Source: Sulfurimonas gotlandica GD1 (GTDB taxonomy: Bacteria > Campylobacterota > Campylobacteria > Campylobacterales > Sulfurimonadaceae). Taken from it: 64,000 bases of DNA. Positions 1 to 64,000 of the stretch are shown piece after piece. The number at the start of each line of letters is the position of its first letter. Within the stretch, counting starts at the first letter, position 1. The DNA lies in the NCBI RefSeq assembly GCF_000242915.1, contig NZ_AFRZ01000001.1, positions 2,170,001 through 2,234,000 on the forward strand. Reading direction: 5' to 3'. The notes below the pieces were generated by a model. That model worked only from the letters and a program-made list of their open reading frames with translations. It made no database searches and was not told the origin of the DNA. Position numbers and translations under genes: made by a program.

Positions 1-254
1 GTATCACCGTGTGGGTGATACTGACCAATAACATCACCAACAATACGAGCAGACTTCTTAAACTTTGCTCCATGAGAAAGGTTTAGTTTATCCATTGCGT
101 ATAATATTCTTCTGTGAACCGGCTTTAGTCCATCACGAACATCTGGTAAGGCACGACCTACGATTACACTCATTGAGTAATCAAGGTAACTGTTTTGAAG
201 TGTCTCTTCTATATTTATAGTTTGTATTTCGTCGTTGTTTAGCAAATCGCCCAT
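1..254 (-). CDS. gyrA: DNA gyrase subunit A, 5' part only
   Basis: N-terminal 84 residues of the type II topoisomerase subunit that cuts and rejoins DNA during negative supercoiling. The reverse strand reads [11 protein letters not shown], then the family signature [18 protein letters not shown] and [11 protein letters not shown], ending in YHPHGDT at the window edge, which is the start of the quinolone-resistance region. The Thr equivalent to C. jejuni Thr86 is present. The catalytic Tyr lies outside the window. The start is the ATG at 254-252; the ribosome site is weak. The gene diverges from amtB across a spacer of about 210 bases. Confidence 0.95.
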
Positions 255-383
255 ATAAAACACCTAGCTTTGTAAAATAAAATTCATTTATAATAGCTGA
301 TTAACCCTTAATATATTTGGAAAAGTAATTTTTTTTTATAAGAATTTTCATATATGTGAATTTGTGAGACCCTATGAATTAAC

Positions 384-437
384 TGATTAAAAATTAATCA
401 ACAATTTGATTAATAGCTTATAGTTAAGATGTATAAT
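384..437 (+). promoter_or_regulatory. Promoter and candidate operator of the first ammonium transporter
   Basis: TATAAT at 432-437 is a good -10 box about 28 bases before the amtB start codon. Upstream is an inverted repeat TGATTAA-AAA-TTAATCA (384-400) and a third half-site TTGATTAAT (406-414). The palindrome centre is 40 bases before the -10. The same palindrome at nearly the same distance precedes the second amt gene. Which protein binds is unknown; a nitrogen-responsive or CRP/FNR-type regulator is conceivable. Confidence 0.55.
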
Positions 438-465
438 TTTTGCATATAAACTATAAGGATAAATA

Positions 466-1719
466 ATGAAGAGATTCTATCTTGCTCTATTAGCGTTACC
501 GACATTGGTATTCGCAGAAGATACATTAAGCAGTGGTGATACTGCCTGGATGTTAGTTGCTACGGCTTTTGTAATGTTAATGACACCTGCAGGACTTGCG
601 CTGTTTTACGGTGGACTAACACGAAGTAAAAATGTACTTAATACTATAGGTATGAGTTTAGGTGCTTACGCAGTAGGTACTTTAGTATGGGTTATAGTTG
701 GCTACTCAATCGCGTTTGGTGATGGAGATATTATAGGTACTGGTAAGGTTATGTTATCTGGAATTACATCAAGTTCATTAACTGGTACTATCCCAGAACT
801 TCTGTTTGTTGCATTTCAAGGAACTTTCGCTGCAATAGCTGTAGCAATTGCTAGTGGTTCTATGATAGAGAGAGTTAAATTTTCTACATTTATGATATTT
901 GCAGCTTTATGGATTGTTGCTGTTTATGCACCTGTAACACACTGGGCATGGGGAGGTGGTACGACACTTAACTTTGGTGAGATGGACTTTGCCGGTGGTA
1001 CAGTTGTTCACTTAAATGCTGGTGTTGCCGGTTTTGTTGTTGCAATGATTCTTGGACGTAGAAAAGATTACGGTAAAGCTGCAATCAAACCTTTTTCTCC
1101 TGTATTAGTAGTACTTGGTGCTGCTCTTCTATGGTTCGGTTGGTTCGGTTTCAATGCTGGTTCTGAAGTTGCTGCTGATGGTACTGCTGCATCTGCGTTT
1201 CTTGTAACAAATGTTGCTGCATCTCTTGGTGTTATCGGTTGGATAGCTGTTGAGTGGTTAGTATACAAAAAAGCTACTTTAGTTGGTGGTGCTTCTGGTG
1301 CTGTTGCAGGTCTTGTTGCTATTACTCCTGCGTCTGGTTCTGCTGGTGTTGAAGGTGCAATTATTATCGGTCTGATTGGTGGTGCTTTAGGTTTTTATGG
1401 TGTTGCTAAACTTAAAACAATGTTCAAAGTTGATGACTCTTTAGACGCATTTTGGATTCACGGACTTGTTGGTATATGGGGTTCAGTTGCAACTGCTATA
1501 TTTATAGCTGACTATGCTATGCCTGAAAACTACAACATGGGTTCTCAGTTAGTATCTCAGTTTAGTGCAATTGGTCTTACAATTGTATATAGTGCTATTG
1601 TTACTGCGATTGTATTCTTTATTGCTTCTGCGATTACTGGTGGTGGCAGAGTTGATGAAGAGACTGAAAGCCGTGGTCTTGATGAAACAGTACATGGTGA
1701 AAAGGCTATAAACCTATAA
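466..1719 (+). CDS. amtB: Ammonium transporter, Amt/MEP family
   Basis: Inner-membrane trimeric channel for ammonium uptake. The 417-residue product begins with a signal peptide (MKRFYLALLALPTLVFAEDT), as in E. coli AmtB, followed by about 11 membrane helices. Conserved pore features are visible: THWAWGGG (the Trp near the binding site), DFAGGTVVH (Asp and the first His of the twin-His pair) and IHGLVGIWG (the second His). AGGATAA lies just before the ATG. It is followed by a weak hairpin and then glnK, so the pair is probably co-transcribed with partial termination between them. Confidence 0.95.
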   Translation: MKRFYLALLALPTLVFAEDTLSSGDTAWMLVATAFVMLMTPAGLALFYGGLTRSKNVLNTIGMSLGAYAVGTLVWVIVGYSIAFGDGDIIGTGKVMLSGITSSSLTGTIPELLFVAFQGTFAAIAVAIASGSMIERVKFSTFMIFAALWIVAVYAPVTHWAWGGGTTLNFGEMDFAGGTVVHLNAGVAGFVVAMILGRRKDYGKAAIKPFSPVLVVLGAALLWFGWFGFNAGSEVAADGTAASAFLVTNVAASLGVIGWIAVEWLVYKKATLVGGASGAVAGLVAITPASGSAGVEGAIIIGLIGGALGFYGVAKLKTMFKVDDSLDAFWIHGLVGIWGSVATAIFIADYAMPENYNMGSQLVSQFSAIGLTIVYSAIVTAIVFFIASAITGGGRVDEETESRGLDETVHGEKAINL

Positions 1720-1730
1720 CACTAAATCTA

Positions 1731-1757
1731 ACTCCCTTTGGGAGTAGAAATTTTTTT
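1731..1757 (+). terminator. Weak hairpin with T-run between amtB and glnK
   Basis: ACTCCC (1731-1736) and GGGAGT (1740-1745) pair around a 3-base loop, and seven T residues follow after a 5-base gap. The stem is short and the T-run is displaced, so partial read-through into glnK is likely. Confidence 0.4.
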
Positions 1758-1763
1758 AGGTAG

Positions 1764-2156
<393 letters not shown>

Positions 2157-2164
2157 TTCAAGCC

Positions 2165-2221
2165 AAACTGATTAAAATTTAATCAGTTTAAGAAAATACT
2201 GCACTTTTTTTAAGATATAAT
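2165..2221 (+). promoter_or_regulatory. Promoter and candidate operator of the second ammonium transporter
   Basis: An inverted repeat with 12-base arms, AAACTGATTAAA (2165-2176) and TTTAATCAGTTT (2178-2189), sits 39 bases (centre to -10) before TATAAT at 2216-2221. The core TGATTAA half-sites match those in front of the first amt gene. The repeat could also act as a weak terminator for glnK, but no T-run follows directly, and the matched spacing favours an operator. Confidence 0.55.
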
Positions 2222-2252
2222 TGCCCCTTTTACTTTCCAAAGGGGTATATAT

Positions 2253-3428
2253 ATGTTAGAAGCTGATTTTAAATACATCATCGACACTTTCTTCGCACTG
2301 TTTGCAATGGTGCTTATAATCTTCATGGTTCCTGGTTTTGCTATGCTTGAAGCAGGCCTTGTCCGCACAAAAAATGTTACTTCCGTTTTAACTATCAATG
2401 TTATGATCTACGCAGTTGCATCTATTGCATTTTTACTTATTGGTTACTCATTGGCATTTGGCTCTTGGGAAAATAACAGTATGAGCATCTGGGCTGCATT
2501 TATGTTTCAAATGGCATTCGTAGGTAAAACTATCAATATAATGAGTGGTGGTGTTAGTGAGCGTGTTCGTATATTCCCTTTAGCAATTTTCGCTGTTATC
2601 ATGGGTGCCTTTATATATCCGGCAATTGTAAATATAAGCTGGGGAGCTGATATGATAGCAGGTACATTCCTTGATATAGACATGCATGATCTTGCAGGTT
2701 CTACTGTTATTCACTCAACTGGTGGTTGGGCCCTTTTAGCTGCAATATTAATCATGGGCTCTCGTAAGGGTCGTTATGTAAATGGTAAAATTAGAGTAAT
2801 CCCTGCTTCTAATATTCCTTTAGTAGTTTTAGGTGCGTTTTTACTATGGATAGGTTGGTTTGGTTTCAATGGTGGTTCTGTTGGCTCAATCTCTAGCATT
2901 GAGAATGCTAATCTTGTTGCTAAGACTATCATGAATACAAATACAGCTGGACTTGCTGGTGCACTTATCGCAGGAATACTTATGTATGTGAGATACAAAT
3001 TATTTGATATCACTATGATCTTAAATGGTGCTTTAGGTGGGCTGGTTGCAGTTACTGCTGGACCTGATTTGTATAATATATATACACCTATTTTGATTGG
3101 TGCTATTGGTGGAGCATTAGTCGTCTTTGCAGTTCCTCTTTTTGATAAGCTAGAACTTGATGATCCTGTTGGTGCTCTTTCTGTTCACCTTGTAAATGGC
3201 ATCTGGGGAACTTTAGCAGTTGGAATCTTTGTAGATAATGTTTCATTTATGGCACAACTTAAAGGTGTTGTAGTTGTTGCAGTATTTGCATTCAGTGTTT
3301 CATTTGTTGTATTGTTTCTTATCAACAAGATTACAAGATTTAGAGCAGAAGATGATGCTCAACAAGAAGGTATGGATGTTAACGAGTGTGGTGTTGAAGC
3401 ATATCCAGAGTTCAAAAGAGCCATATAA
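2253..3428 (+). CDS. amt2: Second ammonium transporter, Amt/MEP family
   Basis: A 391-residue Amt paralogue without the cleavable signal peptide of the first copy; it begins directly in the first membrane helix (FFALFAMVLIIFMVPGFAMLEAG). The pore residues are kept: DLAGSTVIH (Asp and first His), SVHLVNGIWG (second His) and ISWG (binding-site Trp). Sequence outside the core differs strongly from the first copy, so it is a distinct subfamily and not a recent duplicate. GGGGTATATATATG gives the ribosome site. It has its own promoter and ends at a strong terminator. Confidence 0.93.
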   Translation: MLEADFKYIIDTFFALFAMVLIIFMVPGFAMLEAGLVRTKNVTSVLTINVMIYAVASIAFLLIGYSLAFGSWENNSMSIWAAFMFQMAFVGKTINIMSGGVSERVRIFPLAIFAVIMGAFIYPAIVNISWGADMIAGTFLDIDMHDLAGSTVIHSTGGWALLAAILIMGSRKGRYVNGKIRVIPASNIPLVVLGAFLLWIGWFGFNGGSVGSISSIENANLVAKTIMNTNTAGLAGALIAGILMYVRYKLFDITMILNGALGGLVAVTAGPDLYNIYTPILIGAIGGALVVFAVPLFDKLELDDPVGALSVHLVNGIWGTLAVGIFVDNVSFMAQLKGVVVVAVFAFSVSFVVLFLINKITRFRAEDDAQQEGMDVNECGVEAYPEFKRAI

Positions 3429-3453
3429 CCTATAATTTATACTAACTTTTCCA

Positions 3454-3477
3454 AGCCCAAACATGTTTGGGCTTTTT
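3454..3477 (+). terminator. Rho-independent terminator after the second amt gene
   Basis: A perfect 20-base palindrome (AGCCCAAACA paired with TGTTTGGGCT, 3454-3473) runs directly into five T residues. This is the clearest intrinsic terminator in the window and closes the nitrogen module. Confidence 0.85.
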
Positions 3478-3515
3478 AATACTTATGTAACACATAATTA
3501 GTTATTATCATACCT

Positions 3516-4259
3516 ATGATTAGACACAGCAGCTCATTTTTATTTTCTTTGATATTTCATGGAACTTTGGTACTAATACTATTTTTTACATGGAAAAATA
3601 TTCCATCGATGAGTAAGGTTGATTGTGAAAATAAAATTTGTGTGCAACTATGTGATGTAATAGTTGAAAAACCAGCTGTAAAACCTGCTCCAAAACCTGC
3701 TCCAAAACCAAAACTAAAACCTATTCCTAAAGAACTTACAAAACCAAAATTTAAACCAAAACCAATTGTTAAAAAGATAGAAATAGTAAAAGAAGTGCCT
3801 GTAGTTATGCCAGAGCTAATAAAAGAAGAGTCTGTTGTAGAAGTAGTTAAAGAAGAGATAGCAGAAGAAAAGCCTGTTGAAGCAACTCAAATAGTACAAG
3901 AGCAAATAATAGAAGAGCAGATAGTTCAAGAAGAGAGTATTGTTGAAGGCTTAGAAGCTAAACAAGTACGACTTGAACAAGAATACATGCAAGAACATAT
4001 TGCAAAGATAATTCAACTACTCCAAGATAATCTGTATTATCCAAGAAGAGCTAGAAAAAGAGGCACTGTAGGAGAGGTTATGGTTAAGTTTACACTATCT
4101 ACAGATGCGGTAGCTCATTCTATAAAAGTAGTTTCTTCAAATAGTGAAATACTAAGTCGTGCTGCAATAAAAACTATCGAAGAGCTGTCTGGAAAGTTTC
4201 CAAAACCAAGTGAAGTCTTAATCCTTCACGTCCCAATAAACTATAGTCTAAAGATGTAG
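3516..4259 (+). CDS. tonB: TonB-family energy transducer
   Basis: Couples the inner-membrane proton gradient to outer-membrane receptors. The 247-residue product has an N-terminal membrane anchor (about residues 8-25), a Pro/Lys-rich spacer with repeats of KPAPKPAPKPK (about 50-85), a Glu/Val-rich stretch, and a C-terminal TonB domain (about 160-247) with YYPRRARKRGTVGEVMVKF and the closing VPINYSLKM. No exbB or exbD lies nearby, so partners must be encoded elsewhere. No ribosome site is visible, and TATTAT at 3503-3508 places the predicted transcript start at the ATG itself. Confidence 0.88.
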   Translation: MIRHSSSFLFSLIFHGTLVLILFFTWKNIPSMSKVDCENKICVQLCDVIVEKPAVKPAPKPAPKPKLKPIPKELTKPKFKPKPIVKKIEIVKEVPVVMPELIKEESVVEVVKEEIAEEKPVEATQIVQEQIIEEQIVQEESIVEGLEAKQVRLEQEYMQEHIAKIIQLLQDNLYYPRRARKRGTVGEVMVKFTLSTDAVAHSIKVVSSNSEILSRAAIKTIEELSGKFPKPSEVLILHVPINYSLKM

Positions 4260-4261
4260 TT

Positions 4262-4423
4262 TTAATCTATAGGATTAAAATACTCTCTTGCTGATCCACA
4301 TCCTGGACATACCCAGTTGTCCGGTAAATCTTCAAAGGCTGTTCCTGCAGGAATCCCTGCTTTTTCATCCCCAATAGCTGGATCATATACCCATCCGCAA
4401 AAAACACATTTATACTTTTTCAT
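4262..4423 (-). CDS. Rubredoxin
   Basis: Small iron protein for one-electron transfer. The reverse strand encodes 53 residues beginning MKKYKCVFCGWVYDPAIGD. Both metal-binding pairs are present, CVFCGWVYDP and VCPGCGS, with the usual EDLPDNWVCP between them. The length is normal for rubredoxin. Its 3' end abuts the tonB stop codon on the other strand. In anaerobes and microaerophiles rubredoxin often serves oxygen or peroxide detoxification, but the partner here is unknown. Confidence 0.93.
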   Translation of the reverse strand: MKKYKCVFCGWVYDPAIGDEKAGIPAGTAFEDLPDNWVCPGCGSAREYFNPID

Positions 4424-4442
4424 GTTTAATCCTTTGTAATAT

Positions 4443-5543
4443 TTATTTAGTGTTTGGAATTTTTATTGTGACAGTTGTTTGAGAATTTTGTGATGTCACT
4501 TTTATGCTTGCATGCATAGATTCTTTTAGTATGTTAAATGCATTATACAGACCTAATCCTACAGCATTTTTTTCATCTTTTGTACTAACATATGGATCAA
4601 ATATTCTGTTTATTAAATCTTTATCTATTCCACCTGCATTATCAACAGCTTCGATATATGTATAATCTTTATTTTGTTTTGTAGATATTTTAATAAACTT
4701 TTTTATTTCATGAGGTGTTTTTTTAAAAGCTTCAATAGAGTTAGTATAGATGCTAATAAGGATTTTTACTAACTCATTTGGAAAATATAATATGTCTTGC
4801 TGATGTTGCAAATCTGTTTCAAGATTAATATGATTTGACTCAAATCTATCTTCTATTAGTTTTATGCTTTTATTTACTGTGTCATTAATATTATTAAGAG
4901 AAGTTGACTCTTCAATGTTAGAGATTTGACGAAACTCATCCAGTGTTTTTGAGAGTTCTTGCACTGCATTGTTTATGTTGTTAAGTGATCTGTCTAAATG
5001 TTCAGCCGTTAACTCATCAAACTCATAGGCAACAGCTATGTCCATTGTTATAGTACTAATGATTGATAGCGGTTGTCTCCACTGATGAGCTAGCATCTGA
5101 ACAGTCTCATTAACTGCCAGTAGTCTGTTTTGATTTAAAATAAGAGCGTCTTTGTGAGCATTCATAAACTGACTCTCTATTCTTACTTTTAAGTTGGTCA
5201 TATTCACTGGTTTGTTTAAATAGTCATTAGCTCCTGCTTCGAAACTTTTACGCAGTGTTTCATCACTAATGTCAGCAGTTATCATTATGATTGGTATATG
5301 ATTATAGTTTGGAGTTTGGCGAATGGTTCTACATGCTTCAATACCATCTATTTGTGGCATCATTACATCTAAAAGAATCATATCAATATTGTTTTTTTTG
5401 AGTATATCATAAGCTTGGAGTGCAGATGTTGCACTAAGGATAGATGTATACCCTTCATCTTCAAGCAGACCTTCTAGAACTAGTATATTAACTTTGTTGT
5501 CATCTACTATAAGAATGTTTTTTGAATAAAAATCCACTTGCAT
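4443..5543 (-). CDS. Response-regulator receiver fused to a histidine kinase
   Basis: A 366-residue cytoplasmic signalling protein with the domains in REC-then-kinase order. The receiver has ILIVDDNK, the phospho-acceptor region MILLDVMMPQIDG and NKPVN. It is followed by an H-box LAHQWRQPLSIIS (about residue 155) and an ATPase domain with YTNSIEAF, VDNAGGI and GLGLYNAFN. No membrane segment or other sensor domain is seen, so input probably comes by phosphorylation of the receiver. The start is put at the ATG at 5543, because AGGTG lies 6-10 bases before it; a GTG nine bases earlier has no ribosome site. No partner gene is adjacent. Confidence 0.85.
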   Translation of the reverse strand: MQVDFYSKNILIVDDNKVNILVLEGLLEDEGYTSILSATSALQAYDILKKNNIDMILLDVMMPQIDGIEACRTIRQTPNYNHIPIIMITADISDETLRKSFEAGANDYLNKPVNMTNLKVRIESQFMNAHKDALILNQNRLLAVNETVQMLAHQWRQPLSIISTITMDIAVAYEFDELTAEHLDRSLNNINNAVQELSKTLDEFRQISNIEESTSLNNINDTVNKSIKLIEDRFESNHINLETDLQHQQDILYFPNELVKILISIYTNSIEAFKKTPHEIKKFIKISTKQNKDYTYIEAVDNAGGIDKDLINRIFDPYVSTKDEKNAVGLGLYNAFNILKESMHASIKVTSQNSQTTVTIKIPNTK

Positions 5544-5728
5544 AACACTCACCTATTCAGAATTTTATGAACTCATTATACATAAAAAAAAGTTATTTCA
5601 AATTAAATATAAATAGTAGTAATAAATGAAATTTTTCATTAGTAACAAAAATGAGTTAAAGAAAAATAATAAGTATCTAAATAGACAGATTTAAAAGTGG
5701 TTTTTATTTGAAGTTTATAAGTGAAAGT

Positions 5729-5803
5729 TGGTGACCCCGAGGAGAATTGAACTCCTGTAACATGGATGAAAACCATGGATCCTAACCGCTAGACGACGGG
5801 GCC
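5729..5803 (-). tRNA. tRNA-Glu (anticodon TTC)
   Basis: The reverse strand folds as a cloverleaf. Acceptor GGCCCCG pairs with CGGGGTC, the D arm begins GTCTAGC, the anticodon loop TTTTCAT lies between CATGG and CCATG, and the T arm is AGGAG-TTCAATT-CTCCT. The 3' CCA is encoded. It is transcribed with the neighbouring tRNA-Lys, 14 bases apart. Confidence 0.95.
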
Positions 5804-5817
5804 AACTATTTGTAAAA

Positions 5818-5893
5818 TGGTGTCCTGTGATGGATTCGAACCATCGGCCACATCATTAAAAGTGACGTGCTCTACCAGCTGAGCTAACAAGAC
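5818..5893 (-). tRNA. tRNA-Lys (anticodon TTT)
   Basis: The reverse strand gives acceptor GTCTTGT paired with ACAGGAC, D-arm GCTCAGCTGGTAGAGC, anticodon loop CTTTTAA, T-arm GATGG-TTCGAAT-CCATC and an encoded CCA. It lies upstream of tRNA-Glu in the same transcript. Confidence 0.95.
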
Positions 5894-6035
5894 AAAAACA
5901 AACATCAATGTTTGTGGATGGGAATTATAGACAAATTGTTTTTTGATGTCAAGATATTTCACAAGGAATTATGAAATCTTTTTAAATTTGTAGTAATTAC
6001 TCATAAAAATAACTTTTTTTGGTAGAATATACATA

Positions 6036-6959
6036 ATGAATTATTATAGTTTTGAGTATCCGTATCTGATTTTTTTACTTATACCAATCATTTATTGTCT
6101 ATATAAATGTAAAGAGTATATGAAACCTATATATTTTGTGCATCTTCATTTTTTGTCTGCTAAAAAGAATTTTTTAAAGCTAGAATGGATTGTAAAAGTC
6201 CTAATATTTATATCTCTTTGTATTGCACTTGCATCTCCGATAGTTGTAGATAAATTAAGCCCAAATAATAGACATGGTAAAGATATAGTACTAGCGATTG
6301 ATGCAAGTGGTTCCATGAATTCATCAGGGTTTGACTTTGAAGATGAAGTAAGTGATGGTAAAAGACTTAGTCGGTTTGAGATAACAAAAATAATAGCGTC
6401 TGAGTTTATACAAAAAAGAATCAGTGATAATGTAGGAGTAGTCTTGTATGGAGACTTTGCTTTTATTGCCTCTCCTATTACATATGAGAAAGAGATAGTG
6501 ACTCAGATGCTAGGATACTTGACTCAAGGTATGGCTGGACAAAATACGGCGATAGGCGAAGCTATAGCTATGGGTGTCCGCTCATTTAAACACTCTAAGG
6601 CAAAAACTAAAGTTATTGTCCTTCTTAGTGATGGTGAACACAACAGTGGAAGCGTCTCACCCAAAGAAGCTACAGAGCTTGCAAAAGAGCAGGGTATTAA
6701 AATATATACTATTGCTATGGGGAATAAGGGTGAAGCTGATGAGGCACTGTTAGAGACTATTGCCAAAGATTCAAACGGTGAGTTTTTCAGTGCCAGTTCT
6801 GCAAAAGAGTTAAAAAATATCTATGATGAGATTGATAAACTGGAATCTTCAAACATAAAAAGCAGAGAGTATGTCTTAAAAAACTATTTTTATCAGATAT
6901 TTTTACTTCTTGCATCTGGACTGCTTCTATTTTTACTATACAGAGAGATAAAGAAATGA
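6036..6959 (+). CDS. BatA-like von Willebrand factor A membrane protein, set 1
   Basis: A 307-residue protein of the Bat (aerotolerance) family. It has two N-terminal membrane helices (about 11-25 and 50-67), a periplasmic VWA domain (about 85-275) and a C-terminal helix (about 283-302). The metal-binding MIDAS motif is complete: DASGS, a Thr in GQNTAIGEA and LLSDGEHNSG. It overlaps the next gene by ATGA, and the three genes that follow it in this set form one operon. No MoxR or DUF58 gene precedes this set. TAGAAT at 6023-6028 and the lack of a ribosome site suggest a leaderless message. The biochemical role of Bat proteins is not firmly known. Confidence 0.85.
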   Translation: MNYYSFEYPYLIFLLIPIIYCLYKCKEYMKPIYFVHLHFLSAKKNFLKLEWIVKVLIFISLCIALASPIVVDKLSPNNRHGKDIVLAIDASGSMNSSGFDFEDEVSDGKRLSRFEITKIIASEFIQKRISDNVGVVLYGDFAFIASPITYEKEIVTQMLGYLTQGMAGQNTAIGEAIAMGVRSFKHSKAKTKVIVLLSDGEHNSGSVSPKEATELAKEQGIKIYTIAMGNKGEADEALLETIAKDSNGEFFSASSAKELKNIYDEIDKLESSNIKSREYVLKNYFYQIFLLLASGLLLFLLYREIKK

Positions 6960-8401
6960 GTTTTTTATATCCTGAGTATTTTTGGCTTTTTCTATTTTTA
7001 GTAGCAGGGTTTATAAAGAAGGATTTTAGAGCTCTGCGTATTGTTGGTCTTGGATACATTGTTACTTTTGTTTTTATAGTTTTAGCTTTGACGCGTCCAG
7101 TAGTAGAGCAAGAACCGATAAAAAGTGAACAAGTGTTAAGTGATGTAGTAATAGCAGTTGATCTGTCTTACTCAATGCAAGCTATGGATGTTCCTCCTTC
7201 GAGACTTAAAAAAGCAAAAGAGATTTTAAAGAGTCTCATAAAGAGTGAACAAAAGAGTAGATTTGGGATACTTGGCTTTACTACAAATGCAATAATTCTC
7301 TCCCCAATGACAGAAGATAGTGAACTCTTGGAGCATCTCTTCAGCTCACTTGATGATAAGCTAATTATTACAAAGGGCAGTAGTATTATGCCGGCCTTAG
7401 AGTTAGCTAGAAAAATGTCTCAGTCAAAAAATCTAAGTATGGTCATATTAAGCGATGGAGCAGATGAGATTAGTTATGAAGATGAAGCAAAGTTTGCCAA
7501 AAAGAACTATCTTGTTGTAAATGTATTAATGCTTGCAACCAAGACTGGTGGAACTCTGATGCTCGAAAATGGTGAACTTTTAAAAGATGAGACTAACGAT
7601 ATAGTTGTAAGTAGAGAGAACTCTTCTATACAAGAAATCTCAGATGCTACAGGTGGAGTTTATACAAAAAGTTTTGATGACTTAGTAGATGCATTGCAAA
7701 ATCAAAAGAGTGATGATAAAAAATCTGAGACTACTATCATTAGAAATCTAGAACTATTTTACTACCTTATACTCTTAGCAATAATCTCGTTTTTAGTAAG
7801 CATTACGACTCTAAAGAGACATGTAGTGGCTCTTTTACTTATGTTTGGAATTAGCTTAGAAGCAAGTTTGTTGGAGTATTTTGAAGATAAAAACAATCTT
7901 GAATTTAAAAAAGCCAGTTCTTACTACAAAAGTGGAGAGTATGAAAAAGCACTAAACTCTTATGAGAGAGTAAAGTCTGCAAATGCTGAGTTTAAATCTG
8001 TTGTATTCTATAATATGGGTAATTCACTAGTAAGACTAAAAGAGTTTAAAAAGGCTAGAGAAGCTTACCTAAAGTCACTCACACTTAGTTACTCTAAAGA
8101 AGCAGATGAGAACCTATACTACATTAAAGAAGTAAGTGAGCAGATGCAGATGAGTACAGGGCAACAAAAAAGCGATAAGAAATCTTCAATGGCCAAAAAA
8201 GAGAACTCTAACAAAAAGAAAAAAGAGGGTGGCAGTTCAAATATGAAAGTAAGTGCCAGTGCCAGCAGCGGTGCTGAAGATAGCGGTAAAAAAACTTCTT
8301 CAGAGTCAAAAGTTGATTTGAACTCTGGAAAAGCTAAACTAAGCTCAAAGCAGTATGAACTAATTAATAGAAGGGGAGTTAATGAGAAGCAACCTTGGTA
8401 G
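6956..8401 (+). CDS. BatB/BatC-like fusion: VWA domain plus TPR, set 1
   Basis: A 481-residue protein. Membrane helices lie near residues 10-50, followed by a VWA domain with MIDAS motif DLSYS and VILSDGADE; the usual MIDAS Thr position reads KGSSIM, so Ser may replace it. A further helix lies near 262-280. Then come TPR-like repeats (about 315-395, ASSYYKSGEYEKALNSYERV and VFYNMGNSLVRLKEFKKAREAY) and a Lys/Ser-rich tail. It thus joins BatB and BatC of other bacteria. The last residues, EKQPW, are encoded in a 20-base overlap with the next gene, exactly as in set 2. Confidence 0.85.
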   Translation: MSFLYPEYFWLFLFLVAGFIKKDFRALRIVGLGYIVTFVFIVLALTRPVVEQEPIKSEQVLSDVVIAVDLSYSMQAMDVPPSRLKKAKEILKSLIKSEQKSRFGILGFTTNAIILSPMTEDSELLEHLFSSLDDKLIITKGSSIMPALELARKMSQSKNLSMVILSDGADEISYEDEAKFAKKNYLVVNVLMLATKTGGTLMLENGELLKDETNDIVVSRENSSIQEISDATGGVYTKSFDDLVDALQNQKSDDKKSETTIIRNLELFYYLILLAIISFLVSITTLKRHVVALLLMFGISLEASLLEYFEDKNNLEFKKASSYYKSGEYEKALNSYERVKSANAEFKSVVFYNMGNSLVRLKEFKKAREAYLKSLTLSYSKEADENLYYIKEVSEQMQMSTGQQKSDKKSSMAKKENSNKKKKEGGSSNMKVSASASSGAEDSGKKTSSESKVDLNSGKAKLSSKQYELINRRGVNEKQPW

Positions 8402-9485
8402 AATTTTTTTAATAATTTTAATCTTTTTAAGTCTGAATGCTTTTGCATCTACATACAAATGGAGTGTTAAATCAGATAAAGCAGAGGCTATGACAAACGA
8501 AGCAATATACTTAAAGTATGTCTGTGAGTATAGCGATGCAGCAGGACTTTATGTAATAGAATTTAACCCGGTAGTTGATAATGAAAAATACTCTATAGAA
8601 TTGCTTAGCGAGAGTGAGAATATTACAGATGGCAAAAAAATAAATGTTTTTGAGTTTATTGCATTTGTCAAAGTACCTGGAGAGATGAGCTTCATATTTG
8701 ATACAAGAATGAAAAAAACAAATAAAGACTCTATCCAAAATACTGTTTTAGGTCGTGATAATGCTGATTACGAAGAGTTTTCAACACGTTTTATAAGGCA
8801 AGAAGCTATAGTTGTAAATGTTAAACAAAGTAGTAGCGACCTTGTTGGAGAATTTGTTTTAAATGCAAAAAAAGACAAAGAGCAGTTAAAAGCCTTTGAG
8901 CCTTACCATCTTGAAATAAGCATAGCCGGAAGTGGAGATTTTAAACTTATAAAGCCTATCTTATTTGAGATAGATGGAGTTAAAATATTTTCTCAAAAAG
9001 TGATTCAAGATGTAAAGCTGACAAAAAATGGATATCAAGGTTCATGGAGTCAAAAGTTTGCTTTTGTAGGTGAAAAAGATTTCACAATACCAAAGTTAAG
9101 CATAGAATACTTTGATATAAAAGAGAAAAAAGCTAAAGAATTGATAGTAGAAGAGACACAAATAAAAATTACAAAGGCTTACAAAAAAGAAGAACTCTTA
9201 GATGTAGAGCAAAAGAGCTTTGAATTCAGTTATAACTTTATTTATTACATCTTAACTTTTATAGCAGGGTTTCTTTTTGCAAAGATAAATTTTAAAAGAG
9301 TAAAAAAACTAAACTTCGCAGATTCATCATTTCTTGCAAAAGTTGATAATGCAAAATCTTTTGATGAGTTGATGATAATTTTGGCTTTAAAAGATGCAAG
9401 AAAATATGAAAGCTTTATAAGAAAAGTAGAAACAAAAGAGATAAAATCTTTAAAAGAGGCAAAAAAAGCACTGATTAATGAGTAG
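8382..9485 (+). CDS. BatD-like membrane protein, set 1
   Basis: A 367-residue protein with a signal peptide (RIFLIILIFLSLNAFAST), a long extracytoplasmic region of beta-rich character, one membrane helix near residues 285-300 and a short cytoplasmic tail. The order after VWA/TPR genes and the general plan match BatD, and the N-terminus (NLGRIFLIILIFL) is parallel to the set 2 protein (NLGKIVLFLLLAQL). It is about 105 residues shorter than the set 2 copy, mainly in the exported part. AAGGGGAG precedes the ATG. A spacer of 48 bases leads to the lipoprotein genes. Confidence 0.75.
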   Translation: MRSNLGRIFLIILIFLSLNAFASTYKWSVKSDKAEAMTNEAIYLKYVCEYSDAAGLYVIEFNPVVDNEKYSIELLSESENITDGKKINVFEFIAFVKVPGEMSFIFDTRMKKTNKDSIQNTVLGRDNADYEEFSTRFIRQEAIVVNVKQSSSDLVGEFVLNAKKDKEQLKAFEPYHLEISIAGSGDFKLIKPILFEIDGVKIFSQKVIQDVKLTKNGYQGSWSQKFAFVGEKDFTIPKLSIEYFDIKEKKAKELIVEETQIKITKAYKKEELLDVEQKSFEFSYNFIYYILTFIAGFLFAKINFKRVKKLNFADSSFLAKVDNAKSFDELMIILALKDARKYESFIRKVETKEIKSLKEAKKALINE

Positions 9486-9533
9486 TTAAATTGTAATTAA
9501 CTAAAATGGTTTTCAACTAAAAAAGGAAATGTA

Positions 9534-10475
9534 ATGAAAAAGTTAATTCTGTTTTTGATTATCTCTGGAATAGTGCTCTTTTTAGCAGGTTGTGGTGCAG
9601 GTGGACCAAAAATAGTAATCCCATCATATACAGCTCCAAAAGAAGCTGCAAAGCTATCTAAAATAGAGACAAAAGATGAGTTTATATCTGATGGTGCATA
9701 TTTGGCTGTATGGTTAAATCCAGATGTGAAAGATGCAAAAAAGACAAATGCCAAATTAGAGCAGATGCTAATCGACAGTGTGAAAGCAAAGTTTACAGAG
9801 ACTAACTTTGTGACAATAGACCCACTTGGTGATGAAAAGGGTGTATCACTTAGTATGAGCATCTCTAACTATGATTACAAGAGTAGCGGGTCAAAGATAT
9901 CGCTAGCACTTGAAGTGACATTTATACTCTCTCGCGGTACTGATGAGTTTTTAGTGAAAAAGTATAGTGATAGAAAAAATCGTCAATCAAGTGACTCTAC
10001 AAAACTCCCAACTGAAAATGAACTTGCATCTCAGGCAGTTAGTAAGGTTGTGAAATACTTTATCTCAGATATATCTCCTCTTAAAACTAATCAACTCCGC
10101 GAGTTCAAATCTCTACCTCAGGAATTAAGTCCAGTAATCGAATATGCGCAGAGAAAAAACTACAAGGGCGCCATAAAACTTATGAATAACTATAAGGGTA
10201 AAAAAGATATGAATTATCACTATGACTTAGCTATTCTTTATGAAGCCCAAGCTAGTGTAACCGAAGATCTTAAACTTTTAAAATATGCAGAGTCAAATTA
10301 TGAAGAAGCTATGGCACTGGGTGGGATTAATGATAAGTTAGTTGTAAGTGCAAAAGCTAGGTTTGATAATTTTTATGAACTGTTAGGAAAAACAAAAAAA
10401 CAGGATTTTGCAAACCAAGCTCTAAGAAATGACAGAGATTCTATGGCTGGCAGTTCCGATAGTGAGTATAAATAA
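9534..10475 (+). CDS. Lipoprotein with C-terminal TPR-like region, function unknown
   Basis: A 313-residue protein with a lipoprotein signal (hydrophobic run ending LFLAGCG; Cys at about residue 20). The middle part (about 50-180) has alternating beta-like segments. The C-terminal third has a helical pair resembling TPR (LSPVIEYAQRKNYKGAIKLM and YHYDLAILYEAQASV...NYEEAMALG). I do not recognise a named family. AAGGAAATGTAATG gives a good ribosome site. It is first of five consecutive exported-protein genes on the plus strand between the two Bat sets, probably read through from set 1. Confidence 0.75.
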   Translation: MKKLILFLIISGIVLFLAGCGAGGPKIVIPSYTAPKEAAKLSKIETKDEFISDGAYLAVWLNPDVKDAKKTNAKLEQMLIDSVKAKFTETNFVTIDPLGDEKGVSLSMSISNYDYKSSGSKISLALEVTFILSRGTDEFLVKKYSDRKNRQSSDSTKLPTENELASQAVSKVVKYFISDISPLKTNQLREFKSLPQELSPVIEYAQRKNYKGAIKLMNNYKGKKDMNYHYDLAILYEAQASVTEDLKLLKYAESNYEEAMALGGINDKLVVSAKARFDNFYELLGKTKKQDFANQALRNDRDSMAGSSDSEYK

Positions 10476-10503
10476 GTAAAAATATTTAAAAAGGTGGAAT
10501 GTT

Positions 10504-11847
10504 GTGGGGAAAATAAATAGTTTAGCTGTAAATGCAGTAGCAGTTGGTCTTTTAGGTTTTAGTATGAGTGGATGCAGTGCTGTGATGGAAGGGGTTCAAT
10601 CACAGATGGAAGTACCAACACTTGAAAAGCAAGCTAATCGGGTAGCAATTGGTATGACAATAGTACGTGAAAATAATATCATTGCTTTTAAGATGCCAAT
10701 ATCTTCGGATGCAGCTTGGCCAGAACAGGTGGCAGCGGATATTAGTGAAGAAGAAGATAAAATTATTATTGATTTACTAATGCAAGATCCTTATTTCGCC
10801 ACTATTGAACATACAGATAGAATTCAAAGAGATATGTTAGGCAGCAGTTCTAGTATGAATCAACTTGGTGATTTTGGAGGTTTTGCAGCTGGTATGTTAA
10901 ACCAAAGAGTGAAGCCTTTAACAAAAAAAGCTATACAAAAACTTATAATTTTATATGGTAAAGATCAAACAAACTGGCCAAATATATTTAGTTTTGACAG
11001 TTCACTTTCAAACTTTTTAGCCTTTAAAGATGGAAAAATGAAAGATATTGAAGCTCCTAGAGGTGATGTCTATGCAAGCATAGGTGAAGCTGTTATATCT
11101 CTAACTCCGACAAACATGCAAAAAGATTTAAGCGTAGCAAGAATTGAGATGCTTGATAGTTTTGAAAGTGTTGCTTCTATCAAGTCTGAAAAAGGTGAGT
11201 TGCAGAGTAAACTAAAATTAGATGAAGCAGATGCAAAGAAAAAAGAAGATGATGAAAAATTTGAATATACTCCATTGAGTGATGAGCAAAAACTTGAGAT
11301 AGAAAAAGAGATAGCTGTGATTGATACAAGAGAATCAGAGGCAGAGTTAGTTGCAAATGAAAAAGAGGCGATTTATTTTGAGCTCCTTGATCAATCTATT
11401 GTTGCTTTAGAAAGTGATATAAACATAGATGATGAGAACTACGTAAAACTTGCAAGAAATATCAATATAGTATCAAATGAAATTCAAACAGGTGCAACTC
11501 AGGCTTACACAGCTTTTGGCCTAGCTGCGGCTAACATAGCGTCTAGTGATATATTGCTTAATTTTCCAAAAGAGCTTGAGAGTTTAGCAGTTTGTAAAGC
11601 TACCATACCTGCAAAATTAGACGTGAAGTTTAATGAGAGGATTGCAAGACTTGGTAAAAATTCAATATATATATTGCCAAATATATTAATAGGAACTTAC
11701 TATGCCTATAAACAGTCTAGTCTGGCACAAAAATATGAAGACGTAACAAACATAATTTTACTAGCTCATAAAGCTAAAGTTGAACAAGAGGCTGCTGCTA
11801 AAAAAGATGCTGAGGAAGCAGCAGTAAAAGCCAAAAAATCTAAATAA
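10504..11847 (+). CDS. Lipoprotein of unknown function with charged C-terminal half
   Basis: A 447-residue protein with a lipobox (FSMSGCS, Cys at about residue 24). The start is GTG at 10504, six bases after AAGGTGG; the ATG five bases earlier is out of frame and soon stops. The mature protein is mostly helical, with a Glu/Lys-rich coiled-coil-like stretch (about 230-310) and an Ala/Lys-rich end (KKDAEEAAVKAKKSK). No family is recognised. It sits 28 bases after the preceding lipoprotein gene and 10 bases before the next, so the three are surely one transcript. Confidence 0.75.
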   Translation: MGKINSLAVNAVAVGLLGFSMSGCSAVMEGVQSQMEVPTLEKQANRVAIGMTIVRENNIIAFKMPISSDAAWPEQVAADISEEEDKIIIDLLMQDPYFATIEHTDRIQRDMLGSSSSMNQLGDFGGFAAGMLNQRVKPLTKKAIQKLIILYGKDQTNWPNIFSFDSSLSNFLAFKDGKMKDIEAPRGDVYASIGEAVISLTPTNMQKDLSVARIEMLDSFESVASIKSEKGELQSKLKLDEADAKKKEDDEKFEYTPLSDEQKLEIEKEIAVIDTRESEAELVANEKEAIYFELLDQSIVALESDINIDDENYVKLARNINIVSNEIQTGATQAYTAFGLAAANIASSDILLNFPKELESLAVCKATIPAKLDVKFNERIARLGKNSIYILPNILIGTYYAYKQSSLAQKYEDVTNIILLAHKAKVEQEAAAKKDAEEAAVKAKKSK

Positions 11848-11857
11848 AGGAATAAAG

Positions 11858-12823
11858 ATGAATATCAAAAGAGTTTTAATTTTTTTAACTTTGAGTATTT
11901 TAACTACCTGTGCTGCTACTATCTCTTTACCATCAGATACAAACAAATACTTTTACGCAATTGGATATGGTGAAACACTTCGAGATGCCAAGACTGATGC
12001 TCTTGCAACTATCAGTGCTAAAATATCTGTAAATGTAGCATCTAACTTTTCTAACTCTGTTACTGCGAATAGACAGAGTGGAAATGAAGATGTTTTATCT
12101 ACTACAAAAAGTGAAGTAGTAAGTAAAAGTAAAAATATTGAGTATACGGATGTAAAAGTTCAAGAGAGTTTAAATGATGGTAAACAGTGGATAGTGTTGG
12201 TTGAAGTTGATAGAGCTATACTGACTGCAACTTACGTGAGAAAGCTTAATGTGGTAGATGCTAAGTTAAAAGCAGAATGGGAAATATACAAAGAAGCTGG
12301 TTACTTCGAGAAACTGAAAATTTCTGCTGGTATAAACAAGTACCTAAAAGAAACAGATAGTTTCTTTCCTCTGCTTCATGCGCTAGATTCTGACTATGAT
12401 GATTCTAAATATAGTTCTAGATATATGAACTATACAAAAGAGATGAGAAAAGCAAAGAGTGAGTTGGTATTTAAGATAATATCAGATAAAAACTCTGAAC
12501 CTTTGGCTTCACTTATTCGCTCTCAACTAAGCCTAGAGAATGCTACTTTTCATAACAAAAATTATAATGTACTGATCAAGATTACAACAACAGCAAAAAC
12601 AAGAAAGTATAGATCAACAAATGACAAGTTTGCTAAACTAACTTTTGCACTTAGAGACACTACAATCAAAGCAACAGATAAAGTTGGAAATGTAGTGTCA
12701 AATGTTCTTTATAAAACAAAATCAGGTTCATCTGAAGGTTTTGAAGATGCAATTGCAAGAACAGCTAAATATGAAGAGATGATAGCTAAAGAAGGGATTA
12801 TTTCTTTTATAACCGGTAATTGA
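11858..12823 (+). CDS. Exported LPP20-like protein
   Basis: A 321-residue protein with an N-terminal signal (VLIFLTLSILTTCAATIS). A Cys is present, but Thr precedes it, so it is unclear whether it is lipidated or cut by signal peptidase I. The part after the signal (FYAIGYGETLRDAKTDALATISAKI, then an acidic and Ser-rich stretch, then KQWIVLVEVDRAIL) resembles the LPP20 fold found in Helicobacter LPP20 and flagellar FlgP: a GxG motif, an Ala-rich helix and a closing beta strand. The C-terminal half is not recognised. AAAGGAATAAAGATG gives the start. Confidence 0.65.
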   Translation: MNIKRVLIFLTLSILTTCAATISLPSDTNKYFYAIGYGETLRDAKTDALATISAKISVNVASNFSNSVTANRQSGNEDVLSTTKSEVVSKSKNIEYTDVKVQESLNDGKQWIVLVEVDRAILTATYVRKLNVVDAKLKAEWEIYKEAGYFEKLKISAGINKYLKETDSFFPLLHALDSDYDDSKYSSRYMNYTKEMRKAKSELVFKIISDKNSEPLASLIRSQLSLENATFHNKNYNVLIKITTTAKTRKYRSTNDKFAKLTFALRDTTIKATDKVGNVVSNVLYKTKSGSSEGFEDAIARTAKYEEMIAKEGIISFITGN

Positions 12824-12961
12824 TTTGATTGAAAAAACAAGCATACTTATTTTGACACATTTAGTCACTATGTAAAACAAATATAATAAAAAGTCATTAG
12901 ATTAAAGTTAAGTTAAATACTTTTTAACTAAACTAGGTTAAATTTTTTTAAGGGAAGATAA

Positions 12962-13975
12962 ATGAAATTATCACTAAAGCTGTTACTAACAGCATCTGCT
13001 GTTGCACTACTGATGAGCGGTTGTGCTCAAAAGGTTAGAATCAAAGCACTAAATCCGGCTGAGGTTGGAGAGATGGCTACAAAGAAAAAAGTTGCGATTA
13101 GCGGTTTTAGAAATGATAAACATGGTTTATCTGGTAAAATTGAATCTGAAATATCTAAGCATGAGTTAGATAAAAAAAGATATTTTACTGTTGTTAGCAG
13201 AAAAGATTTAGACAAAATTATGGCGGAACAAAAACTTCAGTCATCAGAGTTAATGAATGAAGCTACTGCTACTAAAGTCGGTAAACTAATCGGTGCTCAA
13301 GCTGTTATAAATGGAGAGATTGCTTCTGCTACTGCTAGTTCTGGCAGATATACAGAAAATAGAGAAAAATGTCTTAAATATACTAAACAGGGGTGTGCAC
13401 AATACAGATACTATACTGTTACGTGTAAAACAGTTCAAGCAGAAGTCTCTGCTAATCTTAACATTGTGAATGTAGAGACTGGTTCAATCATCTATGGAGA
13501 TACTATCAATAAAGAATATAATGGTGATTCTTGTAAAAACAATATTCTTTCTGAAGGTCAAGCTTTAAACAGACTAACATCAGCTATCGCTAACGAGTTT
13601 GTATATAAGTTAACTCCTCACTATGTATATTTTAATGTTGCATTACTTGATAAGATAGAATTAAAAGAAGTAACTAAAGAGCAGGAAAAAACTTTTGAAA
13701 ATTCATTGGCATATATCAAAGCTGGCCGTATGGATAAGGCAGAGACTATGCTTCAGGGACTTCTTGATCAAGTTGATGGAAAATCTTACGTAGTTGCATA
13801 TGCTTATGGTGTTGTAAATGAAGCACAGGGTAAATTCGATGAAGCTAAAAAGATATACGCTATGGCTGATGGATTGACAGTTGAGCCTGTTGATGAGATA
13901 AATTTAGCAGTAACAAGAATTGACAACATGATTGCTAAAAGAGAAGAAGCTAAGAAGCAAATGAATGCTAAGTAA
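12962..13975 (+). CDS. CsgG-like lipoprotein
   Basis: A 337-residue lipoprotein (lipobox LLMSGCAQ). The region about 35-210 resembles CsgG/TolB-N-type domains: KKKVAISGFRND, YFTVVSRKDLDKIMAEQ, ATKVGKLIGAQAVINGEI and NLNIVNVETGSIIYG. In CsgG itself this fold forms the curli secretion channel, but no curli genes are nearby, so an assembly or anchoring role is only an inference. An insertion at about 137-162 is rich in Cys and Tyr (EKCLKYTKQGC, TVTCK), and another Cys follows at DSCKNN. The C-terminal part (about 245-325) looks like TPR. A 138-base gap with its own TATAAT (12882-12887) precedes it. Confidence 0.7.
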   Translation: MKLSLKLLLTASAVALLMSGCAQKVRIKALNPAEVGEMATKKKVAISGFRNDKHGLSGKIESEISKHELDKKRYFTVVSRKDLDKIMAEQKLQSSELMNEATATKVGKLIGAQAVINGEIASATASSGRYTENREKCLKYTKQGCAQYRYYTVTCKTVQAEVSANLNIVNVETGSIIYGDTINKEYNGDSCKNNILSEGQALNRLTSAIANEFVYKLTPHYVYFNVALLDKIELKEVTKEQEKTFENSLAYIKAGRMDKAETMLQGLLDQVDGKSYVVAYAYGVVNEAQGKFDEAKKIYAMADGLTVEPVDEINLAVTRIDNMIAKREEAKKQMNAK

Positions 13976-14993
13976 AAATAAACTGTTTAAAAGTTTTTTA
14001 TTATTAACATCTACAGCTCTAATCTTTAGTGGTTGTGGCGGCAGCAGTTCTGCTGCTACCCCTGCTGCTAAACCAATTCCAAAAGTTATGCCAGCGTGGA
14101 TAAATGCTCCACTTCCTAATGATAATGAACAATTTATGTATGGAATGAGTATAGCATCTGACAGAGATTCTGCTATAAAAGCGGCACTTAGCGATATGAT
14201 TGCAAAACTTGGGACTACTATAGAATCTTCTTATGAGAGCAACGAAAAAGTTCAAGGTGCTTATGTAGATTCTACAATCAAAAATCAAATAAAATCTGAT
14301 GTTTCTAAGATAAAGATAAATAACTATAAAGTTATTCAATCACATAAAGTTAGTTACAGAGAATTTGCTGTTATGATTGAAACAGATAAGCGAAATCTTG
14401 TTAAGGGATTAAAAGAAAACCTTGAAGCTGAGAAAAAAAGCATATCTCAAGAGTATGATTCACTTAAAGACAGAGATTCTCTAACTAGGTACAATACTAA
14501 AAAAGAGTTGTCTGAGAGAGCAAGCAAGTTATTGTCTGAAGTTCTTATGATCTCAGAGCTAGACAAGAGTTTTAACAAAAAAGAAAACTTAGACTATATA
14601 GCTAAAAAACAAAAAGAATTTTTGGCAGAGTCTAAAGAATTAAAGTTTTTTGTTGGTGGTAATGAAAAATCAGCTAAGTTCGCTGATAGTATAAAAAACT
14701 ACCTTGCGCAAAATGGTTATAACGTTACAAACACTAACAAGAATGCAGTAGAGATAAAAGTTAAGACTACAGATAATATTAATTATGGTAATTCTATGAG
14801 TATAGCTGTTTTAACAATAAATGTCAGTGTATTTGACAAGCAACAACGCATTGGCGGTAAGTCAGTTGTAGTTAAAGAGAGATATAACGGCTCAATAGAT
14901 AGTGTATATAAAAATGCTTCTATTCACTTAGAACAAGATATCAAGTCTCAGGGTATTAACGAAGTTATAGGCATTAATCTTAAAATAGATTAA
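13965..14993 (+). CDS. LPP20-family lipoprotein
   Basis: A 342-residue lipoprotein (lipobox ALIFSGCGGS). After the lipid anchor, PAWINAPLPNDNEQFMYGMSIASDRDSAIKAAL shows the typical LPP20 beginning: a W-x-x-x-P motif, a tyrosine-glycine strand and an Ala-rich helix. The YREFAVMIETDK strand follows. The second half is helical and Lys-rich, then beta-like (EIKVKTTDNINYG). The ATG lies inside the end of the CsgG-like gene (11-base overlap), so the two are translated together. LPP20-type proteins occur as outer-membrane lipoproteins and in the FlgP basal disk; which applies here cannot be decided. Confidence 0.75.
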   Translation: MLSKNKLFKSFLLLTSTALIFSGCGGSSSAATPAAKPIPKVMPAWINAPLPNDNEQFMYGMSIASDRDSAIKAALSDMIAKLGTTIESSYESNEKVQGAYVDSTIKNQIKSDVSKIKINNYKVIQSHKVSYREFAVMIETDKRNLVKGLKENLEAEKKSISQEYDSLKDRDSLTRYNTKKELSERASKLLSEVLMISELDKSFNKKENLDYIAKKQKEFLAESKELKFFVGGNEKSAKFADSIKNYLAQNGYNVTNTNKNAVEIKVKTTDNINYGNSMSIAVLTINVSVFDKQQRIGGKSVVVKERYNGSIDSVYKNASIHLEQDIKSQGINEVIGINLKID

Positions 14994-15012
14994 TTGCTCT
15001 ATACTTCTATTC

Positions 15013-15747
15013 ATGTATAAACAACCTCAAATATATTATATAACTCACGAAAAACTTCAAGATAAAATCTACTTTAAAGAAGCTATATGCTCTGATATGG
15101 AGAATAGCTACTATTGGAGTGATGACTGGTCTTTGGAGTTTTACATAGAGTTAGCTCAAGCTGGCTTTATTAGTACTACATACGAGACAAAAGGTGGATT
15201 AGTCCTTCTTCCAGAGCTTCAGTATGATTATGCTGTATTAGATTTTAAAGATATACATATTTCAAAAAAAGTAAAAAAATTACTAAAAGAAGATAGTTTC
15301 AGTTTTTCTATCAACAGTAGATTTCACGAAGTACTAGAAAATATCTCTACTCAGCATAAATACAACTGGCTAAAAGAAGAGTATTTAGAATTAATCAAAA
15401 GCTTATATAATGCAAATAATAAGAAAAAAAACTTTGAAATAATATCTGCAGAAGTAGTTTGCAAAGAAACAGATGAGTTGATAGCCGGTGAAGTGGGTTA
15501 TATCATAGGAAGTACATATACTAGTTTGAGTGGTTTTAGTTTAAAAGAGAAAAAGTATAATAATTATGGAAATTTGCAACTCGTTTTACTTGCAAAGTAT
15601 TTAGAAAAATGCAGATTTTCATTTTGGAACTTGGGACACTCTCATATGGAGTATAAGCAAAAGCTAGGATGCAAGACTTATGAGAGAAATGAGTTTTTAA
15701 AAAGATGGAATGTAGATAGTAATTCAGCAATCATTAACCACGCTTAG
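15013..15747 (+). CDS. Leucyl/phenylalanyl-tRNA-protein-transferase-like acyltransferase
   Basis: A 244-residue cytoplasmic protein. SFSINSRFHEVLENIS, EIISAEVVCKETDELIAGEVGYIIGSTYTSLSGF and NYGNLQLVLLAKYLEKCRFSFWNLGHSHMEYKQKLGCKTYERNEFLKRW follow the order of the Aat transferase core: a sheet, a substrate loop, an exit helix and a C-terminal arginine-rich strand. The match is distant: the usual HSVE and GESMFS-type motifs are replaced. It may be a GNAT-fold transferase with another substrate. No ribosome site is visible, and TATACT at 15000-15005 suggests a leaderless message. The gene lies between the lipoproteins and moxR. Confidence 0.5.
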   Translation: MYKQPQIYYITHEKLQDKIYFKEAICSDMENSYYWSDDWSLEFYIELAQAGFISTTYETKGGLVLLPELQYDYAVLDFKDIHISKKVKKLLKEDSFSFSINSRFHEVLENISTQHKYNWLKEEYLELIKSLYNANNKKKNFEIISAEVVCKETDELIAGEVGYIIGSTYTSLSGFSLKEKKYNNYGNLQLVLLAKYLEKCRFSFWNLGHSHMEYKQKLGCKTYERNEFLKRWNVDSNSAIINHA

Positions 15748-15785
15748 ATATACTTACATCAGATTAAATATAAGGTCATTTGCGT

Positions 15786-16733
15786 ATGATTTCTAAGATA
15801 CAAACGATTAAAAAAGAAGTTTCTAAAGTAGTTGTGGGGCAAGATAGAATGATTGACGGTCTTCTTATTGCACTTTTGTGTGAAGGTCACATCCTTATAG
15901 AAGGTGTTCCGGGACTAGCAAAGACTACAACAGTTAATGCACTTGCAAAATCATTAGGGCTAAACTTTAAAAGAGCTCAGTTTACTCCTGACTTATTACC
16001 ATCAGACATACTTGGTGCAGAGATTTATGATCCTCAAAACAATAGTTTCAAAATAAAAAAAGGTCCTATCTTTACAAACCTTCTTTTAGCAGATGAGATT
16101 AACCGTGCTCCAGCAAAGGTACAATCAGCTCTACTTGAAGTTATGCAAGAGCAGCAAGTTACTTTAGGAGACGCAACATTTAAACTTGACCCTCCATTTT
16201 TTGTTATGGCAACTCAAAACCCAGTTGAGCAAGAAGGTGTTTATCAGCTTCCAGAAGCTCAACTAGACAGATTTATGCTAAAGATTGTAGTTGATTACAA
16301 TACAAAAGATGAAGAGCTTGAGATCGCAAGACGCATCTCTAGTGGAAAATTTGAGACTATAGAACCGGTTATAACTCATGAAGATTTAGAAGAGTTAAAA
16401 AAAGCTATAAAAGATGTTCATATAGATTCTGAAGTTGAAGAGTACATCATTGAGCTTGTAAATGCAACGAGAAATCCTAGTGACTATGGACTTGAAGAGC
16501 TAAAAGACTTTATTCAGTTTGGTGCTTCTCCTCGTGTAAGTATTGATATGTTTAAAGCTGTAAAGGCTATGGCATTTCTCAGAGGCAAAGATTTTGTAAC
16601 CCCAGTAGATGTTGCATATATTGCAAAAGAGATTATGCGCCACCGCATAGTCTTAACTTATGAAGCTGAGGCTGAAGGTATTACAACTGATGAAATTATT
16701 CAAAAAGTTTTAGAAACTGTAGCTATCCCCTAA
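15786..16733 (+). CDS. moxR: MoxR-family AAA+ ATPase
   Basis: A 315-residue chaperone-like ATPase that works with VWA proteins. Walker A GVPGLAKTT (about residue 40), Walker B LLADEINRAPAK, the sensor region MATQNPVEQEGVYQLPEAQLDRFM and a C-terminal lid with GASPRVSID are all present. The ATG at 15786 is preferred; a TTG six bases earlier with AAGG in front of it is also possible. It is the only MoxR in the window and so may serve both Bat sets. Normally a DUF58 gene follows directly; here two signalling genes on the minus strand intervene. Confidence 0.92.
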   Translation: MISKIQTIKKEVSKVVVGQDRMIDGLLIALLCEGHILIEGVPGLAKTTTVNALAKSLGLNFKRAQFTPDLLPSDILGAEIYDPQNNSFKIKKGPIFTNLLLADEINRAPAKVQSALLEVMQEQQVTLGDATFKLDPPFFVMATQNPVEQEGVYQLPEAQLDRFMLKIVVDYNTKDEELEIARRISSGKFETIEPVITHEDLEELKKAIKDVHIDSEVEEYIIELVNATRNPSDYGLEELKDFIQFGASPRVSIDMFKAVKAMAFLRGKDFVTPVDVAYIAKEIMRHRIVLTYEAEAEGITTDEIIQKVLETVAIP

Positions 16734-16735
16734 TA

Positions 16736-16768
16736 GTTGAAAGCCTTTTGTTTCTAAAGGCTTTCAAC
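16736..16768. terminator. Hairpin between convergent moxR and diguanylate cyclase genes
   Basis: Arms GTTGAAAGCCTTT (16736-16748) and AAAGGCTTTCAAC (16756-16768) form a perfect 13-base stem with a 7-base loop. No T-run follows on either strand. It overlaps the last codons of the minus-strand gene and probably acts for both directions by protecting 3' ends or by factor-dependent termination. Confidence 0.5.
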
Positions 16769-18028
16769 CCTATTTCTCCCCATCCTTTTTGCTCTATACA
16801 AAGCGTCATCTACTCTTTTTAGCAGATTTTCACCTGTGTCTTTTTCATTTATCTCAGATATTCCAAAACTACAAGTTATGTTAAGATTATTCGTAAAATG
16901 ATATTCCTGAATATATTCTCTAATGTGCTCAGCAAATGAGATAGCAGATTGTAGATCTGTATTTGGCAATAATATAACAAACTCCTCACCACCCCATCTG
17001 GCAAATAAGTCAACATCTCTAATATTTGAGCTTATTAAGTTAGACAGAGAAGATAGAATAATGTCTCCAACTTGATGTCCATATGTATCATTTATACTTT
17101 TAAAGTAATCAATATCAAGCATAACCAGAGATAAATTTTCTTTATATCTTTTGAATTTTTTTATTTCAATATCTAATATTTGATTGAACTTTGCACGATT
17201 GGCAATATTTGTTAACTCATCAATAAATGCTTTTTTCTCTAGTTCCTCTTTCTCTTTAACCATAGTAGTTATTTCAGTAAAAGTACATATTTTATGTCCA
17301 GATGCTTGGATTGTTTTTGTTTTTATAAGAAATGATTTAGGAGACATATCCCTGTGATCAATAATTGAAACAATACGTTTTTTGTCATTGTAGTGAGCTA
17401 TCTCAAGTAACCAGTGGTTGATGCCATGGTTATTTCTAAAGTAAAAATCATTATGTTGAATAAATGCACTCTCTATACATCCGTATCTTTTTATAAACTC
17501 TTCTATATTCTTTATTGCAAAAAAATCAAGAAACATTTTGTTTGCAAAAATCATCTCGTATAACTCATCATATACGATTATTATGTTATTTTGAAGATTT
17601 GCTATCTCTTCCATTAGATTTTTATTCTTTTGGAACTCTTTTTTTATTTGCAGATTTTTTACTATCTCAACTATTTTGTTTTTTAGTAAGATTTTATCTA
17701 CAGGTTTTAAAATATATCCACTTAGTTGTAACTCAATAGCCTCCATAAAGTAAGTACTCTCACTATGTGCTGTAGTAATGATAATCGCCTGTTCAGGATT
17801 GATTTCTTTAATAGCTTTTGACATATCTATACCTGTCATATTAGGCATCTTAATATCAGTTATAACTATGTCTGGATTACACTCCTTATATAGAGCTAAA
17901 CCTTCTTCTCCATCTTTTGCCACAAATAATTCTTTTGCATATCTTTCTAAAGCTTTAGAAGTCTCTTTCCTAATACCTTCTTCATCTTCTACATAAAGGA
18001 TTGTGGAGAAATTGAAATAATTATCCAT
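16754..18028 (-). CDS. Response regulator with diguanylate cyclase (GGDEF) output
   Basis: A 424-residue protein. The receiver (about 1-120) has ILYVEDEEG, the phospho-acceptor in DIVITDIKMPNMTG and LKPVDK. A middle PAS-like part (about 150-250) is followed by a GGDEF domain (about 260-420). The active-site loop reads RWGGEEF and the metal-binding MLDIDYFKSINDTYG is present, so it should make cyclic di-GMP. RDVD five residues before GGEEF is a product-inhibition I-site. Its start overlaps the end of the kinase gene upstream by 8 bases, marking them as a pair. Confidence 0.92.
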   Translation of the reverse strand: MDNYFNFSTILYVEDEEGIRKETSKALERYAKELFVAKDGEEGLALYKECNPDIVITDIKMPNMTGIDMSKAIKEINPEQAIIITTAHSESTYFMEAIELQLSGYILKPVDKILLKNKIVEIVKNLQIKKEFQKNKNLMEEIANLQNNIIIVYDELYEMIFANKMFLDFFAIKNIEEFIKRYGCIESAFIQHNDFYFRNNHGINHWLLEIAHYNDKKRIVSIIDHRDMSPKSFLIKTKTIQASGHKICTFTEITTMVKEKEELEKKAFIDELTNIANRAKFNQILDIEIKKFKRYKENLSLVMLDIDYFKSINDTYGHQVGDIILSSLSNLISSNIRDVDLFARWGGEEFVILLPNTDLQSAISFAEHIREYIQEYHFTNNLNITCSFGISEINEKDTGENLLKRVDDALYRAKRMGRNRVESL

Positions 18029-19808
18029 TGTTAAATCCTAAAATAAATTTTGCACCACTATTGTAGTTTTGAACATTTACAGTGCCTCCAATATTATCTT
18101 CAATAATCATCTTAGACATATACAATCCAATTCCCGTACCTTTACCTTGATCTTTAGTTGTAAAGTATGGTTCAAATATTCTGTTAATTACATCCTTTGA
18201 AATGCCACCACCATTATCTGAAATTTCTACATATCTATCTCTTAGAACAATATCTATTTTTCCATCTTTGATATTTTTAGATATTATTGCATCTTTAGCA
18301 TTGTTGATTATATTTAAGATGACTTGTTGAAACTCACTTCTAAAGCCATCAATCTCAAAATCTTTACCGCTTAATGTTATGTTTATATTGTGAGAGTTTA
18401 GTTGTGTTGATTGAATAGAGATAGTTGAATTTATAGCTTCTTTTGTGCTGAATCTATCTTTTACTTTATCTATTCTAAAAAAGTTTCTAAAGTCATCTAT
18501 TGTGTTGCTCATAAATTTTATAGTGTTTTTGTTTTTGCCAATAAATTTATCAATAAATTCTTTATCTATTAAACCATCGCTATAATCATCATCAAGATTT
18601 TGTATGCTCATATTTATCTCATTTAAGGGCTGTCTCCATTGATGAGCAATTGCTCCTATCATCTCACCCATAGAAGCTAATTTTGACTGCTCTTGAATGA
18701 TTTCTAACTGTTTTATATTTTCATTTGTTTTTGTCTCAATAAGATACTCTAGATTCTCGTTAATCTCTTGTAGTTTTTTTGTTTTTTCATCTATTATTGT
18801 TTCAAGGTTTTCATTTAGAGCTTTTAGTTTACTTTCGTTCTCTTTATGCAGAGTTATATCAGATATGTTTGCCACAACAAGAACACCGTTTTGTTTATAA
18901 CTGGAGCCAAAAGAGATGACAATAGGAAAAATAGTTCCATCTTTTTTAATCGCTTGAAGTTCATGTTCTTTACCTAAGATTCCGCATGATTCTCCTGTTT
19001 TTAAGTATTTTATAGAAGATATGTTATGTTTGTCTTTATACTCATGAGGAACTATATATGAAAGGTTATGAGTATTTATCATCTCCTCTTTAGTCCAACC
19101 AAACATTTGCTCTGCTTTTTTGTTATATGTAGTAATCTTTCCAGTTTCATTTATAGCGATAATAGCATTGTTATTTGATTCAATAACAGCTTTTTCATAC
19201 TCTTCCTTATTTATTATCTCTTGTGTATTTGCCTCTATCTTTTTTGCCGCTGGTTTAAATATAAAAAATACTTCAAGCAGTAGAACAAATAGAGTAGTTA
19301 GCATCAGATAAAATTCATATTGAGCTAATATTTCTAGTTGAGAGTTTGCATATTTTTCATACTCTTTTACAGCTTTATCTAGTTTCATAAGTATAGATTT
19401 TGATGAATCACGTGATTGTTTTAGATATTCTTGATTATTAGTTAAAAGCAGGTTTGTAAAGTTTAAAACATATTTGTCAAACTCATCATTAAGCCCTTGT
19501 TTATAGTAAATGTCTGATAGTTCTTTAGTAAATACTTTTGTTAGGAGATATTGATGACTGGAACTTATCTCATCAATTGCATCTTTAAGTTCACTTTTTG
19601 TAGACTTATTTCTATCTGCAGTATAGTTTATACCAAGAATTACTAGTCGTTGAGAGAGCATTCTTTGTTTACCGCTAATGTTGATTATTTTACCATACTC
19701 TTCATTGGAACTAATGACGTTTTTAGTCAGTAAATTGGCGACTATAATAAAAAATGCCACTAATAAAACAGCTGGTATATACCTCTGTGTAATTGATAAA
19801 TTAAACAT
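18021..19808 (-). CDS. Membrane sensor histidine kinase with PilJ-like and PAS domains
   Basis: A 595-residue kinase. A helix (about 10-28) is followed by a periplasmic four-helix sensor of the PilJ/NarX type (about 35-150, with ISGKQRMLSQRLVILGINYTA), a second helix (about 167-186), a PAS domain (about 205-320), a coiled coil (about 325-375), an H-box IGAIAHQWRQPLNEIN and an ATPase domain (NNAKDAI, ISDNGGGIS, GTGIGLYMSKMI). It would phosphorylate the diguanylate cyclase encoded next. NarX-type sensors bind nitrate or nitrite in some proteins; the ligand here is unknown. The pair interrupts the usual moxR-DUF58 order. Confidence 0.88.
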   Translation of the reverse strand: MFNLSITQRYIPAVLLVAFFIIVANLLTKNVISSNEEYGKIINISGKQRMLSQRLVILGINYTADRNKSTKSELKDAIDEISSSHQYLLTKVFTKELSDIYYKQGLNDEFDKYVLNFTNLLLTNNQEYLKQSRDSSKSILMKLDKAVKEYEKYANSQLEILAQYEFYLMLTTLFVLLLEVFFIFKPAAKKIEANTQEIINKEEYEKAVIESNNNAIIAINETGKITTYNKKAEQMFGWTKEEMINTHNLSYIVPHEYKDKHNISSIKYLKTGESCGILGKEHELQAIKKDGTIFPIVISFGSSYKQNGVLVVANISDITLHKENESKLKALNENLETIIDEKTKKLQEINENLEYLIETKTNENIKQLEIIQEQSKLASMGEMIGAIAHQWRQPLNEINMSIQNLDDDYSDGLIDKEFIDKFIGKNKNTIKFMSNTIDDFRNFFRIDKVKDRFSTKEAINSTISIQSTQLNSHNINITLSGKDFEIDGFRSEFQQVILNIINNAKDAIISKNIKDGKIDIVLRDRYVEISDNGGGISKDVINRIFEPYFTTKDQGKGTGIGLYMSKMIIEDNIGGTVNVQNYNSGAKFILGFNNG

Positions 19809-19987
19809 ATTAAACCATATTATAAAAATTACACTATCTATAGTGCTTTGACTATTCTAGCATCTTTTATGTTATATCTTATTAAGCATAGATTTTAACG
19901 AGCAATTATTTTCACTAATCATTAACCCCATTTAGCTATACTCCTAAGAATATTTTTTAATAATTTTCAAAACCGAGATAGCAAAGA

Positions 19988-20818
19988 ATGAGTAAACTGA
20001 AAAAAATTCTAGTTCGAGCAAGACGACAGGTCTTTAGTGAAATGGTCGGGAACAATCCCTCTATCTTTCAAGGTGAGGGCTACGACTTTATTGAACTGCG
20101 TGAGTATATGGCTGGTGATGATATACGTCATATTGACTGGAATATCACAGCGAAGATGCAAAAACCATTTATTAAAATCTTTCGTGAAGAGAGAGAACTA
20201 AATGTCGTTATTGCTACAGTTTTAAATGGAAGCGTACACTTTGGCTCTAAAAAATTCAAACAAGAGACAATAGCTGAGATATCAGCACTTTTAAGTTTTT
20301 CAACTTTAAAAAATGGTGACTTATTAAGTTCATATATATTTACAGATAAAATGATTTCAAACTCGAAACCTAGTAAAAAACTTAATCAAATTCAAAAATA
20401 TGTTTCAGAGATTTTGGATTTTAATGCGATCAATCAAAAAGTTGATTTCAAAGTTATAGCAGATACTCTTTATAAGCGATTGAGAAGAAAGTCACTTATA
20501 TTAGTAATCGGAGATTTTTTTGAGATTCCAGATTTAAAATTACTGGCAAAAAAGCATGAAGTTGTAGCTGTGATTGTAAGAGACATACTTGAAGAGAAAC
20601 CACCTGAGATGGGGTTTGCATCTTTGGTTGATCCTGAGAGTGGGGCAGTTTTGGAAGGTGATTTCAACTCTTCGAGTGTAGAGGCTTATGCTAAAAAAGT
20701 CGTAGCTCATGATCATGAATTATATAATACTTTTAGAAAGCATCAGATCAGGTTTGCAAAAATATATACTCATAGTGTAGCCAGCGTAGAGCTTCGTAGA
20801 TTGTTCGAGGGTAGGTAG
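19988..20818 (+). CDS. DUF58 protein, companion of MoxR and VWA proteins
   Basis: A 276-residue soluble protein. The family signature is clear: GEGYDFIELREYMAGDDIRHIDWNITAKMQKPFIKIFREERE (about residues 27-70), followed by a degenerate VWA-like fold (VIATVLNGSVHFG, LILVIGDFFE). Such proteins are nearly always encoded after moxR. Here a 3.2-kb insert lies between them, so it must have its own promoter in the 180-base gap before it. It is followed directly (no spacing) by the DUF4381-like gene. The function in the Bat system is unknown. Confidence 0.88.
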   Translation: MSKLKKILVRARRQVFSEMVGNNPSIFQGEGYDFIELREYMAGDDIRHIDWNITAKMQKPFIKIFREERELNVVIATVLNGSVHFGSKKFKQETIAEISALLSFSTLKNGDLLSSYIFTDKMISNSKPSKKLNQIQKYVSEILDFNAINQKVDFKVIADTLYKRLRRKSLILVIGDFFEIPDLKLLAKKHEVVAVIVRDILEEKPPEMGFASLVDPESGAVLEGDFNSSSVEAYAKKVVAHDHELYNTFRKHQIRFAKIYTHSVASVELRRLFEGR

Positions 20819-21229
20819 ATGCAAGATAATAATCAGACTTTTGATATTCCACTTCATGATATAAAACCAATAGTAGATATACAAGAGTATTCTCTTTACT
20901 ACTTTTTAGGAATAAGCTTTTTTGCTCTTTTACTTGTCTTTGGATTAATCTACTTGATATACAGATGGGTTAAAGCTAAAAATGCTTTTAACATAAGAAA
21001 AGAGCATTTTGAAGTTATTAACTCACTAAATCTTAGTGATACAAAACAATCAGCATACATACTTACTTCATTAGGGTTTACTTTTAGAGACGATAGCCAA
21101 AGACACACTGAGATGTATGATAACCTAGTTCAAAGACTAGAATCATATAAATACAAAAAACAAGTTGATGAATTTGATAGTGAGGTCAAGGGTTATATAG
21201 AAGTTTATAAGGGCATGATTGATGTTTGA
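20819..21229 (+). CDS. Small DUF4381-like membrane protein of the Bat operon
   Basis: A 136-residue protein. It has a short cytoplasmic or periplasmic start rich in DIPLHDIKPIVDI, one membrane helix (about 29-50, FLGISFFALLLVFGLIYLIY) and a helical tail. The size, membrane plan and place between DUF58 and BatA are those of the DUF4381 family. Its end overlaps the start of the BatA gene by 8 bases. Set 1 has no counterpart. Confidence 0.7.
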   Translation: MQDNNQTFDIPLHDIKPIVDIQEYSLYYFLGISFFALLLVFGLIYLIYRWVKAKNAFNIRKEHFEVINSLNLSDTKQSAYILTSLGFTFRDDSQRHTEMYDNLVQRLESYKYKKQVDEFDSEVKGYIEVYKGMIDV

Positions 21230-22151
21230 CGGACTTTATTTTGAGTTCCCAAGGTTAGTTTTTATTATCTTCTTTTTTGTAGCTTGTGCGAGCCTATGTA
21301 AGATGAAACTGCCATCTATCTACTTTCCTCATACCGGGCAGTTTATGAACAACTCTGTTTCAGCATCTAAGTTACTTTTCTTTTTAAAGTGGCTTGGAAT
21401 TATAATGCTCATACTGGCTTTAATGTCCCCAGTAAAAGATGAGCCTTATACTCTTGAGCCAAAAGACGGTTATGAGATAGCACTTATCCTAGATGCATCT
21501 CAGTCAATGAAAGCTCAAGGCTTTGATGTTACAAACCCTCAGCTTACACGATTTGATGTAGTTAAAGATATAGTCAGTAATTTTATAAAAGAGAGACAAA
21601 ACGACAATATAGGATTAGTTGTATTTGGAGCTTATTCTTTTATTGCATCTCCACTTACGTATGATGAGAATATTTTAAACAAAATAGTCTCACAACTCTA
21701 TATCGGAATGGCAGGAAAATATACAGCACTGTTTACTTCTTTAGCTCAAGGTGTAAATCTTTTAAAGATGAGTGAGTCCAAGAGTAAAGTGGGTATTTTG
21801 CTTACAGATGGCTTCAGTACACCAGAAGTAGATAAAATCCCATTTGATGTTGCTCTAGACATGGCGATTAAAGAGAAGATAAAAATTTACCCTATTGGCA
21901 TCGGAATGCCTCATGAGTATAACATAGAAGTTTTGAGGAAAATTGCTGAAAAAACCGGAGGAAAAGCTTTTGGAGCAGCGAGTGCAACTGAACTTAAAGA
22001 AGTTTACAAAGAGATAGATGCATTGGAAAAATCAGAGATACAGGCTGAGACTTTTTCATACTTAAGCTACTACTATGTATATCCACTTTTTATATCTTTG
22101 TTATCTTTAATGCTATATGTCTATTTTAGAAATAAGAGGGGGCAAGCATGA
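21222..22151 (+). CDS. BatA-like von Willebrand factor A membrane protein, set 2
   Basis: A 309-residue paralogue of the set 1 BatA. Membrane helices lie near 10-25, 48-65 and 285-303. The VWA domain has a complete MIDAS motif: DASQSMKAQGF, Thr in AGKYTALFTS and LLTDGFST. The stretches NIGLVVFGAYSFIASPLTYD and LKEVYKEIDALEKSEI closely parallel NVGVVLYGDFAFIASPITYE and LKNIYDEIDKLESSNI in set 1. The ATG at 21222 is used; the frame is open by one more TTG. It overlaps the next gene by 4 bases. Confidence 0.88.
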   Translation: MFDGLYFEFPRLVFIIFFFVACASLCKMKLPSIYFPHTGQFMNNSVSASKLLFFLKWLGIIMLILALMSPVKDEPYTLEPKDGYEIALILDASQSMKAQGFDVTNPQLTRFDVVKDIVSNFIKERQNDNIGLVVFGAYSFIASPLTYDENILNKIVSQLYIGMAGKYTALFTSLAQGVNLLKMSESKSKVGILLTDGFSTPEVDKIPFDVALDMAIKEKIKIYPIGIGMPHEYNIEVLRKIAEKTGGKAFGAASATELKEVYKEIDALEKSEIQAETFSYLSYYYVYPLFISLLSLMLYVYFRNKRGQA

Positions 22152-23995
22152 GTTTTTTACATCCAGAATTTCTATACTATATGCTGCCCCCTCTTTTTAT
22201 ACTATTTGGACTGCTGCTAACTCAAAAAGAGACTCAAGCACATTTCTTTAGTAAAGAAGTGATGGACAAACTTAGAGTAAGTGCAAACACTATGACTCTT
22301 CGTGCTAGAAATGCGCTGTTTTTTCTTATCGGATTTTTTATCATAATTGCACTTGGACAACCAGTTATTGATGATGGCAAAGTAGTTGTAAAAGCAAAGA
22401 GTGCAGATATTATGATAGCTCTTGATATCTCAGATTCAATGCTTGCCGAGGATGTTTACCCAAATCGCTTAGAACTTGCAAAAGAAAAAGCTCTAACACT
22501 GCTGTCTGAAGCTCCAAGTGAACGTGTAGGCATTATGGCTTTTGCTAAAAACTCATATCTTGTCTCACCTCTTAGTTTTGATACAGGTGCGGTTAGTTTT
22601 TTACTAAAGCAGCTTGACACTACATCAATAACTCAAAAAGGAACAGACTTCTTGTCTATCTTGGATGTTTTTAACACATCTCAAGAGAATGATGGTGAAA
22701 AATATCTTCTCATACTTAGTGACGGTGGAGATTCTAAAGAGTTCTCAAAAGAGATAGAACTTGCTAAAAAGAGTAATATTGTTGTTTTTATATTAGGCGT
22801 AGGTACAGTAAAAGGTGCTCCTATTAAACTTGAAAATGGAAGTTTTATAAAGCAACACGGAGAGATACTCGTCTCAAAACTAAATGAAAATATAGCAGAT
22901 TTGGCGACTAAGAGTGGTGGAGTTTATATTCAAAGTACAACTTCTTCTTCAGATATAAAAACTATGTTAAAAGAGATTAAGGGCATCTCTAAGGCTAAAG
23001 AGCTTAAAAGCGAAGAGATACACAAATATATACCACTTTTTTACTATCCTGTAGCTATGGCTCTTTTTCTTTTACTGATTGCTACTAGTTCGATGAGTAA
23101 GAGAGTAAGAGTAGAGCTCCCATCATTACTGGCGACCATAGTGCTTGTATTTGCATCTGTAGACTCCAGAGCAGGGGTATTGGACTTTATGGACTTAAGC
23201 GAGGCTAAGGATGCTTATAAAGCGGAGGATTATGTAAAGTCAGCAAAACTCTATGAGAAGTATGCCCAGAGTTCCAAAAAAGGAGAGAGTTTTTTTAATG
23301 CTGGGAACTCACTCTATAAACAAAAAAAATATAAAGAAGCTGTAGAAGCGTATGAGAGAGCAACTTTTGACAGTAATAGTCTAAGAGCAAAAAACTTCTC
23401 CAATATGGGTAATGCTCTTGCAAAATCTCAGAGCTTGCAAAAAGCTGTAGAGTCTTATGAAAAGTCTCTTGAAATAGAAGAAGATAAAGATACTAGAGAG
23501 AATTTAGAAGAGGTTAAAAAACTTTTAAAAAAACAAAAACAGCAGTCAAAAGACAGTGATAAGCAAAATGACAAAAAAGATAAAGATAAAGATGACAAGA
23601 GCGAGTCCAAAGAATCAAAAGAAGGTGATAAAGACTCAGATAAAAAAGATAAATCTAAAAAAGAAGAAGACAGCTCAAAAAGTAAAAAGTCTGAAGATAA
23701 AGATCAAAAATCTGATGATATGAAGTCTAAAAAAGAGAAAGCCTCAGATGCAGAGGATAAAAAAGAGAAAAAGAATGAAAAAGAAAAAAAAGAGCAGTTA
23801 GAAAAACTTGATAAAGATGAAGATAAGAATAAATCGGAGTCTCAAAGTAAAGCCCAAAATCTAACTGAAGAAGAAATGAGTGATGCTGAAGAAGCAAAAT
23901 GGATAGATCAGCTTAATTTACAAAAAAACACTTACCTCTATAAACTCGGTGAGCAAAAACCTATGAAGGAAATGAGTGATGAAAAACCTTGGTAA
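22148..23995 (+). CDS. BatB/BatC-like fusion: VWA domain, TPR and charged tail, set 2
   Basis: A 615-residue protein. Two helices (about 10-25, 55-75) precede a VWA domain (about 85-275) with MIDAS DISDS, KGTDFLS and LILSDGGDS. A helix lies near 298-315, then a signal-like segment (LLATIVLVFASVDSRAGVLDFM) and TPR repeats (about 355-450: AKDAYKAEDYVKSAKLYEKYA, FFNAGNSLYKQKKYKEAVEAYERA, FSNMGNALAKSQSLQKAVESYEKS). The tail (about 460-575) is almost only Lys, Asp, Ser and Glu. It ends in DEKPW within a 20-base overlap with the next gene. It is 134 residues longer than set 1, mostly in the tail. Confidence 0.88.
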   Translation: MSFLHPEFLYYMLPPLFILFGLLLTQKETQAHFFSKEVMDKLRVSANTMTLRARNALFFLIGFFIIIALGQPVIDDGKVVVKAKSADIMIALDISDSMLAEDVYPNRLELAKEKALTLLSEAPSERVGIMAFAKNSYLVSPLSFDTGAVSFLLKQLDTTSITQKGTDFLSILDVFNTSQENDGEKYLLILSDGGDSKEFSKEIELAKKSNIVVFILGVGTVKGAPIKLENGSFIKQHGEILVSKLNENIADLATKSGGVYIQSTTSSSDIKTMLKEIKGISKAKELKSEEIHKYIPLFYYPVAMALFLLLIATSSMSKRVRVELPSLLATIVLVFASVDSRAGVLDFMDLSEAKDAYKAEDYVKSAKLYEKYAQSSKKGESFFNAGNSLYKQKKYKEAVEAYERATFDSNSLRAKNFSNMGNALAKSQSLQKAVESYEKSLEIEEDKDTRENLEEVKKLLKKQKQQSKDSDKQNDKKDKDKDDKSESKESKEGDKDSDKKDKSKKEEDSSKSKKSEDKDQKSDDMKSKKEKASDAEDKKEKKNEKEKKEQLEKLDKDEDKNKSESQSKAQNLTEEEMSDAEEAKWIDQLNLQKNTYLYKLGEQKPMKEMSDEKPW

Positions 23996-25397
23996 AATAG
24001 TTTTATTTTTACTTTTAGCACAATTATCAGCGACAGCTAGCGTTAAAGCAACAGTAGATGCAACAAGTATAGAAGTTGGGGAGATGGTTACTTACTCTCT
24101 GCATCTTTCAGGAGTAGATGTTGATAGACCAACAATTCTCAGCCTTTGCGGTACTGATGTGATTTCAACAAGCTCACAAACATCAATAGAGATGATAAAT
24201 GGGGACATAACTAGAAAGAACATACTTAGCTATAAGTTTATGCCACAAAAGAGTTGTGTAATTGAGCCTATTGAAGTAACGATTGACTCAAAGGTTGAAA
24301 AGAGTAATTCTGTTGAAATAAAAGTAGGCGAGATAGTTGCAAATAAAGATGCAGATTTTATTTTGACACTTGAAACTCCTACAAAAGAAGTTTATGTTGG
24401 GGAGCCATTTGAAGTGACCCTTCTTTTTAAACAAAAAAGCGATGCAGAGGCCGTTGATAGTAAGTTTATTCCACCTGAGTTAAAAGGTTTTTGGATCAAG
24501 GGTGAATCACAACCACAAAGAAGTCAGGATGGAAAATACTCAGTTTCAAAAGTAATCTATACGATGGCAGCTCAAAGAGTTGGAAAACTAGATATATCTA
24601 AAGCACAGATACGTATAGCGTCTAGAGCTCATGTTCGTGATAGTTGGGGCTCATGGATACCAAAGATTAAGTGGAGAACTTATTACTCAAATGAGCTAAA
24701 TATAGATGTAAAAGCTCTTCCTGGTGGTGTGGATCTTGTGGGTAATTTTAGCATCAATGCAACTGCGGATAAATCTGAGATAAACCCCAGTGAAGCTTTA
24801 AACATTACTATAGAAGTACTGGGAAATGGCAACTTGGAAGATATAAAAAGTTTTAAACCATATATAGACGGAGTAAATATTTTTGATGAGAAGATAGTTG
24901 TAAATGGAAATAAACTGACTCAAAAGATGGCATTTGTAGCAGAGAGTGACTTTGTTGTAGCGCCGTTTGTTTTAAAGTATTTTGACCCTATTACAAAAGA
25001 GATAAAAACAGTCTCAACCAATGAAATAAGTATAAAAGTAAAAAATGCGAAACCAAAAGAAGAGTTAACTATTAAAAGAGAAGAAGTAGAGCCAAAAGAA
25101 GTTGTTCAAACAGTAAACTTTTCAATCTCTAATCTTTGGATTGCAATAATCTTTATTGTTGGTTTAGCATCTGGAGTATTAATAATGCTTCTGAAACCTT
25201 GGACGATTTTAAAGAAAGAAAAAAATATTTCAATAAAAGATCCTAAAACACTTTTAATTAAATTGTTTCCATATAGAAATGATGAAGAAGTTCAAATAAT
25301 TATAGATATTTTAGAAAAAAATATCTACTCAGATGCTAAGATAGAGATTGATAAGAAGCTTCTAAAAGAGATTATTAAAAAATATAATCTACTCTAA
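23976..25397 (+). CDS. BatD-like membrane protein, set 2
   Basis: A 473-residue protein with a signal peptide (IVLFLLLAQLSATASV), a large extracytoplasmic part with repeated beta-sandwich-like segments (VKATVDATSIEVGEMVTYSLHLSG, then DADFILTLETPTKEVYVGEPFEVTLLF, then GNFSINATADKSEINPSEALNITIEVLGNG), one helix (about 383-402) and a cytoplasmic tail. The three repeat openings, Glu/Lys-V-G/N-x-x, are typical for BatD. It is the last gene of the operon and its end overlaps tyrA (opposite strand) by 9 bases. Confidence 0.82.
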   Translation: MMKNLGKIVLFLLLAQLSATASVKATVDATSIEVGEMVTYSLHLSGVDVDRPTILSLCGTDVISTSSQTSIEMINGDITRKNILSYKFMPQKSCVIEPIEVTIDSKVEKSNSVEIKVGEIVANKDADFILTLETPTKEVYVGEPFEVTLLFKQKSDAEAVDSKFIPPELKGFWIKGESQPQRSQDGKYSVSKVIYTMAAQRVGKLDISKAQIRIASRAHVRDSWGSWIPKIKWRTYYSNELNIDVKALPGGVDLVGNFSINATADKSEINPSEALNITIEVLGNGNLEDIKSFKPYIDGVNIFDEKIVVNGNKLTQKMAFVAESDFVVAPFVLKYFDPITKEIKTVSTNEISIKVKNAKPKEELTIKREEVEPKEVVQTVNFSISNLWIAIIFIVGLASGVLIMLLKPWTILKKEKNISIKDPKTLLIKLFPYRNDEEVQIIIDILEKNIYSDAKIEIDKKLLKEIIKKYNLL

Positions 25398-26219
25398 GAT
25401 ATCGTGAAGTTTATAGCCATCGTTCATGGTTTTATTGACTTCACTCCACTCATCGTTCTCAATGCTTTTCTTTAGCATTGAAAGTTCGCCTTCAAATACT
25501 TCTATTGCTTCAAGAAGATTTGATTTGTTTTGTCTAAAGATGTCTTCCCACATATTTGGTGAACTTTTCGCGAGTCTGCTCATAGAACGAAAACCACCGG
25601 CAGCCAAAGCTAAAATATTATGTTTATTCTCTTGTTTCATTACTGTGTTCGCAATTGAGTAAGAGATAGCGTGCGGCATGTGCGATATGAAAGCAGCATG
25701 ACGATCATGTTCGTTTGATCCCATAAAGTATTTTCTCATTCCAAGAGCTTTAAATATCTTTCTACTAACTTCTTGTTGGAACTTTCCACTATCTTCTAAA
25801 TCACATAGAACAACTACCTGATCTTTATAAAGACCTTCTATAGCCGCTTTAGGACCAAAGTACTCTGTTCCAGTCATAGGATGTGCTGCAATAAAGTTTT
25901 TTCTGATTGCTGGCGGAACCGAAGAGACTATTATGGACTTAGTACTTCCTAAGTCTATAATAGTTGTATTCTCATCTATGTCTGTTAAATTTTTAAGTAC
26001 AGCTATTACTCCATCAACAGGAATAGCTAAAAAGATGACATCATATTTTTTCACTTCTTCAAAATCTACTATTTCACTAACCAAATTAAGCTCTAGAGCT
26101 TGTTCCTGGTGCTCTTTATTGTGGTCACTTCCAACTATCTTATCGATAAAATCTAATTTTTTTAGACTAAGAGCCAACGAGCCACCCATAAGTCCAAGTC
26201 CAACTATTGCTACATTCAT
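25389..26219 (-). CDS. tyrA: Prephenate dehydrogenase
   Basis: Converts prephenate to 4-hydroxyphenylpyruvate with NAD(P) in tyrosine synthesis. The 276-residue product has the nucleotide fold VAIVGLGLMGGSLALSLK at its start, the catalytic-region AAHPMTGTE and SNEHDRHAAFISHMPHAISY, and FRSMSRLAKSSPNMWEDIFRQN. It lacks a chorismate mutase or ACT domain. It is convergent with the Bat operon. Confidence 0.93.
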   Translation of the reverse strand: MNVAIVGLGLMGGSLALSLKKLDFIDKIVGSDHNKEHQEQALELNLVSEIVDFEEVKKYDVIFLAIPVDGVIAVLKNLTDIDENTTIIDLGSTKSIIVSSVPPAIRKNFIAAHPMTGTEYFGPKAAIEGLYKDQVVVLCDLEDSGKFQQEVSRKIFKALGMRKYFMGSNEHDRHAAFISHMPHAISYSIANTVMKQENKHNILALAAGGFRSMSRLAKSSPNMWEDIFRQNKSNLLEAIEVFEGELSMLKKSIENDEWSEVNKTMNDGYKLHDILE

Positions 26220-26320
26220 ATTATTCTTTTATATTTAGTTTTCAAATTATGTCACAATTTACTTAACATTAACCTCATAACGGGTAAAATCTTTTCTTAT
26301 TTTATAACTATGGAATTTTA

Positions 26321-28552
26321 ATGAGAATATTTTTAGCAATCTTGCTAGCTCTAATAACAATGAACCTATTTGCTATGACTGTAAAGTCTGTTAACTATGA
26401 AGGAATGGTACACATTTCAAAGCCGGTTGCACTAAGAATGCTTGAGTTTGAAATAGGCGATACAATAGATGATAAAACTCTAGATGAATCAATAAAAAAA
26501 TATTTTAAACAGGGATATTTTGATGATGTTTGGGCTGAGTTTGATGATGGAAATCTAACTTACCACTTTAAAGAAAAAGCTATTATCTCTAAGATTGAAC
26601 TAAAGGGTTGGAAAGAAAACGATAAAGATATTTTAGATAGTGTTGTTCAGATTAAAAAGGGTTCACTTTATGATAAAAAAAAGTTAGAAGCTGCTAAAAA
26701 AAGAATTATAGAAGCGATTAGTCAAGACGGAAAAATTGACAGTGTTGTAGAGGTAGAAGAAGAACTTCTAGACAATGGCAGTATTAAGGTTACCTTCATT
26801 GCAAATGAAGGTAAAGAGATTGTTATAGAAAAGTTAGACTACAGTGGTGTACTTGGTTTAGACAGTGATCTTTTCAATGATGTTATAGCAAATAAAGAGC
26901 ATCAGTTCATGGGTTGGTTTTGGGGACGAAATAACGGAGAGATGAAACTTTCTGATTTAGCGTATGATCCGCTTAGAATTCGTGATACCTATATGCAGTA
27001 TGGGTACTTAGATGCTAAAGTTGATGAACCATTTGTTAGGGTGAATTTTGACCACTACACGGCTGACATGAGTTATCAGATAGAAGAGGGTGAAGTTTAT
27101 CATATTAGCGGTATCTCTATAAATCAAGTTGAGCATGTTATTGCTGATGAAAAGATACGTGAGATAATTAGTTTAGAAAAGGGTGAAGCCTTTAATATTA
27201 AAACTTTTCGTGATGATGCACAAAAAATCAAAACAATTATTGCAGATTTAAGTTACGCTTTTGTTCAAGTTGTTCCTGACCTTAGAAAAAATAAAGAAGA
27301 CCATACTGTTGAAGTTGTATTTAAAATTACGCCTGGTGATAAAGTTAAAATAAGAAATGTAGTAATCTCTGGAAATAACAGAACACTAGATAGAATCATA
27401 CGTAGAGAGCTCTATCTTGGGCCTGGAGATATGTATTCACTAACTGACCTAAAAGACTCCAGAAACTCTTTAGGTAGACTTGGTTTTTTCGATGGAAATA
27501 CAATAGAAGAGAAGAGAATAGATAACTCTAATATGGATCTTGTTGTAAAAGTAAAAGAGGCACCGACCGGTAATATTCAACTTGGTGGTGGATACGGTAG
27601 TTATGGTGGTCTTTTAGTTACAGTTGCAGTAGATGATAGAAATATATGGGGTTCTGGTATCAATATGGGTGTAAAAGCTGAAAAGTCTGAAAAGACTCAG
27701 AATTACTCATTTAATATCTCAAATCCGAGACTAAATGATAGTGACTTTAGCGGTAATTTTTCAATATTTAAATCATTTTATGAATACAATGATTATAGTG
27801 TAGACTCTGATGGTGTAAGCATTGGAACCGGACATAGGTTCTCAAGACATATTAGTGGATACCTAGGTTATAGTTTTTCGAACAATAGTTACAGTGATGT
27901 AGACGCTAACTCTACGGTAGCTAATTCAATATATTTTGAAAGTTATGCAAAAAGTTCTATCGTAATTAGTTCAAAGTTTGATAATACTGATGATTACTAT
28001 CTTCCAAGAGAAGGGTTTGATATAAGTCAGAGTTTTGAGAAATCAGGACTTGGCGCAGATGCTGACTTCTTTAAAAGTAGAACAAATTTTGGTAAATACA
28101 TTGGCTTGGAAGATTATGTTGGTTTCGATGCAATCTTTAGATATAAAGCTAGATTTTATTTTGCTGCAGACACTGGATACTTGCCAATTGCCGATAAATT
28201 TTATATGGGTGGACTTGGAAGTGTTAGAGGTTATGAGTCATATTCCATCTCTCCAGCTGTAGTAGAAAGTGACGGAACTATTAGACGTATTGGTGGGAAA
28301 CAGACTTTTTCTAACAATGTTGAACTTAGTCTTCCTCTTGTACCTAAAGCTAAAATGAGAATGGTCGCATATCTTGACTGGGGATTTATCGGTGATGACT
28401 CTCTTGATGAATTTTCTCGTGGCGGTTATGGTCTAGGTTTAGAGTGGTTCTCTCCAGTTGGACCAATTCAGCTTATGTTTTCGAAACCACTTAATGTGCA
28501 AGACGGAGATAAAACAACTTCTTTCGAGTTTACAATGGGACAGAGATTTTAA
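26321..28552 (+). CDS. bamA: Outer-membrane protein assembly factor BamA
   Basis: Inserts beta-barrel proteins in the outer membrane. The 743-residue product has a signal peptide (IFLAILLALITMNLFAM), five POTRA domains (about 20-415; KISKIELKGW-type and VKIRNVVISGNNRTLDRIIRREL signatures) and a 16-strand barrel with the VRGYESYSISP loop motif (RGY in place of VRGF) and a C-terminal Phe (FEFTMGQRF). The length is normal. A -10-like TATAAC at 26303-26308 lies 13 bases before the ATG with TGGA in between. The end overlaps the ppx/gppA gene by 4 bases on the opposite strand. Confidence 0.94.
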   Translation: MRIFLAILLALITMNLFAMTVKSVNYEGMVHISKPVALRMLEFEIGDTIDDKTLDESIKKYFKQGYFDDVWAEFDDGNLTYHFKEKAIISKIELKGWKENDKDILDSVVQIKKGSLYDKKKLEAAKKRIIEAISQDGKIDSVVEVEEELLDNGSIKVTFIANEGKEIVIEKLDYSGVLGLDSDLFNDVIANKEHQFMGWFWGRNNGEMKLSDLAYDPLRIRDTYMQYGYLDAKVDEPFVRVNFDHYTADMSYQIEEGEVYHISGISINQVEHVIADEKIREIISLEKGEAFNIKTFRDDAQKIKTIIADLSYAFVQVVPDLRKNKEDHTVEVVFKITPGDKVKIRNVVISGNNRTLDRIIRRELYLGPGDMYSLTDLKDSRNSLGRLGFFDGNTIEEKRIDNSNMDLVVKVKEAPTGNIQLGGGYGSYGGLLVTVAVDDRNIWGSGINMGVKAEKSEKTQNYSFNISNPRLNDSDFSGNFSIFKSFYEYNDYSVDSDGVSIGTGHRFSRHISGYLGYSFSNNSYSDVDANSTVANSIYFESYAKSSIVISSKFDNTDDYYLPREGFDISQSFEKSGLGADADFFKSRTNFGKYIGLEDYVGFDAIFRYKARFYFAADTGYLPIADKFYMGGLGSVRGYESYSISPAVVESDGTIRRIGGKQTFSNNVELSLPLVPKAKMRMVAYLDWGFIGDDSLDEFSRGGYGLGLEWFSPVGPIQLMFSKPLNVQDGDKTTSFEFTMGQRF

Positions 28553-30009
28553 AATATAACTTTTAAATTCTCTATTCTCTCTAATTTATTTACAGACTCT
28601 CTACATAAACGAAGTGACTCTTTTGAGTCTATCTTTAATACACCATCATTAAAAATTAACTCAAAGTCAATATTTCTAGGTCTATGCGCTACAAGAGATA
28701 CACTAAGAGACAGGATATAACTAAGAGCATATAGAGTTTTTTGTTCAGGTAAGAGCTCACGATACTTTTGCATATGTGAAGGTGATGGTAGTTTCTTTTT
28801 TGCATATTTACATAGAGTGGATATCAGAGTAATTTGATTATGCGTAAATCCATATTCCAATGCACTTTGCAGTATGTAATAGCTGTGTTTATTTTTAGAG
28901 AAAAAGTGTATATCATTTCCACAAGGGTATAGTTTAGCAGCAAGGCTTAAATCTTTACGAAAAGATTTATCAATGCCTAAATGTTTATGTGTGATGTCAA
29001 AAATCTTTTTTGCAAGTGAATTTAATTGTATTGCTATACCTTTTTCACTTACGTGAGAGTCTAGAATATATCTTGCTGAACTATTATAGTGCTCAGGAAA
29101 CTTGTCTTTTGAACCTCTTAATAGATCTGCAAGAAAAGCACCTTCCCTTACTCCCACACCGCTTGTTATTACTTTTTCTATTGATAGTTTTTTTAGAACT
29201 CTTTGAAGTATTAGAGCTCCTGGCTTAATAATATCAAATCTTTCATCCTTGATACCAAGATTAGTAAGTTCTTCCTCGTCAGCTTTCATTATTGAAGATA
29301 TAAAGTTATCTAATTCAGTGCCTGTATAAGAGAATGCATGAAGTTTGTTTAAAGGATGTTCTTTATTATCCATTATAGCATTGGATATTGCTCTGAAAGT
29401 TCCACCAATACCAATTAGTGTTTTAGCTTGTATGCCATCAAGAACTTCTAGTTTTGCATCAATGTATTTTATTGCTTCACTCTTGTTTTTGTCATCACAA
29501 AACAGTTCTTTTAATCTTACAGTACCTAAGTTTAGTGATAGGGTATTTGAGACATCTTTATCATTGATGAGGGCTAGTTCGGTTGAACCACCCCCTATAT
29601 CTATACTTAGCGCATTTTTTTGAGTAGGCAGAAGATTCGCACAGGCAATTGCACCTAAGTAAGCTTCTTTTTCACCATTAATAATTTTTATATTTAGATT
29701 TAATTCCTCTTTTGCTCTTAAGAGGAATTCTTTTTTGTTTGGTGCATCTCGTAAGGCAGAAGTAGCGACACATAAAGTTTTTCTTGCTTTATATGAAGCT
29801 ATGATGCTTAGAAAGTCTTTTAATGCATCTAAAGTTCTTTGCATAGGAATCTCTTGAAGATTACCATCATTTTGGTAAGCATTTTCAGAGAGTCTTACTT
29901 TACTCTTTGATTCATTAAGCAGATGAAATGCAAAACGAGAAGTCTTTTCATAGACTACTAATCTAACTGAGTTAGAACCTATGTCTATTACCGCTACACG
30001 TTTTGCCAT
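28549..30009 (-). CDS. Exopolyphosphatase / guanosine pentaphosphate phosphatase
   Basis: Degrades polyphosphate or pppGpp. The 486-residue protein has the actin-like ASKHA fold: phosphate loop 1 VAVIDIGSNSVRLVVYE, the second nucleotide motif ALSIDIGGGSTELALI and LIGIGGTFRAIS. The C-terminal half (about 310-486) is a helical HD-like region with STLCKYAKKK. Ppx and GppA cannot be told apart from sequence alone. It lies 11 bases after the ferredoxin gene on the same strand. Confidence 0.9.
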   Translation of the reverse strand: MAKRVAVIDIGSNSVRLVVYEKTSRFAFHLLNESKSKVRLSENAYQNDGNLQEIPMQRTLDALKDFLSIIASYKARKTLCVATSALRDAPNKKEFLLRAKEELNLNIKIINGEKEAYLGAIACANLLPTQKNALSIDIGGGSTELALINDKDVSNTLSLNLGTVRLKELFCDDKNKSEAIKYIDAKLEVLDGIQAKTLIGIGGTFRAISNAIMDNKEHPLNKLHAFSYTGTELDNFISSIMKADEEELTNLGIKDERFDIIKPGALILQRVLKKLSIEKVITSGVGVREGAFLADLLRGSKDKFPEHYNSSARYILDSHVSEKGIAIQLNSLAKKIFDITHKHLGIDKSFRKDLSLAAKLYPCGNDIHFFSKNKHSYYILQSALEYGFTHNQITLISTLCKYAKKKLPSPSHMQKYRELLPEQKTLYALSYILSLSVSLVAHRPRNIDFELIFNDGVLKIDSKESLRLCRESVNKLERIENLKVIF

Positions 30010-30020
30010 ATATGTAGACT

Positions 30021-30272
30021 TTAATCTTCGTTTTCTAAATTTCTAGATTTAAATTGAAGTTCCGCAATAGATTCTACATTATCTTTATCTAAAACAATAC
30101 AATCAACAGGACAAACTGATATACAGGCTGGTTCATCATAAACACCTACACATTCAGTACATCTGTCTGGGTCTATATAGTAAATTGGATCACCCTCTTC
30201 GATAGCCATTGTAGGACACTCTTCGCGACATGCGTCACAAGCAATACATTCATCATTAATTAATAGAGCCAT
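30021..30272 (-). CDS. Ferredoxin with two [4Fe-4S] clusters
   Basis: An 83-residue electron carrier. The first cluster motif is CIACDACREECP, and the second is CTECVGVYDEPACISVCP, with eight residues between the second and third Cys as in YfhL/Allochromatium-type ferredoxins. Its low-potential partners are unknown. AAGG lies before the ATG. It is the first gene of a two-gene unit with ppx/gppA. Confidence 0.94.
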   Translation of the reverse strand: MALLINDECIACDACREECPTMAIEEGDPIYYIDPDRCTECVGVYDEPACISVCPVDCIVLDKDNVESIAELQFKSRNLENED

Positions 30273-30373
30273 TAAAAAACCTTATATTTTATAGTTGTTT
30301 TTTATAGATTCATTCATCTATATTTTACATGTCCGATTTATATCAAATTATAGCTTCAGAATTTTTTAAACGA

Positions 30374-31672
30374 TTATCTTTTTGGTAGTAAGCAAGACAA
30401 TTTAGAATTTATTTCAAGTGAAGATATCGTACCGTCTATTCCATCATCTCTATTCTTTATATTTATCTTTGCTCCTAATGCGTCTGCGGCGCTTTTAGCT
30501 AAGAACAACCCTAGACCAACACCAGACTTGTTTCCTTGTCTTTTAAACGGTGCAAATAGGTCTACACTCTCATCAATACCACAGCCCTCATCTATAACTT
30601 CAATAAGTAGTCCATATTCACTCTGGCAGCTTCTAAGTGTAACCGATTTATCTTTTTCAGTGAACTTTATAGCATTTTGCAGGAAGTTTTGAACTATCTG
30701 GTTAAGAAGAGATACCTGCATAGTTGCCATAAAACCATTTGGCTCAAAATGCATGTGTAAATCTTTTCCATCATTTTCTGCTAAAAGTTTGAAATCATTT
30801 GCCTTTTCACGAAGAAAGGCTATAACATCAACTTCAACAGGTTTTTCCAACTGTGCTCCCTCTTGACGGCCGATGTTAAGAATATTAGATACTATGATAT
30901 TCATCTCATCAATAGTTTTATTTGTTGTCTTTAAGGCATCTATATACTCTTCAGGACTTCTTTTTTTAATTAGAGTTACCTGATTTTTAAGTTTTATTAC
31001 TGCAAGTGGAGTTTTTAATTCATGAGCAGTTCCTATAAAGAGTTCTTTCTGATACTTGACAAAGTTCTGTATTCTAGCAATAAGGTGGTTGATTGTGCTC
31101 CCTAATGGTTCAAACTCTTCTGGAAGCTCTTTAACCTTTATAGGCCTCATAAGATGCTCATTCATATTAGAGAGTCTTGAACTAATTGTTTGAATTGGAG
31201 TGATGAGCATTTTTGATAGTGCAATTGCATAAACGATTACTAGTATGAAACCTACAATATTAATAATAAATATATAACGAAGGATTTTAGCTAAGAGTTT
31301 TTTTGTAGGTGTTATATCTCTTGTTATTTTTAAATAGCTTAATTCATCAAAATTAAATGGGTATACAAGTGTTAGGTATGTGTGTCTTTTTTTTGTACTC
31401 TCATAAAGGTCTATATCTTGGTTTAGTTTTTTTATATGAATGATTTCAACATCTATTCCCAGTACTGTATCTGGCGTGTCCGGATCAATTTGCACTAGTG
31501 ATTGGTTGTTAGCTATATTCTTTGCATATTGAATCAATTCTTGATGTTTTTCATCATATATTGAGTTTTCAATATATAGATACAAAAAAGATGAGAATAT
31601 AAATATGAGCGACGCCGAAGCAAATATAAGTTGGATTAGAAAATTTCTTCTAATACTTCTTTTTGTAAACAT
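30374..31672 (-). CDS. Sensor histidine kinase, partner of the HsrA/CosR-like regulator
   Basis: A 432-residue kinase. Membrane helices (about 13-33 and 132-155) enclose a small periplasmic sensor region. A HAMP-like linker follows, then the H-box FIGTAHELKTPLAVIK (His about 217) and an ATPase domain with FLQNAIKF, IDEGCGID, FAPFKRQGNKSGVGLGLFLAK. All kinase boxes are intact. It lies downstream of the regulator on the same strand with a 157-base gap that holds a repeat element. The ligand is unknown. Confidence 0.9.
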   Translation of the reverse strand: MFTKRSIRRNFLIQLIFASASLIFIFSSFLYLYIENSIYDEKHQELIQYAKNIANNQSLVQIDPDTPDTVLGIDVEIIHIKKLNQDIDLYESTKKRHTYLTLVYPFNFDELSYLKITRDITPTKKLLAKILRYIFIINIVGFILVIVYAIALSKMLITPIQTISSRLSNMNEHLMRPIKVKELPEEFEPLGSTINHLIARIQNFVKYQKELFIGTAHELKTPLAVIKLKNQVTLIKKRSPEEYIDALKTTNKTIDEMNIIVSNILNIGRQEGAQLEKPVEVDVIAFLREKANDFKLLAENDGKDLHMHFEPNGFMATMQVSLLNQIVQNFLQNAIKFTEKDKSVTLRSCQSEYGLLIEVIDEGCGIDESVDLFAPFKRQGNKSGVGLGLFLAKSAADALGAKINIKNRDDGIDGTISSLEINSKLSCLLPKR

Positions 31673-31738
31673 TTATTACCTTGATATAAATTATACGCAA
31701 TTATATCCTAGTATATTAAAATAAAAAGAGAGTGTTTG

Positions 31739-31822
31739 ATGAAATTATTGCCCAAAGGCGAAGCTTTAGTGCCTAAACGGCTAGCAAAGCGAAATGGAAG
31801 TGAATTCCTTTTCGCGTTTTAA
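31739..31822 (+). repeat. Dispersed element copy 1, with a 27-codon reading frame
   Basis: It shares ATGAAATTATT, then a short variable part, then AGGCG-A/T-AGCTTTAGTG with 38607-38690. The frame begins MKLLPKGEALV and runs 27 codons to TAA. Its right half folds as GCGAAA (31789-31794) with TTTCGC (31810-31815). It lies on the plus strand in the gap between the minus-strand regulator and kinase genes. Whether it is translated is unknown; it may be only an RNA or DNA element. Confidence 0.5.
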
Positions 31823-31829
31823 ATAATAT

Positions 31830-32504
31830 TTAGTTGATTTCTTTTGGGAAACAAAAACGGTAACCACGACGACGAACTGTCTCAATAGTTGTAATATTTA
31901 ATGGTTTATCCATTTTTTGTCTAATCTGATTAATCGCAACTTCAATAACATTTGGAGTTACTAGTTCCGGTTCTTCCCAGATTGCGTCAAGAAGTTGTTC
32001 TTTAGAAACAATTTGATCACGGTGACGAGCAAGGTGAGTTAGAACTTCAAAAGGTTTACCCTTAAGCTCAATTTCTTGTTCTTTGTAAGTGATTTTTTCT
32101 TCTTCAGGATTGATTATTAAATCTTCAATTTCGATAATATTGCTTCCGCCAAAACGAAGACGAGCTTCAATACGTGCAATTAAAACATCAAAGTCAAAAG
32201 GTTTTCTGATATAGTCATCAGCACCACTTCTAAGAGCTTCAATTTCACTTTCGTTATCATCTCTTGCAGATAAAACAACTACAGCTGTTTTTGGAGTATT
32301 TGTTTTGATATCACCAATGATATCTATTGCGTTCCCATCTGGAAGCATCCAATCCATTAAAACTAAATCATAATTACGAATGTCAAGATAGTACTCTCCA
32401 TCTTTAAGAGTTTCTACTGCATCGCTCTGGTAACCAAATTCTTTTAGTCCCTCAGTAAGCATTTTGTTTAATGTTACTTCATCTTCTATAATAAGAATGC
32501 GCAT
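31830..32504 (-). CDS. OmpR-family response regulator, HsrA/CosR orthologue with intact phosphorylation site
   Basis: A 224-residue DNA-binding regulator. The C-terminal half (KGKPFEVLTHLARHRDQIV, then SKEQLLDAIWEEPELVTPNV, then RRRGYRFCFPK) is nearly the sequence I recall for Helicobacter HsrA (HP1043) and Campylobacter CosR. Those proteins lack a normal phosphorylation pocket. Here it is complete: E7/D8 (LIIEDE), D51 (LVLMDWMLPDG), S79 and K101 (IRKPF). AGGAC precedes the ATG. A histidine kinase gene follows on the same strand. Confidence 0.9.
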   Translation of the reverse strand: MRILIIEDEVTLNKMLTEGLKEFGYQSDAVETLKDGEYYLDIRNYDLVLMDWMLPDGNAIDIIGDIKTNTPKTAVVVLSARDDNESEIEALRSGADDYIRKPFDFDVLIARIEARLRFGGSNIIEIEDLIINPEEEKITYKEQEIELKGKPFEVLTHLARHRDQIVSKEQLLDAIWEEPELVTPNVIEVAINQIRQKMDKPLNITTIETVRRRGYRFCFPKEIN

Positions 32505-32604
32505 TAATTTGTCCTATAAGTGAATATTTTGGCGGAATGATATCATAATTTTAGCTTACTTTAAAGAAAAATTCAATTATTTTTAATAATTCTTTAACTT
32601 ATAA

Positions 32605-32934
32605 TTAAGATTGGGATTTGTATGAATTACTCACACTTACCTTGCAGTCGGGTAAAATCGATGGTTTTGTTATCTTTATATTCATGCTTTTTATGGATGA
32701 ATATTCTTTAATTAACTTTAAATTTAGGTAATCTAAAGCATCTTCAATGAGTAAAAACTCACTTTTTATCATAACATCTTTGATTTTTTGAACAATATCT
32801 GCATAATTTAAGAAGTTTTTTTCATACTTATAATCTAGAGTAAGATTTATAACTACATCTTGAGGATTTTGCCTTTCAAAATCTAAAATTCCAATAATAC
32901 ATTGAAATTTTAGGTCTTCTATATGAATAGTCAC
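32605..32934 (-). CDS. folB: Dihydroneopterin aldolase-like protein
   Basis: A 109-residue folate-pathway enzyme that cleaves dihydroneopterin. It starts MTIHIEDLKFQCIIGILDFERQ, has NLTLDY, LIEDALDYL (catalytic-helix region) and KPSILPDCKVSVS, as in short FolB proteins. The start is GTG and overlaps the plsY stop codon by one base, so translation is coupled. The family is somewhat divergent; folK is found elsewhere in the window. Confidence 0.82.
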   Translation of the reverse strand: MTIHIEDLKFQCIIGILDFERQNPQDVVINLTLDYKYEKNFLNYADIVQKIKDVMIKSEFLLIEDALDYLNLKLIKEYSSIKSMNIKITKPSILPDCKVSVSNSYKSQS

Positions 32935-33548
32935 TAAACTACTCTTTTCTCTTCACCTTTAAAAAGACGAATAATATTTGGAATATGCTTATAGTAAAGG
33001 ATAAATACAATAAAGACTACTGGAGCATGTGCCATATCTGGATGAATGAAAAAGCTAGATATTAAAAGAGCTGCTACACCAGTTAGTGACGAAATAGAAG
33101 ATATACGTATAGTCTTTGCCCCAACTGCCCAGACAATTAGAGCGATAATTGTTTCATATGGAAGCATGAACATCATAACACCCATACCTGTAGCGATACC
33201 TTTGCCACCTTCAAGACCTAAGTAAGGGCTGAAACAGTGACCAATTACAGCTAAAACTGCAATTCCCCAGAGGGTAGCTTCACTAAGTCCTGTAAAATAA
33301 GCAACCGCTAAAACTAAAATACCTTTAAAAGCATCGAGAGCTAAAGTAGCAGCTCCTAATTTTTTTGCTAAAGAAGGGTTAGTCTCTTTTACGACTCTAA
33401 GCACATTTGTTGCACCTATACTGCCGCTTCCACTTGCTTTAATATCTACACCGGCAAACTTCTTTGCAAGAAGCAGACCAAATGGAATACCGCCTACAAG
33501 ATAAGCTGCTATAAAAAATTGTACGTTTGTGTTAAATAAAAATTCCAT
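32934..33548 (-). CDS. plsY: Glycerol-3-phosphate acyltransferase PlsY
   Basis: Inner-membrane enzyme that transfers acyl groups from acyl-phosphate to glycerol-3-phosphate, the first step of phospholipid synthesis. The 204-residue product has five helices and all three family motifs: GGIPFGLLLAK, GSGSIGATNVLR and GHCFSPYLGLEGGKGIAT. The ATG at 33548 has AAGG six bases before it. Confidence 0.93.
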   Translation of the reverse strand: MEFLFNTNVQFFIAAYLVGGIPFGLLLAKKFAGVDIKASGSGSIGATNVLRVVKETNPSLAKKLGAATLALDAFKGILVLAVAYFTGLSEATLWGIAVLAVIGHCFSPYLGLEGGKGIATGMGVMMFMLPYETIIALIVWAVGAKTIRISSISSLTGVAALLISSFFIHPDMAHAPVVFIVFILYYKHIPNIIRLFKGEEKRVV

Positions 33549-33647
33549 CAAATACCTTATATATTAATTCTGACATTTTACTTTACATATAGTTATAACT
33601 ATATAAAATTCGATATAATTACAAAATTATATATTAAGGGTTATTTG

Positions 33648-34646
33648 TTGAAGTTTACAAATGAAGAATTAAAACAAAAAATTATTGAACTAAAAGAGAA
33701 GTTAAGTGTAACTCTTGTGGCACACTATTATCAAAGAGATGAAGTTTTTGAAATGGCTGATATTACGGGTGACTCACTGGAACTTGCTATAAGAACAAGA
33801 GATGATGATGCAGAGTATGTAGTTTTTAGCGGTGTTGGTTTTATGGGGCAGAGTGTAAAAGTACTCTCTCCTCATAAAAGAGTTGTTATGCCAAAAGCTG
33901 CTTGTTGTGCGATGGCTAGAATGATTGACTCAATGTACTATGATGAATCTGTGAAGTTTTTAGAAGACAATGGAATTTCAAAAGAAAATATTCTACCTAT
34001 TACATATATCAACTCAAATGCTGACGTAAAAGCAAAAGTTGGTGAGATGGGTGGTATGGTCTGTACAAGCTCAAATGCTAAAAAAATTATTACGACTGCT
34101 TTAGCTGAAGGCAAAAAGATACTTTTTGTTCCAGATAGATGTCTAGGTCAAAATATAGCAAATCAGATGGGACTTAACTCTTGTGTTATTGGAGATGGGA
34201 AAGATCCAAATGAAGCTGATATTATCTGCTACAACGGTTTTTGTTCAGTACATCAACTTTTTACAGTTGAAGATATTACTTTTTACCGTAAAAAATATCC
34301 AGGTATTTTAATAGCTGTGCATCCAGAATGTGATCCGGCTATTTGTGACGCAGCTGACTTTGTTGGTTCAACTTCTCAGCTTATAAAGTATATTACTGAA
34401 TTACCCCAAGATCAAAAAGTTGCAGTTGGAACTGAGTTCAACATGGTTAATCGTCTAAGAAAAAAGAACACTTATGTACTATCTTCTACAAAACCTGAGT
34501 GTCCGACTATGAATGAGACTACTCTTGAAGATGTTTATCTGACTCTAAAATCAATCGATGATGGTGAACCTTTAAATGAGATACTTGTGGATGAGAAGAC
34601 TCAGAAGTGGGCAAAAATTGCTTTAGAGAGAATGTTGGCACTATGA
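33648..34646 (+). CDS. nadA: Quinolinate synthase
   Basis: Iron-sulfur enzyme that condenses iminoaspartate with dihydroxyacetone phosphate in NAD synthesis. The 332-residue product shows VAHYYQRDEVFEMAD, VFSGVGFMGQSVK, the cluster Cys in KAACCAMARM, FCSVHQLF and VHPECDPAICDAAD, GTEFNMVNRL and KPECPTMNETTLED. No ATG is in place: the start is TTG, either 33648 (seven bases after AAGGG) or 33645. TATAAT-type promoter sequence lies near 33613. It overlaps nadC by 4 bases. Confidence 0.94.
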   Translation: MKFTNEELKQKIIELKEKLSVTLVAHYYQRDEVFEMADITGDSLELAIRTRDDDAEYVVFSGVGFMGQSVKVLSPHKRVVMPKAACCAMARMIDSMYYDESVKFLEDNGISKENILPITYINSNADVKAKVGEMGGMVCTSSNAKKIITTALAEGKKILFVPDRCLGQNIANQMGLNSCVIGDGKDPNEADIICYNGFCSVHQLFTVEDITFYRKKYPGILIAVHPECDPAICDAADFVGSTSQLIKYITELPQDQKVAVGTEFNMVNRLRKKNTYVLSSTKPECPTMNETTLEDVYLTLKSIDDGEPLNEILVDEKTQKWAKIALERMLAL

Positions 34647-35458
34647 TAAAAAAATTTGTAATTGAGACACTCGCAGAGGATGTTGGTCGTGGAGATTTAT
34701 ATGCTCTAGTTGAGCCAAGTGTAGATGCTAGTGCTAAAATAATTGCAAAGAGTGATGGGATAGTAGCTGGAAGAAAATATATAGACGTTTTATCTGAGTT
34801 AGAGAGTTTTAAACTCGTTTGGTTTAAAAGTGACTCAGAAGTTTTTTTAAAGGGTGATGTTATTGCCGAAATTAGTGGAGATTCACATACTATTCTACGT
34901 ATTGAGAGAACACTTTTAAATATGCTTTTACACGCAAGTTCAATCGCTACTCTAACTAGAAAATATGTTGATATCGTTGAGCCATATGGAGTTAAGCTTT
35001 TAGATACAAGAAAAACTAGACCACAACTAAGAGTTTTTGAGAAGTATGCTACGAGATGTGGTGGAGCTGTAAATCACCGTATGGGTTTAGATGACTCCTT
35101 AATGATAAAAGATACACATCTTAAAACTATAAAAGATTTAAAAAATTACATACAAAAAGCAAGAAAACAGATTCCTTTTACTGCAAAGATAGAAGTAGAA
35201 GCTGAGACATTTAAAATAGCAAGAGAAGCAATGGCTAGTGGTGCAGACATTGTTATGTGTGACAATATGAAGCCTGAACAAATCGCCGAAATAGTTGCTT
35301 ATAGAAATGAAAACTTTGCACATATACTTTTAGAGGCAAGTGGAAATATTTCACTCGATACTATAGAATCATACGCTAAAAGCGGTGTAGATGCTATAAG
35401 TAGCGGCTCACTTATCCATCAAGCAAATTGGATAGACCTATCTATGAAAATGGACTAA
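34643..35458 (+). CDS. nadC: Nicotinate-nucleotide pyrophosphorylase (quinolinate phosphoribosyltransferase)
   Basis: Converts quinolinate and PRPP to nicotinate mononucleotide, the step after NadA. The 271-residue product has LAEDVGRGDLYA, LLDTRKTRPQLRVFEKYAT, GGAVNHRMGLDD, IKDTHLK, EVEAETF, MCDNMKPEQ and ASGNISLDTIESYA, all conserved. The start ATG overlaps the nadA stop as ATGA; an open frame extends further upstream inside nadA but is not used. Confidence 0.94.
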   Translation: MIKKFVIETLAEDVGRGDLYALVEPSVDASAKIIAKSDGIVAGRKYIDVLSELESFKLVWFKSDSEVFLKGDVIAEISGDSHTILRIERTLLNMLLHASSIATLTRKYVDIVEPYGVKLLDTRKTRPQLRVFEKYATRCGGAVNHRMGLDDSLMIKDTHLKTIKDLKNYIQKARKQIPFTAKIEVEAETFKIAREAMASGADIVMCDNMKPEQIAEIVAYRNENFAHILLEASGNISLDTIESYAKSGVDAISSGSLIHQANWIDLSMKMD

Positions 35459-35469
35459 AGTTATAATCC

Positions 35470-36519
35470 ATGGCTGATGATGCTGAAAAGACAGAAGAAC
35501 CCACCCCCAAGAAGATAGAAGATGCAAGGAAGGAAGGTAATGTCCCGAAGTCTCAGGATACTTCTGGAGTCATTACGCTCTTTGTAGCAATACTTGCAAC
35601 GCTAATGCTCTTCCCATATATGAGTAATCATATGTTACTTTTATTTAAGTACTACTTTTCTCTTATTGGCACACCGTTAGATAAATTATTCATGATAGAT
35701 ATAGCAATAGTGACAATTAAAGAGTTTCTTTTGATAATAATGCCTCTAGCGATTGCGGTTGCTATATCAGGTGTTATTGCAGCTCTTGCTCAGTTTGGTT
35801 TTTTGTTTACAACAAAGGCAATAATGCCAGATTTTAAAAAGATTGATCCCATTAAGGGAACGAAAAATCTCTTTTCAATGAAAAAACTTATTGAAAGTGT
35901 TAAGATTACATTTAAATCATTTACGACTCTTGGTATCGGTTTTGTTTTTTTCTTTTTGTATATTCTAGAACTTCCAACTGTTGCTCTATTTAGTCTTGGA
36001 GAACAATTGGTTTGGTTAAAAGACAAAGCAATAATCTTAGCTTTTGTTATGCTTCTTATCATTTTTGTTTTTGCTATGATAGATATTGTAATAGTAAGAA
36101 AGCAGTATTTTGATGGGCTTAAAATGAGTAAACAAGAGATTAAAGATGAGATGAAAAACATGGAAGGTGATCCTCTTATTAAAGGTAAGATTCGCCAGAT
36201 TCAGATGCAGGCCTCAAGAAAAAGAATGATGGCGGAAGTTCCTAATGCAGATGTAATTATTACCAATCCAACTCATTATGCCGTTGCTCTAAAATACGAA
36301 GAGTCTAAGCGTGCTCCATATGTAGTTGCAAAGGGTATGGATAATATTGCCCAACAGATTAAAAAAATAGCAAGAGAGAACAATGTACATATTGTTCAAA
36401 ACCCACCATTAGCAAGAAGTCTATATGCTGATGTTGAAATAGATAAACCGATACCAGAAGAGCTCTTTGCTGCGGTTGCTGAAGTATTGGCTTACGTTTA
36501 TAAAATGAATAAAAAATAG
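35470..36519 (+). CDS. flhB: Flagellar export-switch protein FlhB
   Basis: Controls substrate switching of the flagellar type III secretion apparatus. The 349-residue product begins with the conserved AEKTEEPTPKKIEDARKEG, has four membrane helices (about 30-210) and the autocleavage motif ADVIITNPTHYAVAL. It follows nadC by 11 bases and precedes a DHH-like gene and an M23 peptidase. Confidence 0.95.
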   Translation: MADDAEKTEEPTPKKIEDARKEGNVPKSQDTSGVITLFVAILATLMLFPYMSNHMLLLFKYYFSLIGTPLDKLFMIDIAIVTIKEFLLIIMPLAIAVAISGVIAALAQFGFLFTTKAIMPDFKKIDPIKGTKNLFSMKKLIESVKITFKSFTTLGIGFVFFFLYILELPTVALFSLGEQLVWLKDKAIILAFVMLLIIFVFAMIDIVIVRKQYFDGLKMSKQEIKDEMKNMEGDPLIKGKIRQIQMQASRKRMMAEVPNADVIITNPTHYAVALKYEESKRAPYVVAKGMDNIAQQIKKIARENNVHIVQNPPLARSLYADVEIDKPIPEELFAAVAEVLAYVYKMNKK

Positions 36520-36546
36520 TGTATAATCGTCAAACTGTGAGAGAAA

Positions 36547-37224
36547 ATGAATAATATTTTAAATGGAATTGACAACGCAAAATATGTTATGATAGTCGCT
36601 GATGCCAAGAATCTATCAAATGCTAGTGCTTTGTATACATATATACTTAGGTTGCATAAAAAAGTCTCTTTGGTTTGTGAAACTAAAAATATAGATAATA
36701 AGCTATCGTTTTTACCATGGTTTGAAAAAATAAAGTCTGTAAAAGTGTCATCAGCTGATTTTATAATTGAGCTTGACATTGGCAGTCTTGAACTTTACAG
36801 TCTATTTAAAAATAACGATATTAAGATAAACAATAAAATGGCAACAGCACTTTATGGAGGCCTTTTACAAGAGAGTGAAGGCTTCTTAAATTCGGCTGTC
36901 AATGGTACAACTTTTGCTGTAGCAAAAGAATTAATAGAGTGTGGCGCTGATTATAAAACTTCTAATAGATTTATAATGAAAAGAACCACTTTGTGCGCTA
37001 TAAGATTAAAAGCGTTAATGCTAAAAAACATGATACTTCAAAACTCTGCAAAAGCTGCTGTGTTTTGCATTTCTAAGGATGATTTAAAATCAACTGGGGC
37101 AGAACTAGAAGATTGTGATGAGTCTATGCAAGAAGCGTTAATGCTTCCTCATGTAGAATTAGCAATTCTTTTAGACATAGACAATGAGTATGAAGTTTTA
37201 AAATTAAAAGTTAAGGAAATATAG
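36547..37224 (+). CDS. DHH-phosphoesterase-like protein, catalytic motifs not evident
   Basis: A 225-residue protein. It begins NAKYVMIVADAKNLSNASALYTYILRLHKKVSLVCET, like the start of NrnA/RecJ-type DHH proteins (AKYVLIVTH with a following helix), and has MATALYGGLLQESEGFLNSAVNGTTFAVAKELIECGAD, like the conserved substrate-side motif. The D-H-H and other metal residues of active family members are not seen, so it may be inactive. A similar protein next to a cell-shape M23 peptidase occurs in Helicobacter, from memory. It ends one base before the peptidase gene. Confidence 0.55.
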   Translation: MNNILNGIDNAKYVMIVADAKNLSNASALYTYILRLHKKVSLVCETKNIDNKLSFLPWFEKIKSVKVSSADFIIELDIGSLELYSLFKNNDIKINNKMATALYGGLLQESEGFLNSAVNGTTFAVAKELIECGADYKTSNRFIMKRTTLCAIRLKALMLKNMILQNSAKAAVFCISKDDLKSTGAELEDCDESMQEALMLPHVELAILLDIDNEYEVLKLKVKEI

Positions 37225-37225
37225 T

Positions 37226-38593
37226 TTGAGAAGAAGAAACGGTAAGTCTTCGCTAGGTGTTAAGTTAATATTCGCTTTAGTAATAGCAGGTGCTGTGTAT
37301 GTATATAGTTCTGCAATGTTTGAAAGAGAAGTTCCAAATATAAACCTACATTCTAATGGATATTGGAATTTAAAAAAGCCACTTAAAATAGATATAGATG
37401 ATAGTAGCGGTGTTAAATCATATAGTGTGATTTTAAAAAGCAAAGATGATGAAAATACTCTACATTATGAGCAATTCATAACACCAAAAGGTTCAATAAG
37501 TATAGAAGTTGAACCGCCAAGAAGTGCATACGCTATGAAAGACAAAAGTATTAAAATAATTGTTCAGGCTACAGATGCAAGCAAGTGGAACTTTTTAAAG
37601 GGCAATACATCAATCAAAGAGTTTGAACTTAAAATTGATAAAAATAGACCAGAGTTATCAATAATCAGTAATTCATATAAGATTAAACAAGGTGGTGCAG
37701 CACTAGTTATTTTTAAAGTTAGTGATGATAATTTAAAAGAGTTTTATATCCAAACAAATTACGATAAAAAGTTTAAAGCACAACCTTTTTACAAAGAAGG
37801 ATACTATATCTCTTTATTAGCGTGGCCAGTGGTACACCAGAATTTTAAAGCTACTATCATTGCGAATGATTTTGCGGATAACAGTTCAAAGGTTTATATT
37901 CCGCTGTACATTAAAACAAAGAAATATAGAATATCAAATATAAAGTTAAATGATTCATTTTTAAAAGGAAAAATCGCCCAACTTGCTGAAGAGTTTGCCG
38001 AGACTCAAGGAGTTGAAGATTCTATAGAGCAGTTTAAGATTATAAACGAAGATGTGAGAGCTAAAAATGAGAAGTTGATTCATGAAATAACTTCTAAAGT
38101 ATCCGATGAAATGATAAACGATTTTAAGATTAACAAGATGTATCCACTTAAAAATGCACAAGTCGTTGCTTCATTTGGAGATCATAGAAAATACTCTTAC
38201 GAGGGTAATAATATTAGTGAATCATATCACTTAGGACTTGATTTGGCAAGTAACGCTCAAGCTCAGATTAAACCACAAAATAGCGGTAAAGTTGTATATT
38301 CTGATTATAATGGTTTATATGGAAATATGCCTATTATTCATCATGGACTTGGACTTTACACACTTTATGGACACTGTTCAAGTGTAAATGTAAACAGTGG
38401 TGATTTTGCAAATATTAAAGAGAATATAGCAAATACTGGTAAAAGTGGCTATGCTATGGGAGATCACTTGCACTTTGGTGTTTTAATCCAAGGAGTTGAA
38501 GTTCGCCCTGCAGAGTGGATGGATCAAGAGTGGATGAAGTTAAATATAAGTGATGTTATTAAAAATGCTAAAGAAATTATAGATAGAAGCTAA
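37226..38593 (+). CDS. M23 peptidase, peptidoglycan endopeptidase of the Csd/Pgp type
   Basis: A 455-residue murein hydrolase. One N-terminal anchor (about 12-28) is followed by an extended beta-rich region (about 40-230) with Ig-like stretches, then the LytM domain (about 310-430). Zinc motifs are present: YHLGLDLAS (H, D), MPIIHHGLG and GDHLHFGVLIQG. In Helicobacter and Campylobacter such enzymes set helical cell shape (Csd1-3, Pgp2/3). It lies upstream of lpxC, as in C. jejuni. The start is TTG or GTG-like near 37226, in the gap of 1 base after the previous gene. Confidence 0.85.
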   Translation: MRRRNGKSSLGVKLIFALVIAGAVYVYSSAMFEREVPNINLHSNGYWNLKKPLKIDIDDSSGVKSYSVILKSKDDENTLHYEQFITPKGSISIEVEPPRSAYAMKDKSIKIIVQATDASKWNFLKGNTSIKEFELKIDKNRPELSIISNSYKIKQGGAALVIFKVSDDNLKEFYIQTNYDKKFKAQPFYKEGYYISLLAWPVVHQNFKATIIANDFADNSSKVYIPLYIKTKKYRISNIKLNDSFLKGKIAQLAEEFAETQGVEDSIEQFKIINEDVRAKNEKLIHEITSKVSDEMINDFKINKMYPLKNAQVVASFGDHRKYSYEGNNISESYHLGLDLASNAQAQIKPQNSGKVVYSDYNGLYGNMPIIHHGLGLYTLYGHCSSVNVNSGDFANIKENIANTGKSGYAMGDHLHFGVLIQGVEVRPAEWMDQEWMKLNISDVIKNAKEIIDRS

Positions 38594-38606
38594 AAGGAAA
38601 TAAATA

Positions 38607-38690
38607 ATGAAATTATTCTCGCCGATAGGCGTAGCTTTAGTGAGGGGAATTTTTCAAAGAATTCACTTCTTTGTTGAAGGAGACAAATAG
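38607..38690 (+). repeat. Dispersed element copy 2, with a 27-codon reading frame before lpxC
   Basis: It begins ATGAAATTATT and has AGGCGTAGCTTTAGTG like the copy at 31739-31822. The frame reads MKLFSPIGVALV and on to TAG, again 27 codons. AAAGGAAAT lies before the ATG. Its last codons contain the ribosome site of lpxC (GAAGGAG), and the stop is one base before the lpxC ATG. CGCC-GATA-GGCG forms a small hairpin. It could be a leader peptide for lpxC or a non-coding element. Confidence 0.5.
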
Positions 38691-38691
38691 A

Positions 38692-39576
38692 ATGTATCAA
38701 ACTACTATAAAAAAAGCTGTTGAGTTAGTTGGAATTGGATTGCACAAGGGAACGCCCGTTCGCCTAAGACTTGAACCGTTAGAGTCAAATAGTGGAATAG
38801 TTTTTTACAGAAGTGACGTAGATGTCGCAATCGCACTAACACCAGAAAATGTAGTTGATACTAAAATGGCGACTGTTATAGGAAAAGATGGCATAGTGAT
38901 TTCTACCATAGAGCACATGTTATCCGCAGTTTATGCTTATGGACTTGATAACTTAAAAGTTATAGTAGATGCAGACGAAATTCCTGTTATGGATGGCAGT
39001 AGTGCAAGTTTTTGTATGCTATTAGATGAAGCTGGTATAAAAGAGTTAGATAAACCTAAAAGAATAATGCGTATAAAAAAAGAGATTATTGTTCAAGAAG
39101 GAGAGAAGTATGTAAAACTATCTCCGTCTCCAGATTTGAAATATGATTTTACAATCAAGTTCGCGCATCCAGTTATTAATAAACAAGAGTATGTACTAGA
39201 GTTTACAAAAGAGAGTTATAAAAATGAGATAGCTAGAGCTAGAACATTTGGCTTTTTACATGAAGTACAGTATCTGCGTTCAAAAGGTTTAGCTCTTGGT
39301 GGAACATTAGAAAATGCTATTGTTCTAGATGATAAAAAGATATTAAATCCTGAAGGCTTAAGATTTCCAGATGAGTTTGTAAGACATAAAATCCTAGATG
39401 CTATAGGAGACATGTCTCTAATTGGTATGAACTTTATAGGTAATTATGAAGCAATGGCTGGGAGTCACGATTTAAATCATAAGTTAACAGTAGAGCTTTT
39501 AAAGAATCCTGAAAACTATGAAATAATTGAGCTAGTTGGAGAAAAAACTGCGGAATTAGAAAAAGCATATGCCTAA
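38692..39576 (+). CDS. lpxC: UDP-3-O-acyl-N-acetylglucosamine deacetylase
   Basis: Zinc enzyme for the committed step of lipid A synthesis. The 294-residue product has TTIKKAVELVGIGLHKG, the zinc His in STIEHMLSAVYAYGLDN, MDGSSASFC, and HKILDAIGDM with the other zinc ligands, then AGSHDLNHKL. The ATG at 38692 is chosen because GAAGGAG precedes it and MYQTTIKK matches the family start. It overlaps tsaB by 8 bases. Confidence 0.95.
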   Translation: MYQTTIKKAVELVGIGLHKGTPVRLRLEPLESNSGIVFYRSDVDVAIALTPENVVDTKMATVIGKDGIVISTIEHMLSAVYAYGLDNLKVIVDADEIPVMDGSSASFCMLLDEAGIKELDKPKRIMRIKKEIIVQEGEKYVKLSPSPDLKYDFTIKFAHPVINKQEYVLEFTKESYKNEIARARTFGFLHEVQYLRSKGLALGGTLENAIVLDDKKILNPEGLRFPDEFVRHKILDAIGDMSLIGMNFIGNYEAMAGSHDLNHKLTVELLKNPENYEIIELVGEKTAELEKAYA

Positions 39577-40030
39577 AGTTGTAGATGTTGTTTTAGTTGC
39601 TTTATCTTCCCCGATTCTAATTGGAATATATGAAGATAAGAAATTAATAGATACTATTAAGAGCGAAGATAAAAGTTCAGAAGTTTTACCAAAAATATAT
39701 GATGATATTTTGAAAAAGTATGAAGTAAAAAATCTTTTTTATGCAAACGGACCAGGAAGCTTTATGGCCATAAAAGTTGCATATATTTTTCTAAAATCAC
39801 TTAGCGTTTTAAAAAAAATACCTCTTTTTGCAACAGATGCATTTTATTTTAATGAAAATCAACCTATAAAAGCGATTGGAAAGCTATATTTTGTTAAAAT
39901 TTCATCAGAAATAAAAACTCAAAAATTAGAAACAGCACCAAGTATGGAATTTAAACTTCAAGATGTGCTAGATTATAGTGAGTTTAGTACGACGGCGACG
40001 CCTTTTTATGGCATCGGAGCTGTTGGATAG
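39569..40030 (+). CDS. tsaB: TsaB-like protein, tRNA threonylcarbamoyladenosine synthesis
   Basis: A 153-residue partner of TsaD in making t6A on tRNA. It has an ASKHA-like start (DVVLVALSSPILIGIYEDKKLI) and the conserved GPGSFMAIKVAYIFLKSL. It is clearly shorter than E. coli TsaB (about 230 residues), lacking the C-terminal domain. It lies between lpxC and thrB, as in Campylobacter. Confidence 0.78.
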   Translation: MPKVVDVVLVALSSPILIGIYEDKKLIDTIKSEDKSSEVLPKIYDDILKKYEVKNLFYANGPGSFMAIKVAYIFLKSLSVLKKIPLFATDAFYFNENQPIKAIGKLYFVKISSEIKTQKLETAPSMEFKLQDVLDYSEFSTTATPFYGIGAVG

Positions 40031-40038
40031 GAAAATAA

Positions 40039-40920
40039 TTGACAATAAGTGTACCAGCAACAAGTGCGAACCTAGGGCCAGGATTTGATTCTTTAGGTCT
40101 AGCAGTAGATTTACGTAATGAAGTAGAATTTCATCCATCAAAGTTTTTTAGTGTAAGTATTAAAGGTGAGGGTGAAAATAACCCAAGACTTAAAGGTAAT
40201 AATCTTTTTGTTAGCATCTTTAATGATCACTATAATAGATTAACTCAGAAAAAACAAAATTTCAAATTTACTTTTTATAATCAGATTCCAATGTCTAGAG
40301 GACTTGGAAGCTCATCTGCAGTGATTGTTAGTGCAATAGCAAGTGCACATGAAGCAGCTGGAATCAGAGTTTCAAAAAGAAGAATTTTAAATCATGCACT
40401 TTTTTATGAGTCGCATCCAGATAATATCACACCTGCTGTTATGGGTGGATTTAATGCTGCGACAGTTGAAAAAAATAAGGTATTTTCACAAAGAAAGCAT
40501 CTTCCAACATATTTAAAGGCAATTGTTACCATACCAAATAAACCAATTAATACATTAAAAGCTAGAACACTTTTACCAAAATCTTATTCTAAAGAAAATG
40601 CAATATATAATTTATCTCATACTGCTTTAACAGTTGGCGCATTTTTTAATGAAGATTGGGAAATGTTAAAGCTTGCAGCTCAAGACAGATTTCATCAAAA
40701 AGCTAGAATGAAAGTTCTTCCGGAACTTTTTTCTGTACAAAAGCTTGCATATGAAAGTGGCGCACTTATGAGCACACTATCAGGTAGTGGTTCAACATTT
40801 TTTTCAATGGCATATGATGAAGATTCAGCTATGATTGCAAACAAATTAAAGCAGAAATTTCCAGACTTTATTGTGAAAACTTTGGATTTTGATAACAATG
40901 GATTGGTAATAGAGAGATAA
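40039..40920 (+). CDS. thrB: Homoserine kinase
   Basis: Phosphorylates homoserine in threonine synthesis. The 293-residue product has [21 protein letters not shown], the GHMP motif [31 protein letters not shown] and [16 protein letters not shown]. The start is TTG at 40039 with AGGAAA upstream; there is no nearby ATG in frame. An inverted repeat with 8-base arms spans the stop codon. Confidence 0.93.
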
Positions 40921-40951
40921 TCTCTATTAAATAAAGTAAGATTTAGATATA

Positions 40952-41215
40952 ATGGCGAAAAAATTAAATCAACCTATTCGAATGTGCGTCTCTTGTAGAG
41001 AAAGAGACACTCAAGATAATCTGCTGAGGCTTCAATGTATTGACGGTTCAATAGAAATATTTAAAGATATTGGAAGAAGTTTTTATTTATGCGAAAATTG
41101 TATCTTTGAAGAAAAAAAAGTTTTAAAAGCACTGATGCGCCAATGCAAAAGTGGAGACAAAGATAAATTTACGAACAAACTAAAGGAGATCATCGCTGAT
41201 GATAGAAAAAGTTAG
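40952..41215 (+). CDS. YlxR/RNA-binding protein of the infB operon (DUF448)
   Basis: An 87-residue small nucleic-acid-binding protein. [20 protein letters not shown] and [10 protein letters not shown] match the DUF448 family, which has the GRGAYVC-type motif. It comes before infB in many bacteria and overlaps it by 17 bases here. The exact role is unclear. Confidence 0.88.
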
Positions 41216-43838
41216 AGTACACGAAATTGCAAAAGAACTGGGTATAGCTTCTAAAGATGTTTTAGAAAAAGCAAAAAAAATGGGTCTTGAAGTAAAATCG
41301 GCACAAAGCGTAGTTACTATGGAGCAAGCAGAAGGGCTAGCAAACTTCATTATGAACGGTGAAGTGGCCGCTGAACCAGTAAAACCTGTAATAATAAAAG
41401 CACCTACTAAAGCAAAAAGTGATACTCCAAAACAAGAAGAAACTCCTGAAGTAGACGAAAAGGTTGTTCAGATAAAAGCTTCTAAAGAAGTTGAAGTGAT
41501 TTCTGAGAAAGAAGTTACTAAAGAAGAAACTCCAGAAGAAGAAGTTGCTAAAGAAGAGCCTAAAGCTAAAGCAGAAGTAAAAGAAGAGTCTAAAGCTGAA
41601 ATAAAAGAGAATAAGACAGGTTCTATTAAAGTTGTTGAACCAGTTATAACTCGTCAGATTAAAAGAACTGGACTTAAGATTGTTAAAAAGAAAAAACCAA
41701 AAGTAGAAGAGACTTATGAAGCACCAAAAAAACAGGTGTCCTCAGTCTCTTCTTATGGTAAGGTAAGTGCTGAAGTTTTAGAAGAGTTGGCTCAAAAGAA
41801 AAGATCTAAACAGAGTAGTGCTACTGCTAAAAAGCAAGAGCAAGGTAAGCGTATTGAAATATTTGGCGGATCAATGGTTGAAGTATCTATGGATATGGAT
41901 GATCAAGTAGTTCTTCTTGATCTTAACTCTACAGAGAGAGCTCCACTTCCAGTTGAAGAGGCAAGAAAGCCAAGAGCCCCAAAACCTGCTGGTAGAAATG
42001 CTAATAAAAAACAAGCACCTCGTGGTAGAAAAGTTTCTCGTGATAAGAGGAAAAAATATGCAAAATCTACTCAAGAAGATGAAATTATTACTCATGTAGA
42101 AATTCCTGAAGATATTCGTGTTTATGAGTTTGCTGAAGCTCTTAATCGTCCAATCTCTGATATTATAAAAGTTCTTTTTGACCTTGGTATGATGATGACT
42201 AAAAATGATTTTCTTGGAAATGATGAGATAGAAATTTTATCAGAAGAGTTTGATGTTGAAGTAACTATTATTGATCCTAAAGATGAATTTACTCATAATG
42301 AGGAAGATATAGAGGAAGATCCAGATGCGACTGAGAGAGCTCCTGTTATTACAATTATGGGGCATGTTGATCATGGTAAAACTTCACTACTTGATGCTAT
42401 TCGTGAAGCAAAAGTAACTGATGGTGAAGCAGGTGGTATTACTCAGCATATTGGTGCTTATACGATTGAGCAAAATGGTAAAGCAATTACGTTTATAGAT
42501 ACTCCTGGTCACGCTGCATTTTCGCACATGCGTCAACGTGGTACAGCGATAACAGATATAATTGTAATAGTTGTAGCTGCTGATGACGGTGTTAAGCCTC
42601 AGACTCTTGAAGTTATTAAACTTGCAAAAGAGTCTGGCGTTCCAGTTATTGTTGCACTAAATAAAATGGATAAAGAGACTGCACAGCCAGATATGGTTAA
42701 AGGTCAAATGGCAGAGCATGGTATGAATCCAGTTGATTGGGGTGGAGATATAGAATTTATTCCTGTTTCTGCAAAATCAGGTATGGGTATTGATGATTTA
42801 CTTGAAAATATTCTTATTACTGCGGATGTTCTTGAGCTTAAGGCAAATGAAAATGCATTGGCTAAAGCTGTTGTTGTTGAATCTTCACTAGAAAAAGGTC
42901 GTGGCCCAGTTGCAACTGTTATCGTTCAAAACGGTACTCTTAAAGTTGGAGATTACGTTGTTTGTGGTGCTTCTTATGGTCGTATTAAAGCCTTAGTAAA
43001 TGAGCATGGTAAACAGATAAAATTTCTTCTTCCAAGTCACACTGCCGTTGTAGCTGGTCTAAATGAAGTTCCTGCATCTGGTGAAATTATGATGACTATG
43101 AGTAGTGATAAAGAAGCTAAAGAGTACGCTCTAAAACGTCACGAGTATGACAGACATAAAGAGCTTTCACATAGTACTAAATCAACGTTAGAAGATATGA
43201 CTTCTATGATTGCAGAGGGTAAACTTAAATCTCTTAAAGTAGTACTTAAAACTGATGTTCATGGTTCTCTTGAAGCAATTAGAACTTCACTTAATGAACT
43301 TAGAAATGATGAAGTTAAAATCAATGTTATCTCTGCAGGTGTAGGTGGAATAACTGAAAATGATGTTGAGTTAGTTTCTAATAGTGAAAACTGTGTACTT
43401 CTAGGTTTCAATGTTCGTCCTACTGGTAGCGTAAAAGCACTTGCTAAGCAAAGAAATGTTGATATTAGAACTTACTCTATAATTTATAAACTACTTGATG
43501 ACATTACTGGTATGTTAACTGGTATGATGGCACCGAAATTCACTGAAGAAAATACTGGTCAAGCAGAAGTTAGAGAAGTATTTAAAATACCTAAGGGTAT
43601 GGTTGCTGGTTGTGTTGTTGTTGATGGAAAACTTATTCGTGGTGGAATGGTTCGTGTTATCCGTGATGGCGTTGTTACATATGAGGGTGAACTTACTTCA
43701 CTTAAACGTTTCAAAGACGATGTTGATGAAATCGGTAACGGTTATGAATGTGGTGTTGTTATTAAAGGTTATGACGATGTTGTACCTGGTGATATTCTTG
43801 AAACATTCAAAAAAGTTGAGCAAAAAGTTTCTCTGTGA
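41199..43838 (+). CDS. infB: Translation initiation factor IF-2
   Basis: GTPase that brings initiator tRNA to the ribosome. The 879-residue product has an IF2-N domain at the start ([22 protein letters not shown]), a long Lys/Glu-rich linker (about 65-290), a second IF2-N domain (about 300-350) and the G domain with [23 protein letters not shown] and NKMD, then domains II to IV. It starts inside ylxR and ends in a 4-base overlap with rbfA. Confidence 0.96.
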
Positions 43839-44200
43839 ATGAAGCAGAAATAAAGATCAAGAGAACAGAGTCACTTCTCTTGGAATTGATTCCAGAAGCA
43901 TTAGGTCAGTTAAATGACAATAGACTTCATGAATTAGATATTGTTGAAGTTAAATGTTCTCGCGGTAGAAGTGATGCAAAGGTTTATATAAACCCGCACA
44001 ATTATTCTGAAGCAGATAAAAACACTTATCTTAGACAGCTTAGAAAAGCTTCTCCTATTGTAGAAAATTTTTGTCTCAAAGATCAAGGTTGGTATCGTTG
44101 TCCAAAATTAACTTTTGAGTTTGATACACAACTGAAAAAATCACAAAATATAGAAGACCTGTTTAAAAAGATTGCAAAGGATACTAACGATGAGTCTTGA
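43835..44200 (+). CDS. rbfA: Ribosome-binding factor A
   Basis: Helps mature the 16S rRNA 5' end. The 121-residue product has the KH-like order [40 protein letters not shown] and the PKLTFEFD strand near the end. The start is GTG in the GTGA overlap with the infB stop, so translation is coupled. It overlaps rimP by 11 bases. Confidence 0.9.
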
Positions 44201-44639
44201 GAGTGATATAAATTCACTGGTAAAATCAGTTGATTTAGAGCTGTATGATGCTACTGTAGTAAGTGAAAATGATGAAACTATTTACCGTATAAGTGTGATT
44301 TCTAAAGAGATAGTTGATGGAAAACGTTCTGGTATTAGTTTAGACGCCTGTGTCAATTTAACTCATCTTATTTCTCCTTTACTAGACGTTACTCCTCCAG
44401 TTTCAGGTGATTATAGACTTGAAGTTGGCAGTCCTGGTATAGAGAGAAAGCTTTCTTCTTTAAAGCATTTTTTATTGTCAATAGGGGAAAATATTTCTCT
44501 TCTTTTAACAAATAAAGAGAAATACAAAGGTAAACTTGTAAAAGTTAAAGATTCAAAAATTTTCTTGAATGTCGGTGACGAAAAAGTTGAAATTGATTTT
44601 TATGAAATTTTAAAAGCTAAAACATATTTTGAATGGTAA
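44190..44639 (+). CDS. rimP: Ribosome maturation factor RimP
   Basis: Needed for 30S assembly. The 149-residue product has LELYDATVVSENDETIYRISV, the conserved VNLTHLISPLLDVTPPVSGDYRLEVGSPGIERKL and KVEIDF in a C-terminal barrel. The start at 44190 follows AAGGA and lies inside rbfA; the frame is open 18 bases further back but without a ribosome site. It overlaps ribD by 7 bases. Confidence 0.93.
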   Translation: MSLESDINSLVKSVDLELYDATVVSENDETIYRISVISKEIVDGKRSGISLDACVNLTHLISPLLDVTPPVSGDYRLEVGSPGIERKLSSLKHFLLSIGENISLLLTNKEKYKGKLVKVKDSKIFLNVGDEKVEIDFYEILKAKTYFEW

Positions 44640-45643
44640 TAGATAGTAGCTTTTTTATAAATCTAGCCTTGAAAGAGGCTTGGAAATATCAAGGTTTAAC
44701 TTATCCAAATCCTGCAGTTGGATGCACAATTGTGAGTCCTAAAAATGAACTTTTATCAGTAGAAGCACACAAAAAATCAGGACTCCCACACGCTGAAGTC
44801 ATGGCACTTCGAACTGCATACTTTAAATTAACAAATGACTCCAAAATACTAGAACTTACATCTTCAAGTGAAATTCATACATTTTTATTAAATAATCATA
44901 ATAATTGCTTTAGAGATATTTCTTTATATACGACATTAGAACCATGCTCTCACATTGGCAAGACTCCGTCTTGTGCATCACTAATATCCGCACTTGGTAT
45001 TAAAAAAGTTTTTGTAGGTTTTAATGATATTAATGAAGAAGCATCTGGTGGAACAGAGATTTTGAAAAAAAGTGGAGTTGATGTTCAAAGCTCTATATTA
45101 GAGAAAAAAGCTTATGACCTAATTGCACCATTTAATAAATGGAAAGAAGATAAGTTTGTCTTTTTTAAGTGGGCACAGAGATTAAATGGTAGTACAGATG
45201 CTGGAACAATAAGTTCTATAGAATCAAGAATTAATGTTCATAAAATGCGAAATGTGTGTGACCTGCTTGTAATAGGTGGAAATACAGTTAGAGAAGATAG
45301 ACCAACTCTGGATGCTAGACTTGTTCATGGAAAAGCCCCAGATGTGTTAATAATATCAAGAAAAAAAGAGTTTGACAAATCTATAGCATTATTTGGTGTT
45401 GAAGGCAGAGAAGTTTTTATAGAAGATAACTTCTCACTCTTAAATAACTATAAAAACATTATGATAGAAGGTAGCTCGAACATGTTCGAGCTAACGAAAG
45501 ATATTGTAGATTATTATCTTTGCTACTTAGCTCCAACAATTGGTGGGAAGAGTGGATTTGAAAAAGTAGAAGAAAAATTCGAGATTTTAAATATAGACCA
45601 AGAAGACCAAGATATAATAATGTGGATGAAAAGGGAAAAATAA
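44633..45643 (+). CDS. ribD: Riboflavin biosynthesis protein RibD (deaminase and reductase)
   Basis: Catalyses deamination and reduction of the pyrimidine intermediate in riboflavin synthesis. The 336-residue product has the zinc motifs HAEVMAL and LEPCSHIGKTPSC in the deaminase half, and KMRNVCDLLVIGGNTVREDRPTLDARL in the reductase half. The reductase part reads MIEGSSN where most have EGG. A perfect 22-base palindrome lies in this region (45472-45493). The inserted stretch at about 76-100 (TNDSKILELTSSSEIHTFLLNNHNN) is longer than usual. Confidence 0.93.
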   Translation: MVIDSSFFINLALKEAWKYQGLTYPNPAVGCTIVSPKNELLSVEAHKKSGLPHAEVMALRTAYFKLTNDSKILELTSSSEIHTFLLNNHNNCFRDISLYTTLEPCSHIGKTPSCASLISALGIKKVFVGFNDINEEASGGTEILKKSGVDVQSSILEKKAYDLIAPFNKWKEDKFVFFKWAQRLNGSTDAGTISSIESRINVHKMRNVCDLLVIGGNTVREDRPTLDARLVHGKAPDVLIISRKKEFDKSIALFGVEGREVFIEDNFSLLNNYKNIMIEGSSNMFELTKDIVDYYLCYLAPTIGGKSGFEKVEEKFEILNIDQEDQDIIMWMKREK

Positions 45644-45644
45644 T

Positions 45645-46370
45645 ATGCAAAAACAAGAAACACAAAAACAAGAAAAAATTGTATCAATGTTTGATGATAT
45701 CGCTCCAACGTATGACACTGCAAATCGTGTTATGAGTATGGGTGTAGATAAGAGCTGGAGACGTAAAGCTTGTGATTTAGCTTACAAATTTTATGCTAAA
45801 GATTCTGTTGATAAGATTGTTGATGTAGCTTGTGGAACCGGTGATATGATGGATTTCTGGCGTTCTCGCTCAGTTTCGTCAGGAGTAGCAGTAGGCGAGA
45901 TTGTTGGAGTTGATCCATCTGTTGGTATGGTTAAGGTAGCTCGTAAGAAGTATCCTAAATTTAACTATCATATATCAAAAGCTACTGAGATTCCTCTTGA
46001 AGCTGGTAGTGCAGATTTTTTAAGTATTACTTATGGCATTAGAAATGTAGTTGAGAGAGAAAAGGCTTTAGTTGAGTTTAACAGAGTTCTTAAAAAAGAT
46101 GGACTTGTTATAATTTTAGAGTTTATGAAAAATGAAAATCCGTCTCTACTTGGGCAGATAAGAGATTTTTATATGAATAAAATTTTACCTAAAGTAGGTG
46201 GGTTCATCTCTAAAAATTTAGAAGCTTATGAGTACTTGCCAAATTCTATAGAAGACTTTTCAACTGTAGAAAATATGCAAAAAGAGCTTGAAGCTGCTGG
46301 CTTTGAGATGCTTTATACTAAAAGCTTTTCAATGGATATCTCTACACTTTTAATAGCTAGAAAAAAATAA
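45645..46370 (+). CDS. ubiE: Ubiquinone/menaquinone methyltransferase
   Basis: SAM-dependent C-methyltransferase for the last step in menaquinone synthesis (called MenG where no ubiquinone is made). The 241-residue product has MFDDIAPTYDTANRVMSMGVDKSWRRKACD, the SAM motif VDVACGTGDM, GVDPSVGMVKVA and LSITYGIRNVVEREKAL. Campylobacterota use menaquinone only, so MenG is the probable role. Confidence 0.93.
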   Translation: MQKQETQKQEKIVSMFDDIAPTYDTANRVMSMGVDKSWRRKACDLAYKFYAKDSVDKIVDVACGTGDMMDFWRSRSVSSGVAVGEIVGVDPSVGMVKVARKKYPKFNYHISKATEIPLEAGSADFLSITYGIRNVVEREKALVEFNRVLKKDGLVIILEFMKNENPSLLGQIRDFYMNKILPKVGGFISKNLEAYEYLPNSIEDFSTVENMQKELEAAGFEMLYTKSFSMDISTLLIARKK

Positions 46371-46391
46371 TTTTTACATAAAGGTGAAGCT

Positions 46392-47579
46392 TTGAATGTT
46401 TTAAATGTTTCATCATTAAATGAGCAGATTCAAATTCTTTTAGAGAGTACTTTTTCTCGAGTTCTTGTCGAAGGAGAGCTCTCTAGAATTACATTCCACA
46501 ACAGCGGTCATATATACTTCACATTAAAAGATTCAACTTCAACTCTTAAAGCTGTAATGTTCAAGGGAAATGCAACAAAACTAAAATTTCAGTTAAAAGA
46601 GGGTCTCAAAGTCATTTTAGATGGTGCTATTACTCTTTATAAACCTCGTGGTGAATATCAGATAAATTGTTTCTCAATAGAACCAGCAGGACATGGTACT
46701 TTGGCTTTGGCATACGAGCAACTGAAACAAAAGCTTGCATCTAAAGGATATTTTGAGCAAAGTATAAAAAAACAACTTCCAAAATTTCCTTCTAAAATTG
46801 CTCTGATAACTTCAGCAACTGGTGCAGCTCTGCAAGATATGCTCCGCGTTGCAAACAGTAGATATAGAGCTTTGGAGATAGATATCTATGATGTTTTAGT
46901 TCAAGGAGACAGTGCAGCATCTTCAATAGCGAATGCCATTATTGTAAGTGATACAAGAGAGTATGATTTTATAGTAATAGGTCGTGGTGGCGGAAGTATT
47001 GAAGATCTATGGGCCTTTAACGAAGAAATTGTTGCAGATGCTATTTTTAGAGCAAAGACCCCTATTGTTTCAGCTGTTGGACATGAGATAGATTGGCTTA
47101 TAAGTGATTTTGTATCAGATTTAAGAGTACCGACTCCAAGTGCAGCGATGCAGATGTGTCTTCCTGATTCAAATGAACTGTATCAGACTCTTGATTCATT
47201 ATCAGTTCAATATACACAAATAGTGTCTCAAAAAATACAGAGTTCCAAGCAGGAACTTACTCATATGTATAGCTTATATTCTAGCCATTCAATTCAGAGA
47301 AAGCTAGAGCAGAAGATGCAAGAAGTGAAAATATTAAAAGACTCTTTTTTCCATGCTATGTCAACAAAACTCAATGTTGCTCAAAGTCAAGTTTTAAATC
47401 TGCAAAAGATGATAGAATCCAACCATCCAAAGTTTAAAAGTAAAAAAGGCTTTGCACAAATATCACAAGACTCAAAGGTTATAGATATTTCTACTCTTAA
47501 TGTTGGAGATGATTTTTTAGCACAGAGTGCTGAAGTCAGTATAAGTGCAAAAGTGATAAAAAAGGAAAATATATTATGA
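46392..47579 (+). CDS. xseA: Exodeoxyribonuclease VII large subunit
   Basis: Single-strand nuclease subunit. The 395-residue product has an OB-fold at the N-terminus (VEGELSRITFHNSGHIYFTLKDSTSTLKAVMFKGNA), the catalytic region LITSATGAALQDMLRVA, IVIGRGGGSIEDLWAFNEE, and VSAVGHEIDWLISDFVSDLRVPTPSAA, then a coiled coil. The start is TTG at 46392, five bases after AAGGTG; the ATG four bases on is out of frame. The next gene overlaps by 4 bases. No xseB is seen. Confidence 0.95.
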   Translation: MNVLNVSSLNEQIQILLESTFSRVLVEGELSRITFHNSGHIYFTLKDSTSTLKAVMFKGNATKLKFQLKEGLKVILDGAITLYKPRGEYQINCFSIEPAGHGTLALAYEQLKQKLASKGYFEQSIKKQLPKFPSKIALITSATGAALQDMLRVANSRYRALEIDIYDVLVQGDSAASSIANAIIVSDTREYDFIVIGRGGGSIEDLWAFNEEIVADAIFRAKTPIVSAVGHEIDWLISDFVSDLRVPTPSAAMQMCLPDSNELYQTLDSLSVQYTQIVSQKIQSSKQELTHMYSLYSSHSIQRKLEQKMQEVKILKDSFFHAMSTKLNVAQSQVLNLQKMIESNHPKFKSKKGFAQISQDSKVIDISTLNVGDDFLAQSAEVSISAKVIKKENIL

Positions 47580-48175
47580 GTTATCCAGATTTTTTTGATG
47601 AAATAGAAGTTATAAAAGTTAAAGATCAACTTTCAGCTATTTTAGGTGCATTCTCAAATGGAGAATATGAATTTAACTATCTTGATGTAGTAAAATCAGC
47701 TGGACATAGTTGTCCAACTGTAGCAGGTGCTTATCTTATTACATTGGAGGCTCTTAAAGCTCTCTACCCAGGTGAAGTGGCAGTTCGTGGAAATATTAAA
47801 GTAGAGTTCAAAGAATCATTACAAGAAGGTGTTGCTGGTGTAATAAGCAATGTAGTTTCTCAAATAACAGGCGCTACTGATAAGAGTGGTTTTAAAGGAT
47901 TAGCTGGAAAATTTGCAAGACACTCTCTAATGGATTTTGACTCAATGATAGACTCTTCTGCAAGGTTTACAAGAGTTGATACTGGTAAAAGTGTAGATGT
48001 TATTTACGATCCTTCATCTGTAATGCCAAATCCAAATATGCAGCAATTAATGCAAAAAATGATGGGTGGTTTGGCTCAACCAGTTGAGATTAAAGAGTTC
48101 GGTGAACTGTGGCAAGATAGAGTAAAAAGAATTTTTGAAAACACACAAAGTGTAATAAAAGTAATAGAGGTATAA
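47576..48175 (+). CDS. FmdE-like protein of unknown function
   Basis: A 199-residue protein. The motif VVKSAGHSCPTVAGAYLITLEALKALYP, with GH-x-CP, and the following AVRGNIKVEFKE resemble the FmdE family (named from formylmethanofuran dehydrogenase operons of methanogens). No other methanofuran genes are here, so that function is not implied. The Cys and His of GHSCP could bind a metal. The gene overlaps xseA by 4 bases. Confidence 0.6.
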   Translation: MSYPDFFDEIEVIKVKDQLSAILGAFSNGEYEFNYLDVVKSAGHSCPTVAGAYLITLEALKALYPGEVAVRGNIKVEFKESLQEGVAGVISNVVSQITGATDKSGFKGLAGKFARHSLMDFDSMIDSSARFTRVDTGKSVDVIYDPSSVMPNPNMQQLMQKMMGGLAQPVEIKEFGELWQDRVKRIFENTQSVIKVIEV

Positions 48176-48191
48176 AACCTCTTTACTATTT
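48166..48191 (+). terminator. Weak hairpin after the FmdE-like gene
   Basis: AGAGGT (48166-48171) and ACCTCT (48177-48182) pair around ATAAA; a broken T-rich stretch follows. It lies between two convergent genes and may close the long plus-strand operon. Confidence 0.35.
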
Positions 48192-49055
48192 TAATATTAA
48201 AGCTGGAAAGTATGTGTGAAGAGTTAGAGCTGTAGAAGCTGTTAGTTTTTTCATTATCTTATCAAACTTGTCTTCTTTGTTCCAGATAGGATCATCTACC
48301 CCGCTGAGTAAAATAAGTTTCATCTTCGCATTGTGACTTACTCCAAGAGAATCTACTAATCCAACATCTTTAGCTTGCTGAGCAGTAAATATATGTGCAT
48401 TAGCAAACTGATCTCTCTTTTTTATATCAAGCCCTCTTGCTTTTGCTACGTCTTGTGTAAACATATCATACGTGCCTTGGATAACCTTGTTTAGCTCATT
48501 TATCTCATAAGGCTCCCACTTTCTATCTGGTGTTCCAACCTGTTTATACTTACCTGCTTTTACACTTTGTGTAGATATCCCAATTTTATCCATTAATTCA
48601 CTCATATCAGCACCTTGCATGATTACACCAATGCTTCCAACCATTGAACCTGGATTTGCAATGATTTCATTTGCCCAGATGCTGGCATAGTAACTACCGC
48701 TGGCAATAGTTCCTTTTGCATATGCAATGACTGGTTTTTTTGTTCTTAGTCTTTTAATAGCGTATGCTATTTCAATAGATGGTGCTACAGCTCCACCAGG
48801 AGAATCAACTACAAGTAAAACACCTTTTACATTATTGTTGGCTCCAGCTTTTTCAATCTGCTCTAAAATTTCTGATACTTCTATTATCGGTCCAACTAAA
48901 TTAATCTGTTGAAGATTATTTTGAGTAAGATCTTGTTCACTTTCAGGAGCAAAAATCAAAACCAAAATTAGTACAAATACCATAGCTTTAAAATGGTTTT
49001 GGATAAAGCCCAGTGTTGTAGTTATAGGTGAAAATAGTCTTTTTAAAAATTGCAT
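48186..49055 (-). CDS. sppA: Signal peptide peptidase SppA, short form
   Basis: Membrane serine protease that degrades cleaved signal peptides. The 289-residue product has one N-terminal helix (about 22-38), GVLLVVDSPGGAVAPS, the catalytic Ser region ASGSYYASIWANEIIANPGSMVGSIGVIMQG and the Lys dyad in SVKAGKYKQVGTPDRKW. It is the short, single-domain form. It begins at the last base of the amidohydrolase gene on the same strand. Confidence 0.93.
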   Translation of the reverse strand: MQFLKRLFSPITTTLGFIQNHFKAMVFVLILVLIFAPESEQDLTQNNLQQINLVGPIIEVSEILEQIEKAGANNNVKGVLLVVDSPGGAVAPSIEIAYAIKRLRTKKPVIAYAKGTIASGSYYASIWANEIIANPGSMVGSIGVIMQGADMSELMDKIGISTQSVKAGKYKQVGTPDRKWEPYEINELNKVIQGTYDMFTQDVAKARGLDIKKRDQFANAHIFTAQQAKDVGLVDSLGVSHNAKMKLILLSGVDDPIWNKEDKFDKIMKKLTASTALTLHTYFPALILK

Positions 49056-50275
49056 TAATTACCTTTTTCTTGTTTTCCGTTTATATAAACTTTAGATATA
49101 TTATATCTATGTAATATTAAATGAATTGCTAACTCATCAGTCGGCTCTTTGTCTAAGTCTAATACAAGCATATCTGCATTTTTGCCTTCTGCAATTTCAC
49201 CTGTATTAAGATTAAGTGCAGATGCGGCGTTGATTGTAACGCTGTTTATAAGTTTTTTGGCAAGTTCTAATAGTGGCATCTCAGAGTGCATAAATAGTGC
49301 ACATTTCATCTCTTCAAAAAGATCTAGAGAATAGTTTGAACTTAGTCCATCAGTTGCACAAATCCAGTTGATGTTTTGTTTATCAAGAGCGTTTAAATCA
49401 AGAGCGCCATTGCCTAAAAGTCTATTTGAAATTGGGCAGTGGATAACTGTATGCTTATTTGAAGCAATAGTCTTTAACTCTTCTTCATTAGCTTTTACAA
49501 CGTGAGTAAGTAGAGCATTTGAGCCGTTGAAATGCTCTAAAAATTCTTTAGAGTCACTGACAGCAGAGTTTTGTTTTAAGAGGTTTTCAAAGAAATCTTT
49601 AAAATCTCCATCACTAGAATCCAGCCAGTTCCTCTCAGCTTCACTTTCCATAAAATGCGCACTAAGTTTAAGCTTTTCATTTTTTACTATTCCAAGAGCT
49701 TTTTTTATTAAAATAGGGTGAACAGAATAGGGTGAGTGAATAGCAACTGCTGGATGAAAACCTTCTCTTGCAACGCTCTTTGAAGCATCTAGACGAGAAA
49801 GAAAATCACCAAAAAGTGCATCTGCCATAGTTGCCTGAGAACCAATTAATTCATTGAAAAAAACTACATTTTGTACAGCTTTTGCACATGCTTGAAGATC
49901 CATTCCATGTGAACTTATTGCTCCAAATGTTGTAATACCTGATTCAAGCATAGCATCAATTGCTTTACTCATGCATGTAGCGTCACATCCGCCTATGAGC
50001 TCTTCACGATTTTCAATGACGCTGTATAGCCAGTTCATAAAATCGCCATAACTAAGATTAGTTTTATTCGCACTAAACTCTATATGAACGTGAGCGTTAA
50101 TGAGTCCAGGCATAAGAAGTGAGTTTTTTTCTAAAACAGCTACTTCTGCATCTGGATACTCTTTTTGTAACTCTTCAAGAGGAGCTATTTTTTGTATTGT
50201 TTTATCAAAAGCAACTGCTAAGTCTGTTAGCAGAGTGTTCGGTGTTAGTATATAGTTTGGTGATATTATTTGCAT
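49055..50275 (-). CDS. Amidohydrolase-family deaminase, possibly an aminofutalosine/adenosine deaminase
   Basis: A 406-residue metal-dependent hydrolase of the chlorohydrolase/SAH-deaminase type. GLINAHVHIEFSAN carries the first metal pair. HSPYSVHP, KLSAHFMES and VIHCPISNRLLGNGALDL follow, with the metal Asp in ATDGLSSNYSLDLFEEMK. Relatives in Helicobacter (HP0267) are annotated as aminofutalosine or adenosine deaminase; which substrate applies here cannot be told. The menaquinone methyltransferase gene is 3 kb away. Confidence 0.75.
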   Translation of the reverse strand: MQIISPNYILTPNTLLTDLAVAFDKTIQKIAPLEELQKEYPDAEVAVLEKNSLLMPGLINAHVHIEFSANKTNLSYGDFMNWLYSVIENREELIGGCDATCMSKAIDAMLESGITTFGAISSHGMDLQACAKAVQNVVFFNELIGSQATMADALFGDFLSRLDASKSVAREGFHPAVAIHSPYSVHPILIKKALGIVKNEKLKLSAHFMESEAERNWLDSSDGDFKDFFENLLKQNSAVSDSKEFLEHFNGSNALLTHVVKANEEELKTIASNKHTVIHCPISNRLLGNGALDLNALDKQNINWICATDGLSSNYSLDLFEEMKCALFMHSEMPLLELAKKLINSVTINAASALNLNTGEIAEGKNADMLVLDLDKEPTDELAIHLILHRYNISKVYINGKQEKGN

Positions 50276-50343
50276 ATTTTATCTTTATTGTTAAAGTTGC
50301 AAATTATATATAATAAGCCATGAAAAGCTTATTAAGAATCACT

Positions 50344-51465
50344 TTAAAGTGACTCTAACTCTTCATAAAGCTCTTTTGCCATAATTTTATAGTTTCTTTT
50401 GTGTGCGAGCAATTTTTCTTGTCCTGAATGTCCCATTTTGGCAATTTCTTCTTGTGACATATCTATAATTTTTTCAAGTTTAGCAACTATTTCGTCACTG
50501 TCAAAATTACAAAAGAGAGCATCTTTTTCACTGAAAAGTGTACGATTTTTTGCATTATCTGTCATAAGCGTAGGAATTGCACACGTGTAGTAGTCCATAA
50601 CTTTTGCCGGTATTGCAGTAGAGTAGATAGGAATATTTGGCAATAGTGCAATGCCGACATCACAGTCATCAACTTGAGCAAACAACTCATTTAAATTATC
50701 CGCCTTAATAATACTTATTTTATCATTGATTGTTGGATATTTCTGTATTACAAATCTTGCATATTCTGAGTCAAGTGTAGAGATGTTTAGATGCCAATTA
50801 TTTGAGTTTACTTTTGTAAAAGCAACTAATACTTCTTCAAATTGTCTAAGACTATCAAGAGTACCTACATAGATGAAATGACATTCATCTCCATCTGACT
50901 GGCGATGCGGAGTGATTCGTGCTGGGTCTAATCCTGCTGGTAATGGAAAACTTCTAACGCCTGTATCTGCATAAAAAGTATCTTCCATGTCTTTAGATGT
51001 TGGCATGAAAATATCACATTTTGATAGAAGGGTTTTCTTGGAAGATTTTTGAAAATAGTTTTTAACTGTATCTATAATTGTATTGCTGTTATTAGCTTTA
51101 TGAGCCTCATAAATCTCTTCTTTTTTTGGAAAAGATAGTCTATACCCTACTTTATAACCATATTTTTCGCGACTTTGGAGAATATCTTTTAAAATATCAG
51201 GCTTGTTACGAACAAATACATAGTCGTATGAAGAGAGATCAACACCCTTGGAATCCATATAACAAGCAATCTCTTTTTTATACTGCTCTGGAACTACATA
51301 GTCTGTTCCTTTTGCTTGAAAGCTATTTTTGAATTTTGTAAAATATACAATATTTACATCATAATACTCTTTTAGATAGCCGTTAAAAAGTGGACCGATT
51401 GTACCATGCTCACTATACTCTTGCTGATCTGTAATATAAAGAAGTTTCTTTTTCGTTTTTGTCAT
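50344..51465 (-). CDS. Glycosyltransferase, GT-B fold
   Basis: A 373-residue protein. The C-terminal half has the usual donor-binding pattern: FIYVGTLDSLRQFEEVLVAF, VDDCDVGIALLPNIPIYSTAIPAKVMDYYTCAIPTLM, and an ending of helices with GHSGQEKLLAHKRNYKIMAKELY. The N-terminal half has LLYITDQQEYSEHGTIGPLF. The acceptor is unknown. Its start overlaps the oxidoreductase gene by 4 bases, an odd pairing. Confidence 0.82.
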   Translation of the reverse strand: MTKTKKKLLYITDQQEYSEHGTIGPLFNGYLKEYYDVNIVYFTKFKNSFQAKGTDYVVPEQYKKEIACYMDSKGVDLSSYDYVFVRNKPDILKDILQSREKYGYKVGYRLSFPKKEEIYEAHKANNSNTIIDTVKNYFQKSSKKTLLSKCDIFMPTSKDMEDTFYADTGVRSFPLPAGLDPARITPHRQSDGDECHFIYVGTLDSLRQFEEVLVAFTKVNSNNWHLNISTLDSEYARFVIQKYPTINDKISIIKADNLNELFAQVDDCDVGIALLPNIPIYSTAIPAKVMDYYTCAIPTLMTDNAKNRTLFSEKDALFCNFDSDEIVAKLEKIIDMSQEEIAKMGHSGQEKLLAHKRNYKIMAKELYEELESL

Positions 51466-52826
51466 ATTTCATCCCCTTGTATTGTTTGCTCTTCTACTAG
51501 TTCATCATTGAAAAGTTGTTCGTCAAATTTAAATCCAAGATACTCACATATCGCCTCTACATCACGTACTGCATTGCCTAAACATGATGTTGCACCTGGA
51601 GAAGGTGTCATGTTGAAAATGATTCCTTCTCCAGTGTTTATAGAAGCTTCACCAAGCATAAGCTTTTGGTTTTTCTTGTCTAAGATTTGAGGTCTTACAC
51701 CACCAAAACCCTTAGCGTATGATATATCTTCTTCACTCAGAGAAGGTACAATTTTTCTTGCATCTTGGAGAAAGAGTTTTTTATTGATAAACGGCACTTC
51801 AAACATGAAGTTTTTCAGTACATAGTTGCGAATATCAGAATCTTTTAGTAGGTCATAAAAGATTTTAATAACATTGTAATCAAGTCGAAGAGTTTTAAAG
51901 AAGTCTATATAAGTGCCTGGTTTAAAACGTTCTAGTTTTGGCAGCATTAGAGCTGTCGGTCCAAATCTTGTAAAGCCATTAACTAAAATATCTGGATCAC
52001 CATGAAGAGCGGCAAATGGAAGCTTTGGATTTTGAACCATATATACTTTACCATTTAATATTTTACGGTTACCCATATAAAAACTTCCAGCCATTGGAAG
52101 ACAACCAAAATCTAGTCCATGCCCCATTCTGTGTGCTAGATATAGACTATGCGCACCAGCATCTACAACAACAAAATCAGCAGTAAACTGACTCATAGTT
52201 GTTTGTATATGATAAGTGCTCCCAATCTTTTGAATATGCTTTACTTCATTATTAAAAAAGATGTCCGTTACTTTATCTTTTATCTTAAGAGTATTATCTA
52301 TAAAAGTATCACTTAGAGCTTTAAAATCAACTGTAGTATATTCACCTTTTGCACCCATTCCAACAATATCTTCAGGACGCTCTTTCCCATCTTTGTCAAA
52401 AATGACAGCAGGTTCTATTTCGGCTAACTGCTCTTTAGTATAAAACTCCAAGTATGGATAGAGGGATTTAAACTCTTTGTAGCGGTTTTTAATGTAATCT
52501 ACCTCTTCATAACCTACACCAAGAGCCATTTTTTGATGTGAAAAAATCACCTTGTTTTCATAACCGTACTGAAGACAGTACTTCTCAACCATCTTTGCTG
52601 TTCTTTTGACTTTTGCAGCTTTTTCTAGAGTATAGTTAGTCTCGATATCACCACAGTGAATTGTCTGAGAATTCGCAGATCCATTAGAGTTCAGTGAAGC
52701 TAAGGAGCCATATTTCTCAAGTAAACATATGTTTTTTATGTCTGTATAACGGCCTAGTTCATAAAAAAGAGCAGCGCCAGAGACACCGCCTCCAACAACT
52801 ATTACATTATAATGATTCTGTGTCAT
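51462..52826 (-). CDS. mqo: Malate:quinone oxidoreductase-like FAD enzyme
   Basis: Oxidises malate to oxaloacetate and passes electrons to the quinone pool. The 454-residue product has the FAD motif VIVVGGGVSGAALFYELG at the start, ANSQTIHCGDIETNYT, VVDAGAHSLYLAHRMG and TGEGIIFNMTPSPGATSCLGNAVRD at the C-terminus. It resembles the divergent Mqo of Helicobacter (HP0086) and not the long E. coli type. It has a 4-base overlap with a glycosyltransferase gene. Confidence 0.82.
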   Translation of the reverse strand: MTQNHYNVIVVGGGVSGAALFYELGRYTDIKNICLLEKYGSLASLNSNGSANSQTIHCGDIETNYTLEKAAKVKRTAKMVEKYCLQYGYENKVIFSHQKMALGVGYEEVDYIKNRYKEFKSLYPYLEFYTKEQLAEIEPAVIFDKDGKERPEDIVGMGAKGEYTTVDFKALSDTFIDNTLKIKDKVTDIFFNNEVKHIQKIGSTYHIQTTMSQFTADFVVVDAGAHSLYLAHRMGHGLDFGCLPMAGSFYMGNRKILNGKVYMVQNPKLPFAALHGDPDILVNGFTRFGPTALMLPKLERFKPGTYIDFFKTLRLDYNVIKIFYDLLKDSDIRNYVLKNFMFEVPFINKKLFLQDARKIVPSLSEEDISYAKGFGGVRPQILDKKNQKLMLGEASINTGEGIIFNMTPSPGATSCLGNAVRDVEAICEYLGFKFDEQLFNDELVEEQTIQGDEI

Positions 52827-52967
52827 ATTTTCTTCTTTTTCAGGTTAATTTATTTGTTGTTATTATAAGATGCTACGATAATATTAATTTAAACATACTT
52901 AAATTTATAGATGGAAATATATTATATGATATAATCGAAAAAATAGATTTTTATTAAGGAGTTTATT

Positions 52968-53303
52968 ATGGGTGAGTTTATAAAATTTGAGAATTTAGAA
53001 GAAGAACTTGTTGACTTGACAGATGTTCTTAAAAATAGTCTGCAAAGTGAAGTATTATCAATTAAAAAGCTTGTAAAGTCGTGTGATAAGTTCAAAAAGA
53101 TATCTAAAACTATTTGTAATTTAGATGAAGCTGAGTATGTTATTTTTTCAAAATATATGACTAAACAATTCCATCAGTCTGAATCCTATATATTTGTAGA
53201 TGCTACAGGTAAAAATGTGTGTAATGTATCTGGTCGAGATATTGACCTATATGACATGATAATGGATTGTGAAAATCTTGTCGAGAAAAAAGATCAGTAT
53301 TGA
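52968..53303 (+). CDS. Small protein of unknown function
   Basis: A 111-residue protein with a strong ribosome site (AAGGAGTTTATTATG) and TATGATATAAT-type promoter sequence near 52925. It is mostly helical for the first 70 residues (EELVDLTDVLKNSLQSEVLSIKKLVKSCDKFKKISKTIC), then beta-like (SYIFVDATGKNVCNVSGRDIDLYDMI). No signal peptide or membrane helix is seen. I do not recognise the family. Codon use is like its neighbours. Confidence 0.7.
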   Translation: MGEFIKFENLEEELVDLTDVLKNSLQSEVLSIKKLVKSCDKFKKISKTICNLDEAEYVIFSKYMTKQFHQSESYIFVDATGKNVCNVSGRDIDLYDMIMDCENLVEKKDQY

Positions 53304-53381
53304 TCTTGTGTAACTCTTTTTAATATTACTTTTGATAGAATAGCTCCTTAAAAGTTTTAATATTTACAAAAAAGGTAAAAA

Positions 53382-53864
53382 ATGAAAGTAGTAGTTATCC
53401 AAGGTCCAAACTTAAATATGCTTGGTGTTCGTGAACAACATATATATGGTCCAATGAAGTTAGAGCAAATCCATGCACAAATGAAAGAATTCGCAACTCA
53501 AAATAACATAGAAATAGAATTTTTTCAAAGTAACCTAGAGGGTGAAATAGTAGATAAAGTTCAAGAGTGTTATGGAGATGCGGATGGTATTATTATTAAT
53601 GCTGCAGCATATACTCATACTTCAATAGCTATTAGAGACGCTATATCAGCAGTTGGTCTTCCTGCAATAGAAGTTCATATCAGTAATATTAACCGTCGTG
53701 AAGAATTTAGAAAAGAAAATATGATTGCTCCTGTTTGTACATCATCTGTTGTAGGTTTTGGCCCTTTTGGTTACCATCTAGCAATGATGGGAATGTTACA
53801 GATTATGAGTGAAATGCAAGCAGCTCAAGAGATGCAAAAGCAACAACAAGAAGCAGCTCAGTAA
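53382..53864 (+). CDS. aroQ: 3-dehydroquinate dehydratase, type II
   Basis: Converts 3-dehydroquinate to 3-dehydroshikimate. The 160-residue product has [20 protein letters not shown] (with catalytic residues), [69 protein letters not shown]. It ends in a Gln/Met-rich tail. AAAGGTAAAAAATG gives the start. It begins the block aroQ-folK-flhF, as in Helicobacter, but without the peptidase gene found there between aroQ and folK. Confidence 0.95.
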
Positions 53865-53867
53865 ATC

Positions 53868-54356
53868 ATGTATATAAAGCGTAGGCTTAATGAGAGTTTA
53901 ACAACCTTTAAAGGCTTACACTTCGGGTCTAATCTTAGGTCCAAAAGTTTTCACAGATACAGAGTTACAGTTGGAATCGGTGGCAATGTTGGAGATGTTA
54001 AACGAAGGTTTGAACATCTCTTTACATTTTTTAAAAGAGATAAAAGAGTTGAACTCTTAGAAACCTCGTTGATTTTGAAAAATCCTCCATTTGGTTTTAT
54101 GGGCCAAGATGATTTTTTAAATTCAATTATTATACTGCAAGTCAGCATGCAACCTTTTACTTTTTTGGATTACTTACATAGAGTAGAGAAAAAATTTGCT
54201 CGTAAGCGAAGTTTTGCAAATGCTCCAAGGACTTTAGATTTGGACATCATTTTTTTTGATAACAGATTTATGAAAACAAAGAGACTTACCGTGCCACATG
54301 CAAGTTGGTTTGAAAGAGAGAGTGTAATGATTCCCTTGATGGATATAAATAGATGA
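53868..54356 (+). CDS. folK: 7,8-dihydro-6-hydroxymethylpterin pyrophosphokinase
   Basis: Folate-pathway kinase. The 162-residue product has VTVGIGGNVGDVKRRFEHLF, SLILKNPPFGFMGQDDFLNSIIILQ, KKFARKRSFANAPRTLDLDIIFFDN and LTVPHASWFERESVMIPLMDI. About 32 residues precede the usual start; the ATG at 53868 is the first available. It overlaps flhF by 4 bases. Confidence 0.9.
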   Translation: MYIKRRLNESLTTFKGLHFGSNLRSKSFHRYRVTVGIGGNVGDVKRRFEHLFTFFKRDKRVELLETSLILKNPPFGFMGQDDFLNSIIILQVSMQPFTFLDYLHRVEKKFARKRSFANAPRTLDLDIIFFDNRFMKTKRLTVPHASWFERESVMIPLMDINR

Positions 54357-55624
54357 AGATACTTACATTTACAGGTCGCACACCTTCTGAAGCTCTAAAA
54401 AAAGCTAAGCTTGAAGTTGGCGATGATGGTATGCTTATTGAGACTCGTGAGATTCAGAAAAAAGCACTAGGTAGACAACCACTTTATGAGATAGTTATAG
54501 GAATAGATGGAAATGATGTTCATTCAACTTATCCAAATAAAATTAAGCCGCTACATGAACAAAAACCACTAAGACAAGAGAGTGCAGATGTGCTTTATGA
54601 TATCTCAAGTGCAGCTGCACAGATATCTGAAATAGCAAATGTTAGAGATCCTCTTTATGGGTATAACACTTCAAAAGAACCGATTAAATCTTATGAGCCA
54701 AAAGAGTTAAAAGAGATAAAATCAGAAATAAATAAACTTGGTGACAAAGTAAAACTTATTCAAAATATGTTTTGGAATGAAAAAGCACCAGATTTAGAGA
54801 GTCAAATACCTTCAGAGTTTGCTGAGATATACAGACTGGCTTCTCAAAGTGGTATGGATAGAAATCATCTTGATGCTATTATGAGAATGACACTAGAGCA
54901 TATGCCACTGAAAATGAGAGAAAACTCGTCAACAGTAAAAAGATATTTTCAAACACTTCTTAGAAAAATGATTCCAATCAGAAGAGAGAGTGTGCCAACA
55001 CCAGGAACTAAAAAAGTCATTATGCTTGTTGGTCCTACTGGAGTTGGAAAAACAACTTCAATAGCTAAACTTGCAGCAAGGTATTCCTATCTGATGCAAA
55101 AGAGATATAAAGTTGGACTTGTTGTTTTAGATACATATCGTATTGGAGCAGTTGAACAACTTATGCAATATGCAAGAATGATGAAACTTGGAATTGAAAC
55201 TGTTGTTGATCCTCCTGAATTTGCTACTGCACTAAACTCACTTAGATATTGTGACTATATCCTTATAGATACCATGGGTTCAAGTCCATATGATAAAAAT
55301 AAAATAGAGAAGATTTATGAATGTCTAGAAGCAAATGATACAGAGTTCAATGTGGATGTTGTTTTAGTAATGCCAAGTTCAATAAAGTATGAAGATCTTA
55401 AAGCTACTTATGATAATTTTTCTACTTTAAATGTGGATACTGTAATGTTTACAAAACTTGATGAGACTATGGGGTTTGGAAATATTTTTTCACTCGCTTA
55501 TGAGACTAAACGTCCTATAAGCTATTTCTCTGTAGGACAAGAAGTGCCAGAAGATTTAGTATGTGCAAGTAGTGATTTTTTAGTTGAGTGTTTATTAAAT
55601 GGCTTTAATAGGAGCAAAGCATGA
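54353..55624 (+). CDS. flhF: Flagellar SRP-like GTPase FlhF
   Basis: Places the flagellum at the cell pole. The 423-residue product has the N-terminal B domain (MKILTFTGRTPSEALKKAKLEVG), a variable linker, and the NG domain: MLVGPTGVGKTTSIAKLAARY, VVLDTYRIGAVEQL, LIDTMGSSPYD and MFTKLDETMGFG. It overlaps folK and flhG by 4 bases each. Campylobacterota also use it to activate flagellar genes. Confidence 0.95.
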   Translation: MKILTFTGRTPSEALKKAKLEVGDDGMLIETREIQKKALGRQPLYEIVIGIDGNDVHSTYPNKIKPLHEQKPLRQESADVLYDISSAAAQISEIANVRDPLYGYNTSKEPIKSYEPKELKEIKSEINKLGDKVKLIQNMFWNEKAPDLESQIPSEFAEIYRLASQSGMDRNHLDAIMRMTLEHMPLKMRENSSTVKRYFQTLLRKMIPIRRESVPTPGTKKVIMLVGPTGVGKTTSIAKLAARYSYLMQKRYKVGLVVLDTYRIGAVEQLMQYARMMKLGIETVVDPPEFATALNSLRYCDYILIDTMGSSPYDKNKIEKIYECLEANDTEFNVDVVLVMPSSIKYEDLKATYDNFSTLNVDTVMFTKLDETMGFGNIFSLAYETKRPISYFSVGQEVPEDLVCASSDFLVECLLNGFNRSKA

Positions 55625-56496
55625 TAGGACATCAGGCTGAAAAACTAGAAGAACTTGTCGCTTCAAACTCTCATAATAAGTCTAAAAAAACTAGATTTAT
55701 AGCCATTACAAGTGGAAAAGGTGGAGTAGGTAAGAGTACAATTAGCTCTAATCTAGCTTATGTTCTATCTCAAAGTGGTCTAAATGTTGGTATCTTTGAT
55801 GCGGATATTGGCTTGGCTAACTTGGATGTAATGTTTAATGTGAAGATTAAAAAAAATATCTTACATGTTCTAAAGGGCGAAGCAACTGTAAGTGATATAT
55901 TAATTCCTATTACTAGAAACCTTATTTTGATTCCTGGAGAGAGCGGTGATGAAATACTAAAGTATGCAGATGCAGCACTATTTAAAAGATTTATGGAAGA
56001 GGCTCAAGTCCTTGATAAACTTGATGTCATGATAATAGATACCGGGGCTGGAATTGGTGAGCATATTCAGATGTTTTTAAATGCGGCTGATGATGTGATT
56101 GTAGTGACTGTACCAGATCCAGCAGCTATTACAGACGCGTATGCAACAATCAAAACTGTTGCCTTGCTTAGAAATGATATTGGTCTTATCATGAATCAAG
56201 TAAAAAATGAAAAAGAAGCTGAAGCTGTTTTTGAGAAGATTCGAAAAGTGGCATTAGCAAATATTGGTGAGAAATTAGACTTGCAGCTTATGGGTAAGAT
56301 AAACAGTGACGTGAAAGTAAGTTCGTCAATTAAGCGCAGAGCACTCTTTAGTGTTTCATATCCAAATTCTCAGCCACACACTGATATAACGGCAATTGCA
56401 AGCAAGATAGCGAGTAGATTGGAACGAAATATGCTCGTTAGTCCAAATGAGAGTGGATTAACTGGGCTATTTAAACGCTTAATGGAACATTTTTAA
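55621..56496 (+). CDS. flhG: Flagellar number regulator FlhG (MinD-like ATPase)
   Basis: Partner of FlhF that limits flagellar number. The 291-residue product has the deviant Walker A ITSGKGGVGKSTISSNLAYVL, DADIGLANLDVMFN, MIIDTGAGIGEHIQMFL, and VSSSIKRRALFSVSYPNSQ. It ends with a possible membrane-targeting helix (LTGLFKRLMEHF). Confidence 0.94.
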   Translation: MIGHQAEKLEELVASNSHNKSKKTRFIAITSGKGGVGKSTISSNLAYVLSQSGLNVGIFDADIGLANLDVMFNVKIKKNILHVLKGEATVSDILIPITRNLILIPGESGDEILKYADAALFKRFMEEAQVLDKLDVMIIDTGAGIGEHIQMFLNAADDVIVVTVPDPAAITDAYATIKTVALLRNDIGLIMNQVKNEKEAEAVFEKIRKVALANIGEKLDLQLMGKINSDVKVSSSIKRRALFSVSYPNSQPHTDITAIASKIASRLERNMLVSPNESGLTGLFKRLMEHF

Positions 56497-56517
56497 GTAT
56501 ATTTTTGGGGTACATGG

Positions 56518-56853
56518 ATGTTAGGTGAAAACTTTGTATATTTTTTTACAGTTCAGGGCTTTTTTGTCGGAATAATTTTTGGCGTGCTAAAGTCTTTTGA
56601 TGCTGAAGGTTTACTTCTGTATACCTTTTTCATAACTACATTTTTTTACCTTTTTTCACATATAATAATTGCTATGTATTTTAGAACAATTACTGCAAAG
56701 TCTTATTTCTTTCCTAAAGAGGCACATGAAAGAGAATTAGATCTTTTTGTGAGAGAAATAAACAAGAGAGAAAAACTTATTGATTCTGTATATAAAATTA
56801 CAGATGCCGCAATAAAAATGAACTCTCAAGAGATGCCAGGACAAAAAACATGA
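56518..56853 (+). CDS. Small membrane protein of the flagellar operon
   Basis: A 111-residue protein with two predicted membrane helices (about 10-27 and 35-55), then a charged tail (KEAHERELDLFVREINKREKLI). A similar unnamed gene lies between flhG and fliA in Helicobacter (HP1033), from memory. No function is known. It overlaps fliA by 4 bases. Confidence 0.7.
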   Translation: MLGENFVYFFTVQGFFVGIIFGVLKSFDAEGLLLYTFFITTFFYLFSHIIIAMYFRTITAKSYFFPKEAHERELDLFVREINKREKLIDSVYKITDAAIKMNSQEMPGQKT

Positions 56854-57533
56854 TTTCTGCATATACGCAAGACATCAAGCACAAAGAAGATGAGCTGGCT
56901 ATCCAGTACTTACCTGCTGTAAAAGCAATGGCATTTAGATTAAAAGAGAGACTCCCTAGCTCAATTGACTATATGGATTTATCAGCCATAGGAACAGAAG
57001 AATTAATAAAGTTGGCTAGAAGATATGATGAAAAATTAAATGATTCTTTTTGGGGATATGCAAAAAAAAGAGTTTATGGAGCAATGCTAGACTATCTAAG
57101 AAGTTTGGATATTTTATCTCGTGCTAGCAGAAAGCTAGTAAAAGCTATAGATTATGCTGTAGAAGAACACAGATTGACCCATGAAGAAGAGCCAACAGAT
57201 GCAGAACTGGCACTAATATTAGGCGAGAGCGAAGAAAAAGTTCATGAAGCTAGAATTGCATCTACTATATATACCGTTATGCCACTGCATGATCAGCTAC
57301 AAGTTGGTGATGAAGGTGCTGCGTTAGCCCTTATTGAAAAAGAAGAGCTTATTGCTGTTATAAAAAAAGTTCTATCTGGATACAATGAAAGGGAACAGTT
57401 GATAATTCAGTTTTACTACTTTGAAGAGTTGAATCTAAAAGAAATTAGTGAGATTTTAGATATTACTGAGTCTAGGATTTCACAGATTCATAAATCAGTT
57501 ATTCACAAAATTAAAGAAAGTGTAGGGGCATAA
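56850..57533 (+). CDS. fliA: Flagellar sigma factor, sigma-28
   Basis: Directs late flagellar gene transcription. The 227-residue product has region 2 (IQYLPAVKAMAFRLKERLPSSIDYMDL, IGTEELIKLARRYDE, FWGYAKKRVYGAMLDYLR), region 3 (TDAELALILGESEEKVHEA) and region 4 (YNEREQLIIQFYYFEELNLKEISEILDITESRISQIHKSVIHKIK). It lies one base before fliM. No FlgM is seen nearby. Confidence 0.94.
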   Translation: MISAYTQDIKHKEDELAIQYLPAVKAMAFRLKERLPSSIDYMDLSAIGTEELIKLARRYDEKLNDSFWGYAKKRVYGAMLDYLRSLDILSRASRKLVKAIDYAVEEHRLTHEEEPTDAELALILGESEEKVHEARIASTIYTVMPLHDQLQVGDEGAALALIEKEELIAVIKKVLSGYNEREQLIIQFYYFEELNLKEISEILDITESRISQIHKSVIHKIKESVGA

Positions 57534-57534
57534 T

Positions 57535-58632
57535 ATGGCAGATATACTTTCACAAGAAGAAATTGACGCACTACTCGACGTTGTTGAGGATGAGGGTGAT
57601 GATATCTTAGAGAGCTCAGATGACAATATGCTCCCACAAAGACAAGTAACACTTTACGATTTTAAGAGACCAAATAGGGTTTCAAAAGAACAACTACGTG
57701 CATTTCGTGGTGTTCATGACAAAATGGCACGTTCATTAGCATCTCAGATATCTTCTATTATGCGTTCAATTGTTGAGATACAACTTCACTCAGTTGACCA
57801 GATGACTTACGGTGAGTTTCTTATGTCACTTCCAAATCCGACAAGTTTTAATGTTTTTTCTGTAAAACCTTTAGAAGGAAGTGGTGTAATAGAGATAAAT
57901 CCATCTATAGCATTTCCTATGTTAGATCGTCTTTTAGGTGGAAAAGGTGAACCATTTGACGCAAGTAGAGAGTTTTCAGATATAGAATTAAGTCTATTTG
58001 AGACTATTTTACGTGTAATGATGAGTACATTAAAAGAGGCTTGGGGACCAGTAATGGAGATTTACCCAACAATAGAGTCAAAAGAATCAAGTCCTAATGT
58101 TGTTCAGATTGTTGCTCAAAATGAAATTGTTGTTATGGTTGTAATGGAGATTATTATTGGACATAGTTCTGGTATGATGAATATCTGCTATCCAGTTATA
58201 TCTCTAGAGCCAATTCTTCCTAAGTTAGCAAGTAGAGATTTAATGCTAAATGAGACAAGCTCCAAGAAAAGCAGAAATACAGAATTACAAGTTTTACTTG
58301 GTGGTGCAAAAGTAAATGTAGAAGCTAACCTTGGAGATGCAGAACTTACGATGAGAGATGTCTTAGATTTACAAATTGGCGATGTTGTAAGGTTATCAAG
58401 TGCAGCAAATGACATAGTAACGGTTAGCATTGATGGCAAAGAAAGATTCCGTGGTCAGATTGGATTAAGAAGATTTAGAAAATCAATACAAATTTCTGAA
58501 ATAATAGATACAGAAAAAGATGCTGTTAAACGTGCATTAGAGAATTTTGAAAACATGAGACATGAAAAAATCTCTGGAGTTAGAGATATAGTAAATGATG
58601 ATAATAAAAATGAAGGGTCAATAGATGAATAA
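57535..58632 (+). CDS. fliM: Flagellar motor switch protein FliM
   Basis: Part of the C-ring; binds phospho-CheY. The 365-residue product begins with the CheY-binding motif LSQEEIDALLDVVE, then has DFKRPNRVSKEQLRAFRGVHDKMARSLASQISS, NPTSFNVFSVKPLEG, and a C-terminal SpoA domain (NLGDAELTMRDVLDLQIGDVVRLSS). It overlaps fliY by 8 bases. Confidence 0.95.
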   Translation: MADILSQEEIDALLDVVEDEGDDILESSDDNMLPQRQVTLYDFKRPNRVSKEQLRAFRGVHDKMARSLASQISSIMRSIVEIQLHSVDQMTYGEFLMSLPNPTSFNVFSVKPLEGSGVIEINPSIAFPMLDRLLGGKGEPFDASREFSDIELSLFETILRVMMSTLKEAWGPVMEIYPTIESKESSPNVVQIVAQNEIVVMVVMEIIIGHSSGMMNICYPVISLEPILPKLASRDLMLNETSSKKSRNTELQVLLGGAKVNVEANLGDAELTMRDVLDLQIGDVVRLSSAANDIVTVSIDGKERFRGQIGLRRFRKSIQISEIIDTEKDAVKRALENFENMRHEKISGVRDIVNDDNKNEGSIDE

Positions 58633-59491
58633 TTTTATGAAACTATTTGAAGATGAAACAATTGGTACAGTAGAAGCCCTTGTAGGTCAAGCACCAAAAC
58701 TGGAGATGAAAGAGGAACAAAATTTAAGCATTATTTCAAATATCATTCCTCCAATAGTACTTGCCAAACTGAGTGTAAGTGGAGATATTAATGCTACTGC
58801 CATGGTTGCCCTTACCCCAAATCTTGCAGCTTCACTTTCTGATATGATGATGGGCGAAGATGCAAGTGATAGAGATGATGTAAGTGATGATGATTTAGAT
58901 GCCTCAAAAGAGATTATCTCAAACATTTTTGGTGCAATTAGCAACTCTCTTTCTGCACAAAAAGAGATACCTGTTTTATCTTTTAAAATTGATAGTATTG
59001 AGTTTGTTGGAGAGGATTCAGACGTAAGCCTTGAAGATTATAGTAAAATGTATGTATATAAATTTATGATTGGAGATCTTACCTCTCTTTTTATGTTTAT
59101 ATTAGATGAAAATCTTAATAATTCATTAGAAGGCAATACTAAAGACAATAGTCATGATAGTATGTCTCCGAGTATGTCTTCAGTGAGTAGTGACTATACA
59201 TCTAATGTAAAACTAAGTGGTGAAGAAATGAATAATATCTCTCTTATTATGGATGTTAAACTTCCTGTTCGTGTAAGAATTGGTAAAAAGAAAATGCTTT
59301 TAAAAGATGTTCTTAATATGGATATAGGTTCTGTTATTGAGTTAAATCAGTTGGCAAATGATCCATTGGATATTTTGGTAGATAACCATGTTATAGCACA
59401 AGGAGAAGTTGTTATTGTGGATGGTAACTTCGGTGTTCAAATAACTTCTATCGGATCAAAAAGAGAGAGATTAACTCAACTCAAGGCATAA
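58625..59491 (+). CDS. fliY: Flagellar motor switch protein FliY/FliN-type
   Basis: Second C-ring component. The 288-residue product has a CheC-like N-terminal half (about 20-160) and a SpoA (FliN) domain at the C-terminus (IMDVKLPVRVRIGKKKMLLKDVLNMDIGSVIELNQ). An acidic linker (DDVSDDDLD) and a Ser-rich stretch (SHDSMSPSMSSVSSDY) are visible. FliY instead of plain FliN next to FliM is usual in Campylobacterota. Confidence 0.9.
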   Translation: MNNFMKLFEDETIGTVEALVGQAPKLEMKEEQNLSIISNIIPPIVLAKLSVSGDINATAMVALTPNLAASLSDMMMGEDASDRDDVSDDDLDASKEIISNIFGAISNSLSAQKEIPVLSFKIDSIEFVGEDSDVSLEDYSKMYVYKFMIGDLTSLFMFILDENLNNSLEGNTKDNSHDSMSPSMSSVSSDYTSNVKLSGEEMNNISLIMDVKLPVRVRIGKKKMLLKDVLNMDIGSVIELNQLANDPLDILVDNHVIAQGEVVIVDGNFGVQITSIGSKRERLTQLKA

Positions 59492-59493
59492 AA

Positions 59494-60264
59494 ATGAAAG
59501 CTAATAAAAATGAATTAGCAAAAAAGTATATAAAAGACATAAAGTCAGCTGACGTTTGGAGTGTCTTCAAAATTATTGCTGATTTTGTAAAAGGCTTTGA
59601 TGAACTTGGTGAACTAGGACCAACTGTTACAGTGTTTGGTAGTGCAAGAACTAAAAAAACTCACCCTTATTATAAAAAAGCTCAAAAATTATCTTCGATG
59701 CTAGGTTCACGCGGTTTTAACATTATGACAGGCGGTGGACCTGGAATTATGGAAGGTGCTAACAAAGGCGCTATAAAACATCATGATGTTGAATCTATTG
59801 GTTTAAATATTGATCTTGCATTTGAACAAACAGCTAATCCTTTTACAACAAAAGATTTAAGTTTTGATTACTTCTTTTCAAGAAAAGTAATGCTAGTAAA
59901 ATACTCTATCGCATATGTTATCTTTCCTGGTGGTTATGGAACATTGGATGAACTATTTGAAGCATTAACACTTATTCAAACTAGAAAAGTGACAGGTGTT
60001 AAAGTCTTTGTAGTTGGTGTAGATTTTTACAAACCACTCTTAGATTTTATTGAGAAAAAAATGTTAAAAAATGGCATGATAGATGAAGTTGACTTTGAGT
60101 TGATTAGATTAACAGATGATTTGAAATTGATTGTTAATGAGATTCAGCAATCATTGCTTGAACAGATTAAAATGCTTCAAGACGTTGGTCTAGGAGATAG
60201 TCAATACTGTAAATCACTTTCAGAATCTTCCGCAAGTAAGAATATAAAGACTAAAGATATATAA
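59494..60264 (+). CDS. LOG-family protein (Rossmann-fold nucleotide-binding)
   Basis: A 256-residue protein. FGSARTKKTHPYYKKA, MTGGGPGIMEGANKGA and FPGGYGTLDELFEALTLIQT are the motifs of the LOG/TIGR00730 family, which cleaves ribose-5-phosphate from nucleotides such as cytokinin monophosphates in some members. The bacterial role is not settled. It lies 2 bases after fliY and 3 bases before mnmA. Confidence 0.85.
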   Translation: MKANKNELAKKYIKDIKSADVWSVFKIIADFVKGFDELGELGPTVTVFGSARTKKTHPYYKKAQKLSSMLGSRGFNIMTGGGPGIMEGANKGAIKHHDVESIGLNIDLAFEQTANPFTTKDLSFDYFFSRKVMLVKYSIAYVIFPGGYGTLDELFEALTLIQTRKVTGVKVFVVGVDFYKPLLDFIEKKMLKNGMIDEVDFELIRLTDDLKLIVNEIQQSLLEQIKMLQDVGLGDSQYCKSLSESSASKNIKTKDI

Positions 60265-60267
60265 AAT

Positions 60268-61299
60268 ATGAAAAAAAATAAAAAAGTATTAGTTGGTATG
60301 AGTGGTGGTGTAGATTCTACAGTATCAGCTTTACTATTAAAAAAAGACGGTTATGATGTTGAAGGTTTGTATATGAAACTTCACTCAAAACCAGGTTATC
60401 ATGAAGTACACTTATCACGAGCACAAAAAGCAGCTGATTTTGTAGGTATGAAATTACATGTTTTAGACCTACAAGAGACATTTAATGAAAAAGTTTTTCA
60501 ACCATTTATAGATACCTATGCCGAAGGTAAAACACCAAATCCATGCGCTCTGTGTAATAGAAACCTAAAGTTTGGTGAAATGGTTAAGTTTGCTGATTTA
60601 ATTGGAGCAGACTATGTTGCAACTGGACACTATATTAAAACAGATGGAAAATATTTTTATCAAGCTGCTGATGATACTAAAGATCAAAGCTATTTTCTAT
60701 TTTATGTTCAAAAAAACGTTCTACCTAAACTTATCTTCCCACTTGGAAGCAGACATAAAAATGATATAAAAGAGTTTGCTGCATCTATTAAAGGACTGGA
60801 GTCTTTTGCATCTCAAGGGGAATCTAGTGAGATATGTTTTGTTGAAACTACATATACGGACCTTTTAAAAGATTATGTAAACGTAGATAATAGCGGTGAA
60901 GTTTTAGATAGAGATGGTAATGTTGTGGGTGAACATAAAGGTTATATGCATTATACAATTGGAAAACGTAAAGGTTTTACAGTAAAGGGTGCACACGAAC
61001 CTCATTATGTACTGAGTATAGATGCTAAAAACAATCAAATCACTGTAGGCAAAAAAGAAGAGCTTGCTTGTAACAATGTAACTATAGAACACCTTAACAT
61101 GTTTAATGATTCAGATGAATTTGATACAACTGTTAAGTTAAGATATAGAACAATAGCTGTACCTTGTCATGTAAAGATCGAGAATAACAAAGCAACAGTC
61201 ACATTAAAAGAGAGTGTATACGGTGTAGCAACTGGTCAGGCAGCTGTCTTTTATGATGATGACAGGCTAATTGGTGGCGGTTGGATTTGTGCAGTTTAA
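60268..61299 (+). CDS. mnmA: tRNA-uridine 2-sulfurtransferase
   Basis: Makes 2-thiouridine at the wobble base of tRNA-Glu, -Gln and -Lys. The 343-residue product has VLVGMSGGVDSTVSALLLKKDGY (PP-loop), TPNPCALCNRNLKFG (catalytic Cys), ATGHYIK, DQSYFLFYV, SSEICFVE (second Cys) and GQAAVFYDD. tRNA-Glu and tRNA-Lys, two of its substrates, are in this window. It is followed by a 426-base gap to 16S rRNA. Confidence 0.96.
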   Translation: MKKNKKVLVGMSGGVDSTVSALLLKKDGYDVEGLYMKLHSKPGYHEVHLSRAQKAADFVGMKLHVLDLQETFNEKVFQPFIDTYAEGKTPNPCALCNRNLKFGEMVKFADLIGADYVATGHYIKTDGKYFYQAADDTKDQSYFLFYVQKNVLPKLIFPLGSRHKNDIKEFAASIKGLESFASQGESSEICFVETTYTDLLKDYVNVDNSGEVLDRDGNVVGEHKGYMHYTIGKRKGFTVKGAHEPHYVLSIDAKNNQITVGKKEELACNNVTIEHLNMFNDSDEFDTTVKLRYRTIAVPCHVKIENNKATVTLKESVYGVATGQAAVFYDDDRLIGGGWICAV

Positions 61300-61319
61300 T
61301 GCACAAACCAATTACAACT

Positions 61320-61725
61320 AAAAACAATTTGAAAACTTTCCAAAAACTTCCCAACCGATTAAGATTCTTCTAAGCAACAACCCCCTATAATTCCCATCCA
61401 CAAACAAAGAGACCTTGTCAAAAAGGCCTAGAGAGACTTCGAGTTGAAGCTTTTGAGATTGTTTGAGATCATTGAAAACTAAGCAAGTAAATAGACTTAA
61501 TAACTAACGAAACAAGTTAGCGATTAGGCATTAATAAGTTTACTTAGAAATAACTAATTAACAACAACCGTCTATTCTATTTGAATCCAGCAATGGATCC
61601 CAATAGTATAGATACATACAAAGTCCACAGACTGTTCACGCGGTTTGTGGCAACAAAGCCAATGATTTTTAAATCTTGGGCAAAGATCAGTAATTTCACA
61701 GCAATGTGATCTTTACATAATTCAA
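61320..61725 (+). promoter_or_regulatory. rRNA operon promoter and leader
   Basis: The 426-base gap after mnmA holds the rrn promoter and leader, and no gene. TATAAT at 61386-61391 follows a C-run and is followed by CCCATCC. No clear -35 is seen, as is usual for epsilonproteobacterial sigma-70 promoters. An A/T-rich UP-like region lies before it. A hairpin with arms AAAGATCA (61682-61689) and TGATCTTT (61707-61714) stands just before 16S. The antitermination boxes could not be identified with confidence. Confidence 0.65.
61465..61493 (+). other. 5' arm of the pre-16S processing stem
   Basis: GATCATTGAAAACTAAGCAA in this leader segment is complementary, with few mismatches, to TTGCTTAGTTTTCAGTGATC after 16S (63312-63338). 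The two arms form the long helix that RNase III cuts to free pre-16S rRNA. Confidence 0.7.
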
Positions 61726-63241
<1,516 letters not shown>

Positions 63242-63311
63242 TAGAGTAAAGAGAGATCATTCGTTTGATCATCTTACAAAGAAAATCTCACAGAGATGTT
63301 AGTTATTAGTT

Positions 63312-63338
63312 TATTACTTGCTTAGTTTTCAGTGATCT
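63312..63338 (+). other. 3' arm of the pre-16S processing stem
   Basis: Pairs with 61465-61493 as the RNase III helix around 16S. It lies 14 bases before tRNA-Ala. Confidence 0.7.
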
Positions 63339-63351
63339 AATCATTTGAAAT

Positions 63352-63427
63352 GGGGGGTTAGCTCAGCTGGGAGAGCGCCTGCCTTGCACGCAGGAGGTCA
63401 GCGGTTCGATCCCGCTACTCTCCACCA
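63352..63427 (+). tRNA. tRNA-Ala (anticodon TGC) in the rRNA spacer
   Basis: Acceptor GGGGGGT pairs with ACTCTCC (two G-T pairs). The D arm is GCTCAGCTGGGAGAGC, the anticodon loop CTTGCAC between CCTGC and GCAGG, the T arm AGCGG-TTCGATC-CCGCT, and CCA is encoded. No tRNA-Ile follows in the remaining spacer (63428-63658), which is AT-rich and holds only a palindrome TTGGTTTTAAAACCAA near 63488-63503. Confidence 0.97.
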
Positions 63428-63659
63428 TTTCATTTTTTTATAAAGCGTTAAAATCAAATATAAGTTCTTAAATATAAGAGTTTATATTTGGTTTTAAAAC
63501 CAAAAAGTTCATTAAATTATAATTGTTAAAGTCAACATATATAAGAGATAAAAGAATTTATTCAATTATTAATTATATTACTAAATAACTACAAAATCAA
63601 CAGGATCTGTCTTGGATGATGTATAAGTACATTAAACAAGGTAGTGAACGCAAATTAGA

Positions 63660-64000
63660 AAAAAAGATATTAAGGGCCATAGGTGGATGCCTTGGCTAGT
63701 AGAGGCGATGAAAGACGTATCAGGCTGCGATAAGCCTCGGGGAGCTGCCAAAGAGCTTTGATCCGGGGATTTCTGAATGGGGCAACCCAGCATGGTGCGA
63801 ATCATGTTACCCTTTCGAGGGGGCGAACTCAGGGAAGTGAAACATCTCAGTACCTGAAGGAAAAGAAATCAAACGAGATTCCCAAAGTAGCGGCGAGCGA
63901 AATGGGATTAGGGCTGTTAGTGATAATATATTTGTTAGGTGAACACTTTGGAAAGAGTGAGCATAGAGGGTGATACTCCTGTAACCGAAAACATTTATAT
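63660..64000 (+). rRNA. rrl: 23S ribosomal RNA, 5' part
   Basis: Begins near AAGATATTAAGGGCCATAGG, with the conserved GGTGGATGCCTTGGC, GGCGATGAAAGACGT, and GAACTCAGGGAAGTGAAACATCTCAGTACC. It runs off the window end. The exact 5' end is not certain to within several bases. Confidence 0.93.

Follow-up and report, generated by a model that had tools for sequence, protein, structure and literature searches.

A probable CosRS two-component system in Sulfurimonas gotlandica and probable recurrent loss of its kinase within Campylobacteria

Here we describe a gene pair in the window, a 64,000-nucleotide stretch of the Sulfurimonas gotlandica GD1 genome, which is very probably a CosRS two-component system working by the mechanism proposed below, identity and mechanism being judged jointly. 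The kinase CosS, an inner-membrane protein with a small periplasmic sensor, would autophosphorylate at H217 and hand its phosphoryl group on to D51 in the response regulator CosR, which would in turn tune transcription from operators of the TTTAAG-N5-TTTAAG type, including a site in the cosR promoter. In this scheme DNA-binding output would form a conserved and probably essential core, and the kinase a dispensable, modulatory input. Loss of the kinase would have occurred at least six times in Campylobacteria, usually followed by decay of the receiver, with kinase-independent regulators such as Helicobacter pylori HsrA and Campylobacter jejuni CosR as the end products.

HsrA and CosR are reported to be essential and to be drug targets in two major pathogens, which raises the question of how they act without a kinase. 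The two-component form was published in 2014, which rules out a claim of first finding for the pair: Hwang et al. named the kinase CosS, encoded beside cosR in non-thermotolerant Campylobacter, described cosS homologues in Wolinella succinogenes, Arcobacter butzleri, Sulfurospirillum deleyianum and Helicobacter pullorum, demonstrated that C. fetus CosS transfers its phosphoryl group to the CosR of the same species, noted the replacement of D51 in thermotolerant Campylobacter species, and found that in C. fetus cosS could be deleted, with normal growth of the mutants, whereas cosR knockouts were not obtained (PMC3938529, available in part). No mention of Sulfurimonas was found in the available part of that paper. 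Nor was a class-wide phylogeny of kinase loss found among the literature matches listed, as available in part (including PMC9449129, PMC10936212, PMC11334517, PMC11432330, PMC4395418, PMC12632262, and PMC2147049), a scope outside which preprints and most of the subscription literature lie. The window pair, probably a normal and functional CosRS judging from its sequence, is new for S. gotlandica and belongs to a known type of system; the new part is the class-wide distribution of kinase and pocket, the count of losses, and the operator motif across families. This distribution provides an evolutionary answer for Helicobacter, the C. jejuni relatives, and Sulfurovum, and the free-living kinase-bearing relatives, together with three intermediate genera, make signal, phosphorylation effect, and basal activity directly comparable.

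The gene pair and its locus

The features discussed are as follows (window coordinates, with the basis of each assignment in brackets).

28549-30009, minus strand: Ppx/GppA-like gene, conserved neighbour (open reading frame, locus comparison)
30021-30272, minus strand: small ferredoxin gene (fdx), conserved neighbour, downstream (open reading frame, locus comparison)
30374-31672, minus strand: cosS, membrane sensor histidine kinase of 432 aa (open reading frame, Pfam, alignment, model)
31673-31829, minus strand: cosR-cosS spacer of 157 nt with a foldable hairpin (z -2.7)
31830-32504, minus strand: cosR, OmpR/PhoB-type response regulator of 224 aa, HsrA/CosR orthologue (open reading frame, PDB, domain, pocket, tree)
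32549-32566, no strand assigned: candidate HsrA-type operator of two boxes spaced 11 bp, immediately preceding a TATGAT (-10-like) when read on the strand of the gene (motif, conservation)
32582-32609, no strand assigned: further array of HsrA-type boxes, three hexamers at 11-bp intervals, sharing a few bases with the folB 3' end (motif)
32605-32934, minus strand: folB, conserved neighbour upstream of cosR (domain search, locus comparison)
32934-33551, minus strand: plsY-like gene, conserved neighbour (open reading frame, locus comparison)

The minus-strand order is plsY, folB, cosR, cosS, fdx, and the Ppx/GppA-like gene, the names plsY, fdx, and ppx being provisional. The locus plsY-folB-cosR-[cosS]-fdx-ppx recurs across most families, with cosS present or missing; fdx directly follows cosR in the Nautiliaceae, C. 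jejuni-like, and Sulfurovum-like loci without cosS, and the neighbours of cosR are not kept in families f2 (Helicobacter, Wolinella) and f7.

The earlier note had proposed, from the letters of the window, a regulator with a DNA-binding half near that of HsrA and CosR and a receiver with a complete pocket, followed on the same strand by a complete histidine kinase with its His at about 217, and each of these points was borne out. The top PDB sequence matches of the window CosR are C. jejuni CosR entries (8uvx, E 1e-110; 8uuz, E 3.5e-110), and H. pylori HP1043/HsrA (2hqr) matches at E 1.8e-86; 8uvx, 8uvk, and 8uuz are CosR structures (PMC10936212, available in part). Against an H. pylori-type orthologue (L250), 83 of 98 residues are identical in the DNA-binding part (125-222) and 50 of 115 in the receiver (1-115), the corresponding values for a C. 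jejuni-like orthologue (L214) being 90/98 and 66/115. All five pocket residues (E7, D8, D51, S79, K101) are found in the alignment, so the receiver has the canonical form and falls outside the Asp-less atypical class, which is defined by loss of the Asp or of other pocket residues.

CosS carries HisKA and HATPase_c domains, both over the Pfam cut-offs, and its catalytic set (His, N box, G boxes) is complete (H217, N329, N333, G363, G386, G388). Each of these residues, as well as G384, recurs in 98% or more of the 58 extra-family homologues aligned, two of which are fragments, and H217 is invariant among 45 aligned Sulfurimonas-type CosS proteins. The layout comprises a transmembrane helix (~10-34), a periplasmic part (~37-120), a second transmembrane helix (~134-155), a HAMP-like linker, a DHp domain with H217, and a CA domain to ~415, the membrane and linker limits being drawn by eye from sequence and model. 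The top-ranking PDB matches of the whole-protein model (mean pLDDT 68.8, pTM 0.40) are histidine kinases with few exceptions. Conservation is lowest in the periplasmic part (mean commonest-residue frequency 0.33 vs 0.75 in the DHp). Modelled alone (mean pLDDT 75.5), this part folds as one helix plus four strands, flanked by the membrane helices, and comes structurally closest to extracytoplasmic sensor domains, among them those of WalK (Z 8.3, rmsd 3.1, 97 aligned) and TlpB, at Z values of ~8 that are near noise level. The sensor domain is small and fast-evolving, and at most weakly PAS/Cache-like; a Foldseek search with it gave no hit under E 0.001, so that its fold offers no pointer to the signal of CosS. 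In genus g7 (G005, G033, G110, G178) CosS scores just 154-178 bits, with a match that begins only at about residue 104 in three of the four genomes, a pattern of partial matches that suggests a sensor part replaced or shrunken.

Only 2 of 200 shuffles of the spacer (31673-31829) fold as well as its hairpin, and a simple scan revealed no terminator-like site in it. As the spacer is single-copy in the genome, a genome-wide repeat is ruled out. Gaps of ~35-250 nt and no overlap separate cosR and cosS in the named Sulfurimonas loci; in 45 of 66 loci the two genes are predicted to overlap, with cosS beginning 22 nt ahead of the cosR end (start codons assumed). With a spacer in place of an overlap, the two genes may be unequally transcribed in named Sulfurimonas. 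G133, which belongs to the window's family, has an antisense open frame of 1028 aa (L274, 4297-7383) between cosR and cosS. In two Sulfurimonas MAGs (L129, 6717-11709; L132, 3881-4983), cosR is followed by an Rrf2-like regulator and respiratory-type genes, as judged by eye, and cosS lies elsewhere.

Kinase and receiver pocket across the class

The regulator was matched in 298/298 genomes of the class (58 genera, E 1e-45 or better) and in 397/397 genomes of the phylum, window included (68 genera, with a best E of at most 1.4e-54 per genome), a universal presence that fits with cosR probably being essential for viability in Sulfurimonas. Loci were taken from 131 further genomes over 58 genera and 13 families, along with 9 second copies or paralogues. 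With the window, this first set of 132 genomes included 69 with CosS, all with a full pocket, and 63 without, among which 52 had lost D51, 7 Nautiliaceae had D51 with K or R at position 8, and 4 were intact. Thirty extra genomes, chosen for new genera and for exceptions, added 15 with CosS, again all with a full pocket (in G348, CosS lies on another contig), and 15 without (5 with D51 lost, 2 Nautiliaceae, 8 with a full pocket). Over the combined 162 genomes the pocket was full in 84/84 with CosS, and the 78 without CosS comprised 57 with D51 lost, 9 Nautiliaceae (K/R for D8, D51 kept), and 12 with a full pocket. Not one of the 162 genomes paired CosS with a broken pocket. The names used for g49, g14, g18, g44, and the Nautiliaceae are our presumption, resting partly on identity to published proteins and not on labels.

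The 12 pocket-intact genomes without CosS belong to genera g33 (n=3), g34 (n=6), and g54 (n=3). Absence is firm in two g34 genomes (G128, G149), as both assemblies are single contigs; those of g33 and g54 are drafts of 30-170 contigs, and in one g33 locus (L162) another gene begins right at the end of cosR. In the genome-wide kinase search the best piece of CosS scored at least 154 bits and other kinases at most 75 bits. The idea of a relocated kinase in the orphan genomes was rejected on this search, which covered 131 distinct genomes, 51 with CosS and 80 without; for 7 of the 63 kinase-less representatives (G042, G051, G070, G080, G148, G227, G281) the call is based on the locus. Where CosS was found, it lies 3.5 kb from cosR behind the inserted antisense gene in G133, and is apparently split over contigs in G210. 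A C. jejuni-like genome (G173, L220) with a frame-broken cosR, odd for an essential gene and perhaps a sequencing error, was counted as kinase-less with D51 lost and excluded from identity averages. Among named Sulfurimonas loci, cosS lies downstream of cosR in 78/80 (one frame-broken, three cut by contig ends) and elsewhere, at 79% identity, in the other 2, and the CosR pocket is full in 80/80. A search for plasmid-borne cosR gave no match at E 1e-60.

Proposed kinase loss and receiver decay, and alternative readings

Mapped on an RpoB tree of 70 genomes (a single gene, rooted by choice on the Nautiliaceae, with 16 of 67 inner branches below 80 support, and built without 9 of the 79 genomes in which rpoB was located), the kinase state shows seven changes, namely six losses within other families (the main Helicobacter group, G034, g33, C. 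jejuni-like g14, g54, and Sulfurovum-like g49) and one at the Nautiliaceae split. Matched independent pairs changed in the same direction in 4.6 of 6 cases for kinase versus full pocket (median p 0.0625) and in 3.6 of 6 for kinase versus D51 (median p 0.125), none in the opposite direction, values that are not significant as the pairs are too few to reach 0.05. The CosS tree (G008 and G087 rows omitted as too short) groups by family with the smallest possible number of changes (10), which favours vertical inheritance over repeated gain. These data support the view that the orphans of Helicobacter, the C. jejuni-like group, and Sulfurovum descend from an ancestor with the kinase. The earlier note had held that orphan forms arose by loss of a kinase and had called for a family phylogeny with the kinase mapped; the idea stands for these lineages, with at least six losses within the kinase-bearing part of the tree, and for the whole class is tempered by the Nautiliaceae.

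We lean towards the two-component form being ancestral for the whole class. The tree does not fix the root state, since the rooting family, the Nautiliaceae, lacks the kinase and has an altered pocket at the same locus; no outgroup from beyond the window's order was present among the 397 phylum genomes, going by labels. It is therefore possible, if rather doubtful, that the last common ancestor carried a kinase-free cosR and that CosS was recruited once, in the stem lineage of the remaining families, and then repeatedly lost. Such a history agrees with Nautiliaceae cosR lying at the same locus directly before fdx, with CosS absent genome-wide in 9/9, and with K/R for D8 in 9/9 (G224 lacks E7 too). 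However, D51, S79, and K101 are kept in 9/9, most easily explained as a relic of a phosphorylated ancestor, and the Nautiliaceae receiver ranks with the most diverged ones (40% mean identity with the consensus of kinase-bearing genomes, 7 genomes), like those of other decayed lineages. Recruitment of CosS would be compatible with a CosRS system in the window, denying only the class-wide ancestry of the pair.

Two further readings concern the window pair itself. That its regulator is a generic OmpR-type protein with a superficial likeness to HsrA and CosR has a negligible probability: although OmpR-type regulators have common folds and the host genome (2.95 Mb, a single contig, with most of its closest named relatives, 80 loci, bearing the label Sulfurimonas) contains 30 Trans_reg_C matches, the DNA-binding domain is 88-92% identical to three C. 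jejuni-like orthologues and the best OmpR-type paralogues in the same genome reach just 29-32% identity to the window protein, which argues against mere generic likeness. The CosR protein tree, for which a placement outside the HsrA/CosR clade had been named beforehand as the adverse outcome, groups the window protein inside, with 64 CosR-family rows (the window's included) split at support 100 from 8 paralogues; owing to several flagged long branches, the inner order of the decayed rows is unsure. It also seems improbable that the adjacent kinase serves another regulator and that CosR is phosphorylation-independent in Sulfurimonas too. HsrA is reported to function without phosphorylation, the C. 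fetus cosS mutants grew normally (PMC3938529, available in part), and cosR and cosS are spaced apart in named Sulfurimonas loci, all of which would suit a different partner. Against this, the pocket is broken only where CosS is missing, never in the 84 genomes that have it, the 22-nt overlap is inferred in most of the loci compared, and phosphotransfer between the two proteins is known from C. fetus. We thus prefer the CosRS reading, under which CosS would phosphorylate CosR in S. gotlandica.

Position 51 in the 63 kinase-less genomes is N in 16, S in 15, D in 11, G in 8, deleted in 7, A in 2, E in 2, H in 1, and K in 1. Mean receiver identity to the kinase-bearing consensus is 81% with CosS (68 genomes), 70% without CosS and with an intact pocket (4), and 53% with D51 lost (51), the DNA-binding part having 92, 94, and 89% in the same three groups. 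Pocket and kinase counts and this identity gradient fit an order in which the kinase was lost first, the receiver decayed second, and the output was retained. Genera g33, g34, and g54, with their intact pockets and absent CosS, may be living intermediates. Read as a natural replay, an essential two-component system would have become kinase-free six or more times in this one order, the pocket decaying by varied routes and operator and autoregulation being retained. It would follow that the output was already largely phosphorylation-independent before the kinase was lost and that the mechanism of the orphans is an old basal activity, not a novelty, a proposal to which we give an even chance.

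Candidate operator and relation to orphan regulators

The HsrA consensus is TTTAAG-N5-TTTAAG (PMC5253667, PMC8345958, both available in part), and HsrA reportedly modulates its own expression (PMC11432330, available in part). The candidate at 32549-32566 is highly conserved in 80 Sulfurimonas upstream regions (the window and 79 named loci), the most conserved upstream stretch lying just before the TATGAT-like -10, in the position expected of an activator; it is predicted to be an autoregulatory site of CosR. A scan for the consensus with at most 2 mismatches within 110 bp upstream, with expectations from dinucleotide shuffles, found it before cosR in 79/79 named Sulfurimonas (expected 13.8; 78/79 or 79/79 by start-codon choice, one of the 80 loci being unused) versus 14/389 other genes (expected 28.9). 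Over 13 families the counts were 112/131 (expected 18.9) versus 36/430 (expected 35.3), upstream regions of related genomes being non-independent samples. Set against the consensus, as had been called for, most genomes have a candidate site before cosR and 19/131 have none, among them 12/47 in f2 and 4/7 in the Nautiliaceae. In the latter the motif is weak, occurring in 3/7 (expected 0.8), or 6/7 by an alternative start choice, versus 5/22 other genes (expected 2.0). It occurs upstream of cosR with and without the kinase (f3, 14/14 and 10/10; f4, 9/9 and 4/4; f2, 3/5 and 32/42), which suggests that output was kept while input was discarded. The whole window is not enriched for the motif (23 found vs 34.3 expected), 3 of these 23 matches sitting just upstream of cosR. 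Very weak binding of C. fetus CosR to the target promoters of C. jejuni CosR (PMC3938529, available in part) calls for caution in equating the operators of kinase-bearing and orphan forms.

The pair shares with C. fetus CosRS its genes and their order, receiver D51, and a kinase with a phospho-acceptor His (PMC3938529, available in part), and differs in its intergenic spacer. H. pylori HsrA/HP1043 is likewise an orthologue, with 83 of 98 identical residues in the DNA-binding part and its type of consensus found upstream of the window cosR, but is an orphan in which the loop around D51 is deleted and D8 replaced by K (as in L250); the genome-wide kinase search found no CosS in an H. pylori-type genome (G045). 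C. jejuni CosR, also an orthologue, shares the locus plsY-folB-cosR-fdx-ppx, but has N or S for D51 and lacks cosS; among the C. jejuni-like genomes searched (9 + 7 more), cosS was found neither at the locus nor elsewhere.

Some genomes carry additional CosR-like proteins. Alongside CosRS, two f6 loci (L200, L202) encode a second one without an adjacent kinase, its DNA-binding part ~83% and its receiver ~32% like the consensus, with E7 and K101 lost, and a second match of 59% lies at G394:C1:28438-29121; from their sequences these look like an orphan born by duplication beside an intact pair. Diverged second copies with altered pockets were also observed in L172 and L185 (f9), L153 (f13), and L189 (f7), in genomes that also have CosRS.
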